Shown in pieces: positions 1 to 64,000 of a stretch of DNA of 64,000 nt. The notes below the pieces were generated by a model. The model worked only from the letters and a program-made list of their open reading frames with translations, was not told the DNA's origin and ran no database searches. The DNA comes from Nitrospiraceae bacterium. GTDB lineage: Bacteria; Nitrospirota; Nitrospiria; Nitrospirales; Nitrospiraceae. Every line of letters starts with the position of its first letter. Position 1 is the first letter of the stretch. The stretch lies in the NCBI GenBank assembly GCA_013140715.1, contig JABFSG010000002.1:1-64000 (forward strand), in the 5' to 3' direction. The translations under genes and the position numbers were made by a program.

Positions 1-1
1 G

Positions 2-346
2 ATTCTCGCAGCTGGTTGTTCCGGCAGCATGGGACTCAAGGACCTTCCTCCCTGGTCCTCATTGGGCGATCCGGCCAACGGACGGACAATTTATGTGACA
101 AGCTGCAGCCGTTGCCATGGAGTCGATGGGAAAGGTGCAGAGGGGAATAAGCTCGTTCCACCTCCGGCGGATCTTACTTCAGATGCAGTTCAGAGTCGCC
201 GCCCCGGCAGGCTTTTTCACCTCATCGATGAGGGCAAGCCTTCCACAGCAATGGGAGAGTGGAAACATACGCTCACCGATGATGAAATTTGGGATGTTCT
301 AGCCTATGTGCGGACATTGAGGAACGGAAACAACACTCAGCCGTGA
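2..346 (+). CDS. Lipoprotein monohaem cytochrome c (5' end outside window)
   Basis: Small periplasmic electron carrier with one covalent haem. The frame is open from base 2, and the residues before the first ATG (position 29) read ILAAGC, a lipobox. The true start is therefore upstream of the window and the protein is probably anchored by a lipidated Cys at 17-19. The haem site is CSRCH, followed by GVDGKG as in class I cytochromes c, and the protein ends with an LTDDEIWDVLAYVRTL helix. That helix and the region around the haem closely match the cytochrome at 2204, so the two are paralogues. The partner is unknown. Assignment as cytochrome c is firm; the lipoprotein reading is likely. Confidence 0.88.
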   Translation: MLAAGCSGSMGLKDLPPWSSLGDPANGRTIYVTSCSRCHGVDGKGAEGNKLVPPPADLTSDAVQSRRPGRLFHLIDEGKPSTAMGEWKHTLTDDEIWDVLAYVRTLRNGNNTQP

Positions 347-908
347 GGGCGAAGTCATCTAATGCTGACAGCATTTTGCTGTGTGCCCGCGATGAATCCG
401 GTCGCGCATTTGTCGATTGTCTCACGCTTCAGAAAAACTAGAGTCTGAGGTGTTTGCGCCTAACAGACTTGCTTGGCCCACCTGTCCCACCATTCTGACC
501 GAACAGGCTCATCCAACCGCAAGAATCTCTCGATCTGTTCATGCTGCATGTTGCTCGCGGCCACTTCATCTCATTCACCCCCCCCCCAGTACAGAATCGT
601 AAGCCGTTTTGAGTGACGGGGATTGATACGACACCCTACTTTCGAGGGGCTCTCTCCCCCCTTAAGAAGGTGTAGGAATCTAACCTCACCCAAGAGTATA
701 GATTGGCTGCAATCTTTAAGAGATTTTCATGAAAGGTTTAGGATTTTTTCATCAATCGACTGCGAGACAACGCCAGAACCTCTAAAAGAGGCTTCGGTGT
801 TACGAAATGAGAATGAAGGAGGTCGAAATGACTAAAAAGGCGTTCGATGTAGGCCGGTAGATCGAAGACCAATATTAACGATCGTGCGTAACGTTCTTGG
901 AGGTTTTT
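347..908. other. Gene-poor stretch of about 560 bases
   Basis: No convincing gene. It holds a run of nine C near 578-586, a small hairpin (CCTCT/AGAGG, 779-791) and a ten-codon ORF at 828-860 behind a strong Shine-Dalgarno. The longer ORFs here, including the antisense one crossing 738-1103, have no recognisable product or ribosome-binding site. Confidence 0.5.
828..860 (+). CDS. Possible ten-residue leader ORF
   Basis: An AAGGAGG Shine-Dalgarno at 816-822 sits six bases before ATG at 828. The frame reads MTKKAFDVGR and stops at 858-860, about 50 bases before the beta-propeller gene. It could be a leader peptide or the stump of a decayed gene. No similarity is recognised, and the call rests on the ribosome-binding site alone. 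Confidence 0.22.
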   Translation: MTKKAFDVGR

Positions 909-1883
909 ATGCGAATACACAAGCCGAGTAAGTCCTCTTGCCATGGCGTACTGCCTACACCTCGTCGCGTTGCATCGGGGCGCACGGCTGAGGGAAGTCT
1001 CAGATCGTTCCTCGTACCGACAGCTGGTTGTCACCCGCGGCAAATCGACTTGGGTCCCGATGGAAACATGTGGTTTACAGAGGCGGCCCCGGGCGTCAGC
1101 CAAATAGGCATGATCGATTCGCAGGGGCGAGTCGCTGAGTTTGTCGTTCCCACTCGATTCTCTGCACCCTCGGAGATCGCCTCGGGACCCGATGGCGCAC
1201 TCTGGTTTACAGAGCCGTCGGGATTTCCTCAGGGTATTGGGAGGGTCACGACTGACGGCCGGTTTACAGAATTCGGGCTCGCTCCCATGAGCAGCCTCAC
1301 TCCAAATGGAATTGTCACAGGTCCAGATGGAAATCTCTGGTTCACTGAGGGGAATCGCAACGCGATTGGGAAGTTAGAACCGTCGTCCGGAACCTTTACC
1401 TTCTACAAGATCCCCACTCCTGCAGCCATGCCACAAGGCATCACGATTGGCCCGGATGATGCGCTCTGGTTTGCCGAGTTCCAGGGAAACAAAATTGGCA
1501 GGATCGATATAATGGGAAACATGACCGAGTTTGGTCCTGTCGTTGGCCCCATGAAAATTGCCACAGGCCCGGACGGGAATTTATGGTTTACCGAGCCTTT
1601 CAACAATAAAGTCGGTCGGATTTCACCATTGGGCATGATTACCGAGTTTCCGCTTCTCACGAACAGGGCCCAACCGCGCGATATCGTCGCAGGTCCGGAC
1701 GGCAATATGTGGTTCACCGAGTACGGTACCGGCCTGCTGGCGAGAATTACGCCCAACGGCAGCATCACTGAAATGGAGCAGATACGTGGTGGCCCCTGGG
1801 GAATTGGAAGGGGCGTGGGTAACACACTCTGGATTACGCAGATGAACGAAAACCGGTTGGCACGATACACCGTAGCGGGTTAA
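909..1883 (+). CDS. Vgb-like (streptogramin lyase family) beta-propeller
   Basis: A beta-propeller of about 324 residues made of repeated blades, each carrying a GPDGN(M/L)WFTE-type motif about every 40 residues, at least six times. This is the hallmark of the virginiamycin B lyase/NHL-like family. A TTG at 897 is also in frame, but GGAGG at 899-903 fits ATG 909 far better. The N-terminus (MRIHKPSKSSCHG) is not a clear signal peptide. In the last blades the sequence is GGPWGIGRG, where true lyases usually have a His-Gly turn, so enzymatic lyase activity is doubtful. More likely it is a generic binding propeller. The gene stands alone between two cytochrome genes. Confidence 0.8.
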   Translation: MRIHKPSKSSCHGVLPTPRRVASGRTAEGSLRSFLVPTAGCHPRQIDLGPDGNMWFTEAAPGVSQIGMIDSQGRVAEFVVPTRFSAPSEIASGPDGALWFTEPSGFPQGIGRVTTDGRFTEFGLAPMSSLTPNGIVTGPDGNLWFTEGNRNAIGKLEPSSGTFTFYKIPTPAAMPQGITIGPDDALWFAEFQGNKIGRIDIMGNMTEFGPVVGPMKIATGPDGNLWFTEPFNNKVGRISPLGMITEFPLLTNRAQPRDIVAGPDGNMWFTEYGTGLLARITPNGSITEMEQIRGGPWGIGRGVGNTLWITQMNENRLARYTVAG

Positions 1884-2203
1884 TGCTACCAGCCTCTCCA
1901 CTTCTGCTCTTCTACTCTGCACCAGAGGTGCCGGTCATCGAAAATCTGACCTGTGCGAATGGTTTGCCTCATCCCCTGCCTCTCTCCCTCTGTGGCGTCT
2001 TGCGCCAGTGAGTAGGTTCGTAACGGGGTTTTTCTCGCCACTTTAGGCGCTCTGTCGGCGTCGGCTTCCGGCGTCGTTTTCTAACATCTTGTTTGTGCGA
2101 CGGTTTGATCGCGTGCCTGCCTCCCTGCCTGCCTGGCATCTCACTCGCAAAGAGTTCTATCCGGTGAAAAAAAGTAAGCAGCCTACTTAATGGAGGCGAT
2201 GAG
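1884..2203. other. Intergenic stretch with promoter region of the 2204 cytochrome
   Basis: About 320 bases without a gene. There is a pyrimidine-rich run of CTGCC repeats at 2117-2137, and a sigma-54-like site at 2134-2150 next to the downstream cytochrome operon. Nothing else was recognised. Confidence 0.5.
2134..2150 (+). promoter_or_regulatory. Sigma-54-like -24/-12 element before cytochrome operon
   Basis: TGGCAT-N5-TCGCAA keeps the invariant GG and GC with the ten-base gap required by sigma-54. The expected start of transcription would be near 2160, about 45 bases before ATG 2204. It is weaker than the sites at 20744, 22592 and 24464 because the -12 box is TCGC, not TTGC. Confidence 0.4.
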
Positions 2204-2608
2204 ATGAAAGCTGTGTATGTCGGGATCGTTCTGTCGGTATTTGTCGGGGTGACGGTGTCGGGGTATGCAGGGGGGCCGAGTCTCAAAGAATTGAATGTGT
2301 CTCAGCCGGAGCGCGATGTGCTCAGCGGCAGGGTCATTTTCTCGACAACCTGTGTCCGTTGTCATGGGATCGATGGGAAGGGACAGGGACAGATGAAGTT
2401 CACTCCTCCGGTCGCCGACCTCACATCCTCGGCCATTCAAGGAAAGCTGGATGCGCGATTGTTTAAGAGCGTGCATGATGGAAAGCAGAACACGGCAATG
2501 GGAGCCTGGAGGGAGGCGTTCACAGACGACGAGATCTGGGATGTGCTGGCCTATGTGCGGACCCTGGTTCCCCAACAAAATGACGGCATGGGCAGTGGGC
2601 TCCGATGA
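2204..2608 (+). CDS. Periplasmic monohaem cytochrome c
   Basis: Exported class I cytochrome c of 134 residues. Residues 1-22 (MKAVYVGIVLSVFVGVTVSG) are a Sec signal. The haem site is CVRCHGIDGKG near residue 50, and the C-terminal helix is FTDDEIWDVLAYVRTL. It is a close paralogue of the lipoprotein cytochrome at the window start. A TGGAGG ribosome-binding site precedes ATG 2204. Its stop overlaps the start of the next gene by four bases (ATGA), so it is co-translated with the cytochrome c'-like protein at 2605. Probably a soluble electron shuttle; the donor and acceptor are unknown. Confidence 0.9.
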   Translation: MKAVYVGIVLSVFVGVTVSGYAGGPSLKELNVSQPERDVLSGRVIFSTTCVRCHGIDGKGQGQMKFTPPVADLTSSAIQGKLDARLFKSVHDGKQNTAMGAWREAFTDDEIWDVLAYVRTLVPQQNDGMGSGLR

Positions 2609-3078
2609 GATCGACGCTTTGCCGGATCACGTTGGGGCTGTGGATCGTGACGATTGGGGTGGCCGGATGGTTCTTCGTGCAGGGATGGACGACGCAGGGT
2701 ACAGATGGACGGATGCAAGTTTCACTGGCGCCGACAGAGCGAGACCTCATTCTGGGCGAGATGCGGATGCTTCTGAAATCGGTCCATGGGGTGGTCACAG
2801 GCTTGGCCGGCCAGGATTTGGAGGCGGCTCGAACACAGATGGAACAAGCGGCCCGCTCGGCAGGAATGCACATGGCTGAGGACGTGAATCCGACACTCAT
2901 GGCGAAGCTGCCGTTACCGTTCAAGCAAATGGGCATGTCGATTCATAGGGACATGGATGCCCTTGCCGATGGGATTGCCCAGAAAGAGACTCCACAACAG
3001 ATTCTCCAGCGCCTCTCCGGCATGACTGCTCGCTGCACGACCTGCCATGACATGTATCGATTCTCGGCGGAGCGTTAA
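2605..3078 (+). CDS. Cytochrome c'-like protein, C-terminal haem
   Basis: Protein of 157 residues with an N-terminal membrane anchor or signal (LCRITLGLWIVTIGVAGWFF), a mostly helical middle, and a single haem site CTTCH about a dozen residues from the C-terminus. A C-terminal CXXCH on a four-helix body is the arrangement of class II cytochromes (c' and c-556 type), which may bind small ligands or carry electrons. It starts inside the stop of the preceding cytochrome gene (ATGA at 2605), so the two are coupled. It resembles the lipoprotein at 15236 in layout. Confidence 0.8.
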   Translation: MRSTLCRITLGLWIVTIGVAGWFFVQGWTTQGTDGRMQVSLAPTERDLILGEMRMLLKSVHGVVTGLAGQDLEAARTQMEQAARSAGMHMAEDVNPTLMAKLPLPFKQMGMSIHRDMDALADGIAQKETPQQILQRLSGMTARCTTCHDMYRFSAER

Positions 3079-3244
3079 ACGTGTGAAGGCAGGAAAGCGG
3101 CGAACAATGCCGAATCCTTTTTCAATTTGATGACTCATAGGGTATGTGATCGCCATGGCCGGATGACGGACACGGTGAAGCAGGCAGATGTCTGTTTCTG
3201 CCGAGAGCAATGTCGCTCCGGCCATGTACACAGGGAGGTGTCAG

Positions 3245-3553
3245 ATGAAGTCCAGAATGATTCTTTCTATTGCAGTGGCGGCAGCGATGTTGCTGCCGGT
3301 TGGTATCGCGACCATCGCGTCGGCGCAGGATCGCGACCGCGATCAGCTGAAGACGGACCAGCTACTTCAGGACAAGGACAAGCTCCAGACCAGAGACCGG
3401 CTGAAAGACAAGGATCAGCTGAAAGAGAAGGATCAGCTCAAGGAGCAGGAGCGAACGCGGGAACGAACTCGTGAGCAGACCCACATGGAGCGGCCAGACA
3501 AGCCTCAGCATGAGAAAGCGGAGCGGGCTGAGCGGAGCGGAGCCGGACACTGA
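3245..3553 (+). CDS. Secreted Lys/Asp/Gln/Arg-rich repeat protein
   Basis: Exported protein of 102 residues. The start at 3245 is chosen because GGGAGG lies just before it and residues 1-26 then form a clean signal peptide (MKSRMILSIAVAAAMLLPVG, cleavage after ASA). An upstream ATG at 3188 would add 19 unlikely residues. The mature part is almost all charged, built on degenerate repeats such as KDKDQLKEKDQLKEQ, and ends with an Arg/Glu/His tail. It is probably a disordered or single-helix periplasmic protein. No family is recognised, and scaffold or metal and stress protection are only guesses. A strong hairpin follows at 3562. Confidence 0.7.
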   Translation: MKSRMILSIAVAAAMLLPVGIATIASAQDRDRDQLKTDQLLQDKDKLQTRDRLKDKDQLKEKDQLKEQERTRERTREQTHMERPDKPQHEKAERAERSGAGH

Positions 3554-3561
3554 CGAGGAAT

Positions 3562-3606
3562 GAGATCTGGGTGGTGAGTCGATATTTCACTCAGCACCCA
3601 GGTCTC
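3562..3606 (+). terminator. Large stem-loop between repeat protein and persulfide dioxygenase
   Basis: The arms around GAGATCTGGGTG (3562) and CACCCAGGTCTC (ending 3606) pair over about 18 bases with two mismatches, leaving a short AT-rich loop. It lies just after one stop codon and about 20 bases before the next start. No T-run follows, so it may be a weak terminator, an mRNA-stabilising hairpin or an operator. Confidence 0.5.
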
Positions 3607-3626
3607 AATCGAATAAGGAGAGCGGG

Positions 3627-4724
3627 ATGATTTTTGAACAGCTCAATCCACATGCCTGCCGGACCTATTTGATCGGCGACGAAAAGAGCCGAGAGGCCGT
3701 TCTGGTCGATCCGGTTCTGGAGCATGTCGAGGACTACCTGAAGACGCTGGACCAGCGAAAGCTCACACTAACACATGTAATCGATACGCATACTCACGCG
3801 GATCATATATCGGGTGGGGCCGCGCTCAAGGATGAGACGAGCTGTCAATACGTCATGCACCATAAGGCGCCGGCCCGTTGCGTCACCTTTCACGTGACGG
3901 ATGGTTTTGAATGCCATCTCGGCAATATCCCGATGAAGGTGATATCCACGCCGGGGCATACGAAAGACAGCATTGCGCTCGTGATGAGCGATCGGATTCT
4001 GACCGGAGACGTCCTGTTTCTGGACGATGCGGGAGCCGGACGTACGGATCTGCCGGGCGGCGATTCGGGCGAACATTGGGACAGCATGCAGCGTGTGCTC
4101 GGTCTTCCGGACCATCTCATCGTGTACCCGGCCCATGAGTATCGGGGGCGCCAACCATCGAGTCTGAAAAATCAGAAACTCTGCAATCCCAATCTGAAAC
4201 CGCGCAGTAGACGAGCGTACATCGACTATCTGGAAGGGTTGAAACTCGGCCCGGCCGACTGGATGAAGGATGTGCTCAAAGCCAACTACGCATGTGCGCG
4301 CGATCCCAAGGCTGCCTGGATTCCCGTCGATGTGCCGGCCTGCGAGGTAAAGGGCACCATGGCGATTGGCACAAACGATCAGTTGGTGGCAGGCATGCCA
4401 GTGGAAGAAATCAAACGCGAACTGGATGAGGGGATTCCCCTGTTCCTGCTTGACGTGCGAGACGCGCACGAACTTATAGAGGAACTTGGCCATATCGCAG
4501 GGGTGACGAACATTCCCGTGACCGCACTCGCCCATCGGCTGGATGAACTGGATGCGTATCGCAACCGCACGATCGTGACGATCTGCAAAGCCGGAGGTCG
4601 TGCGCATACGGCAGCACAGATTCTCATGCAAGCAGGCTTTCCCAAGGTGCATGTCATGATGGGTGGAATGACGGGGTGGAAGAAGGCGGGGTTTCCGATG
4701 GGTAACCCTGTCGGAGGGGCGTAA
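3627..4724 (+). CDS. Persulfide dioxygenase-rhodanese fusion (MBL fold)
   Basis: Two-domain enzyme of 365 residues. Residues 1-250 are a metallo-beta-lactamase-fold dioxygenase of the ETHE1/CstB type, with HTHADH at 55-60, His111 in PGHT, Asp128 in TGD and His170 in PAHEY as metal ligands. Residues about 260-360 are a rhodanese domain whose active loop is CKAGGRA (Cys320). The family oxidises glutathione or thiol persulfide to sulfite, and the rhodanese can move the sulfane sulfur to or from thiosulfate. An AAGGAGAG site precedes ATG 3627. A TauE-type exporter lies just downstream, which fits removal of the sulfite produced. Cytoplasmic; confidence is high for the domains and moderate for the exact substrate. 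Confidence 0.9.
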   Translation: MIFEQLNPHACRTYLIGDEKSREAVLVDPVLEHVEDYLKTLDQRKLTLTHVIDTHTHADHISGGAALKDETSCQYVMHHKAPARCVTFHVTDGFECHLGNIPMKVISTPGHTKDSIALVMSDRILTGDVLFLDDAGAGRTDLPGGDSGEHWDSMQRVLGLPDHLIVYPAHEYRGRQPSSLKNQKLCNPNLKPRSRRAYIDYLEGLKLGPADWMKDVLKANYACARDPKAAWIPVDVPACEVKGTMAIGTNDQLVAGMPVEEIKRELDEGIPLFLLDVRDAHELIEELGHIAGVTNIPVTALAHRLDELDAYRNRTIVTICKAGGRAHTAAQILMQAGFPKVHVMMGGMTGWKKAGFPMGNPVGGA

Positions 4725-4728
4725 CATC

Positions 4729-4854
4729 ATGTTCGAGAAGGACGGGAACGTTTGTGTCATCTATGGGTTGGAGAATCAATATCTGCCGGATCTGCCCAAA
4801 AAGGACACGTTAGGTGGACCCCGCATCGCATGCGGCGTGGTCGTGGAAGGATAG
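4729..4854 (+). pseudogene. Stranded C-terminal fragment of a Cu/Zn superoxide dismutase
   Basis: A frame of 41 codons starting MFEKDGNVCVIYGLENQYLP and ending RIACGVVVEG then TAG. It aligns over its whole length with the end of the intact SodC-like lipoprotein encoded at 5838-6416 (LFDKDGSAFIIHELEDKYLP ... RIACGVIVKE). No upstream part of a sodC gene remains before it; the persulfide dioxygenase stops five bases earlier. It keeps the last Cys of the dismutase disulfide but none of the HIH copper motif, and the His of the copper ligand position (IIHE) is replaced by Tyr (VIYG). It is a decayed duplicate or recombination scar, not an active enzyme. Confidence 0.8.
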
Positions 4855-4857
4855 TGC

Positions 4858-5670
4858 GTGGATGCCCACTCCGCATTGGCCATCGGATCGGGTATCTTCA
4901 TTGGCCTGATGCTTGGCGCGACCGGCGGGGGCGGCTCCCTCTTGGCAATCCCGATTTTGGTGTATGTACTTGGAGTAAAGGTGCAGCCCGCTTCTGCGAT
5001 TTCCCTCGTGGTGGTGGCAGGCTCCGCGCTACTCGGCGTGTATCAGAGAAGAAAGTCCGGTGAGGTGAGGGTGAAAGCTGCTCTGATCTTTAGTGCGACC
5101 GGGTGGGTCGGTGCGTGGGTCGGCGCTTCCGGCCATCGGTTCATACGGGAGGAGGTAATACTCCTATTGTTCAGTCTCTTGGTGATCGTTGCGGCCTGGC
5201 AGATGTGGCGGCAGAGCGATTATAAGCGGGAGCATTCGTTAGAAGAAAGTTGCGCCGAGCGGTTTCCCCGTTCCTGCTGGATCAAGGTCTCGCTGATCGG
5301 TGTGGTCGTCGGTCTGATGACCGGATTTTTCGGGGTCGGCGGTGGCTTTGTGATCGTGCCGGCGCTCGCGCTGGTGTTGGGGTTTCCCATGAGGATGGCC
5401 GTGAGTACCTCCCTGTTGATCATCGCGCTCGTCGCCATCGGAGGGATTGCCGGCCATCTGCAAACAGAGCGGCTGGATTGGCCTCTCGTCGGCCTCTTGC
5501 TGCTCGGCAGTGCCGTGGGTATGACCGGAGGGTCCTGGGCCGTTCAACGGGTCTCGTCGGCGACATTGACGAAGAGCTTTGCAGCTGTCGTGTTCGTGGT
5601 TGCCATGGTCATGCTCATTCACAACGGGATGAAACTGCGCGCTCTTCTCGGCGGCGAAGGGGCTCTATGA
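4858..5670 (+). CDS. TauE/SafE-family sulfite or sulfonate exporter
   Basis: Inner-membrane protein of 270 residues with about eight hydrophobic segments in two related halves, each starting with a glycine-rich loop (GLMLGATGGGGSLLAIP near 16-32; GLMTGFFGVGGGFVIVP near 150-166). That is the TauE/SafE signature. The start is GTG 4858, four bases after the sodC fragment. Family members export sulfite, sulfoacetate or related anions, and in many sulfide-detoxifying operons they sit beside a persulfide dioxygenase-rhodanese, as here. Export of sulfite made by the 3627 gene is the likely job. The substrate is inferred from context only. Confidence 0.88.
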   Translation: MDAHSALAIGSGIFIGLMLGATGGGGSLLAIPILVYVLGVKVQPASAISLVVVAGSALLGVYQRRKSGEVRVKAALIFSATGWVGAWVGASGHRFIREEVILLLFSLLVIVAAWQMWRQSDYKREHSLEESCAERFPRSCWIKVSLIGVVVGLMTGFFGVGGGFVIVPALALVLGFPMRMAVSTSLLIIALVAIGGIAGHLQTERLDWPLVGLLLLGSAVGMTGGSWAVQRVSSATLTKSFAAVVFVVAMVMLIHNGMKLRALLGGEGAL

Positions 5671-5837
5671 CGGGAATCTGGAGCCGGTCGTCTGTTCGAT
5701 GCAGCGAGCCCGCCTTCATCTTCCATCGGTTGGGCGATAAGGATCTGCCTTACAAGGATCGCTGGCATACTATTTCGCTATGCTGCTAGGATGCCGCTCC
5801 GACGGATGAGGGACGTATGACTAACCAAGGAGGAGAG

Positions 5838-6416
5838 ATGAATCGGATCGTTGTAGGAACTGCACTCGTCGCGGCAGCGTTATTGCCGCTTTCCGGCTGC
5901 TATTACAAGGGCAAGGTTGAGAAGCCTTTGCATGCGAAGGCAATCATCGCCGGTCCGGGCATTACAGGAGAGGCGCATCTCTACGAGGAGTTTGAAGGGC
6001 GCGTCAGGATCAAGCTGAAGCTTGAAGGCACGCAGGACAGCAAACTGAAACCGGGGCGTCATGGGATCCACATTCACGAGGTCGGCAACTGTGAGCCCTT
6101 CGCGGCGGCCAAGGGACATTATGATGGGAATGTGGATGCGGCCATCAATCCGGATGCGAATGTCACGTCCGGATTAGGGAACCATCCCTATCATCTCGGC
6201 GATCTCCAGAACCTCTCTGTGAACGACGACCGGAAGGGGTCGCTGTATACCATCACGAGCCGGGTGACCCTGTCAGAAGGGCTCAATACTCTGTTCGATA
6301 AGGACGGGAGTGCTTTCATCATCCATGAGTTGGAAGATAAGTATCTGCCGGATCCTGCGACGAAGGATGCGCCTGGCGGACATCGCATCGCGTGCGGTGT
6401 GATTGTGAAGGAGTAA
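5838..6416 (+). CDS. sodC: Cu/Zn superoxide dismutase-like lipoprotein
   Basis: Lipoprotein of 192 residues. ATG 5838 follows AAGGAGGAGAG; ATG 5817 would put the ribosome-binding site inside the gene. The signal ends in the lipobox LSGC, so the enzyme would be anchored in the periplasm. Copper and zinc ligand motifs are in order: GIHIHEVGNC (HIH and the first disulfide Cys), KGHYDG, the NHPYHLGDL zinc segment, then FIIHE and RIACGV with the second Cys. It converts superoxide to hydrogen peroxide and oxygen, protecting periplasmic haem proteins. The C-terminal third is duplicated as a fragment at 4729. It stands alone as a transcription unit, 160 bases after the exporter. Confidence 0.9.
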   Translation: MNRIVVGTALVAAALLPLSGCYYKGKVEKPLHAKAIIAGPGITGEAHLYEEFEGRVRIKLKLEGTQDSKLKPGRHGIHIHEVGNCEPFAAAKGHYDGNVDAAINPDANVTSGLGNHPYHLGDLQNLSVNDDRKGSLYTITSRVTLSEGLNTLFDKDGSAFIIHELEDKYLPDPATKDAPGGHRIACGVIVKE

Positions 6417-6504
6417 CCGCCCGTGTCGAACGACAGGAGCGGTCCATGTGCCGACGGGAACGAAATGCAAGATAGCCGATGAGATAGGCGAGGCTGGCGG
6501 AATG

Positions 6505-6592
6505 GGTTGATCTGGTTGATCTGATTTGTTTTGTTCATCTGGTTAGTCTCGTTCAACCAGACAACCCACGCAGACCAAATAAACAAGCGGAT
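6505..6592. repeat. GGT(C/T)TG-type palindromic intergenic repeat, copy 1
   Basis: A T/G-rich arm (TGATTTGTTTTGTTCATCTG) is followed by its complement-like A/C-rich arm (CAGACCAAATAAACAAG). The same design returns at 37098, 41366, 44219 and 58566, always between genes, so this is a dispersed repeat family able to fold into a long hairpin. Confidence 0.6.
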
Positions 6593-6665
6593 TCTCGCGC
6601 TTCACGCGGCATAGGCTGCCTCGCCGGCGAACTTTGTCAGTATCCTCGTAAGGTAGGTCGACCCG

Positions 6666-7775
6666 GTGAAAGTCCGTATGGCTGAACGGCAAGGCATGCA
6701 GGCGGCGGGAAGTCTGTGCGATCAACTGCAGATCACAGAAGAGGAGCTGCAGACCAGACTGGCGTTTCTCTCCTTCGGTCAGCAGGACCGGCAAAATCTC
6801 GTAGAGATCCACGACACGATCTCTTCCCACGTTGACGAGATCGTCGGGGAATTCTACGACCACCTCCTCCACTTCGAAGAACTGCGCGGGATCTTGTCCG
6901 ATCCGAATCTGGTAGAACGGCTCAAGGGGTCGCAGCGCCAGTATCTGCTGAGCCTTGGGTGGCTCGGCGATGGGGTCGAGTATGCGGAGGGGCGGCTTCG
7001 AATTGGCCTCACACACGAGCGAGTCGGGCTCAAACAGAAGTGGTATTTGGGCGCCTATCACAAACTCTTCGAGTTGATTCTGCGGCAGCTCGCGGTGCGC
7101 TACTCGAAGGACGCACAAAGACTCTCATCATTGCTCCTCACGCTGAACAAGATCGTTACGCTCGACGAGATCTTTGTCGTGGATACCTATTACCATGCCA
7201 CGATGCAGCGTCTGGAAGACAGCCTCTGTCAACTGAAGGATGCCCACCGGCAGCTTGAAGGCCTATCCCGGCAGGATTCCCTCACCTCCGTGAACAACCG
7301 GCGCGCGCTCATAGAGGCGCTGGCCCTGGAATTTCACAGGAGCCGGCGCTATCGGCACCAGTTCGCCCTGTTGTTTCTCGATGTAGACCGTTTCAAAGAG
7401 ATCAATGATCGTTTCGGGCATACGTTCGGCGATCAGGTGCTGCTTCATGTGGTACAGCTGGCTAAAGGAATGATCCGTCCGCCCGATATCATCGGCCGCT
7501 ATGGGGGAGAGGAGTTTGTGATCGGTTTGGTGGAGTGCGACCAAGCCGGCGCTCTTCAGATCGCCGAGCGCATCAGACTGAAAATTGCGCAGCATCGGTT
7601 TCTGTGGGAACAGCATGCGACTACAGTGACGGTCAGTATCGGGATTGCGATGCTTTCTTCGGACATTGATCAGGTTGGGACATTCATTGCAAGAGCGGAT
7701 GAAGCTATGTATCAGGCCAAGCGCAGGGGCCGGAACCGAGTTCAGTTGTACAGCAAAGAGTCCCTGCCGAAATAA
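6666..7775 (+). CDS. Globin-coupled diguanylate cyclase
   Basis: Cytoplasmic sensor enzyme of 369 residues. Residues about 20-180 are a protoglobin-type sensor with the likely haem His117 in LRIGLTHERVGL. A short helical linker (about 180-205) leads to a GGDEF domain ending near 360. The active loop is GGEEF at 280-284, and an inhibitory site RPPD sits at 271-274, exactly five residues before it, so product feedback is expected. The domain pair is like E. coli DosC: oxygen or another gas on the haem would set synthesis of cyclic di-GMP. GTG 6666 is the furthest start; ATG 6678 is an alternative and neither has a clear ribosome-binding site. A PilZ receptor at 55764 could be a target. Confidence 0.9.
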   Translation: MKVRMAERQGMQAAGSLCDQLQITEEELQTRLAFLSFGQQDRQNLVEIHDTISSHVDEIVGEFYDHLLHFEELRGILSDPNLVERLKGSQRQYLLSLGWLGDGVEYAEGRLRIGLTHERVGLKQKWYLGAYHKLFELILRQLAVRYSKDAQRLSSLLLTLNKIVTLDEIFVVDTYYHATMQRLEDSLCQLKDAHRQLEGLSRQDSLTSVNNRRALIEALALEFHRSRRYRHQFALLFLDVDRFKEINDRFGHTFGDQVLLHVVQLAKGMIRPPDIIGRYGGEEFVIGLVECDQAGALQIAERIRLKIAQHRFLWEQHATTVTVSIGIAMLSSDIDQVGTFIARADEAMYQAKRRGRNRVQLYSKESLPK

Positions 7776-7794
7776 CCTAACACCTTGTCCACAT

Positions 7795-7945
7795 TGCCCG
7801 ACTTCCTCGTCACTCACATTGTCCGTGAAGCGTGAAACGTGAAGCGTATTTCGCATGAAAATTTCACGTTCCAAGTTTCAAGTTTCCAGTTGATCGGGGG
7901 GCTCCCGAAACTCGAAACTAGAGACTCGCAACCAGAAACTCCTGC
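7795..7945. repeat. Low-complexity repeat (GTGAAGCGT and GAAACT motifs)
   Basis: GTGAAGCGTGAAACGTGAAGCGT at its core, then short near-copies of GAAACTC/GAAACTAG. Related TTCACG/CGTGAA arms occur at 24719-24806 and 47940-47978. It lies between the cyclase and the TsdA-like gene and codes for nothing visible. Confidence 0.5.
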
Positions 7946-8041
7946 CAACGAGAGGGAACGACTGACGCAGTCTGTGGCATCCCGCGCCAATGACCGGACC
8001 GGTTCTGTGGCTTTTGGCTCCAGTAGGAGCTGAGCGTAACG

Positions 8042-8959
8042 GTGAAATCGTGTGATTTGACAGGTAACGTGCTGGGCAAGCTGTCTCGACTCAGTGGCAT
8101 GGTCTTGGCACAAGAGACGGGCATGATGTGGCTTTTGACGTCTATCCTGGGTATGGCTGTCCTCTTGGGCTGTTCAGGGGAAAGCCCGAGCGTGAAAAAT
8201 GAAGAGCCTCAGGAGCTTCGGGTCGGCAGTGATGCGATTGAATTCACCCCGCCTTCCCCGGAAACCATCCCGGGCAGTCGACTGGGTGAACAGATCCGGC
8301 TGGGCTATGAAATTGTCGTCAATACGCAGGAATATGCCAAGTCCTATGTCGGCAACCGCCTGAATTGCACCAACTGTCATCTCGATGCCGGACTGAATCC
8401 GAACGCCGCCTCATTCGTTGGGCTTGCTTCGGTCTATCCCGAGTACCGAGCCCGCAACGCACGGATGAACACGCTCGCCGACCGTGTCAACGAGTGTTTC
8501 GAGCGGAGCCTCAATGGGCGAGCGCTTCCGCCTGACAGTTCCAAATTGCAAGCAGTTGTGGCTTATATCACCTGGCTTTCGCACGGGGTTCCACAAGGGG
8601 CCACATTGCCCTGGCGGGGTCTCCAGCGCATCGGCTCACCGCGCCCTCCTGACCCAGTCAACGGAAAGGCTCTGTTTGCAAACAAATGCGCCTTCTGTCA
8701 CGGCTCAGATGGACAGGGCACGATGGCGGCGCCGCCGGTTTGGGGGCCGCAGTCCTACAATATTGCCGCAGGCATGGCGAGGGTGACTGTGGCTGCGGCC
8801 TTTATCAAGTCCAACATGCCGCGCGGCTGGGGTTGGAGCCTGTCCGATAGTGACGCTTACGATGTGGCTGCCTATGTGAACAGCCAGCCTCGTCCGGATT
8901 TTCCTGGCAAGGCGAACGATTGGCCGAAGGGTGGCAAACCGGCGGACGCGCCGTACTGA
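8042..8959 (+). CDS. tsdA: TsdA-like dihaem thiosulfate dehydrogenase (lipoprotein)
   Basis: Two haem sites, CTNCH at 109-113 and CAFCH at 216-220, in a frame matching the TsdA family along its length: NCTNCHLDAG, then VYPEY, then RVNECFERSLNG (its Cys152 is at the position I expect for the Cys ligand of the first haem), then the second-domain motifs PPVWGPQSYN, AGMARV, MPRG and DAYDVAAYV. TsdA joins two thiosulfates into tetrathionate in the periplasm, giving electrons to a cytochrome. A lipobox ending at Cys44 suggests membrane anchoring. GTG 8042 is the longest start; ATG 8123 or 8126 is possible. The downstream transporter genes are from sulfur-uptake families, supporting a thiosulfate role. 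Reaction direction is not certain. Confidence 0.85.
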   Translation: MKSCDLTGNVLGKLSRLSGMVLAQETGMMWLLTSILGMAVLLGCSGESPSVKNEEPQELRVGSDAIEFTPPSPETIPGSRLGEQIRLGYEIVVNTQEYAKSYVGNRLNCTNCHLDAGLNPNAASFVGLASVYPEYRARNARMNTLADRVNECFERSLNGRALPPDSSKLQAVVAYITWLSHGVPQGATLPWRGLQRIGSPRPPDPVNGKALFANKCAFCHGSDGQGTMAAPPVWGPQSYNIAAGMARVTVAAAFIKSNMPRGWGWSLSDSDAYDVAAYVNSQPRPDFPGKANDWPKGGKPADAPY

Positions 8960-9044
8960 CAACGCGCAGCGTATTTCGTGAAAGGAGAAGCATTCCAGGC
9001 CCGGATGCGAGGCCGCGACGAAATATGAGGGATGATGCGCGCGT

Positions 9045-9584
9045 ATGACCAATGATGCCGAACCTGTCGCCCCAATAATCCCCTGGTGGGCCGGTGGTCT
9101 CGGAATCGGTCTGGTGTTGATTATTGCGGTGGCTTTGGTACAGCCGATCGGGGTGTCGACGCAGTATGTGGTGCTGGACGGTGTGCTGCTGCATGAAATA
9201 TTTCCGGACGTCGCCAGCCAGAGTTCCTACCTGGCCGCAGCAGCCGGCGGTTGGACTCTGGCGACCTACGAGTTCTTCTTTGTGGTAGGTATTCCAATCG
9301 GGGCTTTTCTCGCTTCGCTCGCCACAAAGCGATTCACGACGAGACTTGTGCCACGTGAATGGATCCACCGGTTCGGGTCGATGCCGGGAAGGCGCCTTGT
9401 CTGGTCGTTTATCGGAGGTTTTATTCTCTTGTTCGGCGCCAGATTCGGTGGCGGCTGCACGTCCGGTCATATGATCAGCGGTGTGTCCCAGCTGGCCGTC
9501 AGTTCGCTCATTTTTTCCGGCGCGCTCTTCGTCAGTGCGATTGTGACGGCACGGTGGCTGTATGGCGACTGGGGGAAGCGATGA
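9045..9584 (+). CDS. YeeE/YedE-family sulfur transporter, first half
   Basis: Inner-membrane protein of 179 residues with four or five hydrophobic segments and the motif GGGCTSGHMISG near residue 140, typical of the first repeat of the YeeE/YedE (TsuA) thiosulfate transporters. The full-length transporter has two such halves in one chain; here the second half is the next gene, joined by an ATGA overlap at 9581. The conserved Cys of CTSGH is thought to pass sulfur compounds through the membrane. It follows the TsdA gene by 85 bases. Likely role: moving thiosulfate or a related sulfur species. The substrate is not shown by sequence. Confidence 0.85.
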   Translation: MTNDAEPVAPIIPWWAGGLGIGLVLIIAVALVQPIGVSTQYVVLDGVLLHEIFPDVASQSSYLAAAAGGWTLATYEFFFVVGIPIGAFLASLATKRFTTRLVPREWIHRFGSMPGRRLVWSFIGGFILLFGARFGGGCTSGHMISGVSQLAVSSLIFSGALFVSAIVTARWLYGDWGKR

Positions 9585-10111
9585 AATTATTATTGGGGTT
9601 GGCACTGGGCGCATCGTTTGGCGCCGTACTTCAGCTTTCAGGGGCCTCCAGCCATACGAAGATTACGAACGCCTTACGACTCAAAGACTTGACGGTCATG
9701 AAACTCATCCTGAGCGCGATCGGGGTAGGCTTGATCGGGGTGCATTTGTTGGATGCGCTGGGACTGGCCAATATGAAGGTGAAGGATCTATATCTTCCGG
9801 GATTACTCGTGGCCGGGCTGATCTTCGGCGTCGGTTTTGCCGTGACGGGGTATTGCCCAGGCACGGCGCTGGCTGCAGCGGCAGAAGGAAAGCCTGACGC
9901 CTGGGTGACGATCCTCGGAGGGTTGCTCGGCGCACTGGTGTTTGCATTCATGTTCCCGGACGTGGAAACGTATTTACTCTCGTTCGGCCAGTATGGACCT
10001 GTGACGATTCATGAATCGTTCGGGATACAGGGATTCCTCTTGGCGGTTCCCTTGGGGGGTCTCTGCCTTTGGCTGGCGGCAAAACTTCCCAAAGGAGGGG
10101 CTGTGCGATGA
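9581..10111 (+). CDS. YeeE/YedE-family sulfur transporter, second half
   Basis: Membrane protein of 176 residues. ATG 9581 overlaps the stop of the preceding half-transporter by four bases; upstream in-frame starts lie inside that gene. It has about four hydrophobic segments and the second-repeat motif GFAVTGYCPGTALAAAAEGK, with the conserved Cys of the family. The two halves probably pair in the membrane. Its stop overlaps the OsmC gene (ATGA at 10108), so three genes are translationally chained, arguing that OsmC handles the same sulfur chemistry. Confidence 0.85.
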   Translation: MKLLLGLALGASFGAVLQLSGASSHTKITNALRLKDLTVMKLILSAIGVGLIGVHLLDALGLANMKVKDLYLPGLLVAGLIFGVGFAVTGYCPGTALAAAAEGKPDAWVTILGGLLGALVFAFMFPDVETYLLSFGQYGPVTIHESFGIQGFLLAVPLGGLCLWLAAKLPKGGAVR

Positions 10112-10509
10112 AACTCACCGTCTCCTACCATGGTGGAACCAGGTATGACGTCACGAGCGGCAAGCATCGAGTCGTCACAGACCAGCCGGTCGATGACGGC
10201 GGCCAGGATACCGGTATGAGCCCCGTCGAGCTCTTTGTCGGTTCGCTCGCAAGTTGTGTCGGGTATTTCGTGGGTCGCTACTGCGACCGTCATCAGATCT
10301 CGGCCAAGGGGTTGAGCGTCGAGGCGGAATGGATCATGGCGGAACAGCCGCATCGGGTGGGTCAGGTCACACTGACGATTCACTTGCCGCATCGCGTCAC
10401 GGCCGAACACAGCGAACGTCTCATCAAGGTGGCGCATGGCTGCACCGTGCATCAGTCCATTGCTGTGCCTGCCGGCGTGGCGATCGAACTCAATCCCTAT
10501 CACCGTTGA
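10108..10509 (+). CDS. OsmC/Ohr-family protein
   Basis: Protein of 133 residues starting at ATG 10108, which overlaps the transporter stop. An earlier start at 10069 would lie within the transporter. The OsmC fold is shown by SPVELFVGSLASCVG and AHGCTVHQSI, which carry the paired reactive cysteines Cys50 and Cys112. Classical members reduce organic hydroperoxides with these thiols, and some OsmC-like proteins sit with sulfur-transfer genes. Here it lies between sulfur transporters and a tetrahaem cytochrome, so handling of persulfidic or peroxidic by-products is a fair inference. Cytoplasmic. Confidence 0.85.
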   Translation: MKLTVSYHGGTRYDVTSGKHRVVTDQPVDDGGQDTGMSPVELFVGSLASCVGYFVGRYCDRHQISAKGLSVEAEWIMAEQPHRVGQVTLTIHLPHRVTAEHSERLIKVAHGCTVHQSIAVPAGVAIELNPYHR

Positions 10510-10525
10510 GGAAAGGAACAGCGAC

Positions 10526-11932
10526 ATGAATGTGAGAAGAGGGGTGGTCATTGGAAGCTCCGTACTTGCCCTGGTGGGGCTCATGTTATGTCCTCGCCTG
10601 TCGTTCGGGAGCGATCAGTTGCGCGCAAAAGAAGTGATTCAGCAGACTTGCGTCCAATGCCACAGGCTGGAAGGTCAACCGGATTCGCGCTTCAACCTGA
10701 AGGCGCCGGACCTTATCTGGGCCGGCAGCAAATATCAGCGGTCCTGGTTGATCCGCTGGCTGACCGGCAAGGAAGCGCCGTTATATGCGAAGGGATACCG
10801 TTGGGACCTCACCGAGGTTCCGTCCAAACACCCGATGGTGACCGAGGCAGAAGCCAATGCACTCGCGGATTATTTTGCCGAGCACAACAAGGATCCACGG
10901 GTTAAAATCGGAGCGTTCGATCTCTCCAAGGTGACGAAGTTCGAGGCGGCGTTCGGAGGGATGGCCTATAAGGCGCACGCCTGTCTCGGCTGTCACGTCA
11001 TCGATGAGAACGGCAAGTTCATCGGGGGGCCGCAGAGTGCTTCGCTGGTGGCTGCTGGACAACGGTACGACCAGGATTGGCTCTTCCGGTTCGGGCAGAA
11101 TCCGCAAGACTATACGCCTCATAGCGGCGAGTTTTTAGCTGACGCGACTGAGCCGCAGCTCCGGGCGGTGATCGGCTTCTTAATGGTGCAGGGGGTGAAG
11201 GACTTCAAGTACTACGAACCATGGACGAGTGCAGAATTCGGGATGGCTAACGTGGATCGAGGTAAAGTCATCTACAAGGAATATTGTTCACAGTGCCACG
11301 GGGCGACTGGCAAGGGGGATGGGCCGGCGGCGTCCAGCCTGCTACCCAAGCCGGCGATCCATGCCAACATTCCGTTTGAAAAACTGCCGATGGAGTATCT
11401 CTATAACGTGGTTAACCACGGCGGTCCGGCAGTAGGGAAGTCGGCGAATATGCCCTATTGGAACTTGACGATCGGTCAGCAGGGTGTGGCAGATGTGATC
11501 GCCTATTTGAAGGCGACTTTCAAGGGTGTACCAGACATGGCAGCGGCTCAGCGTGGAGGCGAAGGCGCAGTCTGTGTGCAACCTCGCCAAACGGCAAAGG
11601 CGCCTGACGAATTCTTGACCAAGACGAATCCGTTCCCTGCATCTGCCGGGACAATCCAAGCTGGGAAGGAACTGTTTCTCAAGACGGCGCAGCCTGTGGC
11701 CTGTGCGATGTGCCATGGAGAAAAAGGCGACGGGAAAGGTCCTATGGGGGCAGCCTTGGCTCCGCCTCCAAGAAACTTTACTTGCGGCGTGATGATGAAG
11801 GACATTTCCGATGGTCAACTGTTCTGGGTCATCAAGAGCGGCTCGCCCGGAACAGGAATGATGTCGTTTGCCGGATTGCCGGAGGAGCAGGTGTGGCAGT
11901 TGATTCACTACGTTCGTTCGCTGGCGAAGTAG
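10526..11932 (+). CDS. Periplasmic tetrahaem cytochrome c
   Basis: Exported protein of 468 residues; ATG 10526 follows GAGGAAAGGAACAG, and residues 1-28 are a signal peptide. Four haem sites occur along the chain: CVQCH (42-46), CLGCH (153-157), CSQCH (254-258) and CAMCH (393-397). The last two domains each look like class I cytochromes (CHGATGKGDGPAA; CHGEKGDGKGPMGAALAPPPRNF) with a C-terminal EQVWQLIHYVRSL helix. A Cys pair outside the haem sites (near 350) is unusual. It may collect electrons from TsdA or another sulfur enzyme in the same cluster. The exact family is not recognised and a catalytic role cannot be excluded. Confidence 0.85.
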   Translation: MNVRRGVVIGSSVLALVGLMLCPRLSFGSDQLRAKEVIQQTCVQCHRLEGQPDSRFNLKAPDLIWAGSKYQRSWLIRWLTGKEAPLYAKGYRWDLTEVPSKHPMVTEAEANALADYFAEHNKDPRVKIGAFDLSKVTKFEAAFGGMAYKAHACLGCHVIDENGKFIGGPQSASLVAAGQRYDQDWLFRFGQNPQDYTPHSGEFLADATEPQLRAVIGFLMVQGVKDFKYYEPWTSAEFGMANVDRGKVIYKEYCSQCHGATGKGDGPAASSLLPKPAIHANIPFEKLPMEYLYNVVNHGGPAVGKSANMPYWNLTIGQQGVADVIAYLKATFKGVPDMAAAQRGGEGAVCVQPRQTAKAPDEFLTKTNPFPASAGTIQAGKELFLKTAQPVACAMCHGEKGDGKGPMGAALAPPPRNFTCGVMMKDISDGQLFWVIKSGSPGTGMMSFAGLPEEQVWQLIHYVRSLAK

Positions 11933-11934
11933 GG

Positions 11935-12060
11935 CGTGAGGGGTCAGTGGTAAGTCGTGAGTAGCAAGTAGTGTGAGAGGTGAATGGGAAGTGGGAAGGA
12001 GTGAGGGGTAAAGGGTAAGTGGTGAGTGGTAAGGAGTAAGGGGTCAGGCGTCAGGGAGCC
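11935..12060. repeat. Low-complexity GGTAAGTGGTGAGTGG-type tract
   Basis: Many short near-repeats of GTGAGTGGTAAG and GGGGTAAGGGG on the plus strand, with no pyrimidine interruptions. It separates the tetrahaem cytochrome from the DsrE-like gene. It probably arose by slippage; no coding or regulatory role is seen. Confidence 0.5.
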
Positions 12061-12089
12061 TTGAAGGATGAGCGATGAAGGGGGAATAC

Positions 12090-12449
12090 ATGGCGACATT
12101 TATTATTTCAGGCAGTCGGGGCACGGACGATCCGACGATGGCCACGCTGCCGTTTATGGCAGCGAAGGTCGCAAAGGAGCAAGGGCATGAGGTTGTGCTC
12201 TGGCTCTGGAACGAAGCAGTGACGTTGGGACGAAAAGGGACGGCCGATCATGTCACCGGCGTCAATCTGACTCCGCTAAAAGACTTGCTTGCGGCAGTCC
12301 AAGCTGCAAATATCCAGATATGGGTCTGCGGGGCCTGCGCGGTAGCTCGGCAGATCGGTGCCGGGGATCTCGTTGCCGGGGCATCGATCAAGGGCATGCC
12401 GGATTACATCAAGGCCGTCGCAGAACGGGACCGCAACGTGGCATTCTGA
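12090..12449 (+). CDS. DsrE-family protein
   Basis: Small cytoplasmic protein of 119 residues. ATG 12090 is preceded by GGGGGA, better than ATG 12075. The fold signature includes IISGSRGTDDPTMATLPF and EVVLWLWNEAV, and a CGAC pair in IQIWVCGACAVARQIG near residue 80 that could carry a persulfide. DsrE/DsrF-like proteins relay sulfane sulfur in oxidation pathways, and this one ends the sulfur cluster begun by TsdA. It has a single-domain length typical of stand-alone DsrE proteins. The donor and acceptor are not known. Confidence 0.82.
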   Translation: MATFIISGSRGTDDPTMATLPFMAAKVAKEQGHEVVLWLWNEAVTLGRKGTADHVTGVNLTPLKDLLAAVQAANIQIWVCGACAVARQIGAGDLVAGASIKGMPDYIKAVAERDRNVAF

Positions 12450-12476
12450 TTTCGTATCGAAAGAAGGGGGCTCTGT

Positions 12477-13538
12477 ATGGCAGCCGATGGGGAATCGACC
12501 GGGAAATCAAAGGGCCGGGCGGGTCGAAGGGATGAGGCCGGCATCGACGAGTCCCTCGAAAAGGGTGGGTCTCTCGATATGAACGGGTTGGAGGCCATTC
12601 CAACGGTGGTGCCACGGGAAGGGGACGGCTACCCCCTGTCCCGCAGTGGGTCTGTCGGACAGGGAGCCGGATCTATCGGCGGACCGGGCCTTGGCTTGAC
12701 CGAGGATGATCTCCGAAGAATCAACACGCGAAAGGGCTTCATTCAGCTGCTTCAGGACAAGGCCGTCGATATCGAAGAGGTGCGCAAGACGCTGCTGTAT
12801 GAGCAAGAGTTGAGGCAGTTGCAGGTTGAATTGGTCAGGCTTCAACGATGGGTGCAGGGCAATGGAAAACGGATCGCCGTGTTGGTCGAAGGGCGCGATG
12901 CGGCCGGGAAGGGAGGCACGATACGCCGATTTACCGAGCACCTGAATCCTCGCGCTATGCGGGTAGTCGCGCTGCCTAAGCCGTCGGATGAAGAACGGGG
13001 CCAGTGGTACTTTCAGCGCTACATCCGCCAGCTGCCCAATAAGGGCGAGATCGTGTTCTTCGACCGCAGCTGGTACAACCGCGCAGTGGTTGAACCGGTG
13101 ATGGGATTTTGCAGCAAGCAGGAGCATCAACGGTTTCTGCAGCAGGTTCCGGAATTCGAACATATGCTCTATGAAGACGGCGTGACCATCATCAAGTTCT
13201 GGTTCTCGATCTCGAAGGAGGAGCAGGCCAAGCGATTCGAAGCGCGCAGGCAGAATCCGCTCAAGCAATGGAAACTGAGCCCGGTCGATGAGAAGGCCCA
13301 AGAGTTGTGGGATTCCTATACGCGCCATAAGGAGGAGATGTTCAGCAAGACGCATACGACGTTCAGTCCCTGGATTATCGTCAAAGCGAACGATAAGCAG
13401 GCCGCACGTCTGGAAAGTTTGCGCTATGTCCTAAACTTGTTGCCCTACAAGGGAAAGGAAGAGGCGCAGATCAGGCTGACACCGGACCCCAACGTGATCA
13501 CTCGATTCCATCGCAAGATGGTGGAATTGGATTTGTAA
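12477..13538 (+). CDS. PPK2-family polyphosphate kinase
   Basis: Cytoplasmic enzyme of 353 residues. The core from about residue 80 has Walker A GRDAAGKGG at 139-147, the lid region KPSDEERGQWYFQRYI and Walker B EIVFFDRSWYNRAVVEPVMGF, all PPK2 hallmarks. Members move phosphate between polyphosphate and nucleotides, usually making GTP or ATP from the diphosphates; whether this one prefers ADP, GDP or AMP cannot be read safely. The first 75 residues are Gly/Ser-rich and not part of the fold. ATG 12477 follows AAGGGGG; ATG 12579 is an alternative. It follows the DsrE gene by 27 bases and may be co-transcribed. Confidence 0.92.
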   Translation: MAADGESTGKSKGRAGRRDEAGIDESLEKGGSLDMNGLEAIPTVVPREGDGYPLSRSGSVGQGAGSIGGPGLGLTEDDLRRINTRKGFIQLLQDKAVDIEEVRKTLLYEQELRQLQVELVRLQRWVQGNGKRIAVLVEGRDAAGKGGTIRRFTEHLNPRAMRVVALPKPSDEERGQWYFQRYIRQLPNKGEIVFFDRSWYNRAVVEPVMGFCSKQEHQRFLQQVPEFEHMLYEDGVTIIKFWFSISKEEQAKRFEARRQNPLKQWKLSPVDEKAQELWDSYTRHKEEMFSKTHTTFSPWIIVKANDKQAARLESLRYVLNLLPYKGKEEAQIRLTPDPNVITRFHRKMVELDL

Positions 13539-13659
13539 CCCAAGTCGTATCGCGTGCAGCGACACAAGTGGGACGTGCCCAGCGGTTCGAGGTCCGATGG
13601 GCGAAGTTCGAAGGCCGAAGGTCAGTAAACCCAGAACAATCGCGCGTCCCGCTAGTCTC

Positions 13660-13710
13660 GCTTTTCTCGCCAGCCTCGCGAAAGTAGCGAGATGCTGGCG
13701 AGGGGAAAGC
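13660..13710. repeat. Long near-perfect stem-loop
   Basis: Three pairing blocks nest around a seven-base loop: GCTTTT with GGGAAAGC, CTCGCCAGC with GCTGGCGAG, and CTCGC with GCGAG. Only a two-base bulge breaks them, giving about 20 base pairs. It lies about 120 bases after the PPK2 stop. A terminator is possible, but no T-run follows; a repeat element or structured RNA is equally possible. Confidence 0.6.
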
Positions 13711-13871
13711 TCAGCTCCATGCGCTACCGACGGCGTCGTAGCGTTTTGCCCCATCCGACAAGTATTCTCCTGGGTATCTTTGCATCACATCGTCACCGCG
13801 GCTATCCAATCTGACACCCTTAAGTCTTTGTTTCCAAAACAGGTGTTGAGGCTATCTTAAAACTGACTGGG

Positions 13872-13888
13872 TGGCATCCGAATCGCAC
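13872..13888 (+). promoter_or_regulatory. Sigma-54-like element before CBS-cytochrome genes
   Basis: TGGCAT-N5-TCGCAC keeps the GG-N10-GC spacing. It lies 220 bases before the CBS gene, which is long for a leader. The -12 part matches only partly, so this is a tentative site. Confidence 0.3.
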
Positions 13889-14106
13889 TATCCCGGATGC
13901 ATCAGCGGTGTCTCCTCTATTCTTTTCCGGTCGCGGTGCAACCTTGGTATGAGGAAATAAGATGCCGGGCGAAATGTGTGAATCCAATTTCGGCGCGATG
14001 GCTCTCACAAGTAAGAGCAGGAAACGACCATAGTTTAGGATAGGCGGATGCGGGTAGAGGCCTCACAGCAACTATTTCATCGTTCAATGAGAGCAAGGAG
14101 GTTGCG

Positions 14107-14553
14107 ATGACGACATTGGCCAGACCGGGAGTTCCTGCCGGAGGGTTCAAGACGATCGGGCAAGTGCATGCCACCAACGATCTGGTGTTTGCCCAACAAC
14201 AGAATGCGATGGGAGTTGCCGTCGAGTTGCTGACGACTCATACGCCGGGAGCACCTGTGGTCGATGGAGAGGGAAGGTTTGCTGGATTCGTCAGCGAGTT
14301 CGACATTCTTCGGGCGCTGGTAGCGGGGAAAGATCTGAACCGGTTGACGGCAGGGGACATCATGGCGAAAGACCGCATCGCTGTGACAGATAGTACGAGT
14401 ATCGATGAGGCGGTGAAGCTCATGGACGATAAGCGCCTCCTCAACCTGCCGATTGAGAGAAACGGCAAAGTAGTCTACTCGGTCACGCGGCACGATCTAC
14501 TGCGGGCCTGGATCGGTCTCGGAGTCGACATCGAAACTAATGTTGCCCAGTAA
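14107..14553 (+). CDS. Paired CBS-domain protein
   Basis: Protein of 148 residues consisting of two CBS motifs and little else: PGAPVVDGEGRFAGFVSEFDILRAL near 50-75 and LLNLPIERNGKVVYSVTRHDLLRAW near 115-140, with IMAKDRIAVTDSTSIDEAVKLM between them. Stand-alone CBS pairs bind adenine nucleotides and act as energy or redox sensors. AGCAAGGAGG precedes ATG 14107. The downstream cytochrome gene follows after 110 bases, so the two may be transcribed together. Target protein unknown. Confidence 0.88.
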   Translation: MTTLARPGVPAGGFKTIGQVHATNDLVFAQQQNAMGVAVELLTTHTPGAPVVDGEGRFAGFVSEFDILRALVAGKDLNRLTAGDIMAKDRIAVTDSTSIDEAVKLMDDKRLLNLPIERNGKVVYSVTRHDLLRAWIGLGVDIETNVAQ

Positions 14554-14662
14554 TGTGCATTTGCGAGAGGATGACCCTGTCGCCTGCCTCAACGCACGAT
14601 GCCCGACAGGATACGCCGGTTGGCGTGATGTTTCGAAACGGCCGTTCAAAAGGAGGAAGGCG

Positions 14663-15223
14663 ATGAAGCCGAGTATGCTCGCATTGCTAGCCGTCGTGGT
14701 TTCTTTTGCCGTTCCCGCCTGGGCGGCCGAGCGGCACATGATGCAGCCGCTGGTGCCGGCAGACAAGTTGGCTGAAGCGCGAGGACTCAGGAGCCCATTG
14801 CCGAGTTCCCCGGAGATCGTTCAGCAGGGGAAAACGCTCTATACCGGCAAAGGTGGCTGCTTCAACTGTCATGGAAAAGACGGAGACGGCAATGGGCCAG
14901 TGGCAGCTCAACTGAATCCATCGCCCCGTAATTTTCAGCACCATGGATTCTGGCGCCATCGCACGGAAGGCGAAATCTTCTGGGTCATCAAGAATGGATC
15001 GGCCGGTACCAGTATGGTGGGATTTGCCGGGCAACTGACGGACGAAGAAATGTGGAGCCTCATCCAGTATGTCCGTAGCTTCTCAGGAATGTATGGACCA
15101 GGCATGATGGGACATGGTGGAGGCATGGGACCCATGATGGGGCGAGGCGGTGAGATGGGCGGCATGGGCCATCGCGGGCCGAAGGATGGAATGGGCGGTT
15201 GCGAGGGTGCAGACTGTCCTTAG
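14663..15223 (+). CDS. Cytochrome c with Met/Gly/His-rich tail
   Basis: Exported protein of 186 residues. ATG 14663 follows AAAAGGAGGAAGG; the longer frame from 14540 is rejected. The signal ends at AWA near residue 20. The haem site CFNCHGKDGDGNGPVAAQLNPSPRNF is near residue 70, with a C-terminal helix EEMWSLIQYVRSF, like the last domain of the tetrahaem cytochrome. After the fold a tail of about 45 residues is rich in Met, Gly and His (MMGHGGGMGPMMGRGGEMGG) and ends CEGADCP. Such tails often bind copper or other soft metals, so a metal-linked role is an inference worth testing. Confidence 0.88.
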   Translation: MKPSMLALLAVVVSFAVPAWAAERHMMQPLVPADKLAEARGLRSPLPSSPEIVQQGKTLYTGKGGCFNCHGKDGDGNGPVAAQLNPSPRNFQHHGFWRHRTEGEIFWVIKNGSAGTSMVGFAGQLTDEEMWSLIQYVRSFSGMYGPGMMGHGGGMGPMMGRGGEMGGMGHRGPKDGMGGCEGADCP

Positions 15224-15235
15224 TGCTAGAGGCCT

Positions 15236-15805
15236 ATGCGCATTCAGGGAACGGTGAATCCCGACTGGGAACAGATAAAAAGTGAAATGTCGTTGATAGA
15301 GCCCCTACCATTATATAGAGAGAAACAGGTTTTCTTCCTGGGTGTGGCTCTGGGAGCCATTTGTGTTGTGTTATCAGCTGGTTGCACTCAAGTCGAGCAT
15401 CGCCATGGAGAGCAAGCCTCCAATCTCTATCTCACTTCCGACACCAGGCATCCCATTCCATTGACGCCTCCGGCAGGGAAAGAGCATCGCGCGGTGATGC
15501 TGCAACACCTGGAAACCATTCAGGTGATCATGAACGCGCTGGTGGAAGAGGACTACGAGCTGGCACGGGGTATCACAGAAACGCATCTAGGCTTCTTCAT
15601 GCATCGGCAAGCGATGGAGAATCAGCAGCCGGAAAATTTTCCACCTGCCTATCACGATTTGGCCATGGCCCATCATGCCGCGGCGGAAGAGTTGGCGCGC
15701 ATCATTCCCACGAAAGACCTGAAGCAGATCCTGCCGCAGTTCAACAAGGTGTTAATTGCCTGCGTAGCTTGCCATCTAGAATTCAAAATACGAGAGACCC
15801 GGTAA
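15236..15805 (+). CDS. Lipoprotein cytochrome c'-like protein
   Basis: A helical protein of up to 189 residues with a lipobox LSAGC near residue 50 and a single C-terminal haem site CVACH near 177-181. The layout matches class II cytochromes and the protein at 2605. The mature part is rich in His (HHAAAEEL, HLGFFMHR). ATG 15236 gives a long N-terminus; ATG 15287 would leave a shorter one of more normal signal length. It lies 12 bases after the Met-rich cytochrome gene and belongs to the same unit. It may be a membrane-attached electron carrier or gas-binding protein. Confidence 0.78.
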   Translation: MRIQGTVNPDWEQIKSEMSLIEPLPLYREKQVFFLGVALGAICVVLSAGCTQVEHRHGEQASNLYLTSDTRHPIPLTPPAGKEHRAVMLQHLETIQVIMNALVEEDYELARGITETHLGFFMHRQAMENQQPENFPPAYHDLAMAHHAAAEELARIIPTKDLKQILPQFNKVLIACVACHLEFKIRETR

Positions 15806-15832
15806 AGCGTATCTTGGGGGAGTAAAGGGCGT

Positions 15833-16321
15833 ATGGCGATGATCGACCGGAAGGATGACAGGATGACTGATCCAACGAACAAGATTCTTAGAGGACTCAC
15901 GTTTGCCTGCATCGTTTCTGTGGTCTGTTGGGGGAGCCAGTTCATAGAAATAGCTGAGATGAATGCCTGGGCCGGTTCTCAGCCGTTGCCCAAAAGTACA
16001 AGAACGACCGGCGATGCCGAGCGGGGTAGAGCGGTCTTCAACGGGAAAGGGGTCTGCCACTATTGCCATGGTATCGATGGAAACTTGAACCGACGACCGC
16101 ACCTCGCAGCCGACACAGCCATGCTGATCAATCAACTCAATCCTCCGCCGGTCGATTTAAGAAATCCGAATGTGCTGCGCCTGAAGACCGATAAGCAGCG
16201 CGTGCGTGCAATTCTGGATGGCCATCCCGGCACAGGCATGTTTCCTGATACCACGATGACCAATCAGGAACTCATCGACACCTTGGCCTATCTGGCTCTG
16301 CTCAGGGGTGAAAGTCGATAA
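15833..16321 (+). CDS. Periplasmic monohaem cytochrome c
   Basis: Exported class I-like cytochrome of 162 residues. After a charged N-terminus, residues 20-47 form a signal or anchor (ILRGLTFACIVSVVCW ... AWAG). The haem site CHYCHGIDG is near residue 76, then NQLNPPPVDLRNPNVLR and a C-terminal helix LIDTLAYLALLRG. It follows the lipoprotein cytochrome by 27 bases behind GGGGGAG. It is the last of three consecutive haem genes after the CBS gene. Confidence 0.85.
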   Translation: MAMIDRKDDRMTDPTNKILRGLTFACIVSVVCWGSQFIEIAEMNAWAGSQPLPKSTRTTGDAERGRAVFNGKGVCHYCHGIDGNLNRRPHLAADTAMLINQLNPPPVDLRNPNVLRLKTDKQRVRAILDGHPGTGMFPDTTMTNQELIDTLAYLALLRGESR

Positions 16322-16390
16322 AGAAGCCTAGGAGAGAGGGCAGCATGAATCTCTCCAGGAAGACTGTATTTGGACGAACACAACGTCGTA

Positions 16391-16716
16391 CTAGCAGGGT
16401 GTTGACAAACTGCTGGAGCATGATAAAGGCGCAAGGCCTGGATCCCCGCAGACTCATTCAGAAGCCATCGCAGGCTGTTTAGAAAAGCCAGCTTCTCACC
16501 CGCCCAACCCAGGCGGCTATTTCACCCGCCCGCCCTGAGTCTGCCAAGACAGCCTCTTCGCCCATGGACGCGCCCTTCCCCAGGCAAGGCCGCAGCGAAT
16601 GAAGAAGGCTTAGGTCGAGGTTAAGGTTAAGCGTCGAGTAGCTTCTTGTTTGCTCAACCTTAGCCTCAGCCTTAACCTTCCAATAACGCTGGCGGCCTTT
16701 GTCAACAGCCTGCTAG
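16391..16716. mobile_element. MITE-like element with 19-base terminal inverted repeats
   Basis: CTAGCAGGGTGTTGACAAA at 16391-16409 and the inverted CTAGCAGGCTGTTGACAAA at 16698-16716 match at 18 of 19 bases. The 326-base element between them codes for nothing; inside it, GAGGTTAAGGTTAAG and CTCAGCCTTAACCTT form another inverted pair. The ends resemble the AGCAGGATGCTGAAAAAG ends at 40634 and 58538, with CCGCCAGCG following in several copies, so the family is dispersed in the genome. It lies between converging cytochrome genes and its right end supplies the stop codon of the leftward one. Confidence 0.7.
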
Positions 16717-17075
16717 CTGACGACGTCGGGCGGCGATACCGCTCTGATGTATGACAGTACGTCCAGCATTTGCTGATCCGTCAATTTTCCGCGAAAGCTG
16801 TGCATCGGGCTGAACAATACGCCGTTCGAGATCGTCACGAGCAATTCCCAGTCGGTCTTGGAACGAACCATCGAAGACTGAAGATTCGCCGGTCGTACGA
16901 TCAGATCTTGGCTGTCAGGGCCTTTCCCATCCAATTGGCTTCCATGGCAGCGGAGGCAGTTCTTTTCGTAGATGGCCTGCCCCTCCTTGGGATTTCCCCG
17001 GACAGTCTGTCCGATAGCCAAGGAGCTACCCAGCACAATGACGCAAAGCGCTCCGATAATGCCGATGGCTTTCAT
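16713..17075 (-). CDS. Periplasmic monohaem cytochrome c
   Basis: Exported protein of 120 residues. The start at 17075 gives a clean signal (MKAIGIIGALCVIVLGSSLA, cleavage near IGQ); the longer frame to 17135 runs into the Usp gene. The haem site is CLRCHGSQLDGKG near residue 42, and the C-terminal helix is LTDQQMLDVLSYIRAV. It is the last gene of the leftward stress operon. Its TAG stop lies in the right terminal repeat of the element at 16391, so the original C-terminus may have been replaced on insertion. Position of the methionine ligand is likely Met in LFSPMHSFRG. Confidence 0.87.
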   Translation of the reverse strand: MKAIGIIGALCVIVLGSSLAIGQTVRGNPKEGQAIYEKNCLRCHGSQLDGKGPDSQDLIVRPANLQSSMVRSKTDWELLVTISNGVLFSPMHSFRGKLTDQQMLDVLSYIRAVSPPDVVS

Positions 17076-17124
17076 GCTGTTGGCCTTTCTGTTGCTGATG
17101 GTTTGAGGCAAAACCGGTTCCCTC

Positions 17125-17982
17125 TCAACGGACAACGAGCACTGAAGTGGGCGCCCGATGCACGATCCCGTGCGAGACGCTGCCGAGCAAGAAACGCTCG
17201 ACTCCCTTCCGCCCGTGGGAACCGACTACGATGAGGTCGTGATTCCGTCCCACGTCACACACTGTGGTGACGGGATCACCTAGGCGGGCATCGGTCGATA
17301 CGGCGAAGTGTGGACCGGCCAAGGCCTGGGCCGTGTCCTGCACGACCTGTTCAGCCTGTTGTTTATTTCGTTCAGACCAACCTTCGAGCCCCACCATCAA
17401 ATGCGGGTTGACCAGATTCAGTGAAGGGACCACCGAGAGGATTGTGACTGCAACCGGACTCTTGAAGGGATGCGACATCAGCCATGTCTGCAGATGGGTT
17501 GCATCCTCGCGTCCTTCCAACGCCAAGAGGACCTTGGTAACAGGGTGCGCTTTCCCTTTGACGATCAAGGTCGGCACCGTGGCATGGAGCAGAATACGGT
17601 GCGATACACTGCCTGCAAACAGTTCTATCATCCGGCTGTGGTCGTGTGTGCCCATTACAATGAGGTCGGCCTTGACCGCAGTAGCGCTGTCGAGGATGAA
17701 GGAGGCCGGGTGCCGGACTTCGCACAGGGTCTGGATGGAGGGGGTCTCAATCGGCAGCAGGGTGCGGCAGCGTTCAACGGCCTGATGTCCGGCATCGATC
17801 AAGGCTTGGCGGAATTCATTATACCCCTGCAGATTGACTGCACCGGCCACGAGGGGATTCTGGAACATGCCAAGATCGACGCCATGTACGAGCACGACCT
17901 CGTCCGGCCGGTAGAGGAACCCGATCTCTTCCACTGCGGCGAAGGCTTCATCCGACCAATCTACCCCTGCGAGGATTCTCAT
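17125..17982 (-). CDS. Tandem universal stress protein (UspA type), copy A
   Basis: Protein of 285 residues made of two Usp domains (1-143 and 147-285). Each ends with the nucleotide-binding G-x2-G-x9-G(S/T)-type loop: GTHDHSRMIELFAGSVSHRI, where the second G of the motif is altered, and GSHGRKGVERFLLGSVSHGI, which is intact. So the second domain probably binds ATP and the first less well. It is about as long as the gene at 18009 and similar along its whole length, a tandem duplication. It acts in the cytoplasm under stress such as starvation or low oxygen. The gap to the copy upstream is 26 bases, so they share a transcript. Confidence 0.92.
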   Translation of the reverse strand: MRILAGVDWSDEAFAAVEEIGFLYRPDEVVLVHGVDLGMFQNPLVAGAVNLQGYNEFRQALIDAGHQAVERCRTLLPIETPSIQTLCEVRHPASFILDSATAVKADLIVMGTHDHSRMIELFAGSVSHRILLHATVPTLIVKGKAHPVTKVLLALEGREDATHLQTWLMSHPFKSPVAVTILSVVPSLNLVNPHLMVGLEGWSERNKQQAEQVVQDTAQALAGPHFAVSTDARLGDPVTTVCDVGRNHDLIVVGSHGRKGVERFLLGSVSHGIVHRAPTSVLVVR

Positions 17983-18008
17983 TGTCGTCTCCCTTTGATC
18001 TAGAACGC

Positions 18009-18836
18009 TCAGCGCACCAGGAGTACGGAGCAGCCGGCTCGATGCACGATCCCGTCCGATACGCTGCCCAGCATGAAACGATTGAGCCCCTTGCGCCCAT
18101 GGGAGCTGACTACGATGAGATCGTGGTCCTGTCCTACTTCACACACGGTTGTGGCTGGATCGCCCAGGCGGACCTCGGTAGTCACAGTGAAGCGGGGGCT
18201 GGCCAGCGCCTGGGCCGTGTTCTTCACGACCTGTTCGGCATCGCGTTTACTCTGCTCAGACCAGTCTTGGACGTCCACCATCAGCTGCTCGCCGACATTG
18301 TGGCGTGGGATAACGACCGAGAGGATTGTGACCGCGACGGGATTCTTGAAGGGGTGGGAGGTCAGCCATGTTTGCAGACGGGTTGCATCCTCCTGCCCCT
18401 GCACCGCTATGAGAACGCGGGTGACAGGGCGAGCCTTTCCTTTCACGATCAAGGTCGGCATTGTGGCATGGAGCAGGACACGGTGCGACACGCTGCCGAT
18501 AAAGGCTTTCACCATCCGGCTGAGCTCGCGCGTGCCGACAGCGATGAGGTCGGGCTTGATTGTGGCGGCGCTGTCGAGAATAAAGGAGGCCGGGTCCTGG
18601 GCTTCACAGATCGCCCGGATGGAAGGTGTTTCAGCCGGCAACAGAGGGCGGCAACGCTCAACGATTTGGCGACCAGCGTCGAGCAAGGTCTGACGGAATT
18701 CGACGGTCCCCTGCAGGTTGGCTGTCTGGGTCACGCCATGGACGAAAACAACCTCGTCCGGCCGGTAGAGTAATCCGACTTGCTCCACGGCGGCCAAGGC
18801 TTCGTCCGACCGATCTACGCCTGCTATGATTTTCAT
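18009..18836 (-). CDS. Tandem universal stress protein (UspA type), copy B
   Basis: Protein of 275 residues, two Usp domains. The start at 18836 is set by GGAGGGAGC just upstream and matches the start MKIIAGVDRSDEA with MRILAGVDWSDEA of copy A. The longer frame overlaps the NTF2-like gene. Loops are GTRELSRMVKAFIGSVSHRV in the first domain and SSHGRKGLNRFMLGSVSDGI in the second, where the first glycine is Ser. ATP binding is likely but may differ from copy A. It lies between the NTF2-like gene (16 bases) and copy A in the leftward operon. Confidence 0.92.
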   Translation of the reverse strand: MKIIAGVDRSDEALAAVEQVGLLYRPDEVVFVHGVTQTANLQGTVEFRQTLLDAGRQIVERCRPLLPAETPSIRAICEAQDPASFILDSAATIKPDLIAVGTRELSRMVKAFIGSVSHRVLLHATMPTLIVKGKARPVTRVLIAVQGQEDATRLQTWLTSHPFKNPVAVTILSVVIPRHNVGEQLMVDVQDWSEQSKRDAEQVVKNTAQALASPRFTVTTEVRLGDPATTVCEVGQDHDLIVVSSHGRKGLNRFMLGSVSDGIVHRAGCSVLLVR

Positions 18837-18852
18837 GCTCCCTCCGTAAGAT

Positions 18853-19428
18853 TCAGAACAGCGGATGTGGGGCTGTGCCGAAGGGCAAGACCCGAGGCGT
18901 TTCGCCGGCGTTTCCGCTGATGCGCCAGTGGCCTCCTTCAAGCGTCAGGTAATGGACCTCTTGGTACCAGCTGTCGAGCGGGACTCGTAAGCCACTGGTC
19001 TTTGAGATGCCGGACAGGCTCCCTGTGCAGGTCACTTCGATGATGGCGTTGGAGCCAGATCCCACTTTGACGATTTTTGAAAAGAAATGCATCCCTCCCA
19101 GATCACGGTATTCCTTGAACAGATCGGACCAGATCTTCCGAATATCCGCCTGTTTCAACCCATGGTAGTTGTACTTGATCGCATGGAGCGCCATGATGCC
19201 TTCGAGATTCTCTTCAGCGATGGATGCGTCAGCCTTATGAAATACCTCCATGATCTGCTTGACGGTCGCCTGATCCACCTCCAGGACTGCGCCGGTCTGA
19301 AGCAATGTGTCTGCATACCCCGTCGTTCCGGTCATCAGGCTGAGTGCCGCTACAGTGCCCACTATCCATTGACGAGGCCAGGACCATCTCGACTGTGCCA
19401 TGGCGATATCTCTCGTGGGATCGATCAT
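18853..19428 (-). CDS. Secreted NTF2/SnoaL-like protein
   Basis: Exported protein of 191 residues; ATG 19428 follows AAGGAG at a good distance. The signal is residues 10-39 (WPRQWIVGTVAALSLMTGTT, ending GYA). The mature part has the alpha-plus-beta pattern of the NTF2-like fold: helices with ADASIAEENLEGIMALH, then strands ending WYQEVHYLTLEGGHWRISGN. Such proteins bind small ligands in a pocket; no catalytic residue set is clear. It sits between a zinc-ribbon gene and two Usp genes in an operon and is likely part of the same response. Confidence 0.7.
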   Translation of the reverse strand: MIDPTRDIAMAQSRWSWPRQWIVGTVAALSLMTGTTGYADTLLQTGAVLEVDQATVKQIMEVFHKADASIAEENLEGIMALHAIKYNYHGLKQADIRKIWSDLFKEYRDLGGMHFFSKIVKVGSGSNAIIEVTCTGSLSGISKTSGLRVPLDSWYQEVHYLTLEGGHWRISGNAGETPRVLPFGTAPHPLF

Positions 19429-19458
19429 ATTCTTCTCCTTAACAGTTGAGACCGGAGG

Positions 19459-19959
19459 TCAGCGACTCCAGATGACCCGTACGAATTGTTCCCCCTCGTC
19501 ATAATGGACACCCAAGGCTCCCTGGTAGGCGTGATGGAGAGATTCACCGATGCGCCGAGGGAGGTGCGTGTCTGTGGTGGAGATCACCAGGGTTGTGCCC
19601 TGCTGTTCGTATCCCATGATGCGGGACAAGGGGTGCTCCGGCTTCTCCTTGGCTTCTGTATTGTGGACCACCCCCATGATCTCTTCTTTGTGGTCAGCGA
19701 GAAAGGGACCGCTCAGAGTCAGGAAACCTTGAGGGTACTTGTCACGAATTCTGAGACAAGCAGGGCAGACGATCTCATCGGCTCCCGCCGGCCTAGGGTT
19801 CCAGGTCCAGCGACCGTTATGAAACAGGGCTCCGCACTCGGTGCAGACCGTCGGCTCTCTAAGCTTGCCCCGCAGTTTATAGGTGTCGTGTTGGTACTCT
19901 TGAACTGTTCGGTCTCTGCGATCTCCCAATCCTGACGGGATTTTGGAATGTGTGGACAT
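19459..19959 (-). CDS. BCAM0308-type zinc-ribbon protein
   Basis: Protein of 166 residues with an N-terminal zinc ribbon: CTECG near residue 39 and CPAC near residue 65, separated by about 25 residues, followed by an alpha/beta region ending GVHYDEGEQFVRVIWSR. This looks like the BCAM0308/NMD3-like family seen beside Usp and phosphoribosyltransferase stress genes in many proteobacteria. Biochemical role unknown; nucleic-acid or ribosome binding is a guess from the zinc ribbon. AAGGAGGGTG precedes the start. It follows the phosphoribosyltransferase by 32 bases in the operon. Confidence 0.75.
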   Translation of the reverse strand: MSTHSKIPSGLGDRRDRTVQEYQHDTYKLRGKLREPTVCTECGALFHNGRWTWNPRPAGADEIVCPACLRIRDKYPQGFLTLSGPFLADHKEEIMGVVHNTEAKEKPEHPLSRIMGYEQQGTTLVISTTDTHLPRRIGESLHHAYQGALGVHYDEGEQFVRVIWSR

Positions 19960-19991
19960 GTGACGGGCACCCTCCTTGGCGATAAAACCTG

Positions 19992-20663
19992 TTACGAGGC
20001 CGGTGAGGAGGGCATGCGTTCGAGCATCGCTTCCTCGGCCAGGTTTAAATACTTCACTACGTCGCGATCCTCGACTTGCGTGAAGTCGATGAAGAAATTC
20101 CCCACGGCTTCGAACTGTTCCGGTGTCATGAGGACTACCAGCTCGTTCACATGCGCTCGGACTTCACGGATTGTCGACGGAGGTCCGACTGGAATCGCCC
20201 CCACAAGACAGCGAGGCTGCAAATTGCGAATGGCAAGCGCCGAGGCGATGAAGGTCGAGCCAGTGGCGATGCCGTCGTCAACCAAGAGCACGGTGCGGCC
20301 CGTGAGTCTTGGGAGCGGCCTTCCTTGCCGGTACAGGTCTCTGCGTCTGGCGATCTCTTTCTCTTGGAGATGAATCGACCGCTCCAATTCATGCCTCGAT
20401 AGATCAAAGGAACCGATCGCCTCTTGATTCAAATAGTGAGACCCTGTTTCGGTTACCGCACCGATCGCATATTCGGGATTGCCGGGTGCGCCGATCTTGC
20501 GCGTGATAAAGACATCGAGCGGGAGATGGAGGGCGAGGCTGAGCTGGTAGCCTACAGCCACACCGCCGCGCGGCAGTGCGAGAATCAACGATGTCGGATC
20601 GCTGCGGTAGTGACTCAGCTTGTCCGCCAGTATTCGGCCCGCTTCTTCTCGATTGTGAAACAT
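19992..20663 (-). CDS. Phosphoribosyltransferase-domain protein
   Basis: Cytoplasmic protein of 223 residues. ATG 20663 follows GGAGGTGG; the longer frame runs through the promoter and is rejected. The type I PRTase signature is RTVLLVDDGIATGST near residues 118-132 (acidic pair plus PRPP loop), with ALPRGGVAVGY in the N-terminal half. Such stand-alone PRTases near Usp, Hsp20 and zinc-ribbon genes belong to stress or dormancy regulons in other bacteria; the substrate is unknown. It is the first gene of an apparent six-gene leftward operon reaching 16713, preceded by a strong sigma-54-type promoter at 20744. Confidence 0.85.
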   Translation of the reverse strand: MFHNREEAGRILADKLSHYRSDPTSLILALPRGGVAVGYQLSLALHLPLDVFITRKIGAPGNPEYAIGAVTETGSHYLNQEAIGSFDLSRHELERSIHLQEKEIARRRDLYRQGRPLPRLTGRTVLLVDDGIATGSTFIASALAIRNLQPRCLVGAIPVGPPSTIREVRAHVNELVVLMTPEQFEAVGNFFIDFTQVEDRDVVKYLNLAEEAMLERMPSSPAS

Positions 20664-20743
20664 GATGTTTCCACCTCCGATAACAACCGACGTTGGTCGT
20701 ACGACGGTTGTGCAGGTTGGAACGAGTTGCTGGGAAGAGAGGT

Positions 20744-20760
20744 TTGCATTGTCGGTGCCA
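20744..20760 (-). promoter_or_regulatory. Sigma-54 promoter of the stress operon
   Basis: On the minus strand TGGCAC-N5-ATGCAA matches the -24/-12 consensus with GG and GC spaced by ten bases. The predicted start is near 20735, about 70 bases before ATG 20663. The same 18 bases, and also a nearby CAGCAACTC(G/A)TTCC, precede the Hsp20 gene, showing a shared or copied control region. Confidence 0.72.
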
Positions 20761-20763
20761 CAG

Positions 20764-21075
20764 GCGTTGTCGCCGGCTGAGAGAGAGAGAAGTGAGCGGG
20801 GCAAAGTAGCTGCGACTAGATGTAAGGGCTACAGGTCAGGAAAAATCGGAAGTGTATTCGCTGGAATACGTTGAGAATTTTTCGAGCTGAGACCGGTGCG
20901 GATGGTCGCACATCGTCCGCCACAGTGGAGAATGGCTGTGTCGGATAGGTTTCAGGCACAGGGAGTGAGAGGCGGATAGGATGAAGGAGGAAGCTGCGCC
21001 ATCGTATTGGTTGAGGAGTTTCGGGCCAGTGAGCGGTTCAAGGACTGTTGCTAAACGCCTCACGCACTCACCCAA
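20764..21075. other. Upstream region of the stress operon
   Basis: About 310 bases with no supported gene. Being upstream of a sigma-54 site it is where an activator would bind. A GTAGC ... GGCTAC inverted pair lies near 20808-20832, but no known activator site was recognised. Confidence 0.35.
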
Positions 21076-21435
21076 TCATGCCTGTTCGCAGTCAGCGCGG
21101 CTCTTTTTTTGTGGAGGCCCTGTCGGAGGTCTTGGGCGTCTGGTGCGAGGGCGTGTGGGTATAGGGCGTTTCGATCGGTTAGCTAGAATGTCGAGATCCA
21201 TGGAGCTTCCGCAGTTGACACAACGCCGCAGCATGACCGGCTTGTCCCTCTCGTCCCGTTCCGTGGACGTCGTATAGTCGGGAATCAGTAATCCTCCACA
21301 ACGGAGGCAGGATTCCCCGGGCAGAGCCGATGCCTTCTTGCCCGGCTCATTTTTCCGGTCCTGTGCCTGGGGAGATGGGTCGGGCAGGTCGGGGGAAGGG
21401 GGAGTGATGTCTGGCGAGCTGGCGAAAGAAATCAT
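21076..21435 (-). CDS. Small zinc-ribbon protein, Pro/Arg-rich tail
   Basis: A protein of 119 residues beginning MISFASSPD at 21435, where its ATG overlaps the stop of the gene at 21432 (ATGA). CLRCGG near residue 43 and CVNCGS near residue 72 form a zinc ribbon, and the last 30 residues are Arg/Pro-rich and basic. It is probably cytoplasmic and may bind RNA or DNA. Coupling with another CXXC protein suggests a pair. Not assigned to any known family. A longer frame reaching 21630 exists but would overlap the first gene out of frame. Confidence 0.6.
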   Translation of the reverse strand: MISFASSPDITPPSPDLPDPSPQAQDRKNEPGKKASALPGESCLRCGGLLIPDYTTSTERDERDKPVMLRRCVNCGSSMDLDILANRSKRPIPTRPRTRRPRPPTGPPQKKSRADCEQA

Positions 21436-21725
21436 GGAGATGTTCCGATCTGTCTGAAATACTGCGCGGTCGTTTCCCGGACCTTTGCGGAACATTTCGG
21501 ACAGTAGGTGTGGGTGAGAGAAAAATCTCCCGGATTGAAGCCTCGTGTCTTTCGATAGGCCCGCGGTGTGAGCCAACGTTCGAAACCGGGAGATGATCCC
21601 GTTTCGTCTCGAATGAGTCCGCACAAACAACAGATAGGGAGCAGTGACGGTGCGATGAAGGTCCTTCTCTTCGGAGTAGAAGGCCCTTCACGAGGGATCT
21701 GAGTGGACAGAAATTCTGGAGACAT
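21432..21725 (-). CDS. Small CXXC zinc-finger protein
   Basis: A protein of 97 residues with CCLCG near residue 33 and YCPKC near residue 74, so four cysteines placed to hold a zinc ion across a basic loop (TPRAYRKTRGF). AGAGGT precedes the start. It overlaps the next leftward gene by four bases. Similar CXXC pairs with a C-terminal HTYCPKC are common in response-type proteins, where they sit beside sensor genes; here no kinase is nearby. Function unknown. Confidence 0.6.
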   Translation of the reverse strand: MSPEFLSTQIPREGPSTPKRRTFIAPSLLPICCLCGLIRDETGSSPGFERWLTPRAYRKTRGFNPGDFSLTHTYCPKCSAKVRETTAQYFRQIGTSP

Positions 21726-21818
21726 ATGGTACCTCTTTCATTCATTCGCTAGGCAGAGAGCGGGGGCGCAACGAAATGTCGAACTGTTCTGGATAGTTAT
21801 CAGAATCGGCCGCCCTTT

Positions 21819-21846
21819 GTGGAACTGGGGAGCTTCCTAGTTCCAC
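21819..21846. promoter_or_regulatory. 28-base near-perfect palindrome
   Basis: GTGGAACT at 21819-21826 pairs exactly with AGTTCCAC at 21839-21846, and the centre AGCT is itself symmetric. It lies about 40 bases after the stop of the small membrane protein and about 95 bases before the zinc-finger gene. It may be a terminator for the Hsp20 unit (no T-run) or an operator for the gene at 21725. Confidence 0.5.
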
Positions 21847-21887
21847 TCGAACAGCTTACCAGCGTCCACAAGGCGGTCGATCTTATT

Positions 21888-22046
21888 TCATCGGAGGATT
21901 CCCTCTGTGACTCCCACGCCGATCAGAAACATGGCAAAGAGAACTAGGAGCGCGATCAGCCACCATAGGTGATGCTGAGGTTCCGTGGTTCCTCGATGCC
22001 CTCGCATATCCCACGGCAGCTCAAGATAATGAGGATGTCGGAGCAT
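21888..22046 (-). CDS. Small single-span membrane protein, 52 residues
   Basis: ATG at 22046 is preceded by AAGGAGGGATCC, a strong ribosome-binding site, and lies 22 bases after the Hsp20 stop. The product starts MLRHPHYLELPWDMRGHRGT, has a histidine-rich N-terminal half and one hydrophobic segment (LWWLIALLVLFAMFLIGVGV), and stops at 21888. It is probably made with Hsp20 and may be a small stress membrane protein. No family is recognised; the call rests on the ribosome-binding site, the operon position and a well-formed transmembrane helix. Confidence 0.65.
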   Translation of the reverse strand: MLRHPHYLELPWDMRGHRGTTEPQHHLWWLIALLVLFAMFLIGVGVTEGILR

Positions 22047-22068
22047 GGATCCCTCCTTTCCGTCATTT

Positions 22069-22542
22069 TTAAGAAACCTTCACTTCGATCGATTTGGGCT
22101 TCGCCTTCTCCGACTTGGGTAGATGCACTTTCAAGACCCCCTCTTTGTACTCCGCGCTGACCTTGCTGCCGTCGGCATCTTCCGGCAAGGTGAAGCTACG
22201 CATAAAGCTCCCATAGGCCCGCTCGACCCTGTGGTACTTCTTCCCTTTTTCCTCTTTCTCATACTTCCGCTCGCCCGAAATGCTCATGACGTCGTCCTGG
22301 ATCGTCAGTTTGACGTCCTCCTTCTTCACTTCCGGCAGATCCGCCTTGATGAGATATTCCTTGTCGTCCTCGGTGATGTCGACGAGCGGCGACCATTCGG
22401 CGACGGTCATGGCTTCCTTCCCTGCCTCGGTCCGAGCAGTCGAGCGGCCCAAGTAGGTTGAGAGGCGTGTCTCCATTTCCTCCAAGTCTTTAAATGGATT
22501 CCAGCGAGTCATCGTTGGTTCCCAGCGGGTTAATGCAGGCAT
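22069..22542 (-). CDS. Small heat-shock protein, Hsp20 family
   Basis: Holdase chaperone of 157 residues. The start at 22542 follows AAGGAGG. The alpha-crystallin domain spans about 50-145: WSPLVDITEDDKEYLIKADLPEVKKEDVKLTI, the GERKYEKEEKGKKYHRVER strand, RSFTLPEDADGSKVSAEYKEGVL, and the closing GVLKVHLPK motif. The short N-terminus MPALTRWEPTMTRWNPFKDLEEM is typical of bacterial Hsp20. It binds unfolding proteins without ATP. A sigma-54-type promoter at 22592 is identical to that of the stress operon, so both should respond together. Confidence 0.95.
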   Translation of the reverse strand: MPALTRWEPTMTRWNPFKDLEEMETRLSTYLGRSTARTEAGKEAMTVAEWSPLVDITEDDKEYLIKADLPEVKKEDVKLTIQDDVMSISGERKYEKEEKGKKYHRVERAYGSFMRSFTLPEDADGSKVSAEYKEGVLKVHLPKSEKAKPKSIEVKVS

Positions 22543-22591
22543 GAGCGAACCTCCTTGTGATGAAACGGAATGAGTTGCTGAGCAAAGAATC

Positions 22592-22608
22592 TTGCATTGT
22601 CGGTGCCA
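22592..22608 (-). promoter_or_regulatory. Sigma-54 promoter of hsp20
   Basis: Minus-strand TGGCAC-N5-ATGCAA, identical to the site at 20744. The predicted start is near 22583, about 40 bases before ATG 22542. The stretch 22609-22861 beyond it holds no supported gene and is where an activator would bind. Confidence 0.72.
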
Positions 22609-22861
22609 CCGCACGCTGTCGTTGGAAGTAGAGTGAAATTCGAAGCAGCAGAGGGAGTTACAGGCTCAGGGCATCAGAGAGAGAACTGCATCGTCCGGGA
22701 GATTGAGGAATTCCGGGTCAGTGATGAATTCCGGGTTGCTGCCAAATACCTCAGCGGAAGGGGCGATACCGGCCAATGGCTATTAGTGAAGGGTGGTGAT
22801 CAGCTCTGCTTGGAAGAGGGCTTTCGATCGAAGTAGGTGGTGGTGAGGGAGTTGCAGCGCG

Positions 22862-23716
22862 TTATGTATTGTGAAGGAATCGGGGCCTGTCTCTCACGGA
22901 GACCATCTTGATCAGGTCACGAAGAGATACGAGGCCCACTACCTTGTTTTCTTCTGTCACTGCGAGGTGGCGAATCCGCTCTTTGGCCATGAGCCGGCTG
23001 GCGTCTCGAACGGTGCTGTCGATGTCGATCTGAACCAGGGGATAGTTCATCACCGACTTAATGCTCGTGCTACTCGCAGGGAGATGGTCCGCGATCACTT
23101 TCCTCACCAGGTCGGTCTCGGTCACAATTCCGACTATTTCTTCAGCTTGAGTCACGAAGAGCGAGCCGATCTCTTTCTCCGCCATCGTCTGCGCCGCTTC
23201 CAGCACAGTCCGTTCACTCGCAATGGTCTCTACCGCTTCTATCAACGATCGCATGAGCAGGCCAAGGGGCCGGTAGGCGCCGTCGAGATCACGGATGGGG
23301 CCTCCTTCTGAGTCGACGAAATAGCGTGCGAGATCCCGCATCGAAAGGATTCCGATAATCGCATCCTTGTCCGAGACACCGAGGTAGCGAGCCTGGTTCA
23401 TTTCCATGGAATGACTGGCATCCAGCATCGGGCGATCCGGGGCAATAGTCAGCAGCGGACTGGTCATGATCTGATCCACCGCGGAAAGAGATGGATCCAT
23501 TCCTTTGGCGAGCGATTTCCGGATCAGGTCCGATTCGGTCACGATTCCCGATCTGCTGGATGGATGACCCTGTGTCTCGGTTGACCCCACCAGAAGGGAC
23601 CCAATGTGTTGCCCTCTCATTCGCTCGGCAGCTGCTACGAGGGTGGTCTCTTGTGGAACGATTTCCAGGTTCCGGTGCATGAAATCTCCGACCGTACCTC
23701 CTGACCATACAGTCAT
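22862..23716 (-). CDS. Four-CBS-domain protein
   Basis: Cytoplasmic protein of 284 residues made of four CBS motifs in two pairs: GSLLVGSTET ... GIVTESDLIRKSL (about 35-70), ARYLGVSDKDAIIGILSMRDLARYF (about 110-135), GSLFVTQAEEIVGIVTETDLVRKVI (about 180-205) and IRHLAVTEENKVVGLVSLRDLIKMV (about 245-270). The start at 23716 removes 33 unlikely residues and follows AAAGGGAA. Such proteins bind AMP or ATP and sense energy state. It lies among stress genes but in its own unit, between Hsp20 and YbaK. Its partner is unknown. Confidence 0.9.
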   Translation of the reverse strand: MTVWSGGTVGDFMHRNLEIVPQETTLVAAAERMRGQHIGSLLVGSTETQGHPSSRSGIVTESDLIRKSLAKGMDPSLSAVDQIMTSPLLTIAPDRPMLDASHSMEMNQARYLGVSDKDAIIGILSMRDLARYFVDSEGGPIRDLDGAYRPLGLLMRSLIEAVETIASERTVLEAAQTMAEKEIGSLFVTQAEEIVGIVTETDLVRKVIADHLPASSTSIKSVMNYPLVQIDIDSTVRDASRLMAKERIRHLAVTEENKVVGLVSLRDLIKMVSVRDRPRFLHNT

Positions 23717-23909
23717 AGCCGTTCCCTTTCTTTGTGAGACAGCAAGACGTTCTATTTTTCCGTTCTGGTCATCCCATTGGGCGGAGATTATTTGTGCATG
23801 GTGCAAGCGTATCATTTAGGAACGGTATAAGGCGAGCGTAGGATAGCGCCTTTGGAGAGCGAAGAGTCTTCTGTGGTTGACTGAAGTCAACCAGCGAGTA
23901 GTCAGCCTG

Positions 23910-24395
23910 CTAGCCCTCGATCTTCGACGGCTCATGATGGAACACGGCGACCTTCGGGCGAACAAGATCGGCAAAGTCCTTGTACCGTAGTTTCATCGCG
24001 CCGACGTAGGTTCCTGCTTCAAATACGATGGATTCGTCTTCCGTCAGGAGTTGATCGACGTACACCTCCACCCCGTAGAGATTGCCGAACGGTGGCATCG
24101 TTCCCACTTGGCAATCGGGGAACAGATTTGCGATCTCTGATTCCGTTGCCAGCCGCACATCGCGGACGTCCAGTTCATCCCGCAATCGTTTCAGATCCAC
24201 GCGCCAAGTGGAAGGCAATACCGTCATGATGAAATAGTTGTCGGCCTTCACCATTACGACTTTGGCGACGAGTTTACCAGGCACAGCGAGCACCTGTGCC
24301 ACGTCGTGCGCGGTATAGGCCTTTTGGTGGTTGACCAGTTCATAGGGAATCTTGTTCGCATCGAGATAACTCTGGAGTCGTTTCAGGATCGGCAT
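23910..24395 (-). CDS. YbaK/EbsC-family aminoacyl-tRNA deacylase
   Basis: Cytoplasmic protein of 161 residues with the YbaK fold: YTAHDVAQVLAVPGKLVAKVVMVKAD near 27-52, a conserved lysine in that stretch, then VGTMPPFGNLYGVEVYVDQLL. Members clear mischarged tRNA (Cys-tRNAPro and similar). This one is the short stand-alone type. ATG 24395 follows GGGAGG; the longer frame to 24440 is less likely. A near-perfect sigma-54 site lies 70 bases upstream, so it may be part of the stress regulon. Confidence 0.88.
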   Translation of the reverse strand: MPILKRLQSYLDANKIPYELVNHQKAYTAHDVAQVLAVPGKLVAKVVMVKADNYFIMTVLPSTWRVDLKRLRDELDVRDVRLATESEIANLFPDCQVGTMPPFGNLYGVEVYVDQLLTEDESIVFEAGTYVGAMKLRYKDFADLVRPKVAVFHHEPSKIEG

Positions 24396-24463
24396 GGCAA
24401 CCTCCCGCGCTGATGGACAAGAGACACATCTGTGAGGCACTAGGTCCGTTTATGGCTCGGATA

Positions 24464-24480
24464 AGCAAAGAAAGTGCCAT
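24464..24480 (-). promoter_or_regulatory. Sigma-54 promoter of the YbaK gene
   Basis: Minus-strand TGGCAC-N5-TTGCTT is the full -24/-12 consensus with correct spacing. The predicted start is near 24454, about 60 bases before ATG 24395. Confidence 0.68.
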
Positions 24481-24642
24481 GAATACTGAGTTGTCATTAC
24501 TCCCTCTCCCTCGGTAACTCGCTCCTTCCGGTTCTTCGTCTCGGGCCTCTCTTCTGTCGCATTTCACCACGCTCCCCCTCTGCCACCGTGGCAAAACGCT
24601 CCTGTGTTGCTCAGTCATCCCGCCTAAGTTAGGAGTTTTCTG

Positions 24643-24658
24643 TGGCACACCTCCTGCT
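24643..24658 (+). promoter_or_regulatory. Sigma-54-like site before the RND operon
   Basis: TGGCAC-N5-CTGCTG keeps GG-N10-GC. The predicted start near 24668 leaves only about 15 bases before ATG 24684. It is on the opposite strand from the YbaK promoter, so the 24396-24683 region may be a divergent control region; otherwise it holds nothing recognised. Confidence 0.35.
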
Positions 24659-24683
24659 GGTTCTTCCCATGGAGTGGAGTCTT

Positions 24684-25958
24684 ATGAACATGAAGCCAAT
24701 CGTTTCTTGCAGGATGCTTGAGCGTGGAGCGTCGTTCGTGAAGCGTCCCTCGTTTCCGGATTCGAACGCTTCACGCTTCACGTTCCACGAACGTTGTGGG
24801 GTCGTTCTCCTCATCGCCTTCGCATGCACCGGCCTTGTTGCCTGCGAGAGAAATCCCGACCAGGCACCTGAGGCCAAGAAGGCCGTTGCGGCCGACAGGA
24901 CTGGAGTTCTCCATCTCACATCAGAAGAACTCGCGCGGACGGCGATCGAGGTCGCGCCGGTTGCTCGTGGGCAGTTGCTGGTGCCACGGGAATTTCCCGC
25001 CACGGTCCAACCCAATCAAAACGAATTGGCCGATGTGACGACGCTCATCAGGGGTCGGGTCGTGAAGGTCAATGTGGATGTCGGTCAAGATGTCAAAAAA
25101 GATGCGGTGCTGGCCGTACTCAATAGTACGGACCTTGGCGTGGCAGAGGGGGCCTATTTGAAGGCTATTGCAAGACTCCATGAAACAGAACTGGCGTACG
25201 AGCGTGCCAGGGATCTGTACGAACAGAAGGTTGTGAGTCTGGCTGAGTTACAGCGCCGCGAGGCGGCAATGAAAACGGCGCAAGCCGAGTCCCGCGAAAT
25301 GCAGAATCGTCTCGAACTGTTCGGCGCTCCCCGGCATGAAATCGAACGGCTGGAACGCGAGCAAACGATTAAGGCCGATGTGTTACTGCGCGCGCCGTTC
25401 GATAGCCGTGTCATCATGCGCAATATCACGCGAGGCGAAGTAGTCGAAACGGAGCAGAAGCTCTTCACCGTTGCAGACCTCTCGGATCTATGGGTGGTCG
25501 GCAGCGTGCCTGAGAAGGACGTGCAGTTTATCCGCAAGGACGAGAGGGCCGACGTCATTGTGTCCGCCTATCCCCATGCCATCGTTCCGGGAACGATCAC
25601 CTACATCGGAGATGTGCTCGATCCGGCCACCCGTACGATGCGCCTGCGTGTAACAGTACTGAATCCCGATCGGCTGCTGAAACCGGAGATGTTTGCCACG
25701 GTCCGTGTCTACGCGGCGTTGAGTTCGGATCTGCTGACCCTGCCGCTTGCGGCAGTCCAAAATGGGCCGACCGGCAAGATGGTGTTTGTCCAGCGGGGAA
25801 CCAATGATTTCGAGGTGCGGATGGTCAAGCTGGGGGAGGAGCAGGGAGAGCTTGTGACGGTATTGGACGGTGTGAGTCTCGGTGAACAGGTCGTGACCGA
25901 GGGATCCTTCGTCCTTAAGTCCGAAATGGAACGCCATAAGATCGAACCGGCACTATGA
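24684..25958 (+). CDS. RND efflux periplasmic adaptor (CzcB/CusB type)
   Basis: Membrane-fusion protein of 424 residues. ATG 24684 follows GGAG; GTG 24642 would start inside the promoter. Residues 1-35 are unusual: translated from a CGTGAAGCGT-type repeat (24719-24806), they come before the hydrophobic signal VVLLIAFACTGLVAC, whose lipobox Cys is near residue 54. The adaptor core follows: barrel-sandwich hybrid with LADVTTLIRGRVVKVNVDVGQDVKKDAVLAVL, an alpha-hairpin of about 80 residues, then beta-barrel YPHAIVPGTITYIGDVLDPATRTMRLRVTV. It bridges the RND pump to an outer-membrane channel. Its stop overlaps the pump start by four bases. No TolC gene follows this pair. Confidence 0.9.
   Translation: MNMKPIVSCRMLERGASFVKRPSFPDSNASRFTFHERCGVVLLIAFACTGLVACERNPDQAPEAKKAVAADRTGVLHLTSEELARTAIEVAPVARGQLLVPREFPATVQPNQNELADVTTLIRGRVVKVNVDVGQDVKKDAVLAVLNSTDLGVAEGAYLKAIARLHETELAYERARDLYEQKVVSLAELQRREAAMKTAQAESREMQNRLELFGAPRHEIERLEREQTIKADVLLRAPFDSRVIMRNITRGEVVETEQKLFTVADLSDLWVVGSVPEKDVQFIRKDERADVIVSAYPHAIVPGTITYIGDVLDPATRTMRLRVTVLNPDRLLKPEMFATVRVYAALSSDLLTLPLAAVQNGPTGKMVFVQRGTNDFEVRMVKLGEEQGELVTVLDGVSLGEQVVTEGSFVLKSEMERHKIEPAL
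24719..24806. repeat. CGTGAAGCGT-type inverted repeat inside adaptor N-terminus
   Basis: GAGCGTGGAGCGTCGTTCGTG on one side and its partial complement CACGTTCCACGAACG on the other form an inverted repeat. It sits within the first 40 codons of the adaptor gene and resembles intergenic repeats at 7795 and 47940. Confidence 0.55.
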
Positions 25959-28900
25959 TCGCCTTTCTCCTGGAATTTTCCTTGCGGCAACGGATCCTGG
26001 TTCTTGGCCTGACTTGTTTGTTATGCGTTGCCGGTGTCTTCGCATTTCGGTCTATCCCAATCGATGCCTATCCCGACGTGACGAACATCCAGGTGCAGGT
26101 GCTGACCGAGGCGCCGGGGCTCTCGCCGGTCGAAGTCGAGCGGTTCATCACCTATCCCCTCGAACTCCAGATGACCGGTCTGCCTGGTTTAGCGGAAGTC
26201 CGGTCCCTATCCAAATTCGCCCTGTCCCAGATCACGGTCGTATTCAACGACGACGTGGATACCTACTTTGCCCGCCAGCTGGTGCTCGAGCGGATCATGG
26301 CGGCGAAGGAGCGCTTGCCAGAGGGGCTCGATCCAGTGATGACTCCCGTCACGACGGGACTGGGCGAAGTCTATCAATATTATGTGGAGGGGCCTCATGC
26401 GCCGGCGACCGATCCCAAGGTCGTTCAGGAGGAGTTGACGGATCAGCGTACGATGCAGGATTGGGTCCTGCGTCCGTTGCTGAAGAGCGTGCCGGGTGTG
26501 ATCGATGTGAACGGTATGGGCGGGTTCATCAAGCAATATCAGGTCCTGGTCGATCCGGCCAAGCTCCGCAAGTTCGACCTGACGCTCCATGATATTTATG
26601 AGTCGGTGGCACAGAACAACGCCAACGCCGGGGGCAATGTGCTGGAGCGGCATGCCGAACGTTCGATCGTCCGAGGCCTGGGCCTGATCAAGACAGTGCA
26701 CGATATCGAGTCGATCGTCGTGAAAGAGTCCGGCGGCACGCCGGTCTTCGTCCGCGATATCGCGGAGGTCCTCATCGGCCACGCGGTTCGCCATGGCGCA
26801 GTGGTCTTCAACGGGGAACGGGAGATTGTGATCGGGACGGTGCTCATGATTCGCGGCGGCAACGCTCGTCAGGTGGTCGAAGCAGTCAAGGCCAAGGTGG
26901 ACGATCTGCAGCAGAATCACGTCCTTCCGGCGGGCATGAAGATCCTGCCCTTTTACGACCGTATCGAGTTGGTCACGGCAGCCATCAATACTGTGCGAGA
27001 TGCCTTAATCGAGGGGATCGTGCTGGTCGTCTTCGTCTTTTTTTTCTTCCTGGGCCACGTCCGCAGCGCGATCGTCGTGACCGCGTCGCTCCTCGTCACG
27101 CCTCTGATCACGTTTATCGCCATGCAACGGCTGGGGCTCTCGGCCAATTTGATGACGCTCGGAGGCCTGGCTATCGCCATCGGTGAGATTGCGGACGGAT
27201 CGCTGGTCGTGGTGGAAAATGTCTATCGGCATCTGGCGCAGAACGAATGTTCGACGCGGAAGAGTACGGGAGAGGTGATCCTCCAGGCGACGAAAGAAGT
27301 GGGCAGGCCCATTATCTTCGGCATTCTGATCATCAGCGTCGTTTTTCTACCGCTCATGACGCTCCACGGCATGGAAGGGAAGATGTTCGCGCCGCTGGCC
27401 TATACGCTGGTGATCGCGCTTCTGGCCTCGGTCGTGGTCACGCTGACTCTGTCGCCGGTGCTCGCGTCGCTGCTCTTGCGCGGAGACCATCCGCAGGAAC
27501 CGCGCCTCACGCTCTGGATGAAGCAACGCTATCTGCCGGTGGTGCAATGGACGCTCCGGCACCGCAGTCTCGTGCTGACCGGTTCGATGGCGATCGTGCT
27601 GGGCAGTCTCGCTCTCATTCCATTCGTGGGACGGGAATTCATTCCCCTCCTTGAGGAAGGGGCCCTGACTCCCCAAGTCTTGCGGCTGCCGAGTGTGTCG
27701 CTGGCCGAGTCTATCGAGATGGAAAAGCAAACCCATAAGGCCATGTTGGAGTTTCCCGAAGTGAAAATGGCCGTGAGCAGGATCGGACGGCCCGATATTG
27801 CCTACCATCCGGAAGATCTGAACGAAAGCGACCCGATTGTTTCCTTGCGCGATCGGAGTACCTGGAAGACGGCGAGGACCCAATCGGAGTTGACCGATGC
27901 GATCCGCCGGAAACTTGCCGAGATCCCGGGTATTTCCGTGCTGATGAGTCAGCCGATTCAGCAACGGGTGGATGAGTTGATCTCCGGGATCAGGGCGGAA
28001 TGCGCTATCAAGCTGTTCGGAGAGGATCTCGATGTGTTGCACGATAAGGCGGAGGAGATCGCTGCCTTGATGCAGCAGATCGAGGGCGTCAAAGATATCA
28101 AAGTGGAACAGGTTGCCGGCCAGCCCTACCTCACCATCGACATCGATCGGCGAAAGATCGCCCGTTTCGGCATCAATGTGGCCGACGTGCAGGAGATCGT
28201 GACCACTGCGATCGGCGGCAAGGCGGTGACCCATATCTACGAAGGCGAGAGACGGTTTCAGTTGACGTTGCGATTTCCGGAACCGCAACGCAACAGTATC
28301 GGCGCGATCGGGGAGATTCGGGTGAAATCGGCTTCCGGCGCACTGATCCCGATGAGCGAACTCGCCACCATCGAGATGCGCGAAGGCCCGGCCCGTATCA
28401 GCCGCGAGCAGGTGAAGCGCCGGATTTACGTCGGCTTCAACGTCGTGGGGCGAGACATCGGCAGTGTGGTGGATGAAGGGCGGAAGAAGCTGGAACGACA
28501 GATACGTCTGCCGGAAGGGTACCGCGTAACATGGGGCGGGGCCTTCGAAAACATGGAGCGGGCGAACGAACGGCTGTTGATCGTGGTGCCGATCACGCTG
28601 GGGCTTGTGTTCTTCTTGCTCTTCTGGGCGTTTCACTCGCTCCGGTACGCGACCTTGATCATGATGAATCTCCCCTTTGCCTTGATCGGAGGCATTGTGG
28701 CTCTGTGGTTGAGCGGGCAATACCTGAGCGTCCCGGCTTCAATCGGCTTCATTGAACTACTCGGCTTGGCGGTCGGAAATGGGATTATGCTGGTCTCCTA
28801 CATCAATCAGTTGCGCAATGAAGGTACGCAGATGGACCAGGCGATTGTCACCGGTTGCAGCCTCCGTCTCCGTCCCGTTGTCATGACGATGATGACGACC

Positions 28901-29086
28901 CTGTTGGGTCTGCTGCCGTTGGTGCTTGCGCAGGGGATCGGGGCCGAGGTCCAGCGGCCGCTCGCGACGGTCGTGATCGGCGGCCTCTTCACCTCGACGG
29001 CGCTGACGTTGGTCGTCTTGCCGGCCTTGTATCGATGGTTCGCAGAAAAAGAAGCGGGAAAGGAATATGCGCCGGAGTGGGTATGA
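25955..29086 (+). CDS. HME-RND heavy-metal efflux pump (CzcA/CusA type)
   Basis: Inner-membrane proton antiporter of 1043 residues, the usual length. Twelve membrane segments enclose two large periplasmic porter loops. SIPIDAYPDVTNIQVQV after the first segment marks the heavy-metal class. In TM4, LGGLAIAIGEIADGSLVVVEN has the Asp and Glu of the proton pathway, but with Glu-Ile-Ala where Cus pumps have Ala-Met-Val. The porter loop NESDPIVSLRDRSTW is CzcA-like. The metal cannot be told from sequence: zinc, cobalt, nickel or monovalent copper are all possible. It overlaps the adaptor gene (ATGA) and ends just before a dispersed palindromic repeat. Confidence 0.93.
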   Translation: MIAFLLEFSLRQRILVLGLTCLLCVAGVFAFRSIPIDAYPDVTNIQVQVLTEAPGLSPVEVERFITYPLELQMTGLPGLAEVRSLSKFALSQITVVFNDDVDTYFARQLVLERIMAAKERLPEGLDPVMTPVTTGLGEVYQYYVEGPHAPATDPKVVQEELTDQRTMQDWVLRPLLKSVPGVIDVNGMGGFIKQYQVLVDPAKLRKFDLTLHDIYESVAQNNANAGGNVLERHAERSIVRGLGLIKTVHDIESIVVKESGGTPVFVRDIAEVLIGHAVRHGAVVFNGEREIVIGTVLMIRGGNARQVVEAVKAKVDDLQQNHVLPAGMKILPFYDRIELVTAAINTVRDALIEGIVLVVFVFFFFLGHVRSAIVVTASLLVTPLITFIAMQRLGLSANLMTLGGLAIAIGEIADGSLVVVENVYRHLAQNECSTRKSTGEVILQATKEVGRPIIFGILIISVVFLPLMTLHGMEGKMFAPLAYTLVIALLASVVVTLTLSPVLASLLLRGDHPQEPRLTLWMKQRYLPVVQWTLRHRSLVLTGSMAIVLGSLALIPFVGREFIPLLEEGALTPQVLRLPSVSLAESIEMEKQTHKAMLEFPEVKMAVSRIGRPDIAYHPEDLNESDPIVSLRDRSTWKTARTQSELTDAIRRKLAEIPGISVLMSQPIQQRVDELISGIRAECAIKLFGEDLDVLHDKAEEIAALMQQIEGVKDIKVEQVAGQPYLTIDIDRRKIARFGINVADVQEIVTTAIGGKAVTHIYEGERRFQLTLRFPEPQRNSIGAIGEIRVKSASGALIPMSELATIEMREGPARISREQVKRRIYVGFNVVGRDIGSVVDEGRKKLERQIRLPEGYRVTWGGAFENMERANERLLIVVPITLGLVFFLLFWAFHSLRYATLIMMNLPFALIGGIVALWLSGQYLSVPASIGFIELLGLAVGNGIMLVSYINQLRNEGTQMDQAIVTGCSLRLRPVVMTMMTTLLGLLPLVLAQGIGAEVQRPLATVVIGGLFTSTALTLVVLPALYRWFAEKEAGKEYAPEWV

Positions 29087-29218
29087 TGGGGCAGGCTCGT
29101 GGGTCCTCCTTGCTCGCGGAATGCGCGCCCTCGGAAGGGTCTCGTTCGACGCGCGCATTTGAGGATCGACCAGGCCACCCTCCCGGTGAGGAAGGTAGGG
29201 ACAAGTTTGGAGGGGGTA
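29087..29218. repeat. CTTGCTCGC-type dispersed repeat, copy 1
   Basis: CTTGCTCGCGGAATGCGCG near 29110 and CGTTCGACGCGCGC near 29144 are followed by ACAAGTTTGGAGGG near 29200. This tail is also found at 49422, 52252 and 53110. It is the divergent first member of the family and, with the leader of the next gene, fills the gap to 29400. Confidence 0.55.
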
Positions 29219-29400
29219 TCAGGGTGCTCCCTGAATGTGCGCGGGGAATATTTACTGGTGGGTAGGCGGTTGCGTACAACGTCAGGTATTAACCTTGTCT
29301 TCGTTTTCTGGTAAGTTCGCCGGGCCTGTTGCGGCTTGTGAGCGTTGTCTGCAGACGAAGTCGATTCCACAGGGCAATTACAATCGGGAGGGGAGCTTCC

Positions 29401-30684
29401 ATGAGACAGATGCTGGGGATGGTGACGCTGTTGTGCCTCTTCATAGGTGCCGAGGTGGTCGTACACTCCATGGTTGCTCAGGCTGCCGATGTCGGTGAGA
29501 AGGAGTTTACCAGGGGCAAGGATCTACTAAACGAAAAACAGTATCAGGAGGCGCGCGCGGCGCTGGAAGCAGGCCTCACGAAAAATGCGACGAATGCGCA
29601 GGCACATTTCAACCTGGCTGAGGCCTGCCGGGGCCTCAAGGCCTGGGCCTGCGCGGAAGAACATTATGAGACTGCGTTGCAGCTGGATGCCAAATCCTCG
29701 GCGACCGGGTCGACGAAACCGCGTGTACACAAAGCCACTGCCTGGCGATTACTCGACGAAGTGACGGCCTGGCGGTTGCTGGATGAAGCGAAGGGCTTGA
29801 TTGCCGGTGGCAAGGCTCAGCCTGACAAGATGAAGCAGGCGGAGGACAGTCTGGACAGCGCCAACCAGCTGGGTCTCAACAATGAGCAACAGACTCTCTA
29901 CCAGCAGCTGCAGGCGAAACTTCCGCGACAGCGATCGGTTGCCTTATCGAACAGGCCGAAACCGGACGGATCGACGGGAGCAGCGGGGCAAGCCGATACG
30001 CTAGACATGCCGATGGCTCTGGTCCCGGCAGGGGAGTTCACGATGGGAAGCAATATGGCAGACGACGAAAAGCTCGTGCACCACGTCTACCTCAATGCTT
30101 TTTATATGGATAAGTATGAGGTGACGGTAGGACAGTATGCCAAATTTCTGGAAGTGACAGACATGGAGGAGCCTCCCGACTGGTACATCATGAATCAACC
30201 CCAGCATCAGAAACGTCCTGTCGTAAACGTGGATTGGGAAGATGCGGTCATGTACTGCAAATGGGCCGGCAAACGGTTGCCGACGGAGGCGGAGTGGGAG
30301 AAGGCGGCGCGGGGAACGGATGGGCGTATCTATCCCTGGGGCAACGAAGCGCCGACGAGGCTCCACGCCAATTATGGAAGAAAGGAATGGAACAACCATT
30401 TGTCCTTGGTCCCGGTCGGATCGTTCGAGGAGGGTCGGAGTCCCTATGGCATCTATGACATGGCCGGGAATGCTTGGGAATGGGTCAGCGACTGGTACGA
30501 CTATGATTATTACAAGAACAGTCCTCGGCGAAATCCCATAGGGCCGGCAACGGGTGATTCGAAAGTGGTGCGGGGAGGCTCCTGGCTGTACATTTCTGAG
30601 TTCCTGCGTTCCGCGCACCGGTTCTCTGCCCAGCCGACGAACAAGCATTTCGGCTACGGGTTCCGGTGTGCGAAGACTCCGTAA
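29401..30684 (+). CDS. TPR plus FGE-like (sulfatase-modifying factor) domain protein
   Basis: Exported protein of 427 residues. ATG 29401 follows GGGAGGGGAG; the frame from 29329 is shorter of a signal. After the signal (1-27, ending QAA) come TPR-like helices (about 30-170), including an in-frame doubling TAWRLLDEV-TAWRLLDEA, then an FGE/SUMF1 domain (about 200-427): MALVPAGEFTMGSN, RLPTEAEWEKAARG, YDMAGNAWEWVSDWYD, VVRGGSW and GFRCAKTP. The two cysteines that form the FGE active site are absent (GGSWLYISEFLRSAHRF), so it does not make formylglycine that way. A structural or binding role is likelier. It lies between two RND operons. Confidence 0.85.
   Translation: MRQMLGMVTLLCLFIGAEVVVHSMVAQAADVGEKEFTRGKDLLNEKQYQEARAALEAGLTKNATNAQAHFNLAEACRGLKAWACAEEHYETALQLDAKSSATGSTKPRVHKATAWRLLDEVTAWRLLDEAKGLIAGGKAQPDKMKQAEDSLDSANQLGLNNEQQTLYQQLQAKLPRQRSVALSNRPKPDGSTGAAGQADTLDMPMALVPAGEFTMGSNMADDEKLVHHVYLNAFYMDKYEVTVGQYAKFLEVTDMEEPPDWYIMNQPQHQKRPVVNVDWEDAVMYCKWAGKRLPTEAEWEKAARGTDGRIYPWGNEAPTRLHANYGRKEWNNHLSLVPVGSFEEGRSPYGIYDMAGNAWEWVSDWYDYDYYKNSPRRNPIGPATGDSKVVRGGSWLYISEFLRSAHRFSAQPTNKHFGYGFRCAKTP
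29737..29790 (+). repeat. Tandem 27-base in-frame repeat
   Basis: Two units encode TAWRLLDEV and TAWRLLDEA. They differ mostly at third codon positions, so the duplication is old and the protein sequence is being kept. Confidence 0.8.
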
Positions 30685-30989
30685 GCATCGTTCTTGGATT
30701 CTTATCCTCGTCAAGGTGTCGCTGCGCAATGCAATACTGCTGCAGAGTCAGCCTCAATACGCCTCATGAGCCGGTGTCTCATCGGGACTGTTTCGATGCG
30801 GTGTGCGAACTGTTCGGCGCTCATCGTTCGATGACAGAGAGCGAGCCATCATGGCATCGCAGACGGTTTTTCTTGTAACAGAGTCTGAGAGCGAGGTACT
30901 ATGGGGTCGGCTGTTTCGACTATGCCGCAACTGCATAGGGGGCTGTTCAAAACAGGTCGAGAAATAGACTCGGTAGCCTCGTTGTATCG
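30685..30989. other. Gene-free stretch before small exported protein
   Basis: Nothing firm. Short overlapping ORFs on both strands lack ribosome-binding sites. It may carry the promoter of the efflux operon that starts at 30990 or 31411. Confidence 0.4.
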
Positions 30990-31331
30990 ATGGAAAATGT
31001 TGTGGTAATGATCCGTGCATGTTTCTCCGTCCTCGTGTTCTTGCTGGTCCTCTGCAGCGTATTTCCGGTTGAGCAGGTCAGGTGGGTTGCCGATAGCGCT
31101 TGTGAATCGACAGGCGGTAATGGGCATGAACAGACCTGCGGATTGAGCGACAGCGGGTCGGCGACCGAGTCGGAGGACGATTCGCCGCAAGGGATGCAGG
31201 ACGACTTCGTCGCCTCTGGAGTCAGTGTGCCGGATTGCGGATTAAGCCGTTTCCATGCCTCGATGAACGAGATTCCCCTTTCCCCACTTCTGATCTCCCA
31301 GCTCTTGCATCCTCCGACCTCACTGAGCTAA
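30990..31331 (+). CDS. Possible small exported protein ahead of RND operon
   Basis: A frame of 113 residues with a good hydrophobic signal (MIRACFSVLVFLLVLCSVF from ATG 31008) and a Ser/Asp-rich mature part with cysteines at about 38, 50 and 83. ATG 30990 is the longest start; no clear ribosome-binding site is seen for either. It lies 79 bases before the TolC-type gene. Small exported genes often head metal-efflux operons, so it could be a metal-binding helper. It is weakly supported and without recognised family. Confidence 0.42.
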   Translation: MENVVVMIRACFSVLVFLLVLCSVFPVEQVRWVADSACESTGGNGHEQTCGLSDSGSATESEDDSPQGMQDDFVASGVSVPDCGLSRFHASMNEIPLSPLLISQLLHPPTSLS

Positions 31332-31410
31332 CGCAGCGTCGATCGTCCGTTTCGTTTTCTCTCCTCTCTCAGGCGGGCGATCCTTATCGTGACTCCGAAG
31401 GAGGCAGCAC

Positions 31411-32679
31411 ATGCCGGCTCGGTTATTCAATTGTGTCGTATTGATGGCTGTGATGGCGGCGACTGGGGCAACCGGCACGCTGGTACCGTCTCTTGTCCAG
31501 GCGAAAGAACCGATCCCCACGTTCGACCTGGAGCACATCATCGGTTTGGCGTTGGAACGGAATCCGATCATCGCGGGCGCTCAAGGTGCGATCGCACAGA
31601 GTGAGGGCAAACAGATCGAAGCAGGCGCCTACCCCAACCCCACGATCACAGTCCAGACAGCTGACGCGGCGCTTCGAGACCCCAGCTTGGGAAAGCGTAT
31701 GGCCGAGCGCACTATGTCGTTGAGTCAGCCGCTGGAATGGCCGGGCAAGCGGGCGGCCCGTCAGGATGCGGCAGACGCAGGGTTGGCCGGTGCGACCGTC
31801 GGACTCGAGGAATCCAAGCTCAATCTCATTGCGGAGGTGAAGACGGCGTTCTACGATCTGCTGTTGGCGGAGCGGACGGTCGATCTTCTTCAGCAGAATT
31901 TGGAGATCGTTCAGGAAGTAGCGCGTATCGTCAAAGCCCGCGTCCGATCCGGCGAAGGTCCGCAATTCGAAGCGGTCAAGGCGGACGTAGAGGTGCTCAA
32001 AGCCAAGCAGGAAATGACAAAGGCCAAGAACGCCGTGCGGGTGAAACTCGTCGGATTGGATACCTTGACGGCAGGGGGATTAGGGCCACGATACAAGGTG
32101 CAAGGAGATTTTCGGTCGATCCGGGACCGGCTGGACCCGGAGCAGATGGCGTCCAGAGATCTCTCGCAACATCCCACGCTGAAACGTCAGGGCAAACTCG
32201 TGGAGCAGGCTGAATTTACTGTCAGCAAGGAACGGCAGAGCCGTATGCCGGATGTGACTCTGTTCGGCGGATATGCCAGGGAGGTAGGCCGCGAGGCGGT
32301 GGTGGCGGGGTTGAGTTTGCCGACTCCCCTATGGTACCGGCAGCAGGGGCACATTGCGACGGCGCTCGGTACACAACGAAAAGAAGAGGCGGAACTGATT
32401 CGAGCCAGAAACGACCTGACCCGCGCCATCAATCAACATGCGAGGGAGGCGGAAACGGCACAGGATCAGATCCTCGTCTACGAGGAAGGGCTCCTCAAAC
32501 AAGCGCAAGAAGCGCTCCGCATCGCCCAATTGAGTTTTCGCCAGGGCGCCTCCAGCCTCCTGGATGTGCTCGATGCCCAACGGGTTCAACGTCAGATCAC
32601 CGTGGATTACAATCTGGCGCGCTTCGAACTTTCCCTGGCGCTCACACGGTTTGAGCGAGCTCTGGGCGGTCCGCTCTAG
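31411..32679 (+). CDS. TolC-family outer-membrane efflux channel (CzcC/CusC type)
   Basis: Outer-membrane factor of 422 residues. Start ATG 31411 follows GAAGGAGG. The signal is residues 1-30 ending VQA. Two similar halves follow with long helices: DLEHIIGLALERNPIIAGAQGAIAQSEG, GAYPNPTITVQ, then QPLEWPGKRAARQDAADAGLAGA, the CzcC-type GKR signature, and a C-terminal AQLSFRQGASSLLDVLDAQRVQRQITVDYN. The trimer forms the tunnel through the outer membrane. It heads a three-gene operon with adaptor (16 bases) and pump, and may also serve the first RND pair, which lacks its own channel. Confidence 0.9.
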   Translation: MPARLFNCVVLMAVMAATGATGTLVPSLVQAKEPIPTFDLEHIIGLALERNPIIAGAQGAIAQSEGKQIEAGAYPNPTITVQTADAALRDPSLGKRMAERTMSLSQPLEWPGKRAARQDAADAGLAGATVGLEESKLNLIAEVKTAFYDLLLAERTVDLLQQNLEIVQEVARIVKARVRSGEGPQFEAVKADVEVLKAKQEMTKAKNAVRVKLVGLDTLTAGGLGPRYKVQGDFRSIRDRLDPEQMASRDLSQHPTLKRQGKLVEQAEFTVSKERQSRMPDVTLFGGYAREVGREAVVAGLSLPTPLWYRQQGHIATALGTQRKEEAELIRARNDLTRAINQHAREAETAQDQILVYEEGLLKQAQEALRIAQLSFRQGASSLLDVLDAQRVQRQITVDYNLARFELSLALTRFERALGGPL

Positions 32680-32694
32680 CTCAGAAGGAAACGG

Positions 32695-33942
32695 ATGAGA
32701 CGCATGGCATGTTTTGTTAGCCGATATACAAATCGAAGCGAGCGTTATGTGCGCCAGCGAAACCAGCTGAGTATGACCTGCATGGCGCTCTTCGGCCTGC
32801 TGCTGTTGATGTCCCCTATGGGCTGCGACCGTGCGCCGGCCCCCGCGGAGGAAAGCGGCAAGAAGCATGTGGCTGACGCAGTACGCCTTGTTCGGCTTCC
32901 GCTGGAAGAGGTCACCAGGTCCGGCGTAACCGTAGAGCCGGTCAAGCGGATTGCCTTCCATACTTACCGTAACTTTCCCGGTGTCGTCCGGCCGAACGAG
33001 AACGCATTGGTGAATATTATGACCCTCGTGCGTGGACGAGTGGCCGAGGTCCATGCCGATTTAGGACAGGCGGTTGCGCCCAATCAGCTGTTGGCGGTCC
33101 TCCATAGCAGTGAACTCGGACTCGCTCAGTCGGCGTATCTCAAGGCCCGCGCACGTCGGCATGTGGCGGAGCAGGCCTATCAGCGTGCGCAGTTTCTGTA
33201 CCAGGAGAAAGTCATCGGCCAGGCGGAGCTGCAGCGCCGCGAAGGAGAGATGATCAGCGTGCGCGCCGAGGCTCAAGAGGCGCGCGAAGGTCTCCGGCTG
33301 CTGGGCATGGGCGACAAGGAGATGAAAGCTCTGGAACAGACCCAGACGATCCGTTCGCAGATTCCCATTGTGGCGCCCTTTGCGGGACGGGTGATCGCGC
33401 GCGATCTCACCAAAGGGGAACTGGTCGAAACCGCGCAGAAGCTGTTTGTGGTTGCCGATCTTTCGACGGTCTGGGTGGTGGGGAATGTCTCGGAGAAAGA
33501 TATTTCCTATATGCACCGGGCGACTCTTACTCCGAACCAGCCGGTTGAGGTCCATGTGCCTGCCTATCCTGACGAAGTGTTCCAGGGGATCGTCTCCTAT
33601 GTCGGCGACGTGCTCGACACTGCAACGAGGACCATGCAGGTGCGCCTCACCGTGACGAACCCCACCGGCCGGTTGAAGCCGGAGATGTTCGCCACGATCC
33701 GTGTCTCATCCGAACCGGCTGCGGATGTCCTGGTTGTGCCGGAAGCGGCCGTGCAGCACGATCGGGATCGCAGCTTCGTGTTTGTGCAGAAAGAACCCGG
33801 AGTCTTTGAAGCGCGAACGATCAGAGTGGGCGACAAGAACGGAACCTTTGCCGAGGTGCTCGAAGGGGTGAAGGAGAATGAAAAAGTCGTCCGTGAAAGC
33901 GCCTTTACTTTGAAATCCGAGCTGTTGAAGCCCAAAGACTGA
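32695..33942 (+). CDS. RND efflux periplasmic adaptor (second system)
   Basis: Membrane-fusion protein of 415 residues with an N-terminal signal (CMALFGLLLLMSPMGC, about residues 29-44) that may give a lipoprotein, although Pro at -3 is unusual. The core has ALVNIMTLVRGRVAEVHADLGQAVAPNQLLAVLHSSELG, an alpha-hairpin with AELQRREGEMISVRAEAQEA, and FAGRVIARDLTKGELVETAQKLFVVADL. It is closely similar to the first adaptor (24684), differing mostly at both ends. It links the channel upstream to the pump that begins two bases after its stop. Confidence 0.9.
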   Translation: MRRMACFVSRYTNRSERYVRQRNQLSMTCMALFGLLLLMSPMGCDRAPAPAEESGKKHVADAVRLVRLPLEEVTRSGVTVEPVKRIAFHTYRNFPGVVRPNENALVNIMTLVRGRVAEVHADLGQAVAPNQLLAVLHSSELGLAQSAYLKARARRHVAEQAYQRAQFLYQEKVIGQAELQRREGEMISVRAEAQEAREGLRLLGMGDKEMKALEQTQTIRSQIPIVAPFAGRVIARDLTKGELVETAQKLFVVADLSTVWVVGNVSEKDISYMHRATLTPNQPVEVHVPAYPDEVFQGIVSYVGDVLDTATRTMQVRLTVTNPTGRLKPEMFATIRVSSEPAADVLVVPEAAVQHDRDRSFVFVQKEPGVFEARTIRVGDKNGTFAEVLEGVKENEKVVRESAFTLKSELLKPKD

Positions 33943-33943
33943 C

Positions 33944-36900
33944 ATGGTTGATAGACTGCTTGAGTTTTCTCTCCGCCGTCCCCTTCTGATTCTTACGTTT
34001 GCTGGGCTGCTGACCCTTCTCGGGTTCTATGCCTTCCGCACGATTCCGATCGACGCCTTTCCCGATGTCACAAGCGTACTCGTGCAGGTCGTCACCAAAG
34101 CGCCGGGCCTCTCCCCGGAAGAAGTCGAGCGGCTCGTCACCTTTCCCATCGAACAGCAGGTCACCGGGGTTCCGCACCTGACGGAACTCCGCTCACTCAC
34201 CAAAGTCGGATTGTCGATGATTACGATCGTGTTCGACGATCAGATGGACATCAACCTGGCCCGCCAACTGGTGCTCGAACGGTTGATCGAGGTGAAGGAG
34301 TTCTTACCTCCGGGTTCTGAACCGATGATGACCCCGAACAGCACCGGACTGGGAGAGGTCTATCAGTACTATTTGGAAGGTCCTTCGCATGCCGGTTTGG
34401 ACGCTGCCGCAGTCGAACGCGAATTGATCGAGCAGCGAACGGTACAGGATTGGGTGATCCGGCCCCTGCTCAAGGGTATTCCCGGAGTGATCGAGATCAA
34501 CTCGCAAGGCGGGTATGTCAAACAGTATCAGGTGCTCGTCGAGCCAGAACTCTTGCACAAGTATGCCCTCTCGCTGGACGAGGTGTTCGCCGCCGTGGCG
34601 AACAACAACGCGAATGCCGCAGGCGACGTGTTGGAGACGCATGCAGAAAAGTTCATTGTCCGCGGCGTGGGGCTGATCCAGAAGTTGAGCGACATCGAGG
34701 ACATCGTCGTGAAGGAAGCGGGGGGGACACCCGTGCATGTCCACGATGTCGCCCAGGTCCAGATCGGCCATGCCATTCGTCACGGCGCAGCCGTTCTAAA
34801 CGGCGAGCGCGAGGTGGTGGCTGGGATCGCGCTCATGCTGCGAGGTGGAAACGCCCGCGATGTGGTAGAGGGGCTCAAGGGCAAGATCGCCGAGATACAG
34901 GACAAAGGTCTGCTGCCGGCAGGGTGGCGGATCGTGCCTTTTTACGACCGCATCGAATTGATCTCCGCCGCCTTGAAGACGGTCTATAAGGCGCTGGGCG
35001 AGGGTATTCTTCTGGTCGTGGTCGTACTGTTCGTGTTTCTGGGCGATACCAGGAGCGCTTTGATTGTGGCGGCGACACTTACCGTGACGCCGCTCGTGAC
35101 CTTCTTTGTGATGGACCGGTTCGATCTCACGGCCAATCTCATGTCCTTAGGCGGCCTGGCCATTGCGATCGGTATGATGGTCGATGCTTCTGTGGTGGTG
35201 GTGGAGAACATTCATAGGCACCTATCGGATCCTCGCAAGCAGGGCATGCCTCGCTTGGGCCTTATCCTCAATGCTTCTCGCGAAGTCGCACGCCCCGTCG
35301 TCTTCGGCATCATCATCATCATTATCGTCTTTTTGCCCATCCTCTCTTTCCAAGGGATGGAAGGCAAAATGTTCAAGCCGATGGCCTATACCATCATGAT
35401 TGCCCTGATGGTGTCGCTCATCCTTTCGATTACCCTGTCGCCGGTCCTCTGTTTACTGACGTTGCGGCCTGGGCATGATACCGATCCCTGGCTTCTCCGG
35501 TTGGCTAAGCGCGCGTATATTCCCATGCTGCACTGGGCGTTAGGCCATCGGACTGTCGTACTGACGACCACCGGGTTGATGTTGATAGGCAGTATTGCGC
35601 TCTTTCCATTTTTAGGGTCTGAGTTTGTCCCGATTCTGAATGAGGGCACGATGTCCCCTCTCACCATCCGTTTGCCGAGTATTTCTTTGGAACAGTCGAT
35701 CAAGATCGAACGGGAGGTACAGAAGGCGGTGCTGGAATTTCCCGAAGTCCAGATGATGGTCTCCAAGATCGGTCGCACAGAGCTGGCGAACGACCCGCAG
35801 GAGCCGAATGAGAGCGATTCCGTTGCGGTGTTGCATCCGATCGATACCTGGACGACGGCCTCCACCATGGCGGAGTTGAAAGAACGAGTCCGCGAGCGGC
35901 TGGCACAGGTGCCGGGCGCCAACTATCTGATGAGTCAGCCGATCCAGCAACGGGTGGATGAATTGATTTCGGGGGTGCGCGCAGAGGTAACCGTCAAACT
36001 GTTCGGGCCGGACTTGGACACGTTGCGTCTCACGGGGGATCAAATTGCCGGTATTCTCGGGACGATTCGAGGCGTCAAAGACCTGAAAGTTGAACAACTC
36101 TTCGGCCAGCCCTACATCACGATCGACATCGATCGGAGCAAGATCGCGCGGCACGGCATCAACGTCTCGGATGTGCGCGAGGTCATTACCACCGCAATCG
36201 GGGGAGGTGTCGCGACCAGGGTGTACGAAGAGAATCGGCGTTTTAATTTAGTCGTGCGGTTTCCGGAACAGTATCGGAACAGCATCGAGACTATCGGGGA
36301 CATTCGACTATCGGACGGCAGCGGGGCCTTCATTCCACTCAGCGATCTCGGAACCATCCGGATGCATGAGGGACCGGGGCGTATCAACCGCGATCAGCTC
36401 CAGCGGTATCTGCCGGTTAGTTTCAATACCCATGGACGGGACATCGGGGGCATCGTCGCCGAGGCGCAACAGCGTATGGCCCGGGAAGTCCGGCTCCCGG
36501 ATGGATATACGGTCGTCTGGGGCGGATCATTCGAGAATATGCAGCGGGCCATGGCCCGCATCAAAGTCATCGTTCCGATCACGATTGCCGTGATCTTCTT
36601 GCTTCTGTTCTCGTCGTTCTCCTCGCTCAGGCAGGCGGCATTAATCATTCTCAACCTCCCGTTTGCCCTCATCGGCGGGATTGTTGCATTATGGGTGACG
36701 GGGGAATATGTGAGCGTGCCGGCTTCGGTCGGATTCATCAATCTGTTCGGCGTGGCTGTCTTGAACGGCATCGTGCTCGTCTCCTATATGAATGCGCTTC
36801 GCCAGCAGGAGGGGATGAATGTGCAGCAGGCGGTGTTGAACGGCTGTGTCATGCGTCTCAGGCCCGTCTTGATGACAGCGGCGGTGGCGTTACTGGGATT

Positions 36901-37084
36901 GGTGCCGCTCGCCCTTTCCCAGGGGATCGGATCGGAAGTCCAACGGCCGCTGGCAGTCGTGGTGATCGGTGGACTCGTGAGTTCGACGTTCCTGACGCTG
37001 ATCGTACTGCCGGTGCTCTACCAGTGGATGGAAGGGCGGGCTTCCGTTCCGAAGCCTTCGCCGACTGCTGTAACAGGCAATTGA
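33944..37084 (+). CDS. HME-RND heavy-metal efflux pump (second system)
   Basis: Inner-membrane pump of 1046 residues, similar along its length to the pump at 25955. TIPIDAFPDVTSVLVQV marks the heavy-metal class. TM4 reads LGGLAIAIGMMVDASVVVVEN, nearer to the CusA form (AIGAMVDAA) than the first pump is. The porter loop DPQEPNESDSVAVLHPIDTW and later LFGVAVLNGIVLVSYMN resemble Czc/Cnr pumps. So the metal cannot be settled. Twelve membrane segments are visible. It completes a full channel-adaptor-pump operon. Confidence 0.93.
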   Translation: MVDRLLEFSLRRPLLILTFAGLLTLLGFYAFRTIPIDAFPDVTSVLVQVVTKAPGLSPEEVERLVTFPIEQQVTGVPHLTELRSLTKVGLSMITIVFDDQMDINLARQLVLERLIEVKEFLPPGSEPMMTPNSTGLGEVYQYYLEGPSHAGLDAAAVERELIEQRTVQDWVIRPLLKGIPGVIEINSQGGYVKQYQVLVEPELLHKYALSLDEVFAAVANNNANAAGDVLETHAEKFIVRGVGLIQKLSDIEDIVVKEAGGTPVHVHDVAQVQIGHAIRHGAAVLNGEREVVAGIALMLRGGNARDVVEGLKGKIAEIQDKGLLPAGWRIVPFYDRIELISAALKTVYKALGEGILLVVVVLFVFLGDTRSALIVAATLTVTPLVTFFVMDRFDLTANLMSLGGLAIAIGMMVDASVVVVENIHRHLSDPRKQGMPRLGLILNASREVARPVVFGIIIIIIVFLPILSFQGMEGKMFKPMAYTIMIALMVSLILSITLSPVLCLLTLRPGHDTDPWLLRLAKRAYIPMLHWALGHRTVVLTTTGLMLIGSIALFPFLGSEFVPILNEGTMSPLTIRLPSISLEQSIKIEREVQKAVLEFPEVQMMVSKIGRTELANDPQEPNESDSVAVLHPIDTWTTASTMAELKERVRERLAQVPGANYLMSQPIQQRVDELISGVRAEVTVKLFGPDLDTLRLTGDQIAGILGTIRGVKDLKVEQLFGQPYITIDIDRSKIARHGINVSDVREVITTAIGGGVATRVYEENRRFNLVVRFPEQYRNSIETIGDIRLSDGSGAFIPLSDLGTIRMHEGPGRINRDQLQRYLPVSFNTHGRDIGGIVAEAQQRMAREVRLPDGYTVVWGGSFENMQRAMARIKVIVPITIAVIFLLLFSSFSSLRQAALIILNLPFALIGGIVALWVTGEYVSVPASVGFINLFGVAVLNGIVLVSYMNALRQQEGMNVQQAVLNGCVMRLRPVLMTAAVALLGLVPLALSQGIGSEVQRPLAVVVIGGLVSSTFLTLIVLPVLYQWMEGRASVPKPSPTAVTGN

Positions 37085-37097
37085 TCGACGGGACGAG

Positions 37098-37203
37098 ACT
37101 GGTCCATCTGGTCTATCCGGTCCATCTGGTTTCTCGCCTAGTCTGTCAACCAAACGCACGAGACAGACCAGATAGACCGAATAGACCAGACAGACCCCCT
37201 AAC
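37098..37203. repeat. GGTCTGTCTGG-type palindromic repeat, copy 2
   Basis: GGTCCATCTGGTCTATCCGG near 37101 is answered by AGACCAGATAGACCGAATAG near 37163. Same family as 6505, 41366, 44219 and 58566. Confidence 0.7.
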
Positions 37204-37246
37204 AGTTTTCAGAATCTCTTGACCCTTCATATGGAGGACCCTGCAG

Positions 37247-38710
37247 ATGGCGGACCATCAGGTTGAACCCCATGTCTTTGTCATCATCGGTGCGACCGGC
37301 GATCTGACCCGCCGGAAACTCCTGCCAGCGCTCTATTATCTGCGCAATCAGGGGGCTCTGGAAACTCGCAATACGATGATTGTCGGCGCTGCCACGTCCG
37401 CAATGAGCGAAACGGATTTTCGGGCTTGGGCCCTCGAAGGCTTGCGGCAGGCGGACTGCGGAAACGAAGAGGAGTTGCGAGTCTGGTGCGAGGAATGTCT
37501 TCACTACCAGACCCTGCATGGAGGAGGGCCAGAGAATTATGAGGCCTTGGCTCTGTACATCAGGCAGGTGGAACGCACACACAAGATGCCGGAGAACCGG
37601 GTGTTCTATCTGGCATTACCACCGGATGTGGTGCCCGTAGCCATGGAGAGGCTGGACCAGGTGAGCCTGCTGAAAAGTCATGGATGGATTCGCGTCGTCT
37701 TCGAGAAACCCTTCGGTCACGACTTTCCCTCAGCCCGACATCTGAATACCACGCTGCATCAATATATAGATGAATCCCAGATCTATCGCATTGACCATTA
37801 TCTCGGCAAAGAGACGGTGCAGAATCTCCTGGCGTTTCGCTTCGCGAATCCGATTTTCGAGTCGCTCTGGAATCGCAACATCATCGAGAACGTGCAAATT
37901 ACCGTGGCTGAAGATCTCGGCATGGAACATCGCGGAGGCTACTACGACCAGGCTGGGGCGTTCCGCGACATGCTTCAGAACCATCTGACACAGCTCATGA
38001 CGGTTGTGGCGATGGAAGTGCCGGTCTCCTTCGATGCCGCGTCGATCCAGGCTGAACGGCTCAAGGTTCTCCATTCCATCGCTCCGATCAAACATGAAGA
38101 TGCTGTCTTCGGGCAATACACAGCCTGGGAGATTGCCGGCCAGAAGATTCCCGGCTATCGCGAGGAATTCGGGGTTCCGGGCGATTCGACCACCGAGACC
38201 TATGTCGCATTGAAAGCCGAAATTCACAACTGGCGATGGAAGGGCATTCCATTCTATCTGAGGACCGGTAAACGCTTCCCGCGCAAAGTGACTCAGATCG
38301 CGGTGAACTTTCGCGAGGCGCCTACGCAAGTGTTTCGCTCCCTTGAGCCTGGCAGTATTGCCCACAATCAGCTCTTGATCATGCTCCAGCCCAACGAGGG
38401 GTTCTCGCTCTGTTTCTCCGTGAAGAATCCTGGGAGGCCGTTCCGTCTGAGCGACCATGCGCTGCAGTTCGACTATGGAAAGTCTTTTGGCCCGCTCCCG
38501 GAAGCCTACCAGACGCTGCTCCGCGACGTGATGGTGGGGGACCAGACTCTCTTCGTCAGCGCGGACTTCACCGAAACGGCTTGGCGTCTCTATGCTCCTC
38601 TGTTGACCGGCGAGAGAGCGCTCCATTTCTACACCGCTGGCACCTGGGGGCCAAGCGAAGCGGATGCGTTGCTGGAGAAGAATGGGCATCGGTGGGGATT
38701 AGGCTGGTAG
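37247..38710 (+). CDS. zwf: Glucose-6-phosphate 1-dehydrogenase
   Basis: Cytoplasmic enzyme of 487 residues, the usual length. It oxidises glucose 6-phosphate to 6-phosphogluconolactone, making NADPH for biosynthesis and peroxide defence. Motifs in order: [11 protein letters not shown] (cofactor loop, about 16-26), EKPFGHDF (about 153-160) and the catalytic [13 protein letters not shown] (about 179-191), then [10 protein letters not shown] (about 340). TATGGAGGACC precedes ATG 37247. No gnd or pgl gene is visible nearby. It stands alone after the second RND operon, separated by a palindromic repeat. Confidence 0.97.
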
Positions 38711-38957
38711 GGGGAGGGAGTAGCCAGGTGCCTTTCTTGCTCGCAGAGCCCCCACGATAAAACTATGGTCGCTCAATGCGCATAGTGCAGGGCAACCTTG
38801 GCCACTCCCTTTGAAATGGTGTAAAGAAGGGGAGGCTCCTCTCGGAACAGAGGAGGGATGGAGCCCGATGATCTTCTGTGCTCGCGCAACGCGCGGTCGA
38901 AGACTCCCCCTCGTTGAGCGCGCGCAGTGGAAGATCATTCAGCCCTCATCCCTAATG
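38711..38957. repeat. Dispersed palindromic repeat (units A and B), copy 2
   Basis: Unit A (38715-38813) starts GGGAGTAGCCAGGTGCC and ends with an inverted GGCCACTCCC. Unit B starts GGGATGGAGCCCGATGATC near 38856 and ends with the inverse GATCATTCAGCCCTCATCCC near 38933. Between the arms of B is CTCGCGCAACGCGCG. The remaining bases to 39074 hold no gene besides the 48-base repeat at 38954. Confidence 0.7.
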
Positions 38958-39001
38958 GCATTATGCTCGGAACATTCGACGGTGTGTGATACGGACAGAA
39001 A
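38954..39001. repeat. 48-base direct repeat, copy 1
   Basis: ATGGCATTATGCTCGGAACA begins a stretch found again at 40494-40540 with about seven differences. Both copies lie shortly before or after the FGE-like gene at 39578. Confidence 0.6.
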
Positions 39002-39074
39002 GTGACGAATCCGCTCTTGTGCGGATCGGCCTGAATATTGTTAGGCTCCACGGCTTGGTACTATGGGAGGCTAG

Positions 39075-39290
39075 ATGCCAGGGCAGGGATCCGCGGGAAA
39101 CGTCATCGCGGCGCTTTGTAGCTTCTTTGTTCCCGGATTGGGACAGCTGCTTCAGGGTCGCCTATTCATCGCCATCGTTCAATTCGTCCTGGCCGTCATC
39201 CTCTGGTACTTTCTTCTGGGCTGGCTTGTCCACCTGTGGTCCATCTTGGATGCTGCCTTGTGGAAACCGAAGCAGCCAACGGCTTCTTAA
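39075..39290 (+). CDS. Small two-span membrane protein
   Basis: Protein of 71 residues that is almost entirely hydrophobic: GNVIAALCSFFVPGLGQLLQGRLFIAIVQFVLAVILWYFLLGWLVHLWSILDAAL. The PGLGQLLQGR turn between two helices is typical of TM2-type small membrane proteins. A GGGAGGC site precedes ATG 39075. It stands alone between repeats. No specific function can be named. Confidence 0.72.
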   Translation: MPGQGSAGNVIAALCSFFVPGLGQLLQGRLFIAIVQFVLAVILWYFLLGWLVHLWSILDAALWKPKQPTAS

Positions 39291-39577
39291 CGCCGGGGAC
39301 ACGGGTGGGGTCATTGTGAGGCGGCGACAGAAAAAAAGTGGCAGGAACCATTGTTTGGGCTGAGGGGCATTCATTGCGGGATTGATGTGGGGCAGCCGTT
39401 TATGTATGGCATTAGATGAACTCATTTTTGAAGAACAATGGTTGCTGACACCTTGTTTCCACTGCCGTTTCGATCAATCACCAAGTTCGGCCATATCACT
39501 ATTTCAAACGTTTGATGTATGAATCCGTATATGGCACAGTCACCTCTGTCGGTACGATCGTAGAAGGAGGAGCGGAC

Positions 39578-40369
39578 ATGACCAGACATAGAAAACAGTA
39601 TGGAGCGATTGTGGTGGTGTTAGTCGGCCTCGTGGTTCTGCCGGGGAGCGGGCTGGCGCAGGAACAGGAGATCACAGGGAAAGACGGGGCGCCAATGGTA
39701 TCGGTGCCGGCGGGAGAATTTACGATGGGAGGCAACGAGGCTGTGGAGGAAAAGCCGGTGCATCAGGTCTCCCTCGATGCCTATTACATAGACAAGTACC
39801 AAGTCACCGTGGAGCAGTACGCGAAGTTTCTTGATTCCACGCACCACGCAGCGCCGCCGGAATGGAAGATTATGAATCAGCCGTCTCATCAGAAGCATCC
39901 GGTCGTGATGGTGGGATGGTCTGATGCGAACACCTATTGCCACTGGGCTGAGAAGCGGCTGCCGACCGAAGCGGAATGGGAGAAAGCGGCAAGGGGAACG
40001 GATGGCCGGATATATCCGTGGGGCAATGATCTGCCCACTCCGCTACAGGCGAACTATGGGAAGAAGAAGTGGGACAAGCATGCGTCGTTGGTGCCGGTGG
40101 GGACGTTGGAAGGTGGCAAGAGCCCCTCTGGTGCCTATGATATGGCCGGCAATGTGTGGGAATGGACCAGCGATTGGTATGACAAGGCCTATTACAAGAA
40201 TAGTCCGTCGGAGAATCCGAAGGGGCCGAAACGAGGTGACTTCAAAGTGCTGAAGGGCGGTTCATGGCACAGCAACCCGGAGTCCCTCCATTCCGCGAAC
40301 CGGAACTACAGCCCACCGGGGGACCACCACAGTCACTACAACGGTTTTCGCTGCGCAAAAACTCCGTAG
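39578..40369 (+). CDS. Secreted FGE-like (sulfatase-modifying factor) domain protein
   Basis: Exported protein of 263 residues. ATG 39578 follows GGAGGAGCGG; the longer frame from 39512 is rejected. The signal is residues 1-28 (ending GLAQ), then one FGE-type domain with PMVSVPAGEFTMGGN, RLPTEAEWEKAARGTDGRIY, YDMAGNVWEWTSDWYDKAYY, KVLKGGSW and GFRCAKTP. It is close to the C-terminal domain of the TPR protein at 29401, sharing long identical blocks. Like it, it lacks the active-site cysteine pair (GGSWHSNPESLHSANRNY). A periplasmic binding or maturation role is likely, perhaps acting with its paralogue. Confidence 0.87.
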   Translation: MTRHRKQYGAIVVVLVGLVVLPGSGLAQEQEITGKDGAPMVSVPAGEFTMGGNEAVEEKPVHQVSLDAYYIDKYQVTVEQYAKFLDSTHHAAPPEWKIMNQPSHQKHPVVMVGWSDANTYCHWAEKRLPTEAEWEKAARGTDGRIYPWGNDLPTPLQANYGKKKWDKHASLVPVGTLEGGKSPSGAYDMAGNVWEWTSDWYDKAYYKNSPSENPKGPKRGDFKVLKGGSWHSNPESLHSANRNYSPPGDHHSHYNGFRCAKTP

Positions 40370-40493
40370 TCTTCGGTTCTTTGAGGTGGATAGGATTTGA
40401 CAGGCACAATGACCCCATCTTCTCTATGCCGATCTGCATAAGAATCCGTGGTAGATGAGTTCACAGTCGTCTCTCATTGAGACGGCAACGACG

Positions 40494-40540
40494 ATGGCAT
40501 TATGCTCAGAACATTCAGCGGTGTGCTATACAGACAGAAA
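40494..40540. repeat. 48-base direct repeat, copy 2
   Basis: Second copy of the repeat at 38954 (ATGGCATTATGCTCAGAACA). It lies within the 440-base gene-free stretch 40370-40810. Confidence 0.6.
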
Positions 40541-40633
40541 TCGGCGGATCGGCCTAACAGGCTGCGGGAAAACTCGGTTTACGCGCACTATACTATTGGA
40601 ATTTTGTACACTGCGCCGATGGCAACAAAGCCG

Positions 40634-40757
40634 CAGGATGCTCAAAAAGGCTGTCCAACGAGGCCGCAGCGAGCGAAGAGGCGAGGCGTACACTTCGGTA
40701 CGTTGAGCCTCTGAGCGACGCGAGAACGCCGCTGGCGGACTTTTCAGCATCCTGCTA
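40634..40757. repeat. AGCAGGATGCTGAAAAAG-type palindromic element
   Basis: GCAGGATGCTCAAAAAGG at the left and GACTTTTCAGCATCCTGC at the right are inverted ends. Inside, GAGGCGAGGCGTAC and GTACGTTGAGCCTC pair around TTCG. The ends match the half-copy at 58538 and resemble the ends of the element at 16391. Confidence 0.7.
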
Positions 40758-40810
40758 AACAGTGTTAACCCCTAGTTGCGAGATAACAGGCAAAGGAGCA
40801 ATCTGGACGA

Positions 40811-41023
40811 ATGGAAAGGCCAGTGATTTCCCGCAATGCAGATGTGATGGGCGGAACTCCTGTATTCACGGGCACTCGAGTGCCCGTCCAAACGCTGCTC
40901 GATTACTTGGAGGCGGGTGAGTCGATCGACGACTTTTTGGAGGGGTTCCCCTCCGTCAGCCGAGGGCAAGTAGTCGCGTTTCTTGAACAGGCGAAAGATC
41001 GGCTTGTCGCGGCCGTCGCGTGA
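40811..41023 (+). CDS. DUF433 antitoxin
   Basis: Protein of 70 residues, DUF433 family: VISRNADVMGGTPVFTGTRVPVQTLLDYLEAGESIDDFLEGFPSVSRGQVVAFLEQAK. These small winged-helix-like proteins bind DNA and act as the antitoxin half of a pair with a PIN-like toxin. Start ATG 40811 follows a GGAGCAATCTGG stretch. Its stop overlaps the toxin's GTG (41020), giving tight coupling. Confidence 0.85.
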   Translation: MERPVISRNADVMGGTPVFTGTRVPVQTLLDYLEAGESIDDFLEGFPSVSRGQVVAFLEQAKDRLVAAVA

Positions 41024-41340
41024 AGGTCTTGCTCGACGAGTGTGTTGACTGGCGTCTCTTGCGAGAACTTGTAGGGCACGAAGTTAAGACCGCTCGCCAG
41101 ATGGGATGGGCGACGGTGAAGAATGGCGAACTTCTTGTGTTGGCCGCGAAAGAGTTCAAAGCTTTCGTCACTGTCGATCGCAATCTCTCATTCCAGCAGA
41201 ATCTTCCGACATTCGATATCGCCGTCATCGTGCTCTCTGACAGTTCGAATCGACTTGCCGATCTTCAACTGCCGGTCCCTAATCTGCTGGCAGCTATTCC
41301 GACGGCTAAGCGTGGTGTTGCCACACTCATTGGGGTCTAA
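41020..41340 (+). CDS. DUF5615 PIN-like toxin
   Basis: Protein of 106 residues, starting at GTG 41020. The family begins with KVLLDECVDWRL (acidic residues like the PIN active site), then a basic GHEVKTARQMGW and AFVTVDRNLSFQQN, where VDRN carries another conserved acid. DUF5615 proteins are PIN-like putative RNases paired with DUF433. It is translationally coupled to its antitoxin. The gene appears intact. Confidence 0.85.
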   Translation: MKVLLDECVDWRLLRELVGHEVKTARQMGWATVKNGELLVLAAKEFKAFVTVDRNLSFQQNLPTFDIAVIVLSDSSNRLADLQLPVPNLLAAIPTAKRGVATLIGV

Positions 41341-41365
41341 TCCGGCGATCGAGAGGAGATTGGGC

Positions 41366-41432
41366 AGAAGGCCGGTTCATCTGGTCTGTCTCGTTTAACC
41401 AAACAGACCAAATAAACAAGAGAAACAAACCG
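41366..41432. repeat. GGTCTGTCTGG-type palindromic repeat, copy 3
   Basis: GGTTCATCTGGTCTGTCTCG is answered by AACAGACCAAATAAACAAG. Same family as 6505, 37098, 44219 and 58566. Confidence 0.7.
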
Positions 41433-41468
41433 CCAGAGTTCAATGTGAGGAAAGGAGTTAAAGACGAT

Positions 41469-41981
41469 ATGGCAGACAAGGTGATCAGAGGAAACCGCAC
41501 ACGGGTAACAGTGCAGAAGAAGGCTAAGACGAAGCGTCGGGCGAAGACGCCCAAAGCTTCATCCGCTGCGGTTCTGGTACTGTCCGGTTCCACGGCGCTT
41601 CGCCGAAGGAAGTCGGCTGAGATGTTGGCTGAAACGTTGAAAGTCGATTTATTCAGGGTGGATTTGTCGGCGGTGGTGAGCCAATACGTCGGGGAAACGG
41701 AGAAAAATCTGAACGCTGTATTTGATAAGGCGGAAGCCAGTGGCTCGATTCTCTTCTTCGATGAAGTCGATGCGCTGTTCGGGGCAGAGAGCTCTGTGAA
41801 GGATGGGAATGACCGAGGTCCGAATGCGGAAACGGCGCATCTGCTTCAGCGCATCGAGAATCACAACGGCATGGTCATTCTTACGACCAATGGAAAGAAA
41901 TCTATCGAGCAGGCCTTTTCCCCCGGAATGCGGGTGGTGGTCATGGTGGGGACGACGGGGACAGGGCGGATGATGAAATAG
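41469..41981 (+). CDS. Degenerate AAA-family ATPase (Walker A lost, C-terminus short)
   Basis: Protein of 170 residues. A basic N-terminus (VQKKAKTKRRAKTPKAS) is followed by an AAA-like core. Where Walker A should be, the sequence is LSGSTALRRRKSAEMLAETL, with no GxxGxGKT. The rest is well preserved: DLSAVVSQYVGETEKNLNAVF, Walker B ILFFDEVDALFG, HLLQRIENHNGMVILTTN (sensor 1). After that the chain ends FSPGMRVVVMVGTTGTGRMMK, a changed end without an arginine finger or lid. ATP hydrolysis by this chain alone is unlikely. It may be a partner subunit or a decaying gene. ATG 41469 is preferred to 41445. Confidence 0.65.
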   Translation: MADKVIRGNRTRVTVQKKAKTKRRAKTPKASSAAVLVLSGSTALRRRKSAEMLAETLKVDLFRVDLSAVVSQYVGETEKNLNAVFDKAEASGSILFFDEVDALFGAESSVKDGNDRGPNAETAHLLQRIENHNGMVILTTNGKKSIEQAFSPGMRVVVMVGTTGTGRMMK

Positions 41982-42002
41982 TCAATGGGCTATTCAATGC
42001 CC

Positions 42003-42473
42003 TTAGGGGGCGGCTCGTTTTTTCTGCCGACTTCCATAGGCCATCCAGGCGCCGAATATTGCGCCGATGATAATGCTCAGCATGTCCAGTATGTATCGAT
42101 ACCAGCCTTCCGGACCGATGGCGACATCCGCTCTGAATGCTTGATACCAAATGTAGCCCAAGAGGGCTACCGCAGCGGCGGACACCACACATGTTGCGAC
42201 AGTCGCCACCTGTTTGTGGTAGCGCGGGGCGATATAGATTGTCATTGCCACCAGGGAGGCAGCGGCTACGATCCTGGTGATGACAATAATGTAGGTGCCT
42301 TTAATCAGCATCCCATCCATATCCGGCGCTTCCCAAAATGAATCGAGCTCGTCGTATCCGTGGATGAGGCCGAAGGCCATTTCAATGGTCTGGTTCGCTC
42401 CGAACCAAGCCAGGAGACCGGCTGGAAACGCGAGGAGCCATCGAAGGTATGTAATGGCTATGTTGTTACGCAT
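42003..42473 (-). CDS. Four-span membrane protein of unknown function
   Basis: Inner-membrane protein of 156 residues with four hydrophobic segments: ITYLRWLLAFPAGLLAWFGA, YIIVITRIVAAASLVAMTIYIA, VATVATCVVSAAAVALLGYI and YILDMLSIIIGAIFGAWMAYG. Between the first two is an acidic loop (HGYDELDSFWEAPDMDG). A short basic tail (SRQKKRAAP) is likely cytoplasmic. No family is recognised. It runs toward the AAA-like gene and ends 21 bases from it. Confidence 0.7.
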   Translation of the reverse strand: MRNNIAITYLRWLLAFPAGLLAWFGANQTIEMAFGLIHGYDELDSFWEAPDMDGMLIKGTYIIVITRIVAAASLVAMTIYIAPRYHKQVATVATCVVSAAAVALLGYIWYQAFRADVAIGPEGWYRYILDMLSIIIGAIFGAWMAYGSRQKKRAAP

Positions 42474-42752
42474 CGGTTGAGGTAGGCATCGGAATGGTTC
42501 ATCGGTTTTCTTTACGGAGGCGGTTGTAACTTGTGACCGGCTCAGCCCCTATCATATAGCTGGAACAAATCCAGAACGCAATCGGAACCATGCACCTCAT
42601 TGCGAAATGACTCTATGGGGCTGGCAATCGTACGGTCCAAACTGATAGGTCTTGCACCGACAGAGTTGCGCTGTTTTGTGGGCCTAGTGCCGCGAAACGG
42701 GGCGCCATTCCAAGAGAGACAGACGTTTGCTGGATTGTAGTTTGAGGGGGAC

Positions 42753-44210
42753 ATGAAACATCATCGCACAGATCTCAAGAGCATCGCTCGCCGCGCCATG
42801 GTTGAACGGGGCCTGTTGCCGGACTTTTCTGCCGCGGCGATGGCCGAGCTTGCCCGCATTCAGACCGTTGCTATGGGTCGGCGCCAGGACATCCGTGACT
42901 TAACCGGTCTTCTCTGGGCCTCGATCGACAACGACGATTCACGAGATCTCGACCAACTCACTGTGGCGGAACCACAGACTGACCGGTCGGTAAAGGTCTT
43001 GGTTGCGATTGCCGACGTGGATTCGCTGGTCGCGAAGGAGTCCGCTCTGGATGGGCATGCCAAGCACAATACGACGTCGGTCTATACGGCGGGCGACATC
43101 TTCCCCATGTTGCCGGAAAAGTTATCCACGGATCTGACCTCTCTCGGTGAAGGGCAAGACCGCCTTGCGATTGTGGCGGAGATGGTCGTTGCGGAGGATG
43201 GATCGGTTCTCAGGTCAATCCTTTTTCGGGCTCTGGTCCACAACCATGCAAAGCTTGCCTACAACAGCGTGGCAGGATGGCTCACGGGGACGACTCCCGA
43301 ACCTGAGAGGGTGGCGGCTGTCCCAGGACTTGCTGCGCAACTCCGCCTTCAAAGCCAGGCCGCGCAACGGCTCAAGGAGAGACGACATCAGCAGGGGGCA
43401 CTGAGTCTTGAAACGATTGAGCCACGAGCCGTGTTTGATGGTGAAACGTTAACCGCCCTCAAGCTGGAGCAGAAGAATCGCGCCAAGGAACTGATCGAAG
43501 ATTTTATGATCGCCGCGAATCAGGCGACGGCATCCTATCTGAATGGAAGAGGTATGCCGTCGTTCCGCCGTATCCTGCGCTCGCCCGAACGCTGGCAACG
43601 GATCGTCGAGGTGGCGGCACGCTGGGGCGGACACTTGCCCCCGGAGCCGGACTCGAGTGCGCTCGAAGCCTTCCTCATTACGAGGCGAAAGGCCGATCCT
43701 CTCAGATTTCCCGATCTGTCCCTTGCGATTGTGAAGCTCATCGGCAGAGGCGAATATGTGCTCGACCAGTCGAAGGATGGCGCATCCGAACATTTCGGGC
43801 TTGCCGTGAAGGGCTATACCCATTCCACGGCTCCCAACCGGCGTTTTCCGGATCTCATTACCCAACGGCTGATCAAAGCGGCATTGGCGGGCGAGCCATC
43901 GCCCTATCAACCTGAGGAATTGAAGTACCTGGCAGGCCATTGCACCGAGAAAGAAGACGATGCGGAAAAAGTCGAGCGGCGGCTCCGGAAATCCGCCGCA
44001 GCCCTCTTACTCGAATCGCGGATTGGACAGCGTTTCGACGCCATCGTGACCGGCGCGTCTGACAGCGGCACGTGGGTCAGGCTCATCGAGCCGCCGGTCG
44101 AAGGAAGAATGGTGACTGGCACAAACGGCCTGGACGTCGGAGACCATGTGCGAGTGGAACTCTTGAGCACGGACGTTGAAAGAGGCTATATCGACTTCGT
44201 CAAAGCGTGA
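42753..44210 (+). CDS. RNB-domain exoribonuclease (RNase II/R family)
   Basis: Protein of 485 residues, the short form without the full cold-shock N-terminus. The RNB domain starts near 50 with ASIDNDDSRDLDQLTVA, then KVLVAIADVDSLVAK, VYTAGDIFPMLPEKLSTDLTSL, KNRAKELIEDFMIAANQATA and GYTHSTAPNRRFPDLITQRLI. In RNase II four acids bind the metal ions; here the fourth is Gln (DLDQ), a feature that I think belongs to this short subfamily, so activity is not excluded. The last 60 residues (DAIVTGASDSGTWVRLIEPPVEGRMV) resemble an S1 RNA-binding fold. It degrades single-stranded RNA 3' to 5'. Confidence 0.88.
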   Translation: MKHHRTDLKSIARRAMVERGLLPDFSAAAMAELARIQTVAMGRRQDIRDLTGLLWASIDNDDSRDLDQLTVAEPQTDRSVKVLVAIADVDSLVAKESALDGHAKHNTTSVYTAGDIFPMLPEKLSTDLTSLGEGQDRLAIVAEMVVAEDGSVLRSILFRALVHNHAKLAYNSVAGWLTGTTPEPERVAAVPGLAAQLRLQSQAAQRLKERRHQQGALSLETIEPRAVFDGETLTALKLEQKNRAKELIEDFMIAANQATASYLNGRGMPSFRRILRSPERWQRIVEVAARWGGHLPPEPDSSALEAFLITRRKADPLRFPDLSLAIVKLIGRGEYVLDQSKDGASEHFGLAVKGYTHSTAPNRRFPDLITQRLIKAALAGEPSPYQPEELKYLAGHCTEKEDDAEKVERRLRKSAAALLLESRIGQRFDAIVTGASDSGTWVRLIEPPVEGRMVTGTNGLDVGDHVRVELLSTDVERGYIDFVKA

Positions 44211-44218
44211 ATGTCACA

Positions 44219-44300
44219 AGGCCAGGCGCTCTGGTTTGTCGGTGTCGGAAGTTTGTTTGGTTTGTCTTGTTCAGGGAGAAAAAACCCAGACAGGTTGCTT
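44219..44300. repeat. GGTTTGTC-type palindromic repeat, copy 4
   Basis: GGTTTGTCGGTGTCGGAAGT and GTTTGGTTTGTCTTGTTCAG are followed by a shorter CCCAGACAGG arm. Same family as the repeats at 6505, 37098, 41366 and 58566; it lies between converging genes. Confidence 0.5.
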
Positions 44301-44328
44301 ATACGCCAGATCAACTGTCTCTATCGCG

Positions 44329-45180
44329 CTACTCTTCTTTCGGCTTTTCCGGTGTCTCCAAGCTGATGCGGCCTAGTGTGCCGTCGCGGAAGTCCGATAG
44401 GAGGATCCTCGCCGCTTTGTTTCGATCCAGCCCGCCTCCCTTGGTCAGGAGGCAGCCGCGCTTTCTGGCAATGGCATCGATCGCACCTGCGCTTGTCAGC
44501 CTCTCCATCGCAAAACCGTAGCGGGCCGTAAGCTTGGCAGGATAGCGAGCGAGGAGGATGGAGGCAAGAAACTCTGCGACCTCTTCGTCATCGACGACCT
44601 TGTGCCCTACAGCATTGATCGTGGCTAGCAAGAGGCCTACACGAGGGTCTTCGATGGTTCCCCACAAGAGTCCCGGCGAGTCGGTGATGGCCATGCGGTC
44701 GTTGAGTTTATGACGCTGTTGGACCTTAGTCACGGCCGGTTCGTCGCCCACACGAGCGATGCGGCGTTTCAGGAGCATGTTCATCAAGGTCGATTTGCCG
44801 ACGTTGGGGACTCCCATAATTAGCATGCGTAGCGGTTTCGCGCTGCTGTTGCGGTGGGGAGCGAGCGCCTGACAGAGCTGAGGCAGCTTGGCGGCATCGC
44901 CCGCATGGTTACAAGAGAGGGCCACGGCGTTGACGCCCGGTTGCCGGCTATAGAGTTCGAGCCAGGCCTGGGTGACGGCCGGATCGGCAAGATCGGCTTT
45001 ATTGAGAACTTTTAGGCTGGGCCGTTGGCGGGCCAGACGCAATTCTTCGATCAACGGATTGCAGCTGGCTTCCGGTATGCGTGCATCCAGCAGCTCGACC
45101 ACCACATCGATCGCCTCCATTGTCTTGGCCGCTGCTTGGCGCGCCCTATTCATGTGACCGGGAAACCACTGGATGGACAT
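44329..45180 (-). CDS. YlqF/RbgA-type ribosome-assembly GTPase
   Basis: Cytoplasmic circularly permuted GTPase of 283 residues. From ATG 45180 it begins MSIQWFPGHMNRARQAAAK, the family start; TTG 45204 adds eight residues. The G motifs are in permuted order: G4 NKAD near 70, then G1 GVPNVGKST near 130, then G3 DSPG near 175. The C-terminal helical domain binds rRNA. Members check late maturation of the large ribosomal subunit. The SGH of some RbgA proteins is not seen. It converges with the RNase gene across a palindromic repeat. Confidence 0.9.
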   Translation of the reverse strand: MSIQWFPGHMNRARQAAAKTMEAIDVVVELLDARIPEASCNPLIEELRLARQRPSLKVLNKADLADPAVTQAWLELYSRQPGVNAVALSCNHAGDAAKLPQLCQALAPHRNSSAKPLRMLIMGVPNVGKSTLMNMLLKRRIARVGDEPAVTKVQQRHKLNDRMAITDSPGLLWGTIEDPRVGLLLATINAVGHKVVDDEEVAEFLASILLARYPAKLTARYGFAMERLTSAGAIDAIARKRGCLLTKGGGLDRNKAARILLSDFRDGTLGRISLETPEKPKEE

Positions 45181-45396
45181 GGGGGGACAGGCTTTCTGAT
45201 ACAAAAAGTTTAGTTACACCACAGGGCGACCATCGGTTCAGTTATCGGCCGTCCTGCCCATCTTAGTGGGAATCCACTCTCCATTGAAAGAACACAATAG
45301 GGCCGGTTTTGCGCTCTGTGTGGCTAGCGCAATCGGATCAGCTGTGCTATAGACCGCTTCGAGTCGCGCCGAACCACCTCGAAAGATAATCGCAAG

Positions 45397-46620
45397 ATGC
45401 CGATGTCCCTTGAGTGGATCTTCATCATCCTCTCCGTCCTCGTCATTCTGAGCGTGCTGACGATCAAGTTTTCGATTCGATTTGGCATCCCCTCGCTGGT
45501 CTTGTTCATTGCCATCGGCATGTTGGCTGGGTCCGACGGCCCAGGCGGCATCGAGTTCGACAACCCATTTCTGGTGCAGTCGATGGGTATCACAGCGCTC
45601 GTTTTGATTCTCTTTGCCGGAGGATTGGAAACGGAGTGGGCGGGGGTGCGCCCCATCTTATGGAGAGGGCTGTCACTCTCAACGATTGCGGTTCTGCTCA
45701 CCGGGCTGCTGGTCGGGGTCTTTGTCTCCTGGGTCCAGGGGTTCTCGTTCTTGGAGGGGCTCTTGCTCGGCGCGATTGTGTCGTCCACCGACGCCGCGGC
45801 CATCTTCATGATGCTCAAGTCGCGGAACGCCAATCTCCCCAAGCGATTGACCCAATTGCTCGAATTCGAGTCCGGCAGCAACGATCCGATGGCGGTGATG
45901 TTGACGATCGCGCTGATTCGACTGTTGATGGAACCTTCGACTTCGTTCGGCGAGCTGGTCGCATTCTTTGTCATGGAAGTGGTCGTCGGGACGGTGGTGG
46001 GTATCGCGATGGGAGAGATCATGAGGCGAGCGTTCAATGCGCTCAACTTGCGAGTGGAGGGTATTTATCTGGTGCTCTCGGTTGCGTTGGTGCTCCTGAC
46101 CTATGGTCTGACCACGTTCCTGAACGGGAGTGGCTTTCTTGCTGTATACCTGGCGGGACTCAGCATGCAGCGAAAGCCGTTCGTCCATCAACAGAATGTC
46201 TTGCGTTTTCACGATGGACTGGCTTGGCTGATGCAGGTCACCATGTTTTTAATGCTGGGCTTGCAGGTATTCCCGGGGCGGCTCGTGCCGGTCGCCTGGG
46301 TGGGCCTCCTGGTTTCTCTCTTCCTGATCATCATAGTCCGCCCTGCGGCGGTTCACCTGGCGCTGGCTTTTTCATCGATGCCCTATCGAGAACAGACTCT
46401 TGTCGCCTGGGCTGGGCTTCGCGGATCCGTGCCGATTATTCTGGCTACGTTTCCCCTATTGGCCGGGGTCAAGCAGGCCGACACAATCTTCCACCTGGTG
46501 TTCTTCATTACCCTCACGTCTGTATTCATGCAGGGGACGACCATTGCATGGGCGACACGATTATTGAGGATCGACGGGTCACCACATGATCCATCTGACT
46601 CTCATCCACCCAAGCATTGA
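45397..46620 (+). CDS. CPA1-type cation/proton antiporter (NhaP2/CvrA-like)
   Basis: Inner-membrane protein of 407 residues with about 12 hydrophobic segments. The CPA1 motifs are SSTDAAAIFMML near 129-140 (the conserved Asp of the ion site), FESGSNDPMAVMLTIA near 157-172 and AGLRGSVPIILATFPLL near 345. It is closest in layout to NhaP2/CvrA (potassium/proton antiport) but stops after the membrane domain; the usual C-terminal TrkA_C regulatory part is missing. It would protect against alkaline pH or high potassium. No ribosome-binding site is obvious before ATG 45397. Confidence 0.9.
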   Translation: MPMSLEWIFIILSVLVILSVLTIKFSIRFGIPSLVLFIAIGMLAGSDGPGGIEFDNPFLVQSMGITALVLILFAGGLETEWAGVRPILWRGLSLSTIAVLLTGLLVGVFVSWVQGFSFLEGLLLGAIVSSTDAAAIFMMLKSRNANLPKRLTQLLEFESGSNDPMAVMLTIALIRLLMEPSTSFGELVAFFVMEVVVGTVVGIAMGEIMRRAFNALNLRVEGIYLVLSVALVLLTYGLTTFLNGSGFLAVYLAGLSMQRKPFVHQQNVLRFHDGLAWLMQVTMFLMLGLQVFPGRLVPVAWVGLLVSLFLIIIVRPAAVHLALAFSSMPYREQTLVAWAGLRGSVPIILATFPLLAGVKQADTIFHLVFFITLTSVFMQGTTIAWATRLLRIDGSPHDPSDSHPPKH

Positions 46621-46705
46621 AGCCTGGATAGAATCTCACAGAATCCCTCGACGAATAGAAACTCGTGAAGATTATCCGCTCCGTGACGGTGTTGGTTCAG
46701 CTGAC

Positions 46706-47875
46706 CTAGGCCGGCTCGGCGGTGAGTTCGAGTGACTCCAGCGGGGTCTCAATTGCTTCTGGCACTGCCTCAATCTGAAACCGCTCTCTTCGTATCTCGT
46801 TGCCGGTTCTATTCCGATACACCAGTTCGTCTGTGTCGAGATCATATTCTGGAATCTCGGCGCTCTCCCACCGTTGCACGAAGTAGTGGGCATAGAGGGT
46901 GTAAAGGCTGTGGTCTTTGCAGTTGTGCTGAAGGACGTATTCCGGCATGGTCTGGATATCCAGATCTGCGTGGTAATGCTGGAGCCAGAGATAATCACCG
47001 AGGATCACCAGTTTGATCAGGGGAGCATCCGAGTAGAGCTTGAGCTTCACGGATTTTCCCATAGCCTTCAGCCGCTTGAGGAGCTGAATGCTCTGTCGAA
47101 TCTCCTCTCGAAATGTGTCCAGCGTGAACTCAGGGTGGTTGATCGCTTGGATGCGCATGCTTGCTTCTTGACTGTAGGGATTCACCAGCATGATTCTGGC
47201 TCCCAGACACTTGTCGAGTACGGAGGAAAGACCTCCCACCTGATCGACAAACGTGCTGTGACCGCTCGATCCAATGATCGAGATGGTCCGGCCTGTGCCC
47301 TGCTCTTCTTTGAGTTGTTTGATGCGCCGTTGCGCGCCCCGCGTGCGTCGTGGGAAGAATGAGACGAGGCCTGCGCCGGTCGCCACGGTCGCGAGGGCTC
47401 GGTCCCGCATGCTGCGGCGGAAATAGTTAAGACAGACGATCAGGAAGATCGCTACCGCCATTTCCATGGCGATGAGCGAGAACTTGTCATGTTCGACTCT
47501 CGACCAGAACGACAGAAAATATGTGGCGCTTACCGGCAACAGGAGCGCAATGCCTGCGCTCAGGGTGACGATGCCAATGTGATAGAGAGTCCCTGCGGCC
47601 TCGCGGAGGACTGTTCGAACTGTGGACCAGGAATCATGAAACAACGATGCACCTCTTGAAAATGTGAGAAACGATCCCCACGAACTTGTCGGGCTGGTCT
47701 TGCGAGCGATGGATAGGTACGCCTGAGGCGGAGTGCTCGGTCGATGCAGGACGGCTGCGTGCGGACAAAAAAAGATCGCGTCAGACTTCGTGTTTGCTGG
47801 AGGACTGCCGCCTCCGAGCACGGAAGGTCTTACGCGATCGACTGTCACCCTAACATGAAGGTGGTGATGATGCAA
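46706..47875 (-). CDS. Membrane protein with large cytoplasmic domain, unknown function
   Basis: A frame of up to 389 residues. Two hydrophobic segments (HIGIVTLSAGIALLLPVSAT; FSLIAMEMAVAIFLIVCLNY, about 98-155) are followed by a long soluble domain: GRTISIIGSSGHSTFVDQVGG, then a helical part, then KLKLYSDAPLIKLVILGDYLWLQHYH and EYVLQHNCKDHSLYTLYAHYF. The GSSGHS loop and the HYH segment suggest a binding site, but no family is recognised. The start is unclear: the first 75 residues (with HHHH) look untranslated, and TTG 47644 with AGAGGTG upstream is a good alternative. Confidence 0.6.
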   Translation of the reverse strand: MHHHHLHVRVTVDRVRPSVLGGGSPPANTKSDAIFFCPHAAVLHRPSTPPQAYLSIARKTSPTSSWGSFLTFSRGASLFHDSWSTVRTVLREAAGTLYHIGIVTLSAGIALLLPVSATYFLSFWSRVEHDKFSLIAMEMAVAIFLIVCLNYFRRSMRDRALATVATGAGLVSFFPRRTRGAQRRIKQLKEEQGTGRTISIIGSSGHSTFVDQVGGLSSVLDKCLGARIMLVNPYSQEASMRIQAINHPEFTLDTFREEIRQSIQLLKRLKAMGKSVKLKLYSDAPLIKLVILGDYLWLQHYHADLDIQTMPEYVLQHNCKDHSLYTLYAHYFVQRWESAEIPEYDLDTDELVYRNRTGNEIRRERFQIEAVPEAIETPLESLELTAEPA

Positions 47876-47977
47876 GGATTGCTTCGACAGATGGGGCCAG
47901 CGGCAAGAAGTGTCGTTCGTAGCGGGACTATCGTTGATTGCGAGATACGTTTCACGAAGAACGCTTCACGAGTCTCG

Positions 47978-48922
47978 TTATCGCAACCGTTCGCGGCCGT
48001 GGGGAGTGGTGAGATCTTGATCGGGACCGAGGGGGACGATACGGGTCGGATTGATGTCGTCGTGGGTGAAATAATAATGCCGCTTGATATGGTCGAAATT
48101 CACGGTGTCGGCGATGCCGTCAGTCTGGTAGAGGTCTTTGAGGTAGCCGAAGAGGTTCGGGTAGTCGGCGATCCGCCGAAGGTTGCACTTGAAATGGCCG
48201 TGGTAGACGACGTCGAAACGCACGAGGGTGACGAACAGGCGCCAATCGGTTTCGACGAATTGCGAGCCGAAGAGATAGCGCTGGCGTGCCAGTCTGGCTT
48301 CCAGTTGATCGAGGGCTTCGAAGAGACGCAACACAGCTCGTTCATAAGCCTGCTGCGATGTGGCAAATCCTGCGCGATAGACCCCGTCGTTGACGTTCTC
48401 GTAGATGAAGGTATTGAGGTCGTCGATCTCCTTCCTGATCCCCTCTTGATATAGATCGATCAGGCTCTCGGTGAAGCGATTGAATTCGCCGTTAAACATA
48501 CGCATGAGATCGTCGTCGGAATTGGTGACGATGCGTTTCGTCACCTTGTCCCACAACACAGGGACCGTGAACCGCCCTCGATAGTGTTGATCGGTGGCTT
48601 TATAGGCCTGGCTGAGGAACTGAAAGCCATTGATGGGATCGAGCGAATGGCCAGATCCTTCGCGGAATGCCCAGCCCCGTTCATCGCGGATCGGGTCTAC
48701 GACCGTCATGCCGATCACGTCTTCGAGCTTCTTGAGTTTCCGCACGATGATCGTCCGATGCGCCCAGGGGCAGGCCCAAGAGACATAAAGATGGTAGCGG
48801 TCTTTCGCCGCTTGGTAGCCGGAACTCCCGTTTGCCGTCACCCAGTGTGTAAAGGCATCCGGCTGCCTGATGAAGGCGCCCTCGATGTTCTGCTCGTCGG
48901 GAAATTGTGCCTGAATGGTCAT
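47978..48922 (-). CDS. Glutathionyl-hydroquinone reductase (GST family, YqjG/Ecm4-like)
   Basis: Cytoplasmic enzyme of 314 residues, typical for the Xi class of glutathione transferases. The active-site motif YVSWACPWAHRTIIVRKLKKLE (Cys near residue 51) is diagnostic. Then come VPVLWDKVTKRIVTNSDDDLMRMFN (the glutathione site), YRAGFATSQQAYERAV and ETDWRLFVTLVRFDVVYHGHFKCN. It removes glutathione from glutathionyl-hydroquinones using a second glutathione. The start ATG 48922 follows GGAGCCCACCG. It is flanked by dispersed repeats on the upstream side. Confidence 0.94.
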   Translation of the reverse strand: MTIQAQFPDEQNIEGAFIRQPDAFTHWVTANGSSGYQAAKDRYHLYVSWACPWAHRTIIVRKLKKLEDVIGMTVVDPIRDERGWAFREGSGHSLDPINGFQFLSQAYKATDQHYRGRFTVPVLWDKVTKRIVTNSDDDLMRMFNGEFNRFTESLIDLYQEGIRKEIDDLNTFIYENVNDGVYRAGFATSQQAYERAVLRLFEALDQLEARLARQRYLFGSQFVETDWRLFVTLVRFDVVYHGHFKCNLRRIADYPNLFGYLKDLYQTDGIADTVNFDHIKRHYYFTHDDINPTRIVPLGPDQDLTTPHGRERLR

Positions 48923-48961
48923 CGGTGGGCTCCTGCATTTTTACAATACCATATTATGAAG

Positions 48962-49077
48962 CAAGAGGGAGGAAGGGAGTGGCCAGGTGCCCTTCTTGCT
49001 CGCAGAACGAGCACGATGGGAATGTGCTCGTTCGATGCGCGCAGTCAAGGGCAACCTCGGCCACTCCCTTCCAAGAA
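48962..49077. repeat. Dispersed palindromic repeat unit A, copy 3
   Basis: The clearest unit A: GGGAGTGGCCAGGTGCCC near 48975 and the inverted GGCAACCTCGGCCACTCCC ending near 49070. Between them ACGAGCAC (49008) and GTGCTCGT (49023) pair as the inner stem. The bases 49078-49255 show no gene. Confidence 0.75.
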
Positions 49078-49255
49078 AGTTTAGGAAAGTAGAAGGCCCT
49101 TGCTTGGGCTAACGGCACGTCTATGGGCGAAGAGGCTGCCTTAGCAGACTCAGGGCGGGCAGGTGAAATAGCTGCCAGTGGGTGGGTGAAAAACCGCGTG
49201 CAGTGGGAGACCAATCAGGCCACCCATAGCGTGGAGGGAAACATGTGAGCTAGCT

Positions 49256-49440
49256 CGGAGGGAGAGGTGCCGGGTGCCCTTCTTGCTCGCAGAACGAGCA
49301 CGAGGAGGGGATGGAGGCTGATGATTTTCTGTGCTTGCGCAGCGCGCACGCTGAAAGGTGCTCGTTAGACGTGCGCAGTAGGAAATCAATCAGCCCCCAT
49401 CCCGAGAGAAAACGAACAAGTTTGGAGGGATTATTTGTGT
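49256..49440. repeat. Dispersed palindromic repeats (units A and B), copy 4
   Basis: Half of unit A (GGGTGCCCTTCTTGCTCGC near 49273) runs straight into unit B: GGGATGGAGGCTGATGATT near 49309 and the inverse AATCAATCAGCCCCCATCCC near 49384, then ACAAGTTTGGAGGG. It ends just before the first secreted-protein cassette. Confidence 0.72.
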
Positions 49441-49470
49441 TCATAGTCGTCCGATGTATGTTGGTGCGGA

Positions 49471-49499
49471 TTGACGGGGGCAATTCTGAAACGTAAAAT
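49471..49499 (+). promoter_or_regulatory. Sigma-70-type promoter, secreted-protein cassette 1
   Basis: -35 TTGACG, spacer 17, -10 TAAAAT. The spacer GGGGCAATTCTGAAACG is similar to those of cassettes 2 and 3. It lies about 110 bases before ATG 49610. Confidence 0.6.
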
Positions 49500-49609
49500 A
49501 TCCCGAAATTCTCCACAGGAGAATGGTTGGCTATCAACCGGGAGGCTATCCCACAGGGGATGGTCGCTGGAGTGTCCATTCTGTTGGTTCAAACAAGGAG
49601 GTCGAGGAG

Positions 49610-49969
49610 ATGATGGGACGTATTTGGTTCATGGGATTAGGGATTGCGTTCGCGGGCTGTCTCAGCGTGGCGCCAGTTTTCGCTGGGGACAAGCCGGCGG
49701 CTGCACCAGTAGAGGACGGATCCAAGTTGATGATTACCTCTCCCAAGGACGGAGCGAAGGTTACTGACAGTTTTGATCTAAAGTACGAGTTGACTAAGGG
49801 CTCCCAAGCGACGCATGTCCATGCGTACGTGGACGATCAGTATCAGAAGGGTTTTGCCGGTACGCTGAAGGGCTTGAGCAAGGGGAGTCATAAGGTCACC
49901 GTGACCGGCGCCACAAAGGACCATGATCCTGTCATGGCCACCCATAGCATCACCGTCGACGTGCAATAG
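49610..49969 (+). CDS. Small secreted beta-sandwich-like protein, copy 1 of 3
   Basis: Exported protein of 119 residues; ATG 49610 follows AAGGAGGTCG. The signal GRIWFMGLGIAFAGCLSVAPVFA probably ends after APVFA; a lipoprotein at the inner Cys (AGC) is less likely. The mature part is one domain: MITSPKDGAKVTDSFDLKYEL, THVHAYVDDQYQKGFAGTLKGLSKGSHKVTVTGAT. The strand pattern and THVHAYVD suggest an Ig- or cupredoxin-like beta-sandwich whose two His might bind a metal. Function unknown. It shares promoter, gene and downstream hairpin with the genes at 50235 and 52523, an unusual cassette triplication. Confidence 0.82.
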   Translation: MMGRIWFMGLGIAFAGCLSVAPVFAGDKPAAAPVEDGSKLMITSPKDGAKVTDSFDLKYELTKGSQATHVHAYVDDQYQKGFAGTLKGLSKGSHKVTVTGATKDHDPVMATHSITVDVQ

Positions 49970-49994
49970 GGCTGCAACCAGCCGACTTCAAGGC

Positions 49995-50026
49995 CACCAG
50001 GGCCTCTTCTATGAGAGGCTCTGGTG
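49995..50026 (+). terminator. Hairpin terminator, cassette 1
   Basis: CACCAGGGCCTCT pairs with AGAGGCTCTGGTG over 13 bases with one G-T pair and a six-base loop, 26 bases after the stop. No T-run follows, so termination strength is uncertain. The equivalent hairpin follows each of the other two cassettes. Confidence 0.6.
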
Positions 50027-50147
50027 CGCCAGTTTCGCCAGCCTTTTCCAACTTTCCCCGCATTGGAAGAGGGGACCAGTTCGGCTCCCCTGCCTCTCCG
50101 TAGAACGTGCAGCATGAAGCTGCGTTTTTGTCGCCAGTCGGTGTAGG

Positions 50148-50176
50148 TTGATTGGGGCCATCTTGAAAAGTAGAAT
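50148..50176 (+). promoter_or_regulatory. Sigma-70-type promoter, secreted-protein cassette 2
   Basis: -35 TTGATT, spacer 17, -10 TAGAAT, about 60 bases before ATG 50235. Nearly identical to the cassette 3 promoter. Confidence 0.65.
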
Positions 50177-50234
50177 ATCCCATGACGATCCACGCAGAAG
50201 AAGGTAAGCAGCTGGTTCACATAAGGAGGCCGTG

Positions 50235-50600
50235 ATGCATGTGACGGGACGGATCTGGTTCATGGGATTGGGGATTGCCTTGGTAGGTTGTCTCGCGGGA
50301 ACGCCAGTCTTTGCAGAGGATAAACCGGGGGCTCAACCAATGAAGGATGGGCCGAAGGTGATGATTACGTCTCCCAAGGATGGGGATAGGGTCAGCGACA
50401 GTTTCGAGGTGACGTACGAATTGACCAAGGGTTCCCAGCCGACACATGTCCATGTGTACGTGGACGACCAATATCAGAAGGGTTTTTCCGGGATGCTCAA
50501 AGGCCTGAGCAAAGGAACGCACCAGATTACGGTGAAAGGCGCTACGAAGAACCACGATGTTATGGCGGCTAGCCATACCATTACCGTTGAGGTGGAATAG
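50235..50600 (+). CDS. Small secreted beta-sandwich-like protein, copy 2 of 3
   Basis: Exported protein of 121 residues; ATG 50235 follows AAGGAGG. Signal GRIWFMGLGIALVGCLAGTPVFA. The mature domain has MITSPKDGDRVSDSFEVTYEL and THVHVYVDDQYQKGFSGMLKGLSKGTHQITVKGATKNHD. Of the three copies it keeps the same two His in THVHVYVD. Most changes against copies 1 and 3 are at surface-type positions, which fits selection for the fold. Its hairpin lies between it and the converging symporter gene. Confidence 0.82.
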   Translation: MHVTGRIWFMGLGIALVGCLAGTPVFAEDKPGAQPMKDGPKVMITSPKDGDRVSDSFEVTYELTKGSQPTHVHVYVDDQYQKGFSGMLKGLSKGTHQITVKGATKNHDVMAASHTITVEVE

Positions 50601-50625
50601 ATCTTCGACCAGCCAACTTCAAGGC

Positions 50626-50657
50626 CACCAGGGCTCTCTCTGAAAGAGGCCCTGGTG
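50626..50657. terminator. Hairpin terminator, cassette 2
   Basis: CACCAGGGC pairs with the inverse GCCCTGGTG, with further pairing inside. It lies between two converging genes (stops at 50600 and 50692) and can serve both strands. Confidence 0.6.
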
Positions 50658-50691
50658 CCACGGCTCCATAAAAGTATTTCTAATCCAAACC

Positions 50692-52029
50692 TCAAACTTC
50701 CGCGCGCGCGTCGATCGTGCGCTCAGAGTTTTCAATGAAGGCTGCACAGACGACGTCGCCCATGACGTTTACCATGGTGCGGCCCATGTCGAGCAGACGA
50801 TCGACTCCCAGCACCAGCGCCAGGCCATCCGGAGGAACGCCGACCTGCGCCATCACGATCATCAACAGGGGGAGTGAGCCACCAGGCACGCCGGCCGCAC
50901 CGATCGACATCAACACGCACAGGCCAATGACCAATACCTGTTCACTTAAGCTCAAGTCTACGCCGAAAATCTGCGCGATAAACAGCACCACGGCCCCTTC
51001 GAACAAGGCTGTGCCGTTCATATTCATGGTTGCGCCCAGCGGCAACACGAATCCGCACACGGACTCCCGCACCCCCAGTTCCGAGTGTGCGAGGCGCATG
51101 GATGTCGGTAATGTGGCGCTGCTCGATGAGGTAGAAAAGGCCGTCACCATGATGGGCATGGCCTTACGGAAGAATTCTACCGGGCTGCGACCGGCCAACC
51201 AGCGAAGGAGGATCGGATAGAGGCCTCCGACTTGGATCAGATAGCCGACCAATACGATGCCCACATATGCTGCCAGTTTGGCGAGCAGCTCCCAGCCAAA
51301 ACGTGAGGTCACGATGAAGACCAAACAGAACACCGCGTAGGGGGCGAGCTTCATGGCGAAACCGACAATGATGACCATGATATCGGCGACGGTGTTGAGC
51401 CACAAGGTCATGGCTTCACGCCGGTCGCGCGGCAGGAGGGTCAATGCCGCGCCGAACAGCAGCGCAAAGACGATCAATGGGATCATCTCCATCCTGGTGA
51501 TCGACCCCAAAATGTTGCGCGGGACGAACATGTCCAGGATCTGGTTCACGCGCGCAATCGGCGTGGATACCCGTTGGGCATCGGACGCTGCTTTTACACT
51601 GGCCGCGTCTGTCGCGAAATCGGACATGAGCCGGTCGCGCGTCTGCGCGTCAAAGCCGACGCCTGGCTCAAGCAGGTTCATGCCAATGAGCCCGATACAG
51701 GCTGCACAGATCGATGTGAGGAGGAAGAAGGCCAGCGTGCGTCCGCCGATTCTGCCCAGCTGACGCAAGTCCCCCAGTCGTGCGATACCTGCGGCCAGCG
51801 AGGCAAAGACCAGGGGTACCACGACGAAGAACAGGATCCGGAGGAAGACCTGTCCTATGGGATGCGCGATGTAGGTGGAGAAGAAGTCGATAAGTTGCTG
51901 CGCGCTCTCGGAATTACCGGCCCAGGCCTTGGCTCCGATCCCGGCGATGGCTCCCAAGATGAGACCAGCCATGATCGAGTATTGCTGGCTCTTCGATCCG
52001 GTCATTGCGGCGATAGTACGTGCGCGCAC
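50692..52029 (-). CDS. Dicarboxylate/amino acid:cation symporter (DAACS family)
   Basis: Inner-membrane transporter of 445 residues (437 from ATG 52005, which starts MTGSKSQQYSIMAG). About eight membrane helices plus two hairpin loops. The substrate site is STSSSSATLPTSMRLAHSELG near 295-315 (hairpin 1, Ser-rich), GATMNMNGTALFEGAVV near 330 (the sodium-site NMNGT), and GAAGVPGGSLPLLMIVM near 375 (hairpin 2). The ligand could be glutamate, aspartate or C4-dicarboxylates, not decidable here. It sits between two of the secreted-protein cassettes, in the opposite direction, apparently unrelated to them. Confidence 0.92.
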   Translation of the reverse strand: MRARTIAAMTGSKSQQYSIMAGLILGAIAGIGAKAWAGNSESAQQLIDFFSTYIAHPIGQVFLRILFFVVVPLVFASLAAGIARLGDLRQLGRIGGRTLAFFLLTSICAACIGLIGMNLLEPGVGFDAQTRDRLMSDFATDAASVKAASDAQRVSTPIARVNQILDMFVPRNILGSITRMEMIPLIVFALLFGAALTLLPRDRREAMTLWLNTVADIMVIIVGFAMKLAPYAVFCLVFIVTSRFGWELLAKLAAYVGIVLVGYLIQVGGLYPILLRWLAGRSPVEFFRKAMPIMVTAFSTSSSSATLPTSMRLAHSELGVRESVCGFVLPLGATMNMNGTALFEGAVVLFIAQIFGVDLSLSEQVLVIGLCVLMSIGAAGVPGGSLPLLMIVMAQVGVPPDGLALVLGVDRLLDMGRTMVNVMGDVVCAAFIENSERTIDARAEV

Positions 52030-52051
52030 TCACACCGTCAACAGCTGCCTA

Positions 52052-52268
52052 GGGAGTGGCCAGGTGCCCTTCTTGCTCGCAGAACAGAGGAAGGGATGGA
52101 GGCTGATGATCTTCTATGCTCGCGCAACGCGCGGCCTGAGAAGGCCCTCGCCCGGGTTAATGGCACGTCTTGGCGTGCCAGTGGGTGGGCGGGTGAGAAA
52201 GTTGCGCGCAGTGGAAGATCAATCAGCCCCCACCCCTGAAGAGGGAGCAAGCGAGCTTGGAGGGATTA
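52052..52268. repeat. Dispersed palindromic repeat (units A and B), copy 5
   Basis: Half unit A (GGGAGTGGCCAGGTGCCC near 52052) leads into unit B: GGGATGGAGGCTGATGATC near 52093 and its inverse GATCAATCAGCCCCCACCCC near 52218, then GAGCTTGGAGGGATTAT. It lies in the 490-base gap between the symporter and cassette 3. Confidence 0.72.
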
Positions 52269-52385
52269 TCTGTACGCTCGATGGGCGCAGTGGGGCCAAT
52301 AGGGGTGCCATTCCGAGGGCGACAAGCCAGTGAGTTTAGCGGGATCAAATGGGGAAGTGAGGGTTGTTCGATGTATCTGTGCGGA

Positions 52386-52414
52386 TTGATTGGGACCATA
52401 TTGGAAAGTAGAAT
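52386..52414 (+). promoter_or_regulatory. Sigma-70-type promoter, secreted-protein cassette 3
   Basis: -35 TTGATT, spacer 17, -10 TAGAAT, about 110 bases before ATG 52523. The element is like that of cassette 2. Confidence 0.65.
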
Positions 52415-52522
52415 GCCTCAACATGTTCGACTGGAGAAGGGGCGAGCATCGGACGAGAGAATATGACGCAGAGAATGGTACGCTACAGGGTCAATTCGGC
52501 TGCTTTAAACAAGGAGGTTGTG

Positions 52523-52888
52523 ATGCAGATGATGGGACGTATCGGGATTATGGGGTTAGGGATCGCGTTGGTGGGCTGTCTCGGCGGAGCACCGGTCTTC
52601 GCAGAGGATAAGCCGGCGGCTGCACCGATAGAGGATGGGTCGAAGGTGGTGATTATGTCTCCCAAGGACGGGGACGAGGTCGATGACAGCTTTGAACTGA
52701 AGTACGAGCTGACCAAGGGCTCTCAAGCGACGCATGTCCATGTCTATGTGGACGGTCTGTATCAGAAGGGTTTTTCTGGGATGTTCAAGGGCTTGAGCAA
52801 GGGGGACCACAAGATTACAGTGCAAGGTGCCACGAAGGACCACGCACTTGTGAAGGCGAGTCAGACCATTATCGTCGAAGTGGAATAG
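52523..52888 (+). CDS. Small secreted beta-sandwich-like protein, copy 3 of 3
   Basis: Exported protein of 121 residues; ATG 52523 follows AAGGAGGTTGTG. Signal GRIGIMGLGIALVGCLGGAPVFA, mature start EDKPAAAP. The domain has VIMSPKDGDEVDDSFELKYEL and THVHVYVDGLYQKGFSGMFKGLSKGDHKITVQGATKDHA. Same family and same layout as 49610 and 50235; the mature part is more acidic. A dimer or layered role on the cell surface cannot be told. It is separated from copy 2 by the symporter gene and a palindromic repeat. Confidence 0.82.
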   Translation: MQMMGRIGIMGLGIALVGCLGGAPVFAEDKPAAAPIEDGSKVVIMSPKDGDEVDDSFELKYELTKGSQATHVHVYVDGLYQKGFSGMFKGLSKGDHKITVQGATKDHALVKASQTIIVEVE

Positions 52889-52913
52889 TCTCCCGAGTAG
52901 TTATCTTCAAGGC

Positions 52914-52945
52914 CACCGGGGTCTCTACTAAATGAGGCCCCGGTG
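52914..52945 (+). terminator. Hairpin terminator, cassette 3
   Basis: CACCGGGGTCTC pairs with GAGGCCCCGGTG (eight-base loop) 25 bases after the stop. It is the same device as in cassettes 1 and 2, with compensatory G-C changes in the stem. Confidence 0.65.
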
Positions 52946-52983
52946 CGCGGCACTTGCCCAAACCGTTTTCAACTCTTTGCAAA

Positions 52984-53125
52984 CAAGGGAGGGTGATGGA
53001 GCCTGATGATCTTCTGTGCTCGCGCAATGCGCACGCTCGGAAGGTGTGCGTTGGACGCGCGCAGTGGGAGACCAATCAGTCCCCATCCCCGGAGAGAGAC
53101 AACGAGCAAGCTTGGAGGGAGCAGT
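52984..53125. repeat. Dispersed palindromic repeat unit B, copy 6
   Basis: GGGTGATGGAGCCTGATGATC near 52991 and its inverse ACCAATCAGTCCCCATCCC near 53073, then GCTTGGAGGGAG near 53111. This and the hairpin at 53204 account for most of the gap to 53257. Confidence 0.7.
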
Positions 53126-53203
53126 AAGTGCATGGGCATTCAGAAGGTGGCTAGACTGCGCTCATTACGAAAAGTAAGTGTTCCTGTTCTCAGCCCCTCA
53201 AGT

Positions 53204-53235
53204 AAGACGGCCAGCACCAAGGGCGTAGCCGTCTT
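53204..53235 (-). terminator. Possible terminator of PEP-CTERM gene
   Basis: AAGACGGC pairs exactly with GCCGTCTT around a 16-base loop, 22 bases after the leftward stop. The long loop makes it a weak candidate. Confidence 0.4.
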
Positions 53236-53257
53236 GTCTGATCACGGGTTGTAACGC

Positions 53258-53941
53258 TTAGGTGAGGCTAGGGCTCTTCTGCCGCCAACTCCTCGCTCCA
53301 AGACCGACCAGAGCCGCAAGCCCCGCGCCGAACAGAATGACGGCTGGTGGCAAGGGCACTGGTGCCGTCAGAGTGCTGAAGGACCCAATTACAGAGCCCC
53401 CGCCAGCATTGCCCGCTAAAAAGGATAGCACCCAAGTACCAGAGTTAAATGAGCTCAAGCTCGGTGGGGTGGTCGGCAGATTGTTGCTACTGAAAACCGT
53501 TCCGTTTTGATCCTCGAGGAACATGGACCAGCTAGTGGGCGTCTGTCCATTAATCGTCCCGCCAGTTACTGGAGAGGATGCGTCGAACTGATCAGAACTG
53601 CCGTCAAAGAGTGAGACCTGGGTATGCGCTGTTGAGGCCCATGAGACAGTATAGGTGCCGCCGCCCATTGGGATCGTCCAGGTGAATGCTTTAATTGCAT
53701 CATTGTGATTACCGAATCCATTATCGGGAGCATCTGAATCGAACGTCATCGATCCTGTCATGGGACCAAGGTGCAAGTTATCCGGGGAGGCATGCAGGGT
53801 AGGGTCCACTGATTGCACGGACCCTGTAAACAAGAACGTTACATCGGCAGCCTTCGATGGTTCGGCACATACCAGCAGAGAGCATATCGCGATGGTTGGC
53901 AGGACTACCCCTTTGATTACCAGCTGCTTTATGGCTCTCAT
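53258..53941 (-). CDS. Secreted PEP-CTERM protein
   Basis: Exported protein of 227 residues; ATG 53941 follows AGAGGGATG, and the longer frame to 54070 is rejected. Signal 1-28 (VIKGVVLPTIAICSLLVCAE, ending SKA). The middle is Ser/Thr/Gly-rich beta-type sequence with few charges. The C-terminus is a PEP-CTERM-type sorting tag: VPLPPAVILFGAGLAALVGLGARSWRQK, that is Pro-rich motif, membrane helix, basic end. Such proteins are cut and released or anchored by exosortase and often work in biofilm matrix. No exosortase gene is in the window. The specific function is unknown. Confidence 0.85.
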   Translation of the reverse strand: MRAIKQLVIKGVVLPTIAICSLLVCAEPSKAADVTFLFTGSVQSVDPTLHASPDNLHLGPMTGSMTFDSDAPDNGFGNHNDAIKAFTWTIPMGGGTYTVSWASTAHTQVSLFDGSSDQFDASSPVTGGTINGQTPTSWSMFLEDQNGTVFSSNNLPTTPPSLSSFNSGTWVLSFLAGNAGGGSVIGSFSTLTAPVPLPPAVILFGAGLAALVGLGARSWRQKSPSLT

Positions 53942-54266
53942 GATACATCCCTCTGTGTATTGGTAAAGGTAGTCTCTCGCACGATTCGGGGCCGAATGTA
54001 CCACCATACCAATGAAGGGTGTCAACCCCTCTAAAGGGGGTACGGAAGAAACAACGGGACCATTCCACATTTCTCGGCGCGGGGGTGGGGGTCAGAGCGG
54101 ACGTCACCGGAGGAGCGGGAACCCGTCGAGGCTATGGTGCCTGACCTCCTGGCCTGAGGGAATTCCAGAAGGGTTCCGCCGGGACGCGCCTGAACGGGTC
54201 GCTCCGGGAGGTGCGGGAGCGGTTGAGCCCCACCCCCGCGTGGCGGTATTTCCCTCTACCTCATGT
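53942..54266. other. Gene-free stretch, 325 bases
   Basis: No supported gene. It contains CATTCCACATTTCTCGG at 54062-54078, repeated almost exactly at 54951-54966 on the other side of the HigBA-type pair. So the pair may have been brought in or bordered by a short direct repeat. Confidence 0.4.
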
Positions 54267-54560
54267 CTAACGAGTTGCAGTGACGGCGAGGCGGAATCCT
54301 AACGCATGGAGGAGCGCATCAAGGCTTTTGAATTCGGGGTTCCCGCGTTCTGAGAGCATCTTGTAGAGGCTTTCGCGGTTGAGCTTGGCTCTTTCGGCCA
54401 ATTGCGCCACACCTCCTTGGGCTTCTGCCACGTTTCTCAGCGCCAGCAAGAAGAGATCGGGATCGTCTTCTTCCAGTGCCGCGTTTAAATACTCTTCAGC
54501 CTCGCCCACATCGCGCAGACTCTCGATCAAATCGGGTCGATAGGCTTTGTTCCTTTTCAT
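54267..54560 (-). CDS. HigA-type antitoxin (HTH)
   Basis: Protein of 97 residues: MKRNKAYRPDLIESLRDVGEAEEYLNAAL, then a helix-turn-helix AEAQGGVAQLAERAKLNRESLYKMLSERGNPEFKSLDALLHALGF. This is the addiction-module antidote family. It neutralises the toxin and represses its own promoter. The start at 54560 overlaps the toxin stop by four bases. The toxin-first order matches the HigBA arrangement. Confidence 0.87.
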   Translation of the reverse strand: MKRNKAYRPDLIESLRDVGEAEEYLNAALEEDDPDLFLLALRNVAEAQGGVAQLAERAKLNRESLYKMLSERGNPEFKSLDALLHALGFRLAVTATR

Positions 54561-54889
54561 GGTCGTCTCCTGTACTCGTTCCAATATCGTTTGGCAGTAT
54601 CGATGTCTTTGACCTGTGTGCTCTTGTCCCCTCCGCAAAGCAGCAAGACAATCGCTGCTCCATCTTGGCCGAAATACACGCGATAGCCGGGGCCATAATC
54701 GATTCGCAGTTCCTGCACGCCTTCGCCTACTCCATGGCAGTCTCCAAAATTTCCCAGGCTCACTCGGTCCAACCGCACTCGGATCTTGGCCCGAGCCTTG
54801 ATGTCACGGAGTGATGCCATCCATTCAGTGAACGGCTCCCGGCTCTCTTCAGTCACATAGATGCGGAGCTCTTTCGGAGTCGCTTCCAC
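54557..54889 (-). CDS. HigB-type toxin (RelE/ParE superfamily)
   Basis: Protein of 110 residues, starting at GTG 54889. It has ESREPFTEWMASLRDIKARAKIRVRLDRVSLGNFGDC and VQELRIDYGPGYRVYFGQDGAAIVLLLCGGDKSTQVKDIDTAKRYWNEYRR, which fit the Gp49/HigB-like mRNA interferase group (ribosome-dependent RNA cutting). It is first in a toxin-antitoxin operon and coupled to the antitoxin. A palindrome stands at its upstream edge. Confidence 0.87.
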   Translation of the reverse strand: MEATPKELRIYVTEESREPFTEWMASLRDIKARAKIRVRLDRVSLGNFGDCHGVGEGVQELRIDYGPGYRVYFGQDGAAIVLLLCGGDKSTQVKDIDTAKRYWNEYRRRP

Positions 54890-54898
54890 AGGACCAAG

Positions 54899-54916
54899 TG
54901 TAGCTTATAAGCTACA
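54899..54916. promoter_or_regulatory. Perfect 18-base palindrome, operator of HigBA-type pair
   Basis: TGTAGCTTATAAGCTACA reads the same on both strands. It lies ten bases before the toxin start, where the antitoxin would repress. A -10 box (TATAAG or similar) may overlap its centre. Confidence 0.65.
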
Positions 54917-55067
54917 GCATGGCAAGAGCTGAGGGAAAACAACGGGGTCATTCCACATTTCTCGGTGCGGGGAAAGGCTGGAATTGATGGAGGGCGTGCG
55001 ATAGCCCAGTCGCGGCTCACACAAGCATCTCGGAAGTTGGTTCTCGGCGGGAAATGTTCCTATCTGG

Positions 55068-55097
55068 TTGACGAGCTACTATTCGCTACGATATTCT
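55068..55097 (+). promoter_or_regulatory. Sigma-70-type promoter of Phd/RelE pair
   Basis: -35 TTGACG, spacer 18, -10 TATTCT. The start of transcription would lie in the operator that follows. Confidence 0.45.
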
Positions 55098-55099
55098 GA

Positions 55100-55117
55100 T
55101 GACCAGAATTATGGTCA
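55100..55117. promoter_or_regulatory. Inverted-repeat operator of Phd/RelE pair
   Basis: TGACCA and TGGTCA flank six bases, just before the antitoxin start at 55139. This is where Phd-type antitoxins bind to repress their own operon. Confidence 0.6.
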
Positions 55118-55138
55118 TAATGAGGCAAGAGGTATTCC

Positions 55139-55435
55139 ATGGCTAAAACGTTGCCGTTATCCGAAGTGAAGACCCGGTTGCCGGAGTTGATTGCCGGTGT
55201 GGATGAGCGTGAGGAGGAGGTTATCGTCACCAAGAATGGCCGGCCGGCTGCCGTGCTTGTTAACGTCCAGGAGTATGCACGACTCAAGGAGACGCTGGAT
55301 GTGTTGAGTGATCCTGCCCTGATGAATCAGATTGCTGAGAGCCGGACTTTCTACCGGACCCGCAAGAAAGGCCTCTCGTTTGAGGAGGTCTTTGGCGAGC
55401 CGATCGCCTCAGTAAAAAAGCGCCGCACTGCGTGA
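55139..55435 (+). CDS. Phd/YefM-type antitoxin
   Basis: Protein of 98 residues: MAKTLPLSEVKTRLPELIAGVDEREEEVIVTKNGRPAAVLVNVQEYARLKETLDVL, the Phd/YefM DNA-binding fold, then a C-terminal arm (SRTFYRTRKKGLSFEEVFGEP) that folds over the toxin. AAGAGGT precedes ATG 55139. The stop overlaps the toxin start. Confidence 0.9.
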   Translation: MAKTLPLSEVKTRLPELIAGVDEREEEVIVTKNGRPAAVLVNVQEYARLKETLDVLSDPALMNQIAESRTFYRTRKKGLSFEEVFGEPIASVKKRRTA

Positions 55436-55719
55436 TGCCTTTCCGTCCCGATATCCCTCCGCATGTTGCTGAGGTGATTCGCTCTCTCCATCCTGATCTG
55501 AAACGCTCCATCAAATCGGCGGTTCGCGCGATCGCGCCCGACCCGGAATGTGGAGTACCGCTCCGCCGTGAACTTGAAGGACTGAGGAAGTTCCGTGTGC
55601 GCCGCTTTCGCATTGTCTATGCCATCGACCGCAAGGCTCGCACAATTCGCCTCATGGCAGTGGGCCATCGTCAATCGATCTACGAGGAGCTTTCGGACCA
55701 ACTGAGGGAAAAGACATAG
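55435..55719 (+). CDS. RelE-type toxin
   Basis: Protein of 94 residues starting at ATG 55435 (GTG 55432 possible), overlapping the antitoxin stop by one base. It has PPHVAEVIRSLHPDLKRSIKSAVRAIAPDPECGVPLRRELEGLRKFRVRRFRIVYAIDRKARTIRLMAVGHRQSIYEEL, the RelE core with several basic residues (RKFRVRRFR) for RNA and a His near the end for the ribosome-dependent cleavage site. Coupled with a Phd-type partner. The gene appears intact. Confidence 0.9.
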   Translation: MPFRPDIPPHVAEVIRSLHPDLKRSIKSAVRAIAPDPECGVPLRRELEGLRKFRVRRFRIVYAIDRKARTIRLMAVGHRQSIYEELSDQLREKT

Positions 55720-55763
55720 TCACGGATCGTTCTTCGGTACGCGGCCTGCGGTGAACGGTTTCT

Positions 55764-56714
55764 TCACGCGGCCTGTGTTCTACAGAGTTGCGAGATTTGC
55801 CGCTGCACGCCGGGACGAACGTTCGTGAAGGCCAAGCCGAATTCCTGTGGACTGGTCCAGCGAACTGTGGCCCCGTCGATGATGAACGGATTGGCTGTAT
55901 CCTGTGGGAAGATGCAACATTCCAAGTCTGTCCCGACGAGGACTGCCACAAAGCTTCTGACGCGACAGCCCTTGGGGGAGAGGTCGCGCAACTCCCCCTC
56001 ACCGGCCCCTTCTCGACCCTTTAAGGAAAAGTGGCTGCGTAAACGGACCGGTACCCGGGGATGCAAGCGACTCTCGATTGTACGATCTCGCGGTGCAGGA
56101 CGACCCTGTCGTATTTGTTTGAAGGCCTGAGGCGCGCGCTGATCTGCCGTGCCAGGGAAACCGGTATTCCTTCTTTCGAACAGGTTTCGGTTCTTCAGGC
56201 CGCCCGCCTGCCGGCTCAGCCAATGCCCTGCTCGTTCGAGCGCAGCAACCATCTGGGGCTTCAATACCCGGCTTCGTGTGCAGACCTCGTCTATCCAGGC
56301 CTGCCATGGACCCTGAGCCGATGGAACCGGCCCGCTTCCACCTGCCCTCAAGTGTTTCATCCGTTGCGTCAGGTCACCGAACCCGGGGTCCTCTTTTCTG
56401 ATCCAGGCATAGACTTCGAGACATTCTGTGTACCGGCCTAAGGATTCCAGTGTCTGGCCCATATGATAGAGAATGTGGCGTTCTTCTTCGGGTGAAAAGG
56501 TGCGTGTGGCCAATCCTTGGCGGAATGCCATGATTGCTTCTTCATGGCGGCCGGCGGCACTCAGACAGAGGGCGGTCTGTACATGGGCTTTCCCGGTGTA
56601 GAGAGGATCGGCGGCAGCTTTTTTGAAATCGTCGATCGCTTGATGGAACATTCGCACTCGCTTGAGCACAAGCCCATGCTCATAGCATTCGCCTGCCGTC
56701 ATCTGTTTGTCCAT
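55764..56714 (-). CDS. TPR-PilZ cyclic di-GMP receptor
   Basis: Cytoplasmic protein of 316 residues. Residues about 5-120 form TPR-like helices (YEHGLVLKRVRMFHQAIDDFKKAA, AHVQTALCLSAAGRHEEAIMAF, HMGQTLESLGRYTECLEVYAWI). After a linker rich in Arg and Gly, a PilZ domain spans about 215-316 with RLHPRVPVR (RxxxR) and DLSPKG (DxSxxG), the two motifs that bind cyclic di-GMP. A link with the diguanylate cyclase at 6666 is possible. TPR plus PilZ proteins often control motility or attachment. ATG 56714 is a clear start. Confidence 0.88.
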   Translation of the reverse strand: MDKQMTAGECYEHGLVLKRVRMFHQAIDDFKKAAADPLYTGKAHVQTALCLSAAGRHEEAIMAFRQGLATRTFSPEEERHILYHMGQTLESLGRYTECLEVYAWIRKEDPGFGDLTQRMKHLRAGGSGPVPSAQGPWQAWIDEVCTRSRVLKPQMVAALERAGHWLSRQAGGLKNRNLFERRNTGFPGTADQRAPQAFKQIRQGRPAPRDRTIESRLHPRVPVRLRSHFSLKGREGAGEGELRDLSPKGCRVRSFVAVLVGTDLECCIFPQDTANPFIIDGATVRWTSPQEFGLAFTNVRPGVQRQISQLCRTQAA

Positions 56715-57180
56715 GTCTGATCCTCCGTAGCCTATCCGGCGGATGCCGGCCTATGTAACCGGCTGAGTAGGAAAGCAAGACTGACGCCTTGCGTGAGAGC
56801 TGCAATTTCAATTACTTGTCTATTGGGCCGTCTGAGATGAGGAGGAAGAACCCGACAGTATGGGCCTCGATGGTACGTGATATATGTTGGGGGTCTATGG
56901 GGCGCGGAGCCCAGGCCCGGCTGAAGAAGTTCTCAGGAGGGCTCCGCCAGCCGGTACGGGCTTCAGAGGATCGTTGCGGGAAATACAGTAACGGTTGAGT
57001 TCAGGCCTGCGCCGACGAGACAAATCTAACCGGGACCTCTTAGAAACCGTTACTCGCTGCGGGCGTTCTACCGTATGAATTTCCGACATTTCTTACTTCG
57101 TTTGGTCGGTCATTACCGGGCTAGAACGTTGGCTCCTGCCATTTCCGCTTCAGCTCGTGATCTGGTATATACCGTCGGGC
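56715..57180. other. Gene-free stretch of 465 bases
   Basis: Overlapping short frames occur on both strands (the longest about 70 codons) without ribosome-binding sites or recognised products. There may be a promoter before 57181, not recognised here. Confidence 0.4.
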
Positions 57181-57726
57181 ATGGATTGGTTGTTGATACT
57201 CGGCTTGGTCGTTCTCCTCATTGGCGGGGCTATTGCTTCGTTCTATCTGTTTACATTTGTGACTCGAACGAGACAGGAGTTTCGCGCGGCTCAACCGGAT
57301 CTTCGTGTGACCAACATGTCGGCGATGAGTTCGGGGAATGTCCTCACTATTTATCCCGAGCTTCAGAACCTGGGTGGCGGTGTGGCCTACGATTGTCTTC
57401 TCCACTTGGGTGGCTGGGAGGGGAATTTCTCCATCAAGAAAGTATCTCCTCGCGGCCAGCGGGATCAGAAGCACGTGGCCTCCATCGTATTGGGTCCGGA
57501 CGCTCCAATCCGCACAAAACTCATGGACCATGGCTATATCCGGCTACGGTACCTGGATCGATGGGGGCAAAAATACGACTGTTGGTATGAGGTGACGCAA
57601 CTCGAGACCGGTGACGGCCCTCTTTATAATGTCCAAATAGACTTGGAACATCCTGAATTACATGAGCCCCAACCGTCCTTCTGGGAGATGCGAAAGTTTC
57701 TTCGCACGGTTCCCCTGTCTGAATGA
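57181..57726 (+). CDS. Membrane-anchored protein of unknown function
   Basis: Protein of 181 residues from ATG 57181; ATG 57157 would add eight residues, with no clear ribosome-binding site in either case. One N-terminal membrane span, MDWLLILGLVVLLIGGAIASFYLF, precedes a soluble domain of about 140 residues. It has LRVTNMSAMSSGNVLTIYPELQNLGGGVAYDCLLHLGGW and YIRLRYLDRWGQKYDCWYEVTQLE; the pattern looks like one Ig-type beta domain. It stands alone. No family assigned. Confidence 0.65.
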   Translation: MDWLLILGLVVLLIGGAIASFYLFTFVTRTRQEFRAAQPDLRVTNMSAMSSGNVLTIYPELQNLGGGVAYDCLLHLGGWEGNFSIKKVSPRGQRDQKHVASIVLGPDAPIRTKLMDHGYIRLRYLDRWGQKYDCWYEVTQLETGDGPLYNVQIDLEHPELHEPQPSFWEMRKFLRTVPLSE

Positions 57727-57891
57727 CCGAGAGAGGTCGTCGATTTGCTCCATACCCCTCGCACGATGCTGCTTCTGACATGCTGTGCCTGAACCCGCAA
57801 GTAGCAAGGCTCCTTTCCCAGCGGCCTGTACCTATCGCGTCTAACTCTTGTTAAGATAATACACAACCTTTCACAGGGAGGTTCCTTCACT

Positions 57892-58539
57892 GTGGAGACG
57901 AAGATATCGATTGCTGTTGGTCTCATCCTCGCTTGGCTCTCGATCGCGATCTTCGGTACACCGGGTTTCGCTTCTGCCGAAATGTATGTAGCTGGAATAG
58001 TCGGGGCCAATTTTGCAGATCGCCTTACCGGCATCTCGGGGACAAACGGTCGTGAAGGGACCATCTCCACGCCTGACTTTGACCTCAAAAATTCGATCGG
58101 CTATGGGGCTAAGCTTGGATATTTTGCCGAGCACGGCTGGTTGGGAATCGAAGGAGAAGTTTTGCAGACCACGCCGCACATCAAAAACTTGGATGACACT
58201 CCTGGCATCCATTTGAGTCTGACTACTCTAGGAGTTAACCTTCTTGCCCGGTATCCTGGACGGACGTTCCAGCCCTATGCAGGAGCCGGTGTGGGCACGG
58301 TGATTGCCCGACTCGATGATTCAGCCGCCAATGGAATCCGGAGTAATACCAGTGTCTCCGGTGGATGGAATGTGCTCGCAGGGTTAAGAGCATTCGTCAC
58401 TCCCTATGTCGCGGTCTTTACCGAATATAAATACACAGGGACGACCTTACGGTTCGATAATGCCTTTGTCACGGGAGGAGGCTTTGAAGGTATCTACAGA
58501 GCGCAACATGTTCTGGTCGGCATCTCCTATCATTTCTAG
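57892..58539 (+). CDS. Outer-membrane beta-barrel protein
   Basis: Exported protein of 215 residues starting at GTG 57892 behind CAGGGAGG. The signal is residues 1-29 (ending ASA). The mature part alternates strands and turns typical of an eight-strand OmpA/Opa-like barrel: MYVAGIVGANFADRL, GYGAKLGYFAEHGWLGIEGEVL, FQPYAGAGVGTVIARL, GGWNVLAGLRAFVTPYVAVFTEYKYTG, and it ends QHVLVGISYHF, with the terminal Phe used by the BAM assembly machine. Role: adhesion, stability or small-solute passage, unknown. It is followed by the end of a repeat element. Confidence 0.85.
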   Translation: METKISIAVGLILAWLSIAIFGTPGFASAEMYVAGIVGANFADRLTGISGTNGREGTISTPDFDLKNSIGYGAKLGYFAEHGWLGIEGEVLQTTPHIKNLDDTPGIHLSLTTLGVNLLARYPGRTFQPYAGAGVGTVIARLDDSAANGIRSNTSVSGGWNVLAGLRAFVTPYVAVFTEYKYTGTTLRFDNAFVTGGGFEGIYRAQHVLVGISYHF

Positions 58540-58563
58540 CAGGATGCTGAAAAAGTCCGCCAG
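58538..58563. repeat. Half-copy of the AGCAGGATGCTGAAAAAG element
   Basis: AGCAGGATGCTGAAAAAGTC followed by CGCCAG equals one end of the element at 40634. Only one end is here, running straight into a GGTTTATTTGGT repeat, and it begins inside the stop codon of the barrel gene. Confidence 0.6.
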
Positions 58564-58565
58564 TC

Positions 58566-58630
58566 TGTTTCGTTCATTTGGTTTATTCGGTCTGTCTGGT
58601 TTATTTGGTTGTATGAGACTGAATCCTGCT
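58566..58630. repeat. GGTTTATTTGG-type repeat, copy 5
   Basis: TTTGGTTTATTCGGTCTGTC and GGTTTATTTGG belong to the family at 6505, 37098, 41366 and 44219. The complementary arm is short or missing. Confidence 0.55.
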
Positions 58631-58647
58631 GAGAGGGGAGAGCCTCT

Positions 58648-59325
58648 ATGCTGCGTATGACCGTCACTGTTCTTCTCTTCAGTGGAATTCTGACTCTATC
58701 GGCCTGCGCGGAATCGGCTCACCAGGTTCATCGAGACATGGTCAACATGAATGTGCCTCCTGAACTGGAGCAACAGGTCGATACCTCCATTACCTTTGCC
58801 GATTTGCGCGCAGCTCCTGGCAGTTATGTCGGGCGAGTTATCATGGTCGGTGGCGTCGTTATCACGGCCAAACGGACAGAGGACCGGACAGAAATCGAGG
58901 TTCTGCAACTTCCTGCTGAAGCAGGAGGCCCCTCGACAACAGAACGAACCAGCTCCGAAGGCCGTTTCCTGGCTGTCCGAGAAACCTTCCTCGACCCGGC
59001 GACTGTGCCTCCTGGCACACCGATTACTGTAATCGGTGCTGTCACCGGCTCAACGACCAGGCCTCTGGACGACAGTGAGTACACCTATCCAGTCCTCGAT
59101 ATCAAACACCTTACCGATTGGAACGCTGTCGCTTCACGACGTTCAGAAAGCGGTGTTTCTGCGTTCTACGGCCCATCCTACCAGCCGTTCGGCTATTGGG
59201 GAAGGCCGTATGGAGCCTACCCCTATTGGGGGAGACCCGCTCCATTTTTCAACCAGCCACGGCCACCGTCGACACCCCCACTACCCCGGCACACGCTCCC
59301 GCCAAGATTTCAGAAGCGCCGATAA
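58648..59325 (+). CDS. slp: Slp-family outer-membrane lipoprotein
   Basis: Lipoprotein of 225 residues; ATG 58648 follows GAGAGGGGAGAG. The signal ends in the lipobox LSAC (Cys near residue 20). The Slp domain follows: VPPELEQQVDTSITFADLRAAPGSYVGRVIMVGGVVITAKRTEDRTEIEVLQLPAEA, then GRFLAVRETFLDPATVPPGTPITVIGAVTGS and YPVLDIKHLTDW. The C-terminal 50 residues are Pro/Tyr/Gly-rich (GYWGRPYGAYPYWGRP), a disordered tail as in some Slp proteins. Slp is induced in starvation or acid stress in other bacteria. Confidence 0.9.
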   Translation: MLRMTVTVLLFSGILTLSACAESAHQVHRDMVNMNVPPELEQQVDTSITFADLRAAPGSYVGRVIMVGGVVITAKRTEDRTEIEVLQLPAEAGGPSTTERTSSEGRFLAVRETFLDPATVPPGTPITVIGAVTGSTTRPLDDSEYTYPVLDIKHLTDWNAVASRRSESGVSAFYGPSYQPFGYWGRPYGAYPYWGRPAPFFNQPRPPSTPPLPRHTLPPRFQKRR

Positions 59326-59457
59326 CCTTCATCCTGTGGTGGCCAGCTTGAGCCTGTTGCGAAGAGTGCCCGGCATAGGGGGAGCTTGCTAAAAAATAGA
59401 GACGGAGGTTATCTAAAACACTCATCCTTTCGTGCTCTATCGGGAGAACCTCTAGCC

Positions 59458-60153
59458 ATGTTTGACCTTGTCATACCATCGACTCAAACCAAGCCTATCT
59501 TTTACCTTATGGCTGGACCCCTGTGTGCCCTGATCCTTGGGGGTTTCGCCCAGGTCTCAGTCAGTTTGCCGCAAGGAAGCAAGCAGGCGGTGCCTCCTCT
59601 GCAAACAACTATGCCATCGATGGTCTTCATCGAGAAGGTCGGGCAGGAGGCGGAGTTGCGGCGTCAATTGTGAGCCAAGAACCGGGTATCCGAGCTTAGT
59701 TTCTCTACCCCGGCCTTCCGTTTCTCGGTAGTGCCGGCTGGGAGCTATGGATTTATTACTCCAAAATATCTCGGAATGGCCTTGATCACGAAGAGTCTGG
59801 ATCTTCCATTTGAGGCGGTATCCCCCACTCCGAACTCCTTCGAGATCCATAAGCTTACCGATGGGAGTGGGATGCTGGTGGGATTCGTGGAGGCACAATT
59901 CAAGCCTCAAATGACGTCGAGTGAACGGGCGAAGAATGTCCGGTTCGGACTCTATTCCAATCCTTCCGATAAGGCTCCGCACATCGTTGCAGTCTCTTTG
60001 GCCAAATTGCTGGTGGAGCGTATGCCGACCAGACTCAACCCCAAGGAGCCAGGCAGCGCCGTCCTGCTCGAAGCGGAGTTGCAGAGTAGTGCGGGCAGCA
60101 TCTCCTCTCAACCAGAGCCTAATCAGTATCCTGCAAGATGGATAGGCCATTGA
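59458..60153 (+). pseudogene. Exported or membrane protein gene split by one in-frame TGA
   Basis: A single frame from ATG 59458 reaches 60153, broken only by TGA at 59671-59673. Before it: 71 residues with one hydrophobic segment (PIFYLMAGPLCALILGGFAQV), ending VGQEAELRRQL. After it the same frame continues at once with AKNRVSELSFSTPAFRFSVVPAGSYGFITPKYLGMALI and runs 160 residues with no other stop. So the protein was about 231 residues. The second part might be started from GTG 59731. A true point mutation, a sequencing error or stop read-through could explain it. No family recognised; a selenoprotein is not supported. Confidence 0.7.
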
Positions 60154-60264
60154 TCTCTTTCGGTAATCCTTCTACCCTGTTCCCTCTCTTCCGGATAGGA
60201 CGGCCATTACCGGTTTGCAAATGACTGTGTTCACACCTGTTAGGTCTGATGTAAGGAGGCATAC

Positions 60265-61533
60265 ATGACAATTCACGATCTGGCGAGCAGAGGGCTGGCT
60301 CGTCTTACTCTTGCTATCGCTGTGAGCGGTTTGCTTGTGACGGGAGGGGCAATCGGGGGCCTGGCTCCAGCTTCCGCCTATGAAGTATGGCTGACGGATC
60401 AATCCGATACAGCGAAAGAAAGCGGCGGCTTTCTCTACATCTACGATGGTGCGGCGCTTGCGGCGAATCCGGCCGCGGCGAAACCGGCTGTTACCATCGA
60501 CCTTTCCGGCGAGATCAACGCATTTTGCGAAGCGGCGACTAAGAAGCCGGTCCGGCGCCCCCATATGTTGTTTTTCAACAAGGACCAGGATCACGCGATC
60601 GTCTCGTTCCTGAGCGGCCATGCGCTCTTTATGGATGCTCAAACCCGCAAGCCGGTGGCCTGTTTGTCGATGGGGAAAAATGTCCATGCGGTGTGGCCCA
60701 CACCCGATCAGAAGATGGCCATTGCGGCGAATATCGCCGAGAAGAAGTTTATCCGTATCTGGACCGACTATGCCAAACATACATTCACATTCGATCCCGA
60801 GAAGGACGTGGTGAACCTCGCAGCCTGGGAAGGCGGAGAGCGCCCTGATACGTCCCCGATCTGCCCGATCACGGAATCATCCAGCCGCTATGCTTTCGTT
60901 ACGCTACGGGGCGGCGGGTTGTTGGTATTCGATGTCACCAGCACGCCGATGAAGGTTCTGGCCATGCTCGACAATAATCAGATTCACCCAGCCGGCTGTG
61001 GGGGCATTCAGGTCGGCGAGACGATGTATATCAATTCCGGTGGCGGCTGGCCTGTAGCACCTCTTTCCTATGATATCTATGCCCTCGATCTGTCCACCCT
61101 TCCGAAGTCGGTCTCGGCCAAGCTGGTGTCCCAACGGGATGAAAAGTTTGCCGATTCTCACGGGATGGGCGGCGTCGGACGGTATCTGTGGAGTGTGGAC
61201 CGTGCCGGGAACAACATCGAAATAATCGATACGGTCTCGAACCTGAGTGTGAGTTCGGTCGAGCTGGTGACGGATGCGAACAAAGATCCGGCTCCCGATC
61301 TCATGGATAACGCGCCTGACGGGCAGTATGTCTTCGTCGGGTTGCGCGGACCCAACCCACTCACCGGGAATGACAAGTCGGTGAATAATGCCAAGGGGAC
61401 AATTCCAGGCGTCGGTGTCATTCATATGGATGGCGGAGGGAAGGTCGGTCACTATAAGGGGCAGGCGGCGATCACGAATATGAAGGACGGAAAAGAAACG
61501 GCGGATGTCCACGGGATCGCTGTCCGAAAGTAG
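60265..61533 (+). CDS. Secreted beta-propeller protein (YncE/YVTN-like)
   Basis: Exported protein of 422 residues; ATG 60265 follows TAAGGAGGCATAC. The signal is residues 1-38 (ending ASA). Mature start YEVWLTDQSDTAKESGGFLYIYDG, then repeated blades: RRPHMLFFNKDQDHAIVSFLSGH, WPTPDQKMAIAANIAEKKFIRIW, YAFVTLRGGGLLVFDV, YLWSVDRAGNNIEIIDT, APDGQYVFVGLRGPNP and ADVHGIAVRK. The pattern fits a seven-blade propeller like YVTN/YncE proteins that carry redox or metal-linked partners. It has 4 or 5 Cys (for example CGGIQ near 248). The binding partner is unknown. It is followed by a strong hairpin. Confidence 0.8.
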   Translation: MTIHDLASRGLARLTLAIAVSGLLVTGGAIGGLAPASAYEVWLTDQSDTAKESGGFLYIYDGAALAANPAAAKPAVTIDLSGEINAFCEAATKKPVRRPHMLFFNKDQDHAIVSFLSGHALFMDAQTRKPVACLSMGKNVHAVWPTPDQKMAIAANIAEKKFIRIWTDYAKHTFTFDPEKDVVNLAAWEGGERPDTSPICPITESSSRYAFVTLRGGGLLVFDVTSTPMKVLAMLDNNQIHPAGCGGIQVGETMYINSGGGWPVAPLSYDIYALDLSTLPKSVSAKLVSQRDEKFADSHGMGGVGRYLWSVDRAGNNIEIIDTVSNLSVSSVELVTDANKDPAPDLMDNAPDGQYVFVGLRGPNPLTGNDKSVNNAKGTIPGVGVIHMDGGGKVGHYKGQAAITNMKDGKETADVHGIAVRK

Positions 61534-61556
61534 TATCGGATTGAAGAAACCTCGCG

Positions 61557-61582
61557 AGGCCGCGGCTTTGTCGCCACGGCCT
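61557..61582 (+). terminator. Hairpin after the beta-propeller gene
   Basis: AGGCCGCGGC pairs with GCCACGGCCT with one mismatch and the six-base loop TTTGTC, 24 bases after the stop. No T-run follows. It could also be the leader of the lipocalin gene that starts nine bases later. Confidence 0.5.
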
Positions 61583-61590
61583 GTTGCAAA

Positions 61591-62208
61591 GTGAATGAGA
61601 GCCTGTTGTTGATCAAAATAATGCCACTACTCGGTGGCCTCTGCCGTTCAGGTTCTGTGAGCGCCAGACTCGCGTTGTTGGTCTTGTGCGTTACGCTGGG
61701 GTCCTGTGCAGGGCTTGATTCAAGAAGCGAGCTGACGACAGTCACGTCGGTGGACCTTTCGCGCTATGCCGGCACATGGTATGAAATCGCGCGGCTTCCG
61801 ATGTGGTTTCAGCGCCATTGCGTGGACTCCAAGGCCCGTTACTCCAGCCGTCCTGATGGGGCGGTCCTCGTACACAATGAGTGTGTGACTGCGACCGGAG
61901 AAGTCGAGCAGGCAGATGGTCTAGCGACAGTGGTCGATGCCAGGACGAACGCGCGACTCACCGTGGTGTTCGATAATTGGTTCGCGAGGCTGTTTGGCTC
62001 ATCCCGCGATGGAAACTACTGGATCTTCGACCTCGATCCAGAGTACCGGACTGCAATGGTGGGAACTCCGGATCGTCGCTATCTCTGGATCCTGTCCCGG
62101 ACTCCACAGTTGAATGAGGCCATATATCAACGTCTGGTCGAGTGGGCCCAGCAGTTGGGTTATCCGGCATCAGATCTGATTCGAGCCCGGCGCCCCATCT
62201 CTTCGTGA
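61591..62208 (+). CDS. blc: Bacterial lipocalin (Blc-like lipoprotein)
   Basis: Lipoprotein of up to 205 residues; GTG 61591 is the longest start and ATG 61621 an alternative. The signal ends in LGSC (Cys near 39). Lipocalin motifs follow: SVDLSRYAGTWYEIARLPMWFQRHC, ARYSSRPDGAVLVHNEC (with the second Cys of the disulfide), NYWIFDLDPEYRTAMVGTPDRRYLWILSRTP. This places it with Blc, an outer-membrane lipocalin that binds lysophospholipids or other fatty ligands under stress. Confidence 0.93.
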   Translation: MNESLLLIKIMPLLGGLCRSGSVSARLALLVLCVTLGSCAGLDSRSELTTVTSVDLSRYAGTWYEIARLPMWFQRHCVDSKARYSSRPDGAVLVHNECVTATGEVEQADGLATVVDARTNARLTVVFDNWFARLFGSSRDGNYWIFDLDPEYRTAMVGTPDRRYLWILSRTPQLNEAIYQRLVEWAQQLGYPASDLIRARRPISS

Positions 62209-62264
62209 CGGATCGCAGCGCGCCCCGCAGAACTCGGTAGCCCGTTTGACTTGGAGAACACAGC

Positions 62265-63104
62265 ATGTCCTTGACTACTTATAATCATGTGCCGGTTCCG
62301 TCTTTCATGTATGGCACGGCTTGGAAAAAAGAGGCCACGACAAAACTGGTGCAGCTTGCAGTGGCGGCCGGCTTCACCGCCATCGATACGGCCAACCAAC
62401 TGATCCATTACCAGGAAGCGTTGGTCGGAGAGGCTCTGCTGGCTCTTGCAAGGCAGGGGGTCGCGCGGGATCGTCTCTTTCTTCAAACTAAGTTTACGCC
62501 GACCAATGGTCAGGACCATCGAACTCCCTATGATGCCTCGGCTCCTCTCACCGCCCAAGTGACCCAGTCTTTCGACAGCTCGTTGGCCCATCTGCACAGC
62601 GACTATCTCGACTCCTATGTGTTACACGGGCCTTATCAGCGGCAGGGGTTGGGAGCTGCGGACTGGGAGGTCTGGGCTGCGATCGAGGGGCTCTATCGGT
62701 CAGGGAAAACAAAAATGGTCGGCATCAGTAATGTGACTGCCGAGCAACTCACTCAACTTTGCGCTAAGGCGGCTGTGAAACCCATGATGGTGCAAAATCG
62801 TTGTTATGCTGCATTGGGATGGGACAAAGAGGTGCGGGAGATCTGCCGGACCCATGGCATCATCTATCAAGGTTTTTCGCTCTTGACCGCCAATCGAGAG
62901 GTTTTTAGCGATCCAAGTATTCGAGCCATCGCCCAGCGGTTAGGGACCGGTCTGGCGCAAGTCGTATTTCGGTTTGCGATGCAGATCGGAATGCTCCCTT
63001 TGACCGGCACGACGAATCCCCAACATATGAAAGACGATCTTCAGGCCGAACAGCTCACCCTCACCGCTGAAGATATGCAGGTCATCGAAACGGTTGGGAT
63101 GTAA
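62265..63104 (+). CDS. Aldo/keto reductase
   Basis: Cytoplasmic NADPH-dependent oxidoreductase of 279 residues. The catalytic set is present: Asp in FTAIDTANQ (about 41), Tyr in LIHYQEALVG (about 48), Lys in LFLQTKFTP (about 75) and His in LDSYVLHGPYQ (about 116). The cofactor end is IGMLPLTGTTNPQHMKDDLQA (about 243-262). The start MSLTTYNHVPVPSFMYGTAW is near ATG 62265, which lies 56 bases after the lipocalin stop behind GGAGAACAC. It reduces aldehydes or ketones; substrate unknown. Confidence 0.92.
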   Translation: MSLTTYNHVPVPSFMYGTAWKKEATTKLVQLAVAAGFTAIDTANQLIHYQEALVGEALLALARQGVARDRLFLQTKFTPTNGQDHRTPYDASAPLTAQVTQSFDSSLAHLHSDYLDSYVLHGPYQRQGLGAADWEVWAAIEGLYRSGKTKMVGISNVTAEQLTQLCAKAAVKPMMVQNRCYAALGWDKEVREICRTHGIIYQGFSLLTANREVFSDPSIRAIAQRLGTGLAQVVFRFAMQIGMLPLTGTTNPQHMKDDLQAEQLTLTAEDMQVIETVGM

Positions 63105-63243
63105 AACGGAAGCTCAGAGGAGGTCGGATCGGCCTCGGTCGGCTTCGCATAGAAGCATAACCGGTGAAGTAGACCATTCCCTCCCCATCTTTATCCGCAT
63201 GACCGATCGGAGCACACCACTGACGGTCTTTCCCGGCATCCTG

Positions 63244-64000
63244 TTAGAGAATTCCTGCCAGCCGATTGATGCTGAGTATGGCCTGTCCAAAGAACAGCTG
63301 GAACGACTGCAGATCGTGGGGTGAGACCTGACTGGAATAGGGGCCACGGTCGCAATAGAGGAGTCCGATCGGCCGGTTGCCGACGCGGATAGGGGCCAGG
63401 ACGGCAGATGAGGTTTGCCAGATTGCAGCGAACGTCGGGTGAAGAGATTGAGGTTCTTCGGCGGAAGCATCCGATACCAAGATTGGATCGTGCTGCTTAA
63501 GTACCCGCAAGAAGAGCGGGTGATCGACAGTGAGTGATCCTGTGAAGCTGCACAAGTGCTGAGTCGGTTCATCGACACCGACGACGACTCGCCCCAGTAG
63601 CTGGTCGGTATCGCCGGGATTCAAGAGCGCCAGCGCCACCCGTGTAAATCCGCCGTCATCATGCAGTGCTTTGACCAGAGTCGAGAGGAGGCTGTTGAAG
63701 TCTTTTGCCGCCAACAGCGAAGTTTGAAACTTTTGCAGGGTTTCGAACGGGTGTGTCTGGATCGGCGGGACGGTTTGGCTTCTTGGCTGATCAGGCGATG
63801 GGGTTTGGACTTTTGGTGACGAAATCGAGGGAGTCAGTGTGGAGGGGGAGGCCGATGCCTGCGCGATGACAGTCTCGGTAATTCCGACGGAACGGGAGAG
63901 TTGGCGGCCTTTGTCGAAGGCGCGGGTTAAGGCCTCCTGCAAGCTACGCTCAGGTAAAGCGGAACCCTGCTGAAGCGTACGACGAATCCGGTCGGCAACG
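63244..64000 (-). CDS. GAF-domain protein, 5' end outside window
   Basis: The frame is open to the window's right edge, so the N-terminal part is missing. The visible 252 residues begin near VADRIRRTLQQGSALPERSL, continue with a Pro/Ser/Thr-rich linker (SPSTLTPSISSPKVQTPSP), then a GAF domain (about the last 150 residues): LQKFQTSLLAAKDFNSLLSTLVKALHDDGGFTRVALALL, ILVSDASAEEP, SSAVLAPIRVGNRPIGLLYCDRG, ending FFGQAILSINRLAGIL. GAF domains bind small ligands or sense redox. An HDOD-type output domain upstream is possible but cannot be seen. Confidence 0.75.
   Translation of the reverse strand, partial: VADRIRRTLQQGSALPERSLQEALTRAFDKGRQLSRSVGITETVIAQASASPSTLTPSISSPKVQTPSPDQPRSQTVPPIQTHPFETLQKFQTSLLAAKDFNSLLSTLVKALHDDGGFTRVALALLNPGDTDQLLGRVVVGVDEPTQHLCSFTGSLTVDHPLFLRVLKQHDPILVSDASAEEPQSLHPTFAAIWQTSSAVLAPIRVGNRPIGLLYCDRGPYSSQVSPHDLQSFQLFFGQAILSINRLAGIL

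Follow-up and report, generated by a model that had tools for sequence, protein, structure and literature searches.

The analysed window, a stretch of 64,000 nucleotides from a Nitrospiraceae genome, carries on its minus strand a stress operon headed by the gene for a small heat-shock protein, Hsp20 (22069..22542; PF00011, E 1.7e-29). This gene is followed by one for a 52-aa single-span membrane protein (21888..22046), which is conserved in the operon of relatives, and by two Cys-rich ORFs, one of 97 aa at the point where the operon is split (21432..21725) and a second, zinc-ribbon-like one within the insertion (21076..21630, start codon uncertain). The rear half of the operon starts with a phosphoribosyltransferase gene (PRT, 19992..20666; PF00156, E 1.1e-12), for which a Shine-Dalgarno-like GGAGGTGG is visible. 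It continues with a gene of the BCAM0308 family (19459..19959; NF040826, E 2e-63), a gene for a secreted protein (18853..19428), two genes for tandem universal stress proteins (Usp, 18009..18836 and 17125..17982; PF00582, E 4.4e-37 and 1e-40) and, as the last gene, a small cytochrome c (16713..17135; PF13442, E 6.8e-11) that probably begins at an ATG near 17075. A YbaK-like aminoacyl-tRNA editing protein, whose score for TIGR00011 is below the cut-off, is encoded in a separate sigma-54 unit on the same strand (23910..24395; PF04073, E 9.5e-25).

Most of these functions had been named in a sequence-only reading of the window. Its identification of PRT, the two tandem-domain Usp, cytochrome c and HSP20 agreed with Pfam and NCBIfam, and its tRNA deacylase corresponds in Pfam to the YbaK-like editing protein. 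A gene is indeed present where it placed a zinc-ribbon protein, but NCBIfam assigns this gene to the BCAM0308 family, which is named for a low-oxygen-activated locus of Burkholderia. The label 'NTF2-like' of the secreted protein is retained from the same source; no match to this protein was obtained in Pfam or NCBIfam.

For the Hsp20 unit, a sigma-54 promoter of the -24/-12 type, GTGGCACCGACAATGCAA, was located by motif search and Nitrospira comparison at 22592..22609 on the minus strand. The same motif, identical in 18/18 bases, is present at 20744..20761 (minus strand) ahead of PRT, and a third, TGGCACTTTCTTTGCT, precedes the YbaK gene (24464..24479, minus strand). As originally described, all three have the GG-N10-GC spacing and point leftward, and the first two share a downstream block, CAGCAACTC, which proved to be equally spaced in both. 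This block (22572..22580 and 20724..20732, minus strand) falls within the predicted first transcribed bases of the Hsp20 and PRT units; for the Hsp20 unit its conservation is limited to the genus. The -12 element reads RTGCA in the Hsp20 type and TTGCT in the YbaK type, the latter promoter representing the full sigma-54 consensus. A search of the window for a loose version of the motif with one mismatch revealed no enrichment (15 observed, 16.7 expected), and genome-wide and comparative tests were used for that reason. In pattern and model searches of the 3.58-Mb genome the exact motif TGGCACN5WTGCW was found 14 times, as against 6 times in a reversed control, and 3 of the 14 sites lie within 3.7 kb on one strand (Poisson P ~6e-8). 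The three motifs are thus confirmed as genuine and non-random. Copies with three mismatches elsewhere in the genome could not be supported as promoters: for the two examined, at 55608-55624 and C68:77219, either a convincing gene start was missing downstream or the copy fell inside a long open frame. A further sequence, TGGCACACCTCCTGCT at 24643-24658 on the plus strand, overlaps the start of an efflux-type gene, looks coding and was left out of the count.

The genome encodes one copy of rpoN (E 1.3e-56) and about 25 sigma-54 activators. When the corresponding gaps were compared in relatives that keep the genes, the promoters persisted as phylogenetic footprints. TGGCAY-N5-RTGCA precedes Hsp20 in 62 distinct Nitrospira promoter regions, those of N. 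moscoviensis and N. defluvii among them, with flanking columns that are mostly 30-60% identical, and TGGCAY-TYCCYTTGCT precedes YbaK in 27/28 orthologues, down to 63% protein identity. The motif seemed at first to be lost before Hsp20 in many relatives because the search window covered 300 bp; their promoter is situated some 320 bp upstream, with a small extra ORF between it and the gene. No nearby motif was seen for a small number of Nitrospira Hsp20 homologues (loci L114, L131 and L152). Since rpoN and many enhancer-binding proteins are present and the promoters are kept in relatives, the objections to a sigma-54 assignment that had been foreseen at the sequence level all failed, and the comparison supports reading these elements as sigma-54 promoters.

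An additional element, absent from the sequence-only reading, is an imperfect palindrome of the ideal form TGTCGCATWATGCGACA (consensus TGTCGCA-N3-TGCGACA), which in the Hsp20 and YbaK promoters precedes the -24 element by about 113 bp. The putative enhancer of the Hsp20 promoter, CACTGACCCGGAATTCCTCAAT (22702..22723, minus strand), has its core start 113 bp upstream of the TGG. The YbaK promoter has a divergent variant, GTGGTGAAATGCGACAG (24554..24570, minus strand), which is weak in the species of the window and strong in most relatives. The element is common to two non-homologous promoters with 24 bits, compared to 8-9 bits in shuffled sequences. Its distance to the promoter is mostly 112-114 bp, and off-peak distances favour a phasing of about 10.5 bp (p ~0.005, a value not corrected for the tree). 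A blind search for the combination of enhancer and promoter in 175 genomes retrieved 54 matches, against 2 in the reversed control, and all loci fetched from this search (30/30) were the Hsp20 stress operon. No enhancer matches were obtained in genome G161, which lacks PRT, YbaK and the regulator discussed below. The palindrome, at a distance typical of enhancers, is a candidate binding site for an activator of sigma-54-dependent transcription.

Relatives possess a single operon with a single promoter, comprising the genes for Hsp20, the 52-aa membrane protein, PRT, the BCAM0308 family, the NTF2-like protein, Usp and cytochrome c; in the lineage of the window it is interrupted by the two small ORFs. 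Both of the identical promoters initially reported are therefore present, but ancestrally they were one promoter of one operon. Judging from these gene orders, the copy before PRT is one that arose with the lineage-specific split, and it would have retained the rear half of the operon in the sigma-54 regulon. The second promoter also occurs in the sister genomes G135 (L164) and G148 (L071), with variants in L167 and L183. It could be argued that the PRT promoter is a dead relic of the duplication and that the genes from PRT to cytochrome c are read through from Hsp20, as the ORFs between the two units lie on the same strand and the putative PRT enhancer, CACTGGCCCGAAACTCCTCAAC (21010..21031, minus strand), has its core start 269 bp upstream of the TGG instead of the usual ~113 bp. 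We consider this unlikely, given that the 18-bp core is intact though the bases around it have diverged, that the enhancer copy has retained a high score (22.5, third in the genome), that the extra 156 bp correspond to about 15 helical turns and that the arrangement is unchanged in a sister genome.

The best-scoring enhancer site of the whole genome is located ahead of an NtrC-family response-regulator gene (G000:C69:96227-97600), and the top sites of G117 and N. defluvii (G017) have the same position. The enhancer was found before 40 of 47 other orthologues with at least 80% identity and before none of the 10 orthologues with less than 80% identity from more distant genera. A conserved sigma-54-like site, TGGTCCYRCCYTTGCA, also belongs to this gene. 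The protein consists of REC, Sigma54_activat and HTH_8 (Fis-type HTH) domains, and a soluble PAS-HisKA-HATPase kinase is encoded directly downstream with a 4-base overlap. The GAFTGA loop of such activators contacts sigma-54; in this regulator it reads GAFTDA, as in one other activator of the genome. The regulator was located through the enhancer and not through the neighbourhood of the Hsp20 operon, near which a GAFTGA scan detected no activator gene. The presence of PRT and of the regulator within the genus agreed only moderately (Fisher p 0.047, with incompleteness of the metagenome-assembled genomes included). Taken together, the response regulator and its PAS kinase are likely to be the activator of the regulon. 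The control region of the regulator gene has the same enhancer, so it probably controls itself; the direction of this autoregulation we infer.

With the sigma-54 promoters upheld, the enhancer might instead serve a different activator, the most plausible one being the PAS-like/NifA-type protein encoded at L253:9390-10787, with the response regulator as a mere target. This second activator gene adjoins the response-regulator locus two genes downstream of the kinase, its product has a canonical GAFTGA, and two similar palindromes, CTGTCGCAATCTGCGACAG and a second, weaker copy separated from it by 33 bp, stand just ahead of the receiver and activator genes there. The conserved best site, however, precedes the response regulator, and a strong site was present within 450 bp upstream for 0/14 of the other measurable activator genes of the genome, which makes this assignment decidedly improbable and leaves the response regulator as the preferred candidate.

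It is very improbable that the TGGCAY-N5-NTGCW blocks are operators of another transcription factor and the genes are read by sigma-70 or a different sigma factor. Such a function would accommodate the RTGC of the Hsp20 promoters at -12, where TTGC is the commoner form. Against it, GG-N10-GC is kept, the block always has one orientation ahead of the first gene of a unit, the YbaK block is fully sigma-54 consensus, an enhancer of the type used by sigma-54 activators lies at constant distance, and a scan for sequences resembling sigma-70 promoters found none ahead of these units. Although Hsp20 genes are commonly controlled by sigma-32, HrcA/CIRCE or an RNA thermometer, a heat-shock unit with sigma-54-like matches by chance is hardly credible, as an Rfam search of the region including the 5' region gave no match to an RNA thermometer or any other element, the sigma-54 matches are genus-wide and extremely specific, and the operon combines Usp, PRT and BCAM0308-type genes without dnaK or groEL.

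The use of sigma-54 for Hsp20 and Usp genes had been called unusual. It is uncommon, but small Hsps and Usp genes elsewhere provide precedents. As cited in PMC4316790, a sigma-54 promoter is found at the small heat-shock gene ibpB of E. coli; by that citation it is a secondary promoter within a sigma-32 operon, whereas in Nitrospira the sigma-54 promoter is the only recognisable one and serves a whole Usp-containing operon. For other phyla, the sigma-54 targets predicted in a 2025 in silico survey include the IbpA and Usp families (PMC12316311). A close parallel is NmpR of the Myxococcus xanthus NmpRSTU system, an NtrC-like two-component regulator that activates CBS and Usp genes via sigma-54 promoters and a palindromic enhancer, which the genes of the system itself also have (PMC11841059). 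That system is linked to hypoxia, a signal similar to the one proposed for Nitrospira. The enhancers differ (GCGCA-N5-TGCGC in place of TGTCGCATWATGCGACA), Hsp20, PRT and BCAM0308 are missing from the NmpR targets named in that paper, and a kinase chain with a globin sensor takes the place of the one soluble PAS kinase (PMC11841059). An assignment to the NmpR regulon was rejected on the basis of the enhancer; the Nitrospira system would work in a similar way. The nearest NCBIfam models of the Nitrospira pair are AtoC, ZraR and NtrC for the regulator and AtoS and ZraS for the kinase (ZraSR, AtoSC and NtrBC systems), with scores well below the curated cut-offs.

By gene content the operon is a low-oxygen stress module of the lxa/DosR type, with Hsp20, Usp, PRT and BCAM0308 all present. 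DosR itself is a NarL-type regulator that operates with ordinary sigma factors and without sigma-54. As the two-component hypoxia regulon of M. tuberculosis, it shares with the Nitrospira system an alpha-crystallin-type Hsp, Usp and a phosphoribosyltransferase, Rv0571c (PMC5309233; PMC6127331). The lxa locus of B. cenocepacia (BCAM0275-BCAM0323) likewise includes several Usp, a heat-shock protein and a cytochrome c, and its BCAM0308 family occurs in the Nitrospira operon; lxa is much larger and has been discussed as Anr/FixK-type controlled (PMC6127331), in contrast to sigma-54 control in Nitrospira. Low oxygen is the common theme of these precedents (PMC8115632; PMC11841059; PMC6127331). In the proteome of N. 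marina, Usp rose at low O2 and were among the strongest responses, these Usp not being matched one-to-one with those of the operon (PMC8115632).

We regard it as quite probable that the motifs are true RpoN promoters of an ancient Nitrospira regulon in which the operon was split and its promoter copied. This small stress regulon would consist of the Hsp20 operon and the separate YbaK gene, and transcription from the -24/-12 elements would require an NtrC-family activator bound to the palindrome ~113 bp upstream, mostly on a constant helix face relative to the promoter. The activator would be the response regulator G000:C69:96227-97600, paired with the soluble PAS histidine kinase, and the trigger is likely to be limitation of oxygen or energy and not heat. 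More tentatively, and with somewhat less than even confidence, the system may be a dedicated dormancy or low-oxygen regulon of the Nitrospiraceae, a functional counterpart of mycobacterial DosR in which one soluble PAS-kinase/NtrC-type pair uses sigma-54 together with an autoregulated palindromic enhancer. Targets added in individual species might then include additional paralogues of Usp and BCAM0308, the repair genes LigD-phosphoesterase and PolX, and a divergent operon of the hydrogenase type.

Nitrospira are widespread; in soils, waters and treatment plants they oxidise nitrite and perform complete nitrification. No stress regulator of Nitrospira was found in the literature searched, and the proteomic study of N. 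marina proposed the Usp proteins themselves as regulators (PMC8115632). In place of that idea, the present analysis offers a specific cis-element together with a candidate regulator. The operon provides an example of a split transcription unit that would have retained its control by gaining a promoter copy, and sigma-54 would hold a role taken elsewhere by sigma-32, sigma-B or DosR-type regulators. With the activator assignment probable, this gives a testable account of the Nitrospira stress response, for example to low oxygen.

The three leftward sigma-54 promoters proposed by the sequence-only reading were recovered as exact matches on the minus strand, with GTGGCACCGACAATGCAA before the phosphoribosyltransferase (PRT) gene (20744-20761) and again before Hsp20 (22592-22609), and TGGCACTTTCTTTGCT before the gene for the tRNA-editing protein YbaK (24464-24479). 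Both GTGGCACCGACAATGCAA copies are followed at equal spacing by CAGCAACTC. One-mismatch motifs were not enriched within the window alone (15 seen vs 16.7 expected). The whole genome (3.58 Mb, 105 contigs), which its relatives indicate to be that of a Nitrospira, contains 14 exact TGGCACN5WTGCW sites compared with 6 in the reversed control, and the clustering of three exact sites on one strand within 3.7 kb has P ~ 6e-8. A search for rpoN, suggested along with the motifs, returned one copy, together with about 25 sigma-54 activator genes. The gene identities also held for PRT, the two tandem universal stress proteins (Usp), cytochrome c, Hsp20 with its 52-residue membrane protein (Mem52) and the YbaK-like editing domain. 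Family searches placed the gene after PRT in the BCAM0308 family and gave no match for the NTF2-like gene, whose earlier label is therefore provisional. The Hsp20 unit is separated from the YbaK unit by a CBS-domain gene (22862-23716) without a sigma-54 motif, and the sole sigma-70-like site of the region lies upstream of it (23815-23787); CBS genes adjoin Hsp20 in several relatives too.

Among 80 relatives whose Hsp20 genes were fetched with flanks, TGGCAY-N5-RTGCA was present upstream of Hsp20 throughout Nitrospira, for example as TGGCATTGTCGATGCAT in N. moscoviensis and TGGCATCGAGTCTGCAA in N. defluvii, and the flanking alignment columns mostly showed only 30-60% identity. As the aligned promoters were picked by a pattern with fixed GG and GC letters, the invariance of these letters is partly by construction, and the informative features are the presence, position and orientation of the element. 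In Hsp20 loci seemingly devoid of the motif, it was recovered some 320 bp upstream, with a small additional ORF between it and Hsp20. This ORF (DDQVIDVMLHSRTCDLEEVTRQCPNLTWNQVFLAVDRLSRSG..., e.g. L073:5140-5349), found between promoter and Hsp20 in many relatives and absent from the window, looks like a putative winged-helix-type protein. Of 28 YbaK orthologues, the most distant at 63% protein identity, 27 had the promoter as the full consensus TGGCAY-TYCCYTTGCT. Motif loss in relatives that keep the genes, which would have spoken against the promoters, was thus not the pattern found, and by sequence comparison both elements are phylogenetic footprints.

Comparison of upstream regions revealed a second conserved block with the consensus CACTGCCCCGTAATGCCACAG, a predicted enhancer that occurs in the mutually non-homologous promoters of Hsp20 and YbaK. 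Its information content was 24 bits over 89 promoters vs 8-9 bits in shuffled sequence. In most promoters, 112-114 bp separate the core start from the -24 TGG downstream of it, and off-peak distances (92-105 and 124-132) favour a phasing of ~10.5 bp (p 0.005, relatedness ignored). In the window, enhancers are predicted 113 bp upstream of the -24 TGG for Hsp20 (22702-22723) and 269 bp upstream for PRT (21010-21031), the latter being 156 bp or ~15 helical turns farther; the YbaK copy (24554-24570) is weak in this species. A blind search of 175 family genomes for the core, 80-109 bp and a promoter gave 54 matches in 51 genomes vs 2 in the reversed control, and all 30 loci fetched were the Hsp20 operon; Hsp20 itself was identified in 29 of them, and Mem52-PRT-Usp in the other. 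Most Hsp20 and YbaK promoters share a further conserved block, approximately CTAACTCC, ~50 bp ahead of the -24 element, which might bind a DNA-bending protein or a second activator.

In relatives, the usual operon runs in a single direction from a single sigma-54 promoter, in the order (small ORF), Hsp20, Mem52, PRT, BCAM0308, NTF2-like, Usp and cytochrome c. In the window, as in a few sister genomes, Mem52 and PRT are separated by one or two Cys-rich ORFs (21076-21725 in the window), and with this split comes a second promoter copy before PRT. The two identical promoters are therefore best read as a single ancestral promoter that was duplicated when the operon was split; both copies exist as first described, but ancestrally there would have been one. 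The duplication probably left both halves under the same control. Just past the operon end, an imperfect inverted repeat (GGTTAAGGTTAAGCG ... AACCTTAGCCTCAGCCTTAACC, ~16605-16685) is possibly a terminator or a repeat element.

When the fetched activator loci were scanned with a matrix built from Hsp20 and YbaK sites only, one gene was singled out, an NtrC-family response regulator with receiver, Sigma54_activat and Fis-type HTH domains (G000:C69:96227-97600; L253:6228-7601). A PAS-HisKA-HATPase kinase gene without an evident transmembrane segment follows directly 3' with a 4-base overlap. In whole-genome searches with a sequence-only enhancer model, the site before this regulator ranked first in the window's genome, in G117 and in N. 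defluvii (G017), with Hsp20, YbaK and PRT sites also among the top matches; G161, a reduced genome without the regulator, gave none. This rank is not independent, since the training sites included the regulator's own, and the independent link is the scan with the Hsp20/YbaK matrix. Among orthologues with ≥80% identity, 25 of 28 in a first sample and 15 of 19 in a second had the enhancer upstream, in many cases as a pair ~32 bp apart and in some as an almost perfect palindrome (TGTCGCATWATGCGACA). It was found (score ≥13) before none of the 14 other activator genes in this genome whose upstream region could be measured. A sigma-54-like element, TGGTCCYRCCYTTGCA, precedes 25 of 29 orthologues and the window's own regulator. 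The regulator was detected in 16 of 18 genera searched, with the enhancer upstream in 0 of 10 cases in the more distant genera. Its sigma-54 contact loop reads GAFTDA instead of GAFTGA, as in one other activator (L017). The response regulator and its PAS kinase are the likely candidate regulators of the operon and YbaK, an assignment limited by the lack of the site in the more distant genera, by the GAFTDA loop and by a second activator with palindromes of its own.

An enhancer-like palindrome pair 33 bp apart (CTGTCGCAATCTGCGACAG, CTGTCGCAATTTTCATCAG; L253:8742-8793, starts 8742 and 8775; G000:C69 ~98741-98792) precedes two genes directly downstream of the kinase, one for a receiver protein and the other for this second sigma-54 activator; the activator may form a second circuit layer. 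In two reduced genomes of the genus, G161 and G133 (1.7-1.8 Mb), the regulator, PRT and YbaK are all missing, which points to a loss of the entire circuit.

Further targets were sought as enhancer matches with a sigma-54-like element ~90-150 bp away. A Usp gene (L309) and a BCAM0308-like paralogue (L292) in G117, and LigD-phosphoesterase (L313) and PolX polymerase (L302) genes in G151, are tentative candidates because each comes from one species. In several relatives, a hydrogenase-type Fe-S/flavin operon diverges from Hsp20 (L118:2430-5268, L119, L121, L135, L226, L227, L242); a conserved GG-N10-GC element, CGGCTCTCATCTTGCA, lies 76 bp before it in six of them, and the enhancer between the two promoters is common to both. 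Another Usp gene of the window's genome (contig C11, L029) begins 52 bp downstream of the first base of a TGGCACCGGCTTTGCT element (15481-15496), without the enhancer, and is possibly another sigma-54 unit.

Judged from these comparisons, the genes form a real, conserved sigma-54 regulon; no description of such a regulon in Nitrospira was found in the open-licence literature searched. Calling sigma-54 control of Hsp20 unusual was fair, but it is not unprecedented, with E. coli ibpB as a known case (PMC4316790) and predictions in other bacteria (PMC12316311). The closest characterised system is NmpR of M. xanthus, likewise NtrC-like and sigma-54-dependent, with Usp targets and sites before its own system genes; it is associated with hypoxia and has CBS among its targets. 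Its enhancer, GCGCA-N5-TGCGC, is unlike that of Nitrospira, so that the circuit would work like NmpR by analogy, with no claim to membership in its regulon.

Promoter and enhancer sequences, their positions and conservation, and the operon order were established at the sequence level. By the mechanism established for this family, RpoN-RNA polymerase would be held at -24/-12 until remodelled by a phosphorylated NtrC-type oligomer on the enhancer. A soluble PAS kinase is compatible with a redox or oxygen signal from inside the cell, without proving it. The BCAM0308 family (NF040826) takes its name from the Burkholderia low-oxygen-activated locus, where genes for Usp, cytochrome c and heat-shock proteins also occur (PMC6127331); the DosR regulon includes phosphoribosyltransferase and Usp genes (PMC5309233), and Usp proteins rise strongly in N. 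marina at low O2 (PMC8115632). Given this gene content, the trigger of the Nitrospira circuit would be oxygen or energy limitation.
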